Shown here: piece after piece, positions 1 through 22,620 of the stretch
How the letters are laid out: every line of letters starts with the position of its first letter
Position numbering within the stretch: the first letter of the stretch is position 1
Virus record (IMG/VR): IMGVR_UViG_3300028610_001249
Location: 1 to 22,620 of that record
Direction: 5' to 3' (one strand)
Source: a virus
Length of the DNA stretch: 22,620 nucleotides
Made by a program: the position numbers and the translations under genes
Notes under the pieces: model-generated
Databases searched by the model: none
Told to the model about the DNA's origin: nothing
The model's input: only the letters and a program-made list of their open reading frames with translations

Positions 1-144
1 CACCTGGCGATCCCAAAGAGTGTGAGCATGAGCCGCGGTTTCGGGTTGTTTTCAAAATTGACATCGGTGTTGCGGATTATCTTAGTGGGGAAATGATCCT
101 TACGCAGGGCGAGTTTGTAATCCCCCAACCCCCGGAGGGCAAGT
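1..144 (+). repeat. 144-bp perfect direct repeat, copy 1
   Basis: Bases 1-144 match 456-599 without a mismatch (offset 455). Identity breaks exactly at 145 (t) against 600 (g). Because the window begins inside the repeat, its true left boundary is unknown. Both copies are read in the same protein frame. Confidence 0.95.
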
Positions 145-176
145 TCACGTTGACTCACTATGTGAGCACGATATGA
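1..176 (+). CDS. 3' end of an unknown phage gene (partial)
   Basis: The frame is open from the window start to a TGA at 174-176 and gives about 57 residues. Residues encoded by 1-144 (…PGDPKECEHEPRFRVVF…) are identical to a segment of the next gene, but the tail after the repeat is different and short (FTLTHYVSTI). The stop overlaps the next start as ATGA (173-176), the usual sign of translational coupling in this cluster. I do not recognise the family; the fold looks like mixed strands with charged residues. The upstream part of the gene lies outside the window, so the product cannot be named. Confidence 0.6.
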   Translation, partial: PGDPKECEHEPRFRVVFKIDIGVADYLSGEMILTQGEFVIPQPPEGKFTLTHYVSTI

Positions 177-763
177 AGATGTGCCCGCATTGCGGGGTGC
201 TTGAATGTACAAAATGTCCCCACGTCTTACCACGGGTGCAGGTATTTCCCACCTCACCGCCCGCCGAGTCGTGGACCCGCGAGAGGATCAGGGACTTCGA
301 CGAATTGAAGCGTCGGGTGGATCGCATATTGGAGCGGCGCCCTATACTCGAAAAGGGTACAACCGTACCAAAATCGGGTACGAAGGATACTGAGACTATT
401 ATTGCGGCTCCCACACCAAAAGCCCCGCCGTGTACCGATCCCGCTTGGCAGAGAGCACCTGGCGATCCCAAAGAGTGTGAGCATGAGCCGCGGTTTCGGG
501 TTGTTTTCAAAATTGACATCGGTGTTGCGGATTATCTTAGTGGGGAAATGATCCTTACGCAGGGCGAGTTTGTAATCCCCCAACCCCCGGAGGGCAAGTG
601 TCGCAAGCACGTATTCTGGGATTACACGTACGACGGAGTATATCCCGAAAGATATACTCGATCTGACAAACGGTATTGGAATAAGTGGATTAGGCGAAAT
701 GGCAACAGTGATATCGTCAAGGAATTGCGGTTGGCGTTTCAAGCTCCGGAGTCCCCGGAATGA
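173..763 (+). CDS. Cys-rich N-terminus protein carrying the repeated segment, unknown function
   Basis: This 196-residue protein starts at the ATG overlapping the previous stop (ATGA, 173-176). The N-terminus has four closely spaced cysteines (C4, C7, C12, C15: CPHCGVLECTKC), which looks like a small zinc knuckle. A charged, probably helical stretch follows (about residues 35-58), then a Pro-rich linker. Residues about 95-142 are the segment duplicated in the preceding gene, and the last 55 residues are aromatic and basic (WDYTYDG, RYWNKWIRR). I do not recognise the family. The composition suggests a nucleic-acid-binding or regulatory accessory protein, but this is inference. The two adjacent genes may be paralogues that exchanged or copied a middle domain. 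Confidence 0.7.
   Translation: MKMCPHCGVLECTKCPHVLPRVQVFPTSPPAESWTRERIRDFDELKRRVDRILERRPILEKGTTVPKSGTKDTETIIAAPTPKAPPCTDPAWQRAPGDPKECEHEPRFRVVFKIDIGVADYLSGEMILTQGEFVIPQPPEGKCRKHVFWDYTYDGVYPERYTRSDKRYWNKWIRRNGNSDIVKELRLAFQAPESPE
456..599 (+). repeat. 144-bp perfect direct repeat, copy 2
   Basis: This is identical to 1-144 and lies inside the 173-763 gene. It encodes 48 residues, from PGDPKEC to PPEGK. Perfect identity at third codon positions means very recent duplication or gene conversion, or an assembly error at the left edge. Confidence 0.95.
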
Positions 764-782
764 GGGCGCGAGTGATGAAAGT

Positions 783-1034
783 ATGCAATGTTTTGCAAAT
801 GAAATCTGTTTCGTTAGCCAATTGCCTCGTGGTGACTATGTCAAGGTCCCACAAGGGCTTACCCCGCAAAACGTCGCTATCGGTATGAGGGTGCGAGAAG
901 ATAATAGCCTGGTCAGTCGGCTCGGCTCGGCGCTGGTGCAAATGGCAGACTGTGGATGTTTGCTTCCACGGGACGGTGCCGGGCCACTAAAAAAGGTTTG
1001 GGGGTGCGAGAAGATAACGCCTGTAAGGGCATAA
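783..1034 (+). CDS. Small unknown protein, tentative
   Basis: This is an 83-residue reading frame filling the space between two better genes. It begins MQCFANEIC and has a protein-like middle (LPRGDYVKVPQGLTPQNVAIG). The only ribosome-site-like sequence is a weak gaaag just upstream. An alternative is two shorter frames linked by ATGA overlaps, 760-888 (42 codons) and 885-1034 (in the same frame as this call). The stretch also holds a 16-bp direct repeat. I cannot assign a family, and the whole 764-1055 interval could be a decayed gene. Confidence 0.4.
   Translation: MQCFANEICFVSQLPRGDYVKVPQGLTPQNVAIGMRVREDNSLVSRLGSALVQMADCGCLLPRDGAGPLKKVWGCEKITPVRA
889..904 (+). repeat. 16-bp direct repeat, copy 1
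   Basis: gggtgcgagaagataa occurs here and again at 1002-1017, 113 bp apart. A looser match (gagggcgcgag) begins at 763. The two exact copies are read in different frames of the tentative gene, so the repeat is a DNA-level feature and not a protein repeat. Confidence 0.75.
1002..1017 (+). repeat. 16-bp direct repeat, copy 2
   Basis: Exact second copy of gggtgcgagaagataa (first at 889-904). It could be a binding site, or a trace of a small duplication or slippage event. Confidence 0.75.
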
Positions 1035-1055
1035 CTTTAATTTGAGGTGTGAGTA

Positions 1056-1349
1056 ATGGTTGAAACAGCGGTTATGGCAGCTCCAGTAACAATGGGTTCT
1101 CTTGACAAGTTGGCGGCGGAGCTAACAGATGACTTGCTAAACGTGCGCAGTCGCTTGGATGCGGTTTACGACGCCATGAATGGTGAGCGACCCCAATGCG
1201 AGAGTGGCGACGCAGAGGGCAAGGCGTCCGGCTGTGTGTCGGAAATCAAAAGGCGAATAGGTGCTTCGTCGGCAATTGTAACTGAGATCAAGAAGACGCT
1301 CACCGAGATTGAGTCAATTGTATTGTCCGAGGCAAAGACACCGCAATGA
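1056..1349 (+). CDS. Small helical protein, unknown function
   Basis: This 97-residue protein has a reasonable ribosome site (gaggtg) about 8 nt before the ATG. After the first 15 residues it is mostly heptad-like and charged (LDKLAAELTDDLLNVRSRLDAVYDAM and, near the C-terminus, IVTEIKKTLTEIESIVL), so a two-helix coiled coil is likely. Two cysteines (C48 and C60) flank the loop. The stop overlaps the next start (ATGA, 1346-1349). No family is recognised; small coiled-coil proteins of this kind are common among early phage genes of unknown role. Confidence 0.7.
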   Translation: MVETAVMAAPVTMGSLDKLAAELTDDLLNVRSRLDAVYDAMNGERPQCESGDAEGKASGCVSEIKRRIGASSAIVTEIKKTLTEIESIVLSEAKTPQ

Positions 1350-1522
1350 ACAAAGGCCGACGGGCCGAAAGGCCGGACCCAATCGACTGTAACGTGCAGA
1401 GAAGGTCCGGTATCATCCCCACGCGCTTCGTCGTGGTGGGCGCGGGCAACCAGAGTTGTTCGTTGAATGTCGTTGGCCTCGCGGGCACTAACTCCGGGGC
1501 CAGCGGCGAGATTGGAGAATAG
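1346..1522 (+). CDS. 58-residue unknown protein
   Basis: The frame starts at an ATG overlapping the previous stop and ends in TAG, immediately followed by the next ATG at 1523. The N-terminus is basic (MNKGRRAERPDP) and the rest is small and hydrophobic with Ser/Gly (FVVVGAGNQSCSLNVVGLAG). The support is context only: perfect stop/start chaining on both sides and no better frame. The last codons (GEIGE) contain the ribosome site of the next gene. Confidence 0.5.
   Translation: MNKGRRAERPDPIDCNVQRRSGIIPTRFVVVGAGNQSCSLNVVGLAGTNSGASGEIGE
1504..1517 (+). repeat. Duplicated ribosome-site segment (copies 1504-1517 and 1674-1687)
   Basis: cggcgagattggag occurs at 1504-1517 and at 1674-1687, each time just before a stop codon and a new ATG. 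The GGAG inside it is the ribosome site of the following gene (starts 1523 and 1695). It looks like a translation-start cassette copied together with an inserted gene. Confidence 0.7.
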
Positions 1523-1690
1523 ATGTATTCGATTATTGAAATTATGCCCGGAGAACCAATCCCACGGTGGAAGTGGCTCACCCTTTCACCGTTTATCCAA
1601 GGTTGGTTGGTCAAGGAATGTGGATATGTGTGTGATTCCGATCCAGCGTGGGAGCGGATGATTGTGTCAAGTCCGGCGAGATTGGAGTAG
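1523..1690 (+). CDS. 55-residue unknown protein
   Basis: The ATG follows the previous TAG directly, with GGAG 5-8 nt upstream. The product is Trp-rich (PRWKWLTLSPFIQGWLVKE) with two cysteines (C33 and C37), and looks like a compact folded mini-protein. It ends four bases before the endonuclease start, and its last codons contain the endonuclease ribosome site. No family is recognised. Confidence 0.6.
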   Translation: MYSIIEIMPGEPIPRWKWLTLSPFIQGWLVKECGYVCDSDPAWERMIVSSPARLE

Positions 1691-1694
1691 GTGG

Positions 1695-2183
1695 ATGAGT
1701 AAACAAATCAAATTGACGCAAGGTAAGTTCGCTATTGTAGATGAGAGCGACTTTGCCGTTTTGTCGAAACACAAGTGGTTGGCTTCAAGGGGGTGTAATG
1801 CTTGGTATGCTAATCGGACCACCAGGGGGGGGGGGACCCAGGGAACCGAAAGTATGCACCGACGGATATTGGGGGCCCAATCCAATCAACAGGTAGATCA
1901 TGTAAACGGTAATGGTCTTGATAATCGTCGGGTGAACTTGCGTTTATGTACTAACCGACAAAACGCACAAAATAGACGTGGGGTCCGGGGAAAATGTTCA
2001 TTTAAGGGTGTGCGCCCAGATGGGAATAGGTGGCGGTCTCGTATTCGTAGTGGGGACGGTGTAGAAACTCATCTGGGAATGTTTTCAACGGCAGAGGGGG
2101 CCGCTCGCGCATATGATCGGGCCGCGGTGGAACAATTCGGTGCATTCGCCGCGACAAATGTTAAACTGGGATTGTTGGCCTAA
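1695..2183 (+). CDS. HNH homing endonuclease with C-terminal AP2 domain
   Basis: This 162-residue protein combines an HNH nuclease of the HNH_3 type (MHRRILG at 54-60, VDHVNG at 68-73, LDNRRVNLR at 76-84) with a C-terminal AP2/ERF-type DNA-binding module (SFKGVR at 102-107, RWRSRI at 112-117, LGMFSTAEGAARAYDRAA at 128-144). Free-standing enzymes of this build cut DNA at a home site and spread their own gene by repair; H55, D68/H69 and N78 or N81 are the likely metal and catalytic residues. The chosen start (MSKQIKLTQGKF) has GGAG 7 nt upstream; an earlier ATG at 1662 would overlap the previous gene and lacks a good site. An 11-G tract (1825-1835) lies before the HNH core. Confidence 0.93.
   Translation: MSKQIKLTQGKFAIVDESDFAVLSKHKWLASRGCNAWYANRTTRGGGTQGTESMHRRILGAQSNQQVDHVNGNGLDNRRVNLRLCTNRQNAQNRRGVRGKCSFKGVRPDGNRWRSRIRSGDGVETHLGMFSTAEGAARAYDRAAVEQFGAFAATNVKLGLLA
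1825..1835 (+). repeat. 11-G homopolymer inside the endonuclease gene
   Basis: An uninterrupted run of 11 G encodes the Gly-Gly-Gly after TTR at residues 42-44. With 11 G the frame is intact; gain or loss of one G would remove the HNH core and AP2 domain. This is either a slippery, switchable tract or a spot prone to sequencing error. Confidence 0.9.
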
Positions 2184-2195
2184 GGGAGATAAGCA

Positions 2196-2423
2196 ATGAA
2201 AAAGCTCCTGCGCCCGATCTGCTGGTTTAATACTGGTTGGCTAACGCTGAGGATGTGGTTGGCCGGTTATCCGCTGATACCTTACGTTGACGGTCATTAC
2301 TATCAAGAACGGGGGACTGTTGATCGGCGTGGGCGGCGGTATCAAGTGCTTAAGTGTATGCGCTGCGATCTCGTAGACGCGACCAGTTGGACGAATGTGT
2401 GCAAGGAGACACCGAGTGCTTGA
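2196..2423 (+). CDS. Small protein with one CxxC, unknown function
   Basis: This 75-residue protein has a good ribosome site (agggaga, about 8 nt before ATG). The N-terminal half is hydrophobic and Trp-rich (LLRPICWFNTGWLTLRMWLAGYPLIP) and may lie on or in a membrane. The C-terminal half has a CMRC pair within a strand-like context (YQVLKCMRCDLV) plus a final Cys, so half of a zinc ribbon or a disulfide is possible. I do not recognise the family. Confidence 0.65.
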   Translation: MKKLLRPICWFNTGWLTLRMWLAGYPLIPYVDGHYYQERGTVDRRGRRYQVLKCMRCDLVDATSWTNVCKETPSA

Positions 2424-2439
2424 CCGCGAGGAGATGGGG

Positions 2440-2589
2440 ATGACGCAATTTGAAGCCAGCATACTGGACGCTTGGAAGAGTGTCGAGATGATTGCTAATA
2501 TACTTTCTCAAGAAAGTAATACCACCATAAGATTACAAGAACAACCCACTCTCCGCGAAACCATAGACAAGGTGTGGCCGCAATGGTGA
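2440..2589 (+). CDS. 49-residue unknown protein
   Basis: The start (MTQFEASILDAWK) was chosen because GAGGAG (2428-2433) sits 6 nt upstream; ATG 2434 and GTG 2416 are in frame but too close to, or before, that site. The product is a short amphipathic helix followed by polar sequence and ends TIDKVWPQW. It overlaps the following gene start at 2583. No family is recognised. Confidence 0.55.
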   Translation: MTQFEASILDAWKSVEMIANILSQESNTTIRLQEQPTLRETIDKVWPQW

Positions 2590-2744
2590 GGACGGACGTG
2601 AAACCCGCCGGTACTCCGCCAGACAAAGATGATTATTGCACTCGGTGTGGTGTATTTGTTCCCGCCCATACGGGGTGTCCCATCGTACATCGCGGTTTTT
2701 TGATCGGGGTCTATTGTGCCAAGTGCGAGAAAGAAAAACAATGA
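2583..2744 (+). CDS. 53-residue zinc-ribbon mini-protein
   Basis: The frame has two CxxC pairs, C19/C22 (CTRC) and C45/C48 (CAKC), separated by 22 residues, with a strand-like middle (HRGFLIGVYC). This is the classic spacing of a small treble-clef or zinc-ribbon fold. Such mini-proteins in phages usually bind nucleic acid or a host protein; which one cannot be seen here. It starts inside the previous gene (ATG at 2583) and its stop overlaps the next ATG as ATGA (2741-2744). Confidence 0.7.
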   Translation: MVRTDVKPAGTPPDKDDYCTRCGVFVPAHTGCPIVHRGFLIGVYCAKCEKEKQ

Positions 2745-2851
2745 ACAAGCGCGACATCATCTGCCGCATGATCGCATGGGCTGGATATCAGGTGATGGGA
2801 CGATCGAAGAACGAGCACTACCCGGCATCACCATCGGCGAAGACAGCGTAG
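2741..2851 (+). CDS. 36-residue unknown peptide, tentative
   Basis: It starts at the ATG overlapping the previous stop (ATGA) and begins MNKRDIICRMIAWAGYQVMG before running into a compositionally odd end (HYPASPSAKTA). The end is simply the out-of-frame reading of an acyltransferase remnant, which suggests that the original gene was cut by recombination and the remnant joined behind it. It is either a truncated gene or not functional. Confidence 0.4.
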   Translation: MNKRDIICRMIAWAGYQVMGRSKNEHYPASPSAKTA

Positions 2852-2937
2852 TGGCGGCTGGATCGGTAGTGACAAAAGACGTGCCCGACGGCAAGATCGT
2901 CATGGGTGTACCAGCAAAGGAGGTTGGCAATGCGTAA
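2824..2937 (+). pseudogene. 3' remnant of a hexapeptide-repeat (left-handed beta helix) acyltransferase
   Basis: In the frame ending with TAA 2935-2937 the sequence reads GITIGEDSVVAAGSVVTKDV followed by PDGKIVMGVPAKEVG. This matches the C-terminal end of LbetaH acetyltransferases (maltose/galactoside/NeuD-like type), which typically finish VVAAGSVVTKDVP…GVPAK. About 38 codons are recognisable. Upstream in the same frame (from ATG 2776) the residues no longer resemble the family, so the nucleoside/CoA-binding coils are missing. No ribosome site precedes ATG 2776. It is best read as a fragment left by recombination. Its final codons (GCAAAGGAGGTT) supply the strong ribosome site of the next gene. 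Confidence 0.8.
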
Positions 2938-3592
2938 ACTCAAGACACGAAAATTAGTATCTATTAGCCGTTGGGCTAAAATTAGCTTCTCAACTTGTTT
3001 TCTCCTCGTCGTCAGTGCCTTGGCGGGGATTTTACCTCATGGGATGAATGTGCCAGTGGGGGCGTGTGAGAAGGATACGGCTGACGCGATTGCGACGATT
3101 GAAATAATGGAGTTTGCTGATGTTCTGGGTGTAGCATCTCCTTTTCACGAATGGTTGGAAGGATGGGGTCTTGGCGATACACTTCTCCCGCTTCACGACA
3201 CCGCCCGCGAGTACATGACAGGGGATACGGTGTTGACTTGTCCCGATTGCTGGACGTTGCAGGTTTGGGATACGTTGTATCCTCATAACGTTTCTTGGCC
3301 GAGTGCTGAGCGGTGGTGTGTTTTAAGGTCGGGTGGCGTGACGTGGATGGTTCAGCCTAAAACAATTAGCATCGACACCACTTGGCACCCGAAAGTGCAG
3401 GTCTGGTTGACGCCAGAGGAGATGAGGACCCTGATGGCGCTGTTGCACCCCTCACCGTTCTCAATGGGTCTTGTAATACCCGTTAATGTGTTGGATGATG
3501 TGTCTCACGGAATTAGCGCAGAAGAATTAGATAGTATATCGGGTTCGGCTGGTATTTGGATAAAAGACAGCACCGTTGATATGTTGGAGTAA
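2930..3592 (+). CDS. Exported or membrane-anchored unknown protein
   Basis: This 220-residue protein starts at ATG 2930, with a near-perfect AAGGAGGT 7 nt upstream. The N-terminus is strongly basic (MRKLKTRKLVSISRWAK), followed by a hydrophobic segment at about 17-36 (ISFSTCFLLVVSALAGILPH). This is a signal anchor or a signal peptide with a long n-region. The rest is soluble, acidic and Trp/Cys-containing (CPDCW at about 103-107, C129), fitting disulfides outside the cytoplasm. The C-terminal part reads like a compact alpha/beta domain (VWLTPEEMRTLMALL). I do not recognise the family. An envelope-acting accessory protein, such as one for superinfection exclusion, is conceivable but is inference. 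The gene converges on the leftward cluster with a single base between stops. Confidence 0.75.
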   Translation: MRKLKTRKLVSISRWAKISFSTCFLLVVSALAGILPHGMNVPVGACEKDTADAIATIEIMEFADVLGVASPFHEWLEGWGLGDTLLPLHDTAREYMTGDTVLTCPDCWTLQVWDTLYPHNVSWPSAERWCVLRSGGVTWMVQPKTISIDTTWHPKVQVWLTPEEMRTLMALLHPSPFSMGLVIPVNVLDDVSHGISAEELDSISGSAGIWIKDSTVDMLE

Positions 3593-3593
3593 G

Positions 3594-3752
3594 TTAGTCG
3601 CTTTTGCGTATTTTCTTGATTTGTTGAACAATCCAAGCGGACATAGATCGTCCATCCTCAATAGCCTGCTCGGATATCCATTTCTTGAGTGACTCGGAGA
3701 CGCGGATAAAGATCTGCTGGTTCTGTGGCGGTCGAGTGGGTTTTTCGGTCAT
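3594..3752 (-). CDS. Ribbon-helix-helix (Arc/CopG-type) DNA-binding protein
   Basis: The 52-residue product reads strand then helix then helix: QQIFIRVSESLKKWISEQ followed by AIEDGRSMSAWIVQQIKKI. This is the Arc/MetJ pattern, in which the beta strand (residues 12-18) pairs in the dimer and inserts in the DNA major groove, and GRS…SAWIV marks the turn and second helix. Such proteins are usually autoregulators of phage or plasmid genes. The start was chosen at ATG 3752 because gaggaa lies just upstream; an upstream in-frame extension to 3923 has non-protein-like composition and covers another reading frame. It may bind the palindrome at 5966-5982, which is inference. Confidence 0.85.
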   Translation of the reverse strand: MTEKPTRPPQNQQIFIRVSESLKKWISEQAIEDGRSMSAWIVQQIKKIRKSD

Positions 3753-3771
3753 TTGTTCCTCATTTCTCCGC
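3750..3771 (-). promoter_or_regulatory. Duplicated translation-start cassette (copy 1)
   Basis: On the minus strand the 22 bases ending in ATG (GCGGAGAAATGAGGAACAAA plus start) match 20 of 22 positions at 4330-4351, before another leftward gene. Each contains a GAGGAA/GAGG ribosome site. Duplication of a start cassette is the simplest reading. Confidence 0.65.
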
Positions 3772-3775
3772 TTAG

Positions 3776-3928
3776 TTATAGCGACAGGAGCAAGTACCCC
3801 TCGTCGGTTTGGATCAAATGTGCATACCGCAAGTCTTTGGGAGTGACCGACTCTGGCTGGTCCCCCTCCCAAAAGAGTATAACTCTGCGGTTGTCTCGCG
3901 CCCAATTGTTGCCTCCGTAACAATAGGT
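3776..3928 (-). other. Protein-like reading frame without a start codon, in frame after a TAA
   Basis: Between the membrane-protein gene (stop TAA 3929-3931) and the ribbon-helix-helix gene, the same minus-strand frame stays open for 50 codons to TAA 3776-3778. The product has a very protein-like composition (NNWARDNRRVILFWEGDQPE followed by SVTPKDLRYAHLIQTDEGYLLLSL). No ATG, GTG or TTG occurs before the late TTG codon encoding the Leu of PKDL. Possible explanations are readthrough of the TAA, a non-canonical start downstream of cggagg (3911-3916), or a gene split by a mutation. Confidence 0.45.
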
Positions 3929-4078
3929 TTAACTCCTGTCGTTAAATCGCTCAGAAGGGGTCTGTCGCGTCGCTGGTGGCACGTTTGGCGATTGTAGGCC
4001 CGTCCAGACCACCGCCATCAGCAAGCCGAGACAAATCCCAGCGATGAAGCCGATTGCCATGCACTCAACGGGGTTCAT
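3929..4078 (-). CDS. Small one-helix membrane protein
   Basis: The 49-residue product has one clear transmembrane segment (residues about 7-27, MAIGFIAGICLGLLMAVVWTG) and a polar, Pro-rich tail (SPNVPPATRQTPSERFNDRS). Its start overlaps the stop of the gene before it (ATGA at 4075-4078), so it is co-translated with the coiled-coil gene. A holin or spanin role cannot be assigned from one helix alone; a small accessory membrane protein is the safe call. The frame continues after its TAA as the open frame at 3776-3928. Confidence 0.65.
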   Translation of the reverse strand: MNPVECMAIGFIAGICLGLLMAVVWTGLQSPNVPPATRQTPSERFNDRS

Positions 4079-4332
4079 TGGTTCTCCGTTTCGGCGAGTG
4101 CAGTGCGGACATCTTCGGTCTTTTTGTCGTACAACCCTTGAAGGGACTTTTGCAGGTGACATTGCCAGAATGAACTTTCGGCCACCCTCTTGAGTGTGTC
4201 TTGAACTATGACTCGCAATCGCTCAATCTGGGCGGTGAGGCGGTCGATCTCGGCCAACATTTCAACGGGATCGGCTTCTCGGTGGTCTCGGCTATACACC
4301 CGGCCATCTTGTTGGTCAACGCAGTATTTCAT
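4075..4332 (-). CDS. Small coiled-coil protein
   Basis: The 85-residue product starts with a strand-like piece (MKYCVDQQDGRVYSRDHR) and then forms a long amphipathic helix (VEMLAEIDRLTAQIERLRVIVQDTLKRVAE), a probable dimeric coiled coil. A ribosome site (gagg) precedes the ATG inside the duplicated 22-bp cassette at 4330-4351. The gene is followed directly by the small membrane protein via ATGA. No family is recognised; many phages have similar EAxIxRLxAE-type helical proteins of unknown role. Confidence 0.7.
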   Translation of the reverse strand: MKYCVDQQDGRVYSRDHREADPVEMLAEIDRLTAQIERLRVIVQDTLKRVAESSFWQCHLQKSLQGLYDKKTEDVRTALAETENQ

Positions 4333-4351
4333 TTCTTCCTCGTTTCTCCGC
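4330..4351 (-). promoter_or_regulatory. Duplicated translation-start cassette (copy 2)
   Basis: This is the second copy of the 22-bp start cassette (20/22 identical to 3750-3771), with GAGGAA a few bases before the ATG at 4332. Confidence 0.65.
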
Positions 4352-4362
4352 CAAGGGCGGGG

Positions 4363-4833
4363 TTATTCGCCAAAATAGAACTGGCGGGCATAGGTTAAGA
4401 GCGTTTGTTCCTGTGCGCGGTTGGTTGGATATCCAGCCCAGGGGGTGAACCAGTCCTGATACTCCAATCTTGCTGAGTCTGGTTCACCGTGTTCGTCCAG
4501 TTGCCCAGTGATTCGCACAGCAGGACCGCCAGTACAAAGCAGTATTAGATATTCAGCGTCCCCAACTTCTTCAGCTCCGGGGCTGTGCCAGCCGGATCGG
4601 GTTGAAACCTCAAGCGGGTCTTCGCTAATAGCTTGTTTGGCTAAGTCTGCGTCGTGGTAGCTTTCAGCGTCTTCCCAACTATCTCCACCGCCGCCGCCCT
4701 CGTTGCAATCATCGAGATAGCCTAAATCGGTGCAGGCCTGACAGTGTTCGAGCCGTTTGATCATTTCGGTGATCGATTCAAGCTGAGCCTTAGCCTGGTC
4801 TCTGGCCCTGTCTTTGTCTTGTTCTTCACTCAT
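4363..4833 (-). CDS. Conserved-type phage protein with LEYQDWFTPW motif, unknown function
   Basis: The product has 156 residues, with GGAG upstream of ATG 4833. It opens with a charged helix (1-30), then a CQAC pair (31-34), an acidic Gly-rich linker (GGGGG at 46-50), and a C-terminal domain with LILLCTGGPAVRITGQLDE (about 95-113), LEYQDWFTPW (123-132) and LLTYARQFYFGE (145-156). From memory, the last three blocks resemble a hypothetical-protein family that recurs in siphophages and prophages; I cannot name the family or give a function. The block order and the conserved FYFGE end make a real gene very likely. Confidence 0.8.
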   Translation of the reverse strand: MSEEQDKDRARDQAKAQLESITEMIKRLEHCQACTDLGYLDDCNEGGGGGDSWEDAESYHDADLAKQAISEDPLEVSTRSGWHSPGAEEVGDAEYLILLCTGGPAVRITGQLDEHGEPDSARLEYQDWFTPWAGYPTNRAQEQTLLTYARQFYFGE

Positions 4834-4867
4834 TTCTATTTCTCCATTTCTGCCCGGTTACGGGCGG

Positions 4868-5503
4868 TTAGACTGCTGTCCGTAACGGCATTACTAAGCC
4901 GTAAAAGTCTTGGCCGGTTTCGGAATCGTGTGCTTTGATGGTGATTTGGTATTGGCCGTCGCCCATTGGGACCAAGCCGAGCTTGACTCTGTGTGTTAGC
5001 GAACAATAGCGTCCCGCCAATTCTAAGACGGCGATCAATTGCCCGGCACCAACGTCTTGCTCGATCTTGGGCTTTGTTTTGGGTATTGATCTTTCAGTGT
5101 TGGGGAATGGTCCCTCAATTGTCCGATATTCTGTGATATTGGACTTATCAAGGTCCGTTGTGGCGACCCGAACTGAGCTATTGGCGCCGTGAAAGTCAAT
5201 CTGGGCATGAGCCAGGATCGGCGGGTGATGCCAAGCCTTTAGCTTGGGGATCGACTTCTTGATGTCGGTAACGTGGCTCCGGTCAATGATAACTTCCGTG
5301 TTTTTTGACCGTTTAAGGGGCTTAAACCCCTTGATTTTGGGGTAATCTTCGTCGTTTTGGGCCGGTAGTGTGACCCTAACGAGCTTGTGGCCGTCTGTGG
5401 CCTCTACAAACTTGCGCGTGACCCTTAGTCCGTTAAGGGCTGGTCGGGTTTCGTCCCTTGAACAAATGTCGGCAATGTCAAGGGTTTGTTTGTTTAGTAG
5501 CAT
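4868..5503 (-). CDS. Sliding-clamp-like protein (DNA polymerase III beta family), short form
   Basis: The 211-residue product carries marks of the beta-clamp family: an early RPALNGLRVT block (20-29) followed by ATDGHKLVRVTLP (35-47), as in clamp domain 1, and a C-terminal YGLVMPLR that parallels the VMPMRL end of bacterial DnaN. Clamps encircle DNA and hold the replicative polymerase. Bacterial DnaN is about 366 residues in three domains. This protein has room for only about two, so it may form a trimer like PCNA or gp45, or may be a partial clamp that works with the host clamp. ATG 5503 was preferred because GAGG lies 6 nt upstream; ATG 5515 is possible. The next leftward gene lies 34 nt further on. 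Confidence 0.75.
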   Translation of the reverse strand: MLLNKQTLDIADICSRDETRPALNGLRVTRKFVEATDGHKLVRVTLPAQNDEDYPKIKGFKPLKRSKNTEVIIDRSHVTDIKKSIPKLKAWHHPPILAHAQIDFHGANSSVRVATTDLDKSNITEYRTIEGPFPNTERSIPKTKPKIEQDVGAGQLIAVLELAGRYCSLTHRVKLGLVPMGDGQYQITIKAHDSETGQDFYGLVMPLRTAV

Positions 5504-5527
5504 ATCGTACCTCATTCCTCAAAAGGT

Positions 5528-5770
5528 TCATCTTGCGACCCGGACAGAGCCGGCTTTCGGTGGGTCATATGTTAGTGAGTATTTAGCGTTATTGACGCCC
5601 AAAGCCCGGATTAGCATATCGGGGTCAAATGTCTTAAAGAGCCTTCCGTCTTTTTCAAAGCCCCCGTCTGTGATCGTGAAGCGTCGGCTTTTGCGTGGAC
5701 TCCAACCCAAGTCTAAGCCGTCTATTGCAAGCGGCCATTCTCCGGTTATTGTCAAGGTGCCGAGTTTCAT
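5528..5770 (-). CDS. 80-residue unknown protein next to the clamp gene
   Basis: The start overlaps the preceding stop (ATGA, 5767-5770), so translation is probably coupled; there is no good separate ribosome site. The sequence looks like a small beta-rich domain (MKLGTLTITGEWPLAIDGLD … SRRFTITDGGF) with a helix near the end (DPDMLIRALG) and a basic C-terminus (SVRVAR). No family is recognised. Being co-translated just before the clamp, it may have a replication-linked role. Confidence 0.65.
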   Translation of the reverse strand: MKLGTLTITGEWPLAIDGLDLGWSPRKSRRFTITDGGFEKDGRLFKTFDPDMLIRALGVNNAKYSLTYDPPKAGSVRVAR

Positions 5771-5919
5771 TTCTTGAGGGTGAGGTCAAAAATGCGATTG
5801 ATTGCAACCACCACGACCCGTATTTGTTGGCGGGTTAAACCGAAAGCAAACCCGCTCGGGGTGCCAAAGGTTTTGAGTATAGCTTCGGTTATTGTGTCGG
5901 GTGTGAGTTTTTCAGCCAT
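5767..5919 (-). CDS. 50-residue first gene of the leftward operon
   Basis: The product is MAEKLTPDTITEAILKTFGT and so on, ending AINRIFDLTLKK. It has a strong ribosome site (GGAGGAG, 5 nt before ATG 5919) and lies directly downstream of the leftward promoter at 5962-5990. It is helical with a hydrophobic run (IRVVVVAINRIF) that is short for a membrane helix. No family is recognised; as the first gene of the operon it could be an early regulator. Confidence 0.7.
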   Translation of the reverse strand: MAEKLTPDTITEAILKTFGTPSGFAFGLTRQQIRVVVVAINRIFDLTLKK

Positions 5920-5961
5920 AATCTCCTCCAATCGTTAAGGTTTCGTCGCGCCTCATATCTA

Positions 5962-5990
5962 TCTATACGGCAGGGTGCCGTAAAAGTCAA
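5962..5990 (-). promoter_or_regulatory. Sigma-70-type promoter for the leftward cluster
   Basis: On the minus strand the -35 is TTGACT (plus positions 5985-5990), the spacer is exactly 17 bp, and the -10 is TATAGA (5962-5967). Five of six -35 and five of six -10 bases fit consensus. It lies 43 bp upstream of the ATG at 5919, giving a short leader with a strong ribosome site. Confidence 0.8.
5966..5982. promoter_or_regulatory. Palindromic operator inside the leftward promoter
   Basis: TACGGCA-GGG-TGCCGTA is a perfect inverted repeat with 7-bp arms filling the -35/-10 spacer and touching the -10. This is the classic position for a dimeric repressor that blocks polymerase. I see no second copy in the window. 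Candidate binders encoded here are the ribbon-helix-helix protein (3594-3752) and the helix-turn-helix protein (6206-6910). Confidence 0.7.
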
Positions 5991-6034
5991 GAACTATCGT
6001 ATGCCAAACTCGGGTTTATTTGCGAACTAAGGGC

Positions 6035-6063
6035 TTGACAAACAGCATTGAGGGTGGCATATT
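6035..6063 (+). promoter_or_regulatory. Sigma-70-type promoter for the rightward module
   Basis: A consensus -35 TTGACA (6035-6040), a 17-bp spacer and CATATT (6058-6063, four of six) face right. Transcription would start near 6070 and leave a leader of about 135 nt before the GTG at 6206. It is arranged divergently from the leftward promoter, about 45 bp away. Confidence 0.6.
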
Positions 6064-6205
6064 GTTGCAAGCTGTATGCAGGGATTTGCACAGAGTAGCA
6101 TGTTTTTTGCCATTTCCAGTAAAATCTTTGCATTGTTCTTATATATTAGGGGTAGAAAACTGTTTACTAAATCAGTATTACGATTTTTTTTGAGGATTTT
6201 GAAAC
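6064..6205 (+). other. AT-rich leader of the rightward module
   Basis: No gene fits here. The stretch is clearly richer in A+T than its surroundings, repeats tttgca/tttgcc several times, has an isolated TATATT (6142-6147) without a good -35, and ends with T8 (6183-6190) before TGAGGA, the ribosome site of the next gene. No GC-rich hairpin precedes the T-run, so I do not call a terminator. Confidence 0.5.
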
Positions 6206-6910
6206 GTGAAAGTTCCACACTGGAAAGAATTACAGAGATTAGGCTATCTCATTGATTATGCTGATCAAGATAAGCCCACCAGAGACGCCTATCAACGCAT
6301 CAAGGCCGATTCAGCCGTAGACCACCAGAAACATAAGGACAGCGGGTCTAAGGGGTGGTGTGGATGTGCTTGGTGTAGCTTGACAAGGCTTGATAGGTGG
6401 CAGGCCAGACGCAACTACGTGGACGATCACCGTACCAGTAGTTACGCTAACCCGGATAACATCGCGGACAATAGTCAATCGAGCAGGGCTATGGCGTTGG
6501 ACGGCTTAGGGTTAGCCAATACGTTGACCGGTCATAAGGTCAGGCAGATAGCGGGTTGGTACATTGATGGTCATAACCAGGTAGATATAGCTAAGTTGCT
6601 GGGCTGTAGCCAGTCAGCGGTCAGTCAGTTGGTGAGTAAGTATATCAAGCCGCTCATGGCCGTCTATGCACCAGCTCGACCGCCGGGCAGTCGGTTTGAG
6701 TGGCCCGAGTATGATATGAGACATGATTACACCGGTTTATATGACAGGCATCAGATGCCTAAGGCGTACAAGCGGTTAGACTTATTGACCGGTGAGGTGA
6801 TCGAAACCGTTAGTGTGCAGTCAGGCCAAACGCACGAACCGCGACAGATGGGACCCAATGGTATATACCGGGGCCCACACGAGGAGAATATGCGAGGTAA
6901 AAGGCAATGA
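6206..6910 (+). CDS. Helix-turn-helix DNA-binding protein, first gene of the rightward module
   Basis: The 234-residue protein starts at GTG 6206 with TGAGGA upstream. It has a CxCxxC cluster (C52, C54, C57: WCGCAWC), a Trp/Arg-rich segment (LDRWQARRNY), and a clear helix-turn-helix at about 112-148 (VRQIAGWYIDGHNQVDIAKL then LGCSQSAVSQLVSKYIKPL). This resembles sigma-region-4 or MarR/phage-regulator recognition helices (DIAKLLGCSQSAVS). The C-terminal third is Pro/Gly/Arg-rich and probably flexible. Its position at the head of the late module suggests a transcription regulator, or a DNA-binding protein linked to packaging. It ends in an ATGA overlap with the next gene (6907-6910). Confidence 0.75.
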   Translation: MKVPHWKELQRLGYLIDYADQDKPTRDAYQRIKADSAVDHQKHKDSGSKGWCGCAWCSLTRLDRWQARRNYVDDHRTSSYANPDNIADNSQSSRAMALDGLGLANTLTGHKVRQIAGWYIDGHNQVDIAKLLGCSQSAVSQLVSKYIKPLMAVYAPARPPGSRFEWPEYDMRHDYTGLYDRHQMPKAYKRLDLLTGEVIETVSVQSGQTHEPRQMGPNGIYRGPHEENMRGKRQ

Positions 6911-7353
6911 CCTCAAAATGTCCCAAGTGTGATCGTTTTATGGATACGGTAGACATCAAGACGATCACAGTCAAATATGTGGGTCCCCAAACTTGGGCTA
7001 CCGCCCTTATCGATGCCAGAGGCAAACTAATAGTCAGGAGGATATTTGAGATGACAGCTAAAGAGATATTAGGGGCACCGGTTTACGGCTCGACCAGTAA
7101 ATGCCCCAAATGTGGAAGTAGGGAAACGGAGGACGAGTATCAGGCTGGTGGTAGCCCGTACTACGGTGTTCCCCCGTTTGCTCGCTTCATCAGTCGGATT
7201 TGTGGGGATTGCGGCTATTCTCGCCTTGAAAAGCCGAAGGACTGGACCGATGACGAGCAGGTGCGACTCGAGCGATGGTGTACCCTTCTTGGTCTTCGTG
7301 ATGGCTGCGACAGGGACATGAGGATACTGCTGGCTGGGGCGCCTTATGCCTAA
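6907..7353 (+). CDS. Zinc-ribbon protein with an internal start
   Basis: The 148-residue protein has three Cys pairs: C5/C8 (CPKC), C66/C69 (CPKC) and C99/C102 (CGDC). The last two pairs form a typical zinc ribbon; the first begins a separate N-terminal strand domain (TVDIKTITVKYVG…GKLIVRRIFE). Met49 (ATG 7051) is preceded by AGGAGG (7036-7041) at about 9 nt, and the segment from Met49 begins anew with MTAKEILG. A second, shorter product is therefore plausible. The start overlaps the previous stop. The function is unknown; a nucleic-acid-binding role is likely for the ribbon. Confidence 0.7.
   Translation: MTSKCPKCDRFMDTVDIKTITVKYVGPQTWATALIDARGKLIVRRIFEMTAKEILGAPVYGSTSKCPKCGSRETEDEYQAGGSPYYGVPPFARFISRICGDCGYSRLEKPKDWTDDEQVRLERWCTLLGLRDGCDRDMRILLAGAPYA
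7051..7353 (+). CDS. Possible shorter product from internal AGGAGG/ATG
   Basis: This is the in-frame internal start at Met49 of the 6907-7353 gene, with the strongest ribosome site nearby (AGGAGG at 7036-7041, 9 nt spacing). The product would be 100 residues and contain the complete C66/C69-C99/C102 ribbon and the helical C-terminus (DDEQVRLERWCTLLGL). It could be the real start of an independent gene fused to an upstream one, or a dual-start gene. Confidence 0.4.
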   Translation: MTAKEILGAPVYGSTSKCPKCGSRETEDEYQAGGSPYYGVPPFARFISRICGDCGYSRLEKPKDWTDDEQVRLERWCTLLGLRDGCDRDMRILLAGAPYA

Positions 7354-7747
7354 CACCGACTGGCCCGAGATCGTAAAAGAGTGTCGCATTGATTGCGAGG
7401 CCATTGCCAATATAGAATGGGACAAAGACAAGAATCTAAAGATGCTGGTTTCGATTGCGGCGTCGCTGAATGTTCTTGCCCTCGCTGAGGCAGAGCGGAT
7501 GGTGGAATGGCAACAAATAGTAAAAGAGCGTGAATGGGCTAATGAAGACGAGTCAGAACCAGCCTGTAGTATGTGCGCCGATGCTGCCTGTGATGGAGAT
7601 GACCACGATCCCGAGGTTGACTGGACGTGCCCCCACTGCGGTGTTGTGAATAACGGTCTTAGCGGCCCAGTTGGTGGCGACAGATTCTTCTGTCTTCAGT
7701 GTAAGAAATGGGATGACGACCCCAAGGAGACCCCGGCGACCCAATAA
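7346..7747 (+). CDS. Helical protein with C-terminal zinc ribbon
   Basis: The 133-residue product overlaps the previous gene by 8 nt. The N-terminal 65 residues are helical (IVKECRIDCEAIANIEW, MLVSIAASLNVLALAEAERM). A CSMC pair (C74/C77) sits before an acidic loop (DGDDHDPEVD), and the end has CPHC (C95/C98) and CLQC (C116/C119), a clean zinc ribbon. No catalytic motif is visible. It is one of several Cys-pair proteins in a row upstream of the terminase. The stop overlaps the next start as TAATG. Confidence 0.7.
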   Translation: MPNTDWPEIVKECRIDCEAIANIEWDKDKNLKMLVSIAASLNVLALAEAERMVEWQQIVKEREWANEDESEPACSMCADAACDGDDHDPEVDWTCPHCGVVNNGLSGPVGGDRFFCLQCKKWDDDPKETPATQ

Positions 7748-7902
7748 TGGAAATAAGCGAGATTGAAAAAACCGACATAGCTGATTGTTCAATTATGAGG
7801 TGTTCCATTTGTGGGATGCCCTTCTCGGATGATCCGATGGGGCAATGGTCGATGGACTTTCACATGATGAACGTACACCATTTTGGGCCGTGGTTGAATT
7901 GA
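7747..7902 (+). CDS. 51-residue C2H2-like zinc-finger mini-protein
   Basis: The product has CSIC (C19/C22) followed after 16 residues by H39 and H44 (HMMNVHH), a C2H2-like metal site. Its start lies in the TAATG overlap with the preceding stop, and it ends two bases before the GTG of the probable small terminase. Small zinc-finger proteins near terminase genes are known in several phages, but this one cannot be assigned to a named family from sequence alone. Confidence 0.65.
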   Translation: MEISEIEKTDIADCSIMRCSICGMPFSDDPMGQWSMDFHMMNVHHFGPWLN

Positions 7903-7903
7903 C

Positions 7904-8650
7904 GTGGCGCGGGGGAAGAAAAAAAGTAATGTCGAGAAGGCGCTGACTACAGTGAAAATAGAAGAGCGCGGGCTGTCTAAATATACGGAACCGGGCCGAA
8001 CTTGGCAAGTTGTGGCTCGCCGGGTGCGAAAGCGCAATTCGATCATCTACAAAGAATGGCTTGATGCGGAGGATAAGGAAACCGCCATCGACCTGCTCCA
8101 GGAGAAGTGGGGGTTCAAGCGTCGGGGGGATGTCCTCCGCATCATTGAAAAAATGAAGACCGAAGGTGCGGTTATCCCGGCAATGGCCGCAGAAACGAAG
8201 GTGCTACGTCGCGTCAAGACCGAGGAAGTGCTTCGAGACTATGATGCACAGCGGGCGGAACTCGACCTTCAGCTTCTCAAACTTCGCAAGAGGCGGGCGA
8301 TGGGTGAAAAGACAATTAAAGTTGAAATAGTCGAGACCGTCAGCGACAAGAATGGGGCCAAAGACAAGACCGGGGAGGGGGCCCCAACTAAGAAGGTGCT
8401 CTACGAGACCAAAACCAAACTGGTGTTTATAGATGCTGAGATTAGGCACTTGGAGGCCGAACGCGCCAAGAGTCACACACCGGAGGCCGCCGCACTCGCA
8501 GATTATACCGTTAAGGAACGTGATCGCAGCGAGAACATTACCGACATAGCGGCCCGCGCTAATGCGGTATTTGTATCAGAGTATCAACGACAGTCACAGA
8601 TGAATCGGGACAACGAAATACCCGCCAACGCGGAGGTTGTGGACGGATAA
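7904..8650 (+). CDS. Probable terminase small subunit
   Basis: The 248-residue protein starts at GTG 7904; no good ribosome site is visible, so coupling to the previous gene is likely. It opens with a basic tail (MARGKKKSNVEKALTTVK), then a helical, DNA-binding-like region (VVARRVRKRNSIIYKEWLDA … AIDLLQEKWGFKRRGDVLRI), and a long charged coiled coil (about 103-200: EEVLRDYDAQRAELDLQLLKL and IRHLEAERAK). Small terminases recognise the packaging site and oligomerise through helices, and their gene nearly always precedes the large subunit, as here with a 14-nt overlap. The assignment rests on position and overall build, not a specific motif. Confidence 0.55.
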   Translation: MARGKKKSNVEKALTTVKIEERGLSKYTEPGRTWQVVARRVRKRNSIIYKEWLDAEDKETAIDLLQEKWGFKRRGDVLRIIEKMKTEGAVIPAMAAETKVLRRVKTEEVLRDYDAQRAELDLQLLKLRKRRAMGEKTIKVEIVETVSDKNGAKDKTGEGAPTKKVLYETKTKLVFIDAEIRHLEAERAKSHTPEAAALADYTVKERDRSENITDIAARANAVFVSEYQRQSQMNRDNEIPANAEVVDG

Positions 8651-10229
8651 TACTGGATTGACAGGGAGAATAACCATAAATCTAACCATCGAAAACGAAC
8701 ATTGGCACCTGTTTGACCCAGCGAACAAAGACGCTCAGGCTAATCGTCTGTTCGTCGCCAAAGAATCGTTCTATTGGTTCTGTCGAATCTACTTGTCGCA
8801 CTTTTTCACCATCCCGATTGCGGCCTTTCAGCGCGAGCTATTCGATCTGTGCAAGGAGGAGTGGTTATTGATCGTCATGCCGCGTGGATACGGCAAATCT
8901 TATGTATGGTCAATCGCGTATCCGCTGTGGGTGATTCTGAACAATCCCTACAATTTCAAACTGAGGTGGAAACAAGAAGAAATCGTGCTGATCTCCAACA
9001 CCTTGGCCCTGGCGGAAAAGTGGATAAAAATCCAAAAAAAGGAACTTTGTTTCAATGAGCGTATTGTCGGGGATTATCTGCCAACAGAGGGCGATACGTG
9101 GCGTGTGGATGAATATGAGATTAACGTTCGCGGGAGAATGCACGGGAAAATAATTGCCAAGGGTTCGGGGACACAGATTCGTGGAGACCACCCCTCGGAG
9201 GTGTTGATTGATGATCTGGAAGACCGCTTAGAGGCGAAATCCGAGGGTCCCCGTCAGAATATGAGCGAGTATTTCTATCAAGACCTGCTTGGCGTTTTGC
9301 GTGAGGAGGGCACCGTTAAGGCCCGCCTAAAAATAGTCGGCACCTTCGTTCATCCGTTGGCGTTGTTGCCAGAATTGTACTCTCAAGACTGGTGGACGAA
9401 GCGGAAATACGCCGTTGTCAAGCCAGACGGGACCCCATTATGGCCAGAATATAAGAATGCGGAGCAATTAAAAGAACTTAGGAGGAGAGTTAAGGAACCG
9501 GCGTGGTGGTCAGAGTATATGAGTGCACCCATTGTGTCGGAGGACCCGACTTTTCGGCGTGAATGGTTTAAGGCATACACGGAAGTGGAACCGGGCGTGG
9601 TGCGGGGGGTTTCCGGAAGGAAGCACCGCGTTCGGGACCTATATAAAGTTTGCAAGATCGATCCGGCCATATCTCAGCGAGACGCGGGTGACTATTCGGC
9701 CATTCTTGTTTACGGTGCTTGCTTTGACGACCCGGAAGAGATATTTCTCCTTGATGCCTGTCGGGGTCACTGGACACTTTCACGACAAATTAGCGAAATG
9801 CTGGACGTTCACGAGAAATATCCCGGCACATTGCAGATCATCGAAACCGTTGCCTATCAGAAGGCGTTGTACTACGAGTTCAAAGAGCGATGCGACCACG
9901 ACGCCCTGAATATACGGGTTATTGAAGAAGTCCCGGATAAAGACAAGGGCCGCCGCGCCCATGCCGTTCAACCACTGTTTCAGGCGAACAAGGTACACTT
10001 CAATCACGAACTGCCAGGCCACGGGATTGTGATGGACGAACTGGCAATGTTTGACTATGAGGTTCGCAAGCACGGGCGGGATGATTATGTGGATTGTACG
10101 TCGGGATGTCTGGCGCATTTGGACCTGTGGTTGCGTCGTCGGCGTAAGGGTCGTGACAGGGGGGAGAGTAAACCAATTCTGATGTGGAAAACGAATAGTC
10201 CGGTTTCTGTGGGGGTGGGGGATGCCTGA
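8637..10229 (+). CDS. terL: Terminase large subunit (packaging ATPase and nuclease)
   Basis: The 530-residue protein carries the packaging motor motifs. There is a Walker A variant MPRGYGKS (81-88), a Walker B VLIDDLE (189-195) in the context SGTQIRGDHPSEVLIDDLED, and a coupling-motif-like KIVGTFVH (232-239). The C-terminal RNase-H-type nuclease has acidic residues at D342 (CKIDPAIS), E403 (IIETVAY) and D483/D486 (DDYVD). The protein cuts and pumps DNA into the prohead through the portal. The start is unclear: TTG 8637 is the longest choice but GGAGG abuts it, while a better-spaced AGGGAG (8664-8669) is followed only by ATA in frame (8676). The end overlaps the portal start by 8 nt. Confidence 0.95.
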   Translation: MWTDNTGLTGRITINLTIENEHWHLFDPANKDAQANRLFVAKESFYWFCRIYLSHFFTIPIAAFQRELFDLCKEEWLLIVMPRGYGKSYVWSIAYPLWVILNNPYNFKLRWKQEEIVLISNTLALAEKWIKIQKKELCFNERIVGDYLPTEGDTWRVDEYEINVRGRMHGKIIAKGSGTQIRGDHPSEVLIDDLEDRLEAKSEGPRQNMSEYFYQDLLGVLREEGTVKARLKIVGTFVHPLALLPELYSQDWWTKRKYAVVKPDGTPLWPEYKNAEQLKELRRRVKEPAWWSEYMSAPIVSEDPTFRREWFKAYTEVEPGVVRGVSGRKHRVRDLYKVCKIDPAISQRDAGDYSAILVYGACFDDPEEIFLLDACRGHWTLSRQISEMLDVHEKYPGTLQIIETVAYQKALYYEFKERCDHDALNIRVIEEVPDKDKGRRAHAVQPLFQANKVHFNHELPGHGIVMDELAMFDYEVRKHGRDDYVDCTSGCLAHLDLWLRRRRKGRDRGESKPILMWKTNSPVSVGVGDA

Positions 10230-12063
10230 AAACAAGACATTAGACTTTGATGCTACCGGGGAAGAGAATACGCGCAAGTTCATGCGGGCGTTTTTCGAGA
10301 CGGCCCGTGAAGCGCAGGGTCCCAAACACAACGAGTTCAAGCGCATGTACCGCATGTATAAACTCCAGAAAGATATGTCGAACCGCGATCCCAACCGGTC
10401 AAATATCTTTATTCCTAAATGGTTCTCGATGGTTGAGACCGTTACCCCCGCGATGGTTGATGCGCTTATTGGCCTGCGTCCCTATATCCCAATGGAGATT
10501 GAGGGTGATCCCTCCGGTGATATCGGCGCGGCCCTCACGGACGTTACGGACGCCTTCCTGGAAGATGGCGACTTTGATTGGCATACCATGCGGCTCATAA
10601 AGTATGTGGTATCCTTTGGTACTGGGTTTATCGAGGGGCGTCCGGATTGGGTTAAGCGAACCATTCAAGAAGAGCGCCCGATTTTCTCTACAGATTACTA
10701 TGGTCGATCAGTGCAAGTCGGAATGGACTATGAGGACATGGAGAGGTATTTCCTTCGTCTTATCCTTCGGGCTTATGCACCGTGGGAAATCTACAAGGAC
10801 CCGTTGGCGAAGTCGCTGGAACCCCATGAGTGTCGGGGTATTATTAAGTTCCGGGGCCTGACCTCCAAGCGACAACTCAAGAAAATGGCGGAGATGGGCC
10901 AACTCCCGGACTTTGACATTGAGAAACTACAGTCGGACATGGAGGGGCTGAAGGACGACGACTGGGGACGGCAATTAGCCGAAAGTTGTGGTGTCCCCAC
11001 ACCAAGGTACGATGATGACATGGGGGTATGGTTATCGTTTGAAAGCGCAGATCGCTACATTGATATGTGGAACTTCACCACGATTCTGCGGGACGGTCCC
11101 AATCCGTATGAACACGGCGAAACCAATCTGACGCGGGTAGTCAACGTCGATGATCCGAATCCGTATTCAGAGTGGTTCGGCATTGGTGACGGTCGTCCGG
11201 TTGAGCAACTGTGTTATGCGCTCAACGATAACTGGGATCAAACTTTCGACAATCACCACATGCAGAATCAGGGGATTATTTACTACGACACCGACGCCAT
11301 GAATGTAGATCAGCTTGTGATGATTGCAGGTAATCGGGTGCCAGTATCACCCCAACCCAATCAACGAATAGAAGACGCTGTTCACGAGCGCAAAACACCC
11401 GGTTTGAATCGGGCTCACTACATGATTCCCCAGACGCTTAACACCCTGATCGACCGTACAATGGGACAATTTAATTCACAGCGCGGTGAAGAATCGGGCG
11501 GCGATCAGACCGCCCGAGAGGCGTTAATGCTGAAGAGTGCAGGGGATAGTCGCACCAAGTTGAAAATCAAGATGCTGGAAAAGATGGGATTGAAACGGTT
11601 CGGGGAGAAGGCCGCTGCCATCATTGACCAGTTTGCGGCCCCCGATGATATAGTTGCGAAGATCGGTGTTGAGCGGGCGATACTATTGCCGAGCGTGAAT
11701 CCGGCCAGTCTCGGCTCCGGACACAAGATGGTGTTCAAGGGGTCTGACCGGTTAGCCAATTTGCAGATTCAGCGACAAGACGCTAAGGACATCTATCAAC
11801 TTACGGCTGGTAATCCTTCAATCAATCAAGAATGGCTTGGCAACTGGTTGCTTGAAAAGTTTGATGTGCCAGAGTATGAGCGTCGCAAGGCGGTTCGCAA
11901 TGATGAACAGGCAATGCAGGTACAGGCCGCACTCGCTGAGATGGGTGGTGGTGGTGGCGCTGAGTCAACCAGGGGCATATCGAATGGTCGCACGATGGGC
12001 GGTGCCATTGGATACAGTCCAACCGGCCGAGATCAGAACGAAAAACTGGGGGCCGCTATTTGA
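10222..12063 (+). CDS. Portal protein, podovirus-type
   Basis: The 613-residue product follows the large terminase with an 8-nt overlap, as portals do. It has an N-terminal wing region (WFSMVETVTPAMVDALIGLRPYI), a long middle, and a C-terminal part typical of podoviral portals: TMGQFNSQRGEESGGDQTAREALMLKSAG at about 412-440, followed by a long helix (RTKLKIKMLEKMGLKRFGEKAAAIIDQF) that would line the channel. It ends in a Gly-rich, flexible tail (EMGGGGGAE). The portal is the dodecameric ring through which DNA enters and leaves. The length is in the range of P22/SU10-type portals. Confidence 0.88.
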   Translation: MPENKTLDFDATGEENTRKFMRAFFETAREAQGPKHNEFKRMYRMYKLQKDMSNRDPNRSNIFIPKWFSMVETVTPAMVDALIGLRPYIPMEIEGDPSGDIGAALTDVTDAFLEDGDFDWHTMRLIKYVVSFGTGFIEGRPDWVKRTIQEERPIFSTDYYGRSVQVGMDYEDMERYFLRLILRAYAPWEIYKDPLAKSLEPHECRGIIKFRGLTSKRQLKKMAEMGQLPDFDIEKLQSDMEGLKDDDWGRQLAESCGVPTPRYDDDMGVWLSFESADRYIDMWNFTTILRDGPNPYEHGETNLTRVVNVDDPNPYSEWFGIGDGRPVEQLCYALNDNWDQTFDNHHMQNQGIIYYDTDAMNVDQLVMIAGNRVPVSPQPNQRIEDAVHERKTPGLNRAHYMIPQTLNTLIDRTMGQFNSQRGEESGGDQTAREALMLKSAGDSRTKLKIKMLEKMGLKRFGEKAAAIIDQFAAPDDIVAKIGVERAILLPSVNPASLGSGHKMVFKGSDRLANLQIQRQDAKDIYQLTAGNPSINQEWLGNWLLEKFDVPEYERRKAVRNDEQAMQVQAALAEMGGGGGAESTRGISNGRTMGGAIGYSPTGRDQNEKLGAAI

Positions 12064-12440
12064 AACGCGTCATAAGAGACAGGCTTGAACGTATCCGCGA
12101 ATTGGCCGGGTCGCTCAATGTGGATTATCACATTGATGCCGCGCTGGAGAGTCTGACCTTGAGCCTCAAGAACATCGACTCGCTCAAATTACTGATCGGG
12201 TTTGAGGGTTGGCAGTTACTCGCCGCCCAGCTTGAAAATGAAATACGGGCCAAGCGCGAACTTAACTTCAAGATGTCTGCCGACCCTCGGAAAAATGAAA
12301 AGGATATGCTGATAAATTACGCGGTGGTTCGCACCGCTGAACGGATATTAACCCTCGTTGAGGGGACCCTTAACGAGGAACAGTACATCGAGAGGGAGAA
12401 AGAACAACTCACCTCACAACCACAAGGGGATTCACTATGA
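12060..12440 (+). CDS. Small helical protein between portal and scaffold
   Basis: The 126-residue product starts at TTG 12060, overlapping the portal stop, with a G-rich ribosome site (ctggggg). It is almost entirely helical and charged (RDRLERIRELAGSLN, LSLKNIDSLKLLIGFEGWQ, VVRTAERILTLVEGTLNEEQ). Its stop overlaps the scaffold start (ATGA, 12437-12440). The function is unknown; the position suggests a head-assembly accessory. Confidence 0.7.
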   Translation: MKRVIRDRLERIRELAGSLNVDYHIDAALESLTLSLKNIDSLKLLIGFEGWQLLAAQLENEIRAKRELNFKMSADPRKNEKDMLINYAVVRTAERILTLVEGTLNEEQYIEREKEQLTSQPQGDSL

Positions 12441-13237
12441 CGTTAGAACCAGACACCGAGATAACCGATCCGGAAACTCCGATAGCGACCACTGAGCCGC
12501 CGGAGACGCCTCCCGATGCGGTGGTGACTGATGAGCAGCCCGACGGCGAGGAGACGCCCGCACAGCCGGACTCCAAACTCGAGGTTGCTGACGCTGCTCC
12601 GGCAGACGAATCTGCCGGTAAGACGCCGGAACAAGTCAAGGACGATGCGGCTCACTGGCAATCTGAGTATCAGAAAAGTCAGGACGAGCTAAAGGCGCTG
12701 ATGGGTGATGAGGGCGGGGACGATGCCCCAGAACCGGAGCCCCAGCTACCCGCACAGCCGGCCGCACCAGATCGTTCCATGACAGACGAAGAGGCGACTG
12801 AGATGCTTCAGGACCCACGTATCCAAATGCAGATTCAACGTGCATGGATGCGTGAAGATGTGCGGACCGAGATTGCGGACGCCAACGTCAAGGAGCGCCA
12901 TCGCACGGAGTCGGTAGAGGCTAATCGTGTGCTACAGAAGTTTCGCCACGATCAGGGTATTGGTGATGAGGACTTCAAGACCGCCGAAACAGCGGTGAAG
13001 GGGTCCGGGCTAAAGGGAAGTCCGGCTGCGATCAATTCTGCAATAATTAGGGAATTGAACTATCAGCAGATGTTGGGACACCTGAACACCAAGACCAAAC
13101 AGACCGAAGCCAACACGGCAGCGAAAGTAAAGCGCCAATTGCTTACCACACAACCGGCGGCCGGGGCACAACAACTCAAAGAGGTTGATCCCGCGAAAGC
13201 GCTGGCTGATGCAATCGCGCCCACAACAACGGATTAG
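12437..13237 (+). CDS. Probable capsid scaffolding protein
   Basis: The 266-residue product is highly acidic and Pro/Thr/Glu-rich at the N-terminus (about 1-60, many TPE/PPE units), with a coiled-coil stretch (DDAAHWQSEYQKSQDELKAL), a second acidic linker and a helical, basic C-terminal third (REDVRTEIADANVKERHRTE; KVKRQLLTTQPAAGAQQLKE). This layout, between portal and major capsid protein, is typical of internal scaffolds, whose basic C-terminus contacts the shell. No protease signature is seen in it or its neighbours. Confidence 0.8.
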   Translation: MTLEPDTEITDPETPIATTEPPETPPDAVVTDEQPDGEETPAQPDSKLEVADAAPADESAGKTPEQVKDDAAHWQSEYQKSQDELKALMGDEGGDDAPEPEPQLPAQPAAPDRSMTDEEATEMLQDPRIQMQIQRAWMREDVRTEIADANVKERHRTESVEANRVLQKFRHDQGIGDEDFKTAETAVKGSGLKGSPAAINSAIIRELNYQQMLGHLNTKTKQTEANTAAKVKRQLLTTQPAAGAQQLKEVDPAKALADAIAPTTTD

Positions 13238-13280
13238 TGACTCCCAGTAACATTTAGGAAACTAAGGGGGAGCCTTAATA

Positions 13281-14447
13281 ATGGCTACAACCATTCGGTC
13301 AATGGGCCTCAGTAGCAATATCTATGCTACTAACGAGAAGCCCGTTGATATGTTCTCGAAAATGTTCGAGAATTATCCCGGGTTGACGCCGCTGACCTCG
13401 ATTCTAACGAAGTTAAGTTCGGCAGAGACCTCTAATTCGCGGGTTGATTGGACGGAACAGGAGAAGATTCCTACTTCTGTCGTGTCGACCGCAGCGGCTA
13501 CAGCTGGTGCCGCCACCCTAACTATTGCGGATTTCGCATACCTTCGTAACCACGACTTCCTGTTTAACGCCAGGACACGCGAGATGGTCAAGGTACAGGA
13601 CGCGGCGCTTGATGCGTCCGTTAGCGTTATCCGTGGTTGGGGTGCAACGACCGGTGCGGCCGTACTGTCCGGTGATGTCTGGGAAATTGGCAATTCGTCC
13701 TATCACGAGGGATATGACGAGGCCAATCCGCGCTCACCGGTAAACGTCAACTTCTATAACTATACAAATGAAGTTGTGCAGTTTGTCCAAACCTCTAATC
13801 GCGTTATGAACGAGAAGACCTTCTTCGCGGGCAAGGGTGGTAAGAGGCTGGAGAATCAACAGAGCATGTTCAGGATGTTCCGTGAGAAGTTCGAGAAAGA
13901 CGTGCTTTTCTCGTATCGCTCCGACACTGTTTCAACTCAATCCGGTTACACGTCCAATTATATCAAAACGATGGGCGGTCTGGTTGAGAAGTTAGACGGT
14001 GGCACCAACTACTTTGATGTTGGTGGTATTCTAACCGAAAGCGGGTTCGATAATTGGCTGGTGAAGATTTACACTGGCATGCCGGACTCCACTAAGCTGA
14101 CGGCGTTTATCGCGCCCGAAGTCTACCAGATTCTTAATAACCTTGTCAAGCCGCTGATTCGCGTGTCTCCCAACGTCAAGAAGTATGGGATGCAAATCAA
14201 TCAGTATCAAGGCGCTGTGAATCTGGACCTGATTCCGCACCCGCTTTTGAGTGGGCCGGAATTGGGGGGCTGGATGTTCTTGCTTGACCTCGATCACATC
14301 AAGCTGATCTACCAGCAACGTCCCCAATTGGAACTGGATACCTATGTTAAGAGGGCTGGTTTCGTTGAGGATAAATACTCGGCGATGGTTACACTACTCG
14401 CCGCTAACGAAAAACGTCACGGCATGGCCGTGGGAATCACGGGTTAA
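13281..14447 (+). CDS. Major capsid protein (HK97-fold, SU10/DUF5309-like)
   Basis: The 388-residue product follows the scaffold and has one of the best ribosome sites in the window (aagggggag, about 9 nt upstream), fitting high expression. Its core resembles the SU10-type major head protein family: a beta-hinge-like segment (VSTAAATAGAATLTIADFAY), a DEANPRSPVNVNFYNYTNEV block, an E-loop-like run and a helical spine (KGGKRLENQQSMFRMFREKFEKDVL). The C-terminus has P-domain-like strands (GGWMFLLDLDHIKLIYQQRP, VKRAGFVEDKYSAMVTLLAAN). No N-terminal prodomain is obvious. The family call is from memory of the pattern, not from a search. Confidence 0.85.
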   Translation: MATTIRSMGLSSNIYATNEKPVDMFSKMFENYPGLTPLTSILTKLSSAETSNSRVDWTEQEKIPTSVVSTAAATAGAATLTIADFAYLRNHDFLFNARTREMVKVQDAALDASVSVIRGWGATTGAAVLSGDVWEIGNSSYHEGYDEANPRSPVNVNFYNYTNEVVQFVQTSNRVMNEKTFFAGKGGKRLENQQSMFRMFREKFEKDVLFSYRSDTVSTQSGYTSNYIKTMGGLVEKLDGGTNYFDVGGILTESGFDNWLVKIYTGMPDSTKLTAFIAPEVYQILNNLVKPLIRVSPNVKKYGMQINQYQGAVNLDLIPHPLLSGPELGGWMFLLDLDHIKLIYQQRPQLELDTYVKRAGFVEDKYSAMVTLLAANEKRHGMAVGITG

Positions 14448-14459
14448 GGGGGATAAATC

Positions 14460-15281
14460 ATGGCTTCTTTTCAATCTCTACTGACCGGTGATCTTATGGC
14501 TCGCCGGAAAGTAATTAACGTTACTGACGTAACTAAGTTTCCCGCTATGCAGATTCAGTATATCGGGACTAAGTTGTTTGGTACGGTAGCGGTTGCCGCT
14601 GGTGGTGATATGACGCTTGGTGCTGACGACACCGACGGGACCACGGCGGTTCACACCATTGACCTGTCAACTCCGGCGGCAACCCTGGATACGTATGGTG
14701 AATTGGCGGCCGTCATCAATGGTTATGGCGATTTTCGGTGTTTTTTGATTGGTGTTCGCACCGATCTAACTACCGACAATCAGCTTGATACGTTGACTAC
14801 TGCATCTTGTCGTACCGATAACGGCCTGACGATCTATGTTGATGAGGCCGCCACGGTGACGGATGTCGGGGTTGCCATTACCAATCGCAAGTTCATCTCT
14901 CGCCCAAGCGGGGGTATTGAGAACCTGCATGTTGGTGAAACTATCGACGAGAACTGTACCAATTCACTGCACTATCTTTACTGGGCGGTGACTGCGGCCA
15001 GCACTGGTAACATCGAGATTATCGGTATCAGCCAAGACGATGCGACCACCGTTTCAATCTGGGATGACGCTATTGCCGACGCGACCAGCGGTGTTACGGA
15101 AGAACATGGTGCGACGCCTACACCTGATACCATTTTCGCCGCAGCCCCGCTGGGCTATCGGCTGGTTGTCTACATGGATATGGGGGCTGCTGTTACGGCC
15201 TCCAATCTGCGTGTGAACGGTCAGACGAAGCATATAGTCGGTGGGGCCGTACCCGGTGATAACTATTCTGGTTGTGTGTAA
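14460..15281 (+). CDS. Head decoration or minor virion protein, beta-rich
   Basis: The 273-residue product directly follows the capsid gene with an equally strong ribosome site (aaggggga), so it is likely made in bulk. It is Thr/Ala/Gly/Asp-rich and beta-structured throughout (VAVAAGGDMTLGADDTDGTT, LTIYVDEAATVTDVGVAITN, NIEIIGISQDDATTVSIW), with almost no Lys. This is the look of a secreted-type or decoration beta-sandwich. Position and composition point to a capsid decoration or head-fibre protein; no named family is recognised. It ends in a TAATG overlap with the next gene. Confidence 0.6.
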   Translation: MASFQSLLTGDLMARRKVINVTDVTKFPAMQIQYIGTKLFGTVAVAAGGDMTLGADDTDGTTAVHTIDLSTPAATLDTYGELAAVINGYGDFRCFLIGVRTDLTTDNQLDTLTTASCRTDNGLTIYVDEAATVTDVGVAITNRKFISRPSGGIENLHVGETIDENCTNSLHYLYWAVTAASTGNIEIIGISQDDATTVSIWDDAIADATSGVTEEHGATPTPDTIFAAAPLGYRLVVYMDMGAAVTASNLRVNGQTKHIVGGAVPGDNYSGCV

Positions 15282-15484
15282 TGGCTAAGAAATCAAAACC
15301 CAAAGGTGAAGGCGTGAATGTGGCAGCTAAGGCGGAGATTCCGCTTGCGGAGTCCCTGGCTTTGGATAAGATCATTCAACGCGCTTCTGCAGTTGTGAGA
15401 TTTCTGCACCATCAGAGTTTGGACCACTTTGCTGAGACGGTGGAGAGCCTTATCTCTGCTGTTGAGCAGGGGAAGTCCAAGTAA
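15281..15484 (+). CDS. 67-residue unknown helical protein
   Basis: It starts at the ATG overlapping the previous stop (TAATG). It has a basic N-terminus (MAKKSKPKGEG) and then a single amphipathic helical hairpin (LDKIIQRASAVVRFLHHQSL and DHFAETVESLISAVEQ). No family is recognised. It closes the capsid/decoration block just upstream of the hairpin at 15498-15521. Confidence 0.65.
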   Translation: MAKKSKPKGEGVNVAAKAEIPLAESLALDKIIQRASAVVRFLHHQSLDHFAETVESLISAVEQGKSK

Positions 15485-15497
15485 CCTTAATCGTAGG

Positions 15498-15521
15498 GGC
15501 CCCGGTGTAATGACCGGGGTC
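15498..15521 (+). terminator. GC-rich hairpin, possible weak terminator or mRNA stabiliser
   Basis: The arms ggccccggt and accggggtc form a 9-bp stem (one G-U pair) around the loop gtaatg, followed only by TTTA. The stem is strong but the T-tract is short, so it may cause partial termination or protect the upstream capsid mRNA from 3' decay, giving more capsid than tail protein. Confidence 0.5.
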
Positions 15522-15538
15522 TTTACATGGAGAGTGAT

Positions 15539-15847
15539 ATGTTTACCGAGGTGATTTTTTACGCACCCGAGAACGCAGAAATGATGGTCGGGGCCGAGAG
15601 TATTCGACCGGAAAAACGAAATCCGGGGTCGGGTACGTTAATCAAACCATCCGGACTGATTAGATTTCGTGGTGGCCTCTATCGCACCTCTGATCCCAAA
15701 GAGATTAAGCTACTAAGAAACACCAACTCTTTTACCATTGGTAAGATTCGGGAGATCACGGAAGACGAGGCGGCTATTCTGGCTGGTGTTCGTACTGGGG
15801 CCGGAACAACCGAAATGGCTACATCTGAGGCGGGTGGGGCCAAGTGA
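15539..15847 (+). CDS. 102-residue small virion-region protein
   Basis: ATG 15539 was chosen because GGAG (15529-15532) lies 6 nt upstream; ATG 15527 is the alternative. The product is MFTEVIFYAPENAEMMVGAE followed by beta-rich sequence (TLIKPSGLIRFRGGLYRTSD) and a flexible Thr/Gly-rich tail. Short proteins at this position, between decoration and adaptor genes, often are head or connector accessories, but no family is recognised. The stop overlaps the next start (GTGA, 15844-15847). Confidence 0.65.
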   Translation: MFTEVIFYAPENAEMMVGAESIRPEKRNPGSGTLIKPSGLIRFRGGLYRTSDPKEIKLLRNTNSFTIGKIREITEDEAAILAGVRTGAGTTEMATSEAGGAK

Positions 15848-16497
15848 CCGCAAGTGATGTCACGAAGATTATCGCGGCTCTTTCGGAGGCAAGGTCTATT
15901 GGTGACGAGGCATATTGGGCCGAGGTGGTTCCACTTATAGTTCCGCATGTAGCTAACGAGATCGCCAACGCCTATGATTTTTCTTTTACGATGAGTGAAT
16001 ACTCGTCGGTCGTTACCGTGGCGAATCAATCAGACTATACGTTATCAGGCACCAATTTTAATCTGCGCGACATTATTAGCATCAGATACGGAACGGACAA
16101 GAGGCCCTTGACGCGATTGCGGACACTCGACGCTGATGATGCGGTGTATGATCGGACAATCACCGAGGTCCAGTATTGGCATGAGTTTGATACTGATGCC
16201 AGCGGCTATCCGGTGGTCACATTGATTGACACCCCCGCCGTAGCGGGAGAAATCCTGTATGTGCGATATCGTCTTAAAGATATTCCGCTCGGGTTATTTC
16301 CTGATGGGTTTGGGTATGTGTTGGTGCGGGGTGTTATGGCGTTTTTGAGGCCTGATAAGACGGACGCCTACGAGAGAGCCCTGAGGGGTATGATCGAACG
16401 ATACCGGTCGGGTGGTAAGGAGGCGCAAATCGCGCCCATTGACCCCCACCTGGCCCTGGGTAATCAGCAAATTGCGGACGTATACGGGAGTGGTTAA
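15844..16497 (+). CDS. Probable portal/tail adaptor (connector) protein
   Basis: The 217-residue product starts at GTG overlapping the previous stop. Its plan is that of podoviral adaptors (P22 gp4/T7 gp11-like): an N-terminal helical part (VTKIIAALSEARSIGD … VPHVANEIANAYDF), a central beta domain (SVVTVANQSDYTLS, DIISIRYGTDKRPLTRL, EILYVRYRLKDIPL) and a C-terminal helical bundle (YERALRGMIERYRSGGKEAQ). Such proteins bind the portal and receive the tail nozzle. The assignment is by architecture and position; no exact family is claimed. Confidence 0.65.
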   Translation: MTASDVTKIIAALSEARSIGDEAYWAEVVPLIVPHVANEIANAYDFSFTMSEYSSVVTVANQSDYTLSGTNFNLRDIISIRYGTDKRPLTRLRTLDADDAVYDRTITEVQYWHEFDTDASGYPVVTLIDTPAVAGEILYVRYRLKDIPLGLFPDGFGYVLVRGVMAFLRPDKTDAYERALRGMIERYRSGGKEAQIAPIDPHLALGNQQIADVYGSG

Positions 16498-17205
16498 ATG
16501 AAACGCTGGAAGCTGGTTGTTGCGATCCTGCTGTTACCGTTGGTGGTTTGTGGCAATAGCTATCTCGATAGTCGAACGGACTACTACCCGGCTGCACGGG
16601 TGAAACTGGGGTTGAATGTTGCTTCGTCGGGCGGGCTGGACGATACCACGGCGAGCCGATTGTTCAACGAGGCGGCTACGCTTATTTTGCCGATCAACCG
16701 GGGTATAAAGCGGATCACTGAGATTGTGATGACCTACCAAGAGAACACTTACGGGCTGGACACAACGCTTGTGGGTATTGAGGCTGTTTGGACGGATAGT
16801 GCCTACCGCATGAAGTCATTGAAACATCTACCTATATCGCTGTGGAACGATATGGTCCACAAGACCGCTGCGGGTACGGACAACTTCTTGCTGTCACGCC
16901 CGAGCTTTTATGACTACACCGACAGCCAACTGATTGTGGGTCCGGTACATACCGGTAATCGGTATGACACACTAAAGATTATGGGCTGGCACCGGCTGGC
17001 AGATGTTGATACGATGACCACACCGACGCTGGTGCCCGAGAAATATCGACACGCCATTCTATATCATATGGTTTGGAACCAAGCCAGAGCGCGACAGTAT
17101 CCGCAGGCGTTTGTGGAAAGCGTCTTTCTTGAATTGAATGGGGAACTGGCTAAGTGGAGAAAGACGATGACGCAAGGGGGGGCAATTGTCCCGACTGGTC
17201 AGTAG
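16498..17205 (+). CDS. Second adaptor-like tail protein with an N-terminal signal peptide
   Basis: The 235-residue product begins immediately after the previous TAA. The mature part repeats the plan of its neighbour: helical lead (ASRLFNEAATLILP), beta centre (ITEIVMTYQENTYGLDTTLV; YRMKSLKHLPISLW) and C-terminal helices (ILYHMVWNQARARQYPQAFV), so it is probably an adaptor or tail-tube protein. Unusually, residues 1-20 form a textbook signal peptide: basic n-region (MKRWK), hydrophobic core (LVVAILLLPLVV), and a V-C-G cleavage-type site before NSYLDS (possible lipid attachment at Cys18, though the lipobox is poor). It overlaps the next gene by 20 nt. Confidence 0.7.
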   Translation: MKRWKLVVAILLLPLVVCGNSYLDSRTDYYPAARVKLGLNVASSGGLDDTTASRLFNEAATLILPINRGIKRITEIVMTYQENTYGLDTTLVGIEAVWTDSAYRMKSLKHLPISLWNDMVHKTAAGTDNFLLSRPSFYDYTDSQLIVGPVHTGNRYDTLKIMGWHRLADVDTMTTPTLVPEKYRHAILYHMVWNQARARQYPQAFVESVFLELNGELAKWRKTMTQGGAIVPTGQ

Positions 17206-20020
17206 CTTCCTATTGGTGCTGTTGGTTGCCTCCGGCGTACGGGCCGAGGAGCGCCTGCACCGGATCATGCAATTTGGAACACTGAACACCATTGCTGGCG
17301 ACTTCGCCATGAAACCCGGAGAGAGTCGCGTAGCTCACAACATCGACTGGGGTCGCAATGTCGGGTCGATCACCAAGCGGCTCGGTTATGACTCACTAAC
17401 GACCATGACGGACATTGATTCCCTTGTGGCATTATATGGTGCGTATTATTCGGATGGTACTCAGCAACTAATTATAGTATCCGATTCGGCGGACGTTGGT
17501 TACGGCTCGGTCTATGCCTCCCCCAAGGGCGAAGCGCGATTCCCCGAAGAAACAAACAAGTGGGTATTCAACATGACGGGGAGCGTGGAAGACAACTACG
17601 AATATCTTGACTCTTTCTACATCAATAGTGTGTGGTATGAGGTAAGTTATACAACTCCACCCGTTGCCGCAACTATAGGTGACATTATTTTTGGCATTGC
17701 GACGGCCATCAACAGCGGCGATACGACGGGTATATATTTGACCGCTCAAGGCTATGGGTTTTATCCTTACCCGTGGGTAGTTACGGAGGATACCGAAGAG
17801 TCTGGCATTCAGGCGCGTGGCGACACCTCTATGACGCTGGACACAATACCGGTTACGCGAACAAAGATTTGGGATTACTTCAGCGTTCTCAACAAACCAT
17901 CTTTCGCCATGTACGGCGATGTCGTATTTGGCGTCAACGGTTCACATAAGGGAATCGCTTACAATGGTGATGTCGCTCGGTCGTGGCCCCTGAACGCACC
18001 GGGGGAACCAACGATTGTGCCGCTCACCACGGCGGGTCCACCAGACGGTGAATATCGGTATACGTTTACTTATCTTCGCGGGCTTGAGGCCGGAGATAGT
18101 TCGTATGGCACGGCGGGCACTGTAACCATGCCGGTCCGAGTTACCAACGGACAGATATTGCTTAGGGATTTTCAATGGGTCGGGGCCGACACGATTAACG
18201 CTTCTCCCGACAGTGTGGGGGTCGTGATTTATCGTACGAGGGCGAATCCGGGTAGGCTGGAACAACGCGACTCGGCGTTTCTAATTGATACAGTTTGGGG
18301 CACAAGTGCTTCCAATTTGGCAACACTCAACCTAATTGATAGTACGGGCGATGACGATTTGGGTGCGGGTATATCTATCTGGGTGGATGATTACATCGGG
18401 CGAGACACCAGCAACGGTTATGACCATAGGTATGGTGCGCCGACATATTTGGATTGCGATTCAGTCTTGGCGTATACCAAGAGTGGCACGAACACGGACA
18501 GCGCCTACAACGCTGGTATCTATCACGGCATCCCCGATCAGGTGGATACTCTGGGGGTGCAGTACATTGTTACATTCATGGATACCGTGTTGGGCGTCGA
18601 GTCTAACGCAAGCCCACCGCTGTCAATCCAACAAGCCCACGATGCAGTTAAGGCGTGGAGTCAGCGGATCGGCCTCCCAACCCCCGTAGAGGGTGATACG
18701 GGCATTGTTCGCAATCTGTATCGAGCGCATATTTTACAGATCACAAGGGACAGTGTCTTTAATGTTATGGACTCCATTAGAGAGGCCCGCACCGGCCCTA
18801 ATATCGTATTTTACAAAAGTGGCCCCGGTACGGATAATGCCGGATTGCCCTTGGGTTGGGAGTGGCGATTGGCCGTTGACACTGTTATGGTATCGACATT
18901 TTACCTGGTTGCCCAAGTTTCCGCTGACAGCACGGCTTACACTGACAGTACCCGGTGGGACTCCTTGCAACTACAGCCGATTTTTGCTCAGTCTACGCCA
19001 CCACCATTTATGTCACAGATATTCAGCTATAACGGTCGCATGTTCGGTATCGCTGGAAGTCGGCTATATATGTCACGGCTGGACTCCGCCGCTGCTTGGG
19101 GTGCGTTAGACTACATAGCCCTTGGTGAGGGTGACGGCGATCAGAACATGGCCGCCTATCCTTCAAGGGCGGGGATCACCGTGTTGAAAAACCGTTCGCG
19201 CTACACCGTTCAGCAAATTGATGCCGCCCCCGGTTGGGGAGAAGAACATATCAACGGTTTTATTGGCTGTATCGCGTCGCGTTCGGTAGTGCACAGTCCG
19301 ATGGGGGTATATTATTTGTCATCTGAGGGTATCAGGCGGACAACCGACGGCATAACGCTTGATCGAACCTACGAAGATGTGCTGGTGTCTGCACCGCTCA
19401 AGAACTTTACCGATCTTCCCATAACCACATTGGTGAATACCGAGGGTTTCTACTTCGACCAAAAGGCGATGTTCTGCATCGGTGACACGACTTATGTGTA
19501 CGACGAACGAGCGGGGGCGTGGTCAACGTGGAACATGACATTCGCCGGGGCGACGCTGTATGGCACTGAGGATGAACTGAACTTCTTACCCGGCGACTCC
19601 ATGTATTTCATAAGAGCGGGCGACTCGTTGTTGTACCGCTATGGGGCGGGGAGCCAAACCGACAAGGGTTCCCAAATACGCATGCGGTGGCGGTCTGGTC
19701 CGATTGGGCTTGATAACAACTTGGCCCTGACCTCCATAAACAGCGTTACCCTGATAACCAACGGCGATGACGCTACGGACCAAATCTATGGATATATATA
19801 CGATGAAAGCGATGTCGAGATAGATGTCAGCCCCACGATTCACAACTATGTCATATTTGACAGTCTGACGGTACGATATCGCGCGATGGGGATGCTACCA
19901 CATTTCGGACTGTACCATTCTTTTCATATGACAAATGGTGTGCAGTTGGTCAACTCGGATGCGGTGGTGGATGGGATAGTAATTAGATATAGTGTGGGCG
20001 GAGTGCCCTTAATAGAGTAG
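17186..20020 (+). CDS. Large nozzle-like tail protein with an N-terminal signal peptide
   Basis: The 944-residue product looks like a podoviral nozzle or tail-tube B protein. After the N-terminus it has FGTLNTIAGDFAMKPGESRV … VGSITKRLGYDSL, equivalent to the GGLNT…R(K)RPGY opening of such proteins. Then come long beta-propeller-like repeats with FSYNGRMFGIAGSRLYMSRL, CIASRSVVHSPMGVYYLSSE followed by GIRRT, YVYDERAGAWSTW and LLYRYG. The start is TTG 17186 behind AAGGGGGG, overlapping the previous gene. Residues 1-19 (MSRLVSSFLLVLLVASGVRA, then EE) are a clear Sec signal peptide with an A-type cleavage site. If ATG 17267 were used instead, the leader would be absent and 61 bases would be non-coding. 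Confidence 0.8.
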   Translation: MSRLVSSFLLVLLVASGVRAEERLHRIMQFGTLNTIAGDFAMKPGESRVAHNIDWGRNVGSITKRLGYDSLTTMTDIDSLVALYGAYYSDGTQQLIIVSDSADVGYGSVYASPKGEARFPEETNKWVFNMTGSVEDNYEYLDSFYINSVWYEVSYTTPPVAATIGDIIFGIATAINSGDTTGIYLTAQGYGFYPYPWVVTEDTEESGIQARGDTSMTLDTIPVTRTKIWDYFSVLNKPSFAMYGDVVFGVNGSHKGIAYNGDVARSWPLNAPGEPTIVPLTTAGPPDGEYRYTFTYLRGLEAGDSSYGTAGTVTMPVRVTNGQILLRDFQWVGADTINASPDSVGVVIYRTRANPGRLEQRDSAFLIDTVWGTSASNLATLNLIDSTGDDDLGAGISIWVDDYIGRDTSNGYDHRYGAPTYLDCDSVLAYTKSGTNTDSAYNAGIYHGIPDQVDTLGVQYIVTFMDTVLGVESNASPPLSIQQAHDAVKAWSQRIGLPTPVEGDTGIVRNLYRAHILQITRDSVFNVMDSIREARTGPNIVFYKSGPGTDNAGLPLGWEWRLAVDTVMVSTFYLVAQVSADSTAYTDSTRWDSLQLQPIFAQSTPPPFMSQIFSYNGRMFGIAGSRLYMSRLDSAAAWGALDYIALGEGDGDQNMAAYPSRAGITVLKNRSRYTVQQIDAAPGWGEEHINGFIGCIASRSVVHSPMGVYYLSSEGIRRTTDGITLDRTYEDVLVSAPLKNFTDLPITTLVNTEGFYFDQKAMFCIGDTTYVYDERAGAWSTWNMTFAGATLYGTEDELNFLPGDSMYFIRAGDSLLYRYGAGSQTDKGSQIRMRWRSGPIGLDNNLALTSINSVTLITNGDDATDQIYGYIYDESDVEIDVSPTIHNYVIFDSLTVRYRAMGMLPHFGLYHSFHMTNGVQLVNSDAVVDGIVIRYSVGGVPLIE

Positions 20021-20028
20021 GGGGAAAT

Positions 20029-20451
20029 ATGGCTGATGGTGGATTCTGGGGATCACCGACGGGACTGGGGGTTGTCACGGGCGGTGCAAACGTCTTGGAG
20101 AGTCTTGCCGCTCGACTCTTCGATACCCGCGATCCGGAACGGATCAAACGACTGATCGCGTGGATGAAAGAGCGTATGGGGCGAGACGTGATTAGTCGGG
20201 GAGAACAGGGGCGTTTGTCACAACAGATGTTCATGGCCGGTGCGCCCGAGCGCAGTAGGTTTGCCGAGGGCGTGAATCGTCGGCTTGACCTGGATTCGGG
20301 TCTGGCACAACAGGCGTTGATGCGGAACATGGCGTCTCAACGGTATGCGGGCGATGTTGAGTTGGGATTGCTGAACAAGCGTCTGACTTCACAGCGTGAC
20401 CGGACATACATGCCGACCATTGCCCAGCTTGAGGCGCAAATCTATGGCTAA
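20029..20451 (+). CDS. 140-residue probable internal virion protein
   Basis: ATG 20029 has a good ribosome site (agggggaaat) just after the nozzle stop. The N-terminus is Gly-rich (ADGGFWGSPTGLGVVTGGAN) and the rest helical (RIKRLIAWMKERMGRDV; LAQQALMRNMASQRYAGDVE), resembling small ejection or internal proteins that follow the tail nozzle genes in podoviruses. No family is recognised. It overlaps the next start by 8 nt. Confidence 0.6.
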   Translation: MADGGFWGSPTGLGVVTGGANVLESLAARLFDTRDPERIKRLIAWMKERMGRDVISRGEQGRLSQQMFMAGAPERSRFAEGVNRRLDLDSGLAQQALMRNMASQRYAGDVELGLLNKRLTSQRDRTYMPTIAQLEAQIYG

Positions 20452-21529
20452 GGTGCGGTCGCAAGATTTGTTGGGGTCGCTGGCGTCCGGTGTGTCGGCG
20501 GGACTGAAGGCCTACGGTGGTGCCAAGTTCGCCGAGGGGGAACAACGCCGCAAGTCGGCCGAGGAGGAAGCGAAGCAACAAGAGGCGGAAGAAAAAGAGC
20601 GGCAGAAAGACCTCAAAGAGCGCCGGAGAGACCTGGAGTTCAATCAGTTCCGAGCGGCTGGCGGTGATCCCTTCGCTATGTTCATGGTTGAGCAGTACGG
20701 CAAGTTTGATGCCGGACGCGCCTTCACCAAAGATGAGCATAAGCGTCTCTTTGAAGACTTCGGGGCACGCGAAGCCGAAGAGGCTGGTGAGAATGAACGC
20801 CTCTTTGAAGCCATGCAGGATACCGGGGTGGACCCGACCGAGGCGTCGGCGGCGTTTTTCGGACAATTCCTTGAAGAAACAGGGCAAGCTCCGGCCGATA
20901 TGGGAACGGCGGGCGGGCGGGCGCAAGTAATGCCGTTTGTTCACGAGGCCCAGACCATGCTTCCCCCGATCAGTCGCACACTTGAGGCTGTCGGTATGCC
21001 CGGCAAAGACCCGTTGCCGGTGTTACTCGCTGGCGGTAGAGAGCGGGCATACAAAAGAAAACTCGCCAAAGCGCAGGAAGAACAAGATATCAAGGCGGCC
21101 GTCAAGCCACCGAAGAAAACCAAGCCGCCCGTAACAAAACTTCAGGAGAAGAACCTTATCGGTGAGGCCGTCAAGGCGGATCGCGCCAAGATACTCAGCG
21201 ACGCCCAGGAATATATTTATCAACTCGAAGACAGGGGTCTACCAACCCCACCCGCAGGCATTAAATCACGCGCCGGGCTCAAAGCCGCCGCCCGTTGGGG
21301 CGTGAAACTTATGAAAGATAAGCCGGGTTGGTTTACCGGCGACGAAGAGGCCCCCGACTCTACGTTTCATAAAATGTTGGAACAATACGACTTGCTTGGT
21401 ACGGCGAGGGGACGAGGGGCAACACGCAAGACCCTACGGGCGCGGTTCCCGGAAATCTATATCGAGGATGCTCTGACGCCAGATGAAGATAAAGAACTTG
21501 AAGAGTTGTTGCGCAAGGCCGGGGGGTAG
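20444..21529 (+). CDS. 361-residue probable internal/ejection protein with a charged coiled coil
   Basis: The start ATG 20444 (MAKVRSQDLLGSLASGVSAG) has GAGG about 10 nt upstream; an earlier in-frame ATG at 20396 lies deep in the previous gene. A Gly/Ala-rich amphipathic lead is followed by a very charged coiled coil (about 30-65: RRKSAEEEAKQQEAEEKERQ) and alpha-helical sequence to the end, with a basic Pro/Lys stretch (AAVKPPKKTKPPVTK at about 220-234). Helix-rich proteins of this sort after the tail genes are usually packaged in the capsid and ejected with the DNA. That is inference from position and composition. It overlaps the next GTG by one base. Confidence 0.6.
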   Translation: MAKVRSQDLLGSLASGVSAGLKAYGGAKFAEGEQRRKSAEEEAKQQEAEEKERQKDLKERRRDLEFNQFRAAGGDPFAMFMVEQYGKFDAGRAFTKDEHKRLFEDFGAREAEEAGENERLFEAMQDTGVDPTEASAAFFGQFLEETGQAPADMGTAGGRAQVMPFVHEAQTMLPPISRTLEAVGMPGKDPLPVLLAGGRERAYKRKLAKAQEEQDIKAAVKPPKKTKPPVTKLQEKNLIGEAVKADRAKILSDAQEYIYQLEDRGLPTPPAGIKSRAGLKAAARWGVKLMKDKPGWFTGDEEAPDSTFHKMLEQYDLLGTARGRGATRKTLRARFPEIYIEDALTPDEDKELEELLRKAGG

Positions 21530-22620
21530 TGGACACCTCTCAATTAACGGTTTCCGAGAAGCGTCGCCTGCTTGAGTTGCTTAGGAAGCGCGGGGGTGTG
21601 CCGGGTCCAACTCAACAAGATCAAACTGAATTACCGCCTGTCGATTTTGCTGGTTATCGCACCCCCATGCCCGCCGCAACTACGCGGGTCGATCCATCGT
21701 ATTTTGAGCCGGACATACCCAAACAGAAGGGGCTACTGCGTCCGGGCACGACCGAGGCGATAATGAGCAGAATATCCAGTCCCAGACTATCGCTTGCTGA
21801 GGGACTACCCGGCGAGAGGATGTTTGAGGGTGATATCGCAGAAAAGATACGGCGTGTGGCCGGTAATCTTGCTCTGGGTGCGACCGAGTTTATTCCCAGC
21901 ATGGCCCTGAGTTTGGCAGAAGATCCCATTGGTACGGCTAAGGGATTGGTGGAGTTCTTTCCCGATGTGGCTACCCGAATAGATAAAGCACTCGGACCGG
22001 GCCTTGCTCCTGGTATGCCGATTGAAACACCGAGCGGTCGACTTATTCCCCGCAAGAAAGTAACTGAACCTGAACGGGTTGAAGCCCGACGGGAATTGGG
22101 CGAAGACCCGTTTGCTGTGGCGCTGGCGGCATTGCCGTTCCTCAAGGGCATCAGGGGCGCCAGAGCACCGAAAGCCGCCGTCAAGGCAAAGCCGATTGAA
22201 CCTGCCCGCACAATAGCCGAGAAGGGGCCAATTAAGCCCGTGGCTGAACGACCACCGGTTACTAAGCCCACCGTTGGTCCCGCCGCAGTTGAGGCCGCCG
22301 CCAAACCCCAACTCCGCCACGCTGGATTAAGGCCAAAAGAAGTTATCAAGAGTGTTGAAGCTATCGGTAAGGGCATCAAGAAAACCGCCACCGAGGTCTC
22401 ACGTATCACCGACGAAATAGTGCAGAAGGCCAAGACGCCACCTGAAATTAAATTGGGCGTAGAAGAAGCCAAGACTGCTATGATTGAGCATGACCGGCAG
22501 ATCAGGCGGGCTGAGTCTACGTCTACGCTGTTCAAGAAGACGATTGAAGAAGCGGTGCCTAAGATCAAGGGAGAGACACTAACGGACAGCCGCCAGATGT
22601 TGATGCTCCACGCCTTTGAG
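21529..22620 (+). CDS. Large probable ejection/internal virion protein, 5' part (runs off the window)
   Basis: The frame starts at GTG 21529, in the TAGTG overlap with the previous stop and behind a G-rich ribosome site, and stays open for 364 codons to the window end. Visible parts are a basic N-terminal helix (VSEKRRLLELLRKRGG), a Pro-rich linker, an Ala/Gly/Leu-rich amphipathic or membrane-active stretch at about 112-142 (AGNLALGATEFIPSMALSLA), a hydrophobic short run (FAVALAALPFL), a Lys/Ala/Pro-rich low-complexity linker (about 205-262), and a charged helical region. This is the look of large podoviral ejection proteins that cross the envelope. Any enzymatic domain would lie beyond the window. 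Confidence 0.65.
   Translation, partial: MDTSQLTVSEKRRLLELLRKRGGVPGPTQQDQTELPPVDFAGYRTPMPAATTRVDPSYFEPDIPKQKGLLRPGTTEAIMSRISSPRLSLAEGLPGERMFEGDIAEKIRRVAGNLALGATEFIPSMALSLAEDPIGTAKGLVEFFPDVATRIDKALGPGLAPGMPIETPSGRLIPRKKVTEPERVEARRELGEDPFAVALAALPFLKGIRGARAPKAAVKAKPIEPARTIAEKGPIKPVAERPPVTKPTVGPAAVEAAAKPQLRHAGLRPKEVIKSVEAIGKGIKKTATEVSRITDEIVQKAKTPPEIKLGVEEAKTAMIEHDRQIRRAESTSTLFKKTIEEAVPKIKGETLTDSRQMLMLHAFE

Follow-up and report, generated by a model that had tools for sequence, protein, structure and literature searches.

Predicted Sec-type leaders and O-glycosylation sequons on a nozzle protein and its neighbour suggest a possible split route of tail assembly in a short-tailed phage

The IMG/VR virus record IMGVR_UViG_3300028610_001249 is a linear contig of 22,620 bases, and this whole stretch of DNA, referred to here as the window, is a partial record, that is, one fragment represented by a single sequence. 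From position 8637, genes for the terminase large subunit, the portal protein, a small protein, a scaffold-like protein and an SU10-type major capsid protein follow one another (Table 1). Behind the capsid gene lie several small genes, two consecutive genes in the adaptor position (15844-16497 and 16498-17205), a nozzle gene (17186-20020) and more probable virion genes. By this set of terminase, portal, capsid, adaptor-like and nozzle genes, the contig belongs to a short-tailed phage with dsDNA and a capsid protein of the SU10 type. The SU10_portal Pfam match of the portal protein lies below threshold (22.6 bits, cut-off 30), and the terminase gene has a poor Shine-Dalgarno (SD) site at its listed TTG, its true start being uncertain. 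Between 6206 and 21529, strong G-rich SD sites, often AAGGGGG, precede most structural genes. Elsewhere in the window, 1662-2183 encodes an HNH endonuclease, probably of the homing type, that matches AP2 weakly, and the reverse-strand gene 4868-5515 matches phrog_947 (DNA polymerase processivity factor) and phrog_3007 and is possibly a sliding clamp. Relatives were sought with the nozzle, portal, TerL and capsid proteins and their alignments, by scans of viral and genome contigs and by tblastn against phages and plasmids. No close relative of the record was found in viral contigs, genome contigs, phages or plasmids, only distant ones, and the TerL relatives had no further structural gene in common with it.

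Table 1. Positions of the features discussed, numbered from the first base of the window
Feature	Positions	Strand	Remarks
Protein with long n-region and hydrophobic N-terminal segment	2906-3592	+	8/8 D[ST] pairs are sequons
Terminase large subunit	8637-10229	+	phrog_38, E 1.6e-71
Portal protein	10222-12063	+	phrog_332, E 4.6e-12
Major capsid protein, SU10 type	13281-14447	+	PF17236, 45.4 bits, cut-off 24.1
First adaptor-like protein	15844-16497	+	No leader, no sequon; weak hhalign match to the adaptor of L025, E 0.002
Sec-type leader, second adaptor-position protein	16498-16554	+	Residues 1-19, predicted cut VCG/N
Mature second adaptor-position protein (predicted)	16555-17205	+	5 sequons, 0.9 expected
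G7 run, SD of the nozzle TTG start, within the end of the preceding gene	17176-17182	+	
Sec-type leader, nozzle	17186-17245	+	Residues 1-20, predicted cut VRA/EE
Mature nozzle protein (predicted)	17246-20020	+	phrog_511, hhalign; conserved family core at about residues 625-877

The product of 16498-17205 begins, from ATG 16498, with MKRWKLVVAILLLPLVVCGN, and the nozzle begins, from TTG 17186, with MSRLVSSFLLVLLVASGVRA. A leader rule was used that asks for K/R in the n-region, an 11-residue core with a mean Kyte-Doolittle hydropathy of at least 2.2, and small residues at -3 and -1. It picked up 6 of the 8 E. coli signal peptides used as known examples and, among 24 genes, was passed by these two only, the other 22 failing; none of 4167 internal fragments of the window's proteins passed. 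Random open leaders of 45 codons with matched base composition passed in 318 of 200,000 cases (0.16%), and chance was rejected as the source of the leaders.

Both starts carry good SD sites, which supports translation from them. ATG 16498 is preceded by CGGGAGUGG (duplex -7.9 kcal), while TTG 17186 has CAAGGGGGG at a spacing of 4 (-11.0 kcal), of the AAGGGG(G) type also found before the capsid, scaffold and 14460 genes. The nozzle frame opens just 5 codons ahead of this TTG. Starts past the leader are weak except ATG 17267, which has an AGGAG (-8.1 kcal) 15 nt upstream, a poor spacing. The nozzle frame is +1 to that of 16498-17205, and slippage or a sequencing error at the G7 run could fuse both genes; a one-base error there leaves the leader at 16498 and the sequons described below untouched. 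The rule and the SD sites together thus bear out the sequence-only reading that Sec-type signals open both adjacent proteins. That reading had also raised a lipid-anchored virion. The lipobox is defined as [LVI][ASTVI][GAS]C (PMC11893012), and the Val that precedes Cys18 in the second adaptor-position protein falls outside it; since the nozzle leader contains no Cys, the lipoprotein interpretation was discarded.

The nozzle, of 944 residues, matches phrog_511 over residues 454-841 (E 1.5e-9) and its relatives by hhalign (E 2e-10); its N-terminal half is unmatched. It stands behind the adaptor in the head-tail module and is the only nozzle in view. A platform and beta-propeller fold was looked for in a structure model, which was of low confidence (pLDDT 32.7). 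A tail-like look had been attributed to both mature parts; the family matches bear it out for the nozzle. The product of 16498-17205 had no adaptor family match and no detectable homologue in profile, hhalign and relative searches. Gene order, length and the succession of helices and strands in a low-confidence model (pLDDT 35.6) make it a putative adaptor. The two adaptor-like genes stand in tandem ahead of the nozzle (15844-17205), the second with a leader, while the first, as previously claimed, indeed has none.

Fourteen nozzle homologues were collected, three through a degenerate search on the conserved domain (L025-L027) and the others from phage records (L013-L015 and L028-L035). A hydrophobic leader was present in none of the 14 and in none of 8 genes preceding them; the best 11-residue hydropathy in homologues and preceding genes was at most 1.6, compared with 3.34 and 2.98 for the two leaders. 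The conserved start of L013, L026 and L027 aligns directly behind the leader of the present nozzle. Homologues that start past the hydrophobic segment had been anticipated as an outcome that would speak against the signals, and they do start there, but they are distant and have no sequon excess as a group, so they show the leaders to be additions in the present lineage rather than spurious.

A second and independent signal comes from the composition of the same proteins. The tripeptide D(S/T)(A/I/L/V/M/T) is the O-glycosylation sequon of a periplasmic system of Bacteroidota, for which export is needed (PMC8550257, PMC12871550). The same work ties the sequon to export, in that a glycoprotein deprived of its signal peptide remains cytoplasmic and unglycosylated (PMC8550257, PMC12871550). 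Counted as D-[ST]-[AILVMT], with the expectation taken from the composition of each protein, 25 sequons were found in the nozzle against 4.8 expected (z 9.7), 5 against 0.9 in the second adaptor-position protein (z 4.5), and 8 against 0.9 (z 7.6) in the product of 2906-3592, which has too long an n-region to pass the strict leader rule and for which no homologue was found. The three proteins whose N-terminus is hydrophobic thus have 5-8 times the expected number; when 30 genes are ranked by N-terminal hydrophobicity, the top three are also the three most enriched in sequons. The other 17 tabulated proteins of the contig showed no sequon excess, save two sites in the small 12060 gene.

The excess of the D[ST] dipeptide was spotted before testing; the controls on the third residue, the homologues and Bacteroidota phages came later and used the published set. 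The enrichment ahead of [ST][AILVMT] concerns Asp in each of the three proteins, and of their 46 D[ST] pairs, 38 have A, I, L, V, M or T as the next residue (p 6e-9). The 38 sites are encoded by 38 different nine-mers, and a DNA repeat was accordingly rejected as their source. As a group, the 14 homologous nozzles have no sequon excess, though L015 shows 7 against 2.4; the fold by itself therefore does not require sequons, and a fold-driven bias was judged unlikely. The co-occurrence of sequons and leaders strengthens the case for export. The unexpected export of tail proteins proposed in the sequence-only reading gains in this way, since leaders are joined by predicted O-glycosylation sequons at about 5 times expectation in the mature parts.

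Phages of known Bacteroidota hosts served as controls. In six stretches of such phages, leaderless proteins contained 214 sequons against 200 expected. Enrichment was found in spanin-like proteins of crAss001 (L039 25066-25695; 4 against 0.3), B40-8 (L038 15801-16406; 5 against 0.8) and Cellulophaga phi14:2, where it is gp87 (L042 19230-19808; 4 against 0.6). These proteins have an N-terminal membrane segment, and their bulk should lie on the periplasmic side; phage spanins may thus be glycosylated by the host. The proteins that mass spectrometry assigns to the phi14:2 virion, including a nozzle-sized one, showed no sequon enrichment. As spanin-like proteins are enriched, and leaderless and virion proteins are not, the sequon behaves as an indicator that a phage protein is exposed to the periplasm.

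A leader by itself would not have decided the case, as two groups of capsid proteins illustrate, on neither of which such leader-like segments are read as signs of export. The major capsid protein of the Winogradskyella phage Peternella (L036 22360-23367) has a Sec-type leader, MKNFFKCVLAILIIAVVSTVGHAFG, and no sequon excess, and capsid proteins of Porphyromonas phages have predicted signal peptides that are thought to be cut off by prohead proteases (PMC10367356). Sec-type leaders were also seen on gp45 and gp46 of the Pelagibacter phage HTVC023P (L007 27823-28479 and 28513-29898), encoded behind the capsid gene; as a parallel these were rejected, since they have leaders yet show no sequon excess and no link to a nozzle.

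With regard to the host, the sequons speak for Bacteroidota, whereas SD use speaks against the class Bacteroidia. SD strength in the present phage averages -8.6 kcal, with 87% of sites strong, in comparison with means of -0.8 to -2.6 and 0-12% strong sites in the phages of class Bacteroidia tested. Because of this difference the host may belong to a related class or phylum.

The usual view of tailed phages is that every part of the virion is put together in the cytoplasm. In the scheme proposed for the present phage, the nozzle and the product of the preceding gene would be made with Sec leaders and sent to the periplasm, where signal peptidase would trim both and the host would probably O-glycosylate them at D(S/T)(A/I/L/V/M/T). 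Heads carrying the portal and the leaderless first adaptor would mature in the cytoplasm, and lysis, by opening the envelope, would let the tail pieces waiting in the periplasm join them. P22 tailspikes, and the heads and tails of T4, offer a precedent for the last step, as heads and tail parts can join spontaneously in vitro. From the leaders and sequons we infer that export and cleavage of both proteins are quite probable, and that their O-glycosylation, given a host that possesses the system, is likely, a somewhat better than even prospect. Since no other nozzle is in view and this one sits in its usual place, the exported parts may also join virions at lysis, at slightly short of even odds. 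Taken from end to end, the scheme of Sec export, trimming, probable O-glycosylation and joining to heads at lysis is an evenly balanced proposition. The most far-reaching form of this scheme, namely a split assembly in which cytoplasmic heads would meet a Sec-exported, O-glycosylated nozzle and second adaptor at lysis and so acquire host-glycosylated tails, is tentative, with a rough probability of 0.42. Among the papers found, none describes Sec-exported or periplasm-glycosylated tail proteins, and we know of no tailed phage with such an export route.

The earlier reading also raised assembly at the membrane, blocking of receptors and an ejection intermediate, which sequence does not tell apart. 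Of the alternatives to split assembly the strongest, though unlikely, is that the exported proteins are non-virion derivatives of tail proteins with a role beyond the inner membrane, such as masking receptors against superinfection, while the virion nozzle is encoded beyond the end of the contig. Leaders and sequons would then be accounted for with no late joining step, and the contig is a fragment; however, the sole nozzle in view occupies its canonical place in the head-tail module, and several probable virion genes follow it. It is distinctly improbable that the nozzle exists in two forms, a long exported one from TTG 17186 and a short cytoplasmic one, from ATG 17267, that enters virions. 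The AGGAG upstream of ATG 17267, a codon that sits where the leaderless homologues begin, would fit such a short form, but the spacing of this site is poor, the second adaptor-position protein has no such alternative start, and the sequons would still require an exported form to matter. Similarly improbable is a tail built at the inner membrane on leaders that remain as uncut anchors, with the bulk of the proteins in the periplasm. A positive n-region and a core of 12-14 residues could persist as a signal anchor, yet VRA/EE is a good signal peptidase site and an uncut hydrophobic leader on every virion subunit would be odd.

Split assembly also has to be set against the idea that the leader-like segments are assembly segments cut by a phage protease, the sequon excess being a coincidence of composition or fold. 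Cleavage of this kind has been proposed for the capsid proteins of Porphyromonas phages (PMC10367356), and the capsid protein of Peternella has a leader without sequons, but in the present phage the sequon excess tracks the leaders, is Asp-specific and is absent from the homologous nozzles as a group, which makes this explanation very unlikely. Least probable is an artefact, with the true nozzle start at ATG 17267 or a gene fusion masked by a one-base error at 17176-17182, for despite the TTG start, the G7 homopolymer and the AGGAG before ATG 17267, the TTG has a well-spaced SD of -11.0 kcal like those of other genes of the phage, random open leaders seldom pass the rule, and both errors would leave the leader at 16498 and the sequons in place.

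If split assembly proves true, head-tail joining would take place at or after lysis and virions would bear host sugars, which would matter for adsorption, stability and recognition. Counting sequons, which singles out the spanin-like proteins of three cultured phages, could moreover serve as a general computational test for periplasm-exposed phage proteins in hosts with this glycosylation system.

Several known systems share parts of this picture. With the capsid proteins of Bacteroidota phages that have signal peptides, Peternella included (PMC10367356 for the others), the present tail proteins share a hydrophobic leader on a structural protein; those are, however, head proteins, and the capsid protein of Peternella, having no sequon excess, is unlike the proteins described here. 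The nozzle and tail stabilisation proteins of PHROG 511, 578, 3287 and 5107 (SU10 gp17, P22 gp10, T7 gp12) share the C-terminal domain and the place behind adaptor genes with the present nozzle, but they have neither a leader nor an overall sequon excess, and the present nozzle has both. The general O-glycosylation of Bacteroidota shares with the present proteins the same tripeptide, a similar preference at the third residue and the tie to a leader, whereas the papers found contain no case of a virion protein, and the SD use of the present phage is unlike that of class Bacteroidia. Finally, pVIII and pIII of M13, coat and adsorption proteins of a filamentous phage, are synthesised with leaders and pass across or into the inner membrane, as is proposed here for the two tail-gene products; filamentous virions, in contrast, are extruded through the membrane, whereas the present phage is tailed and carries terminase, portal and capsid genes.
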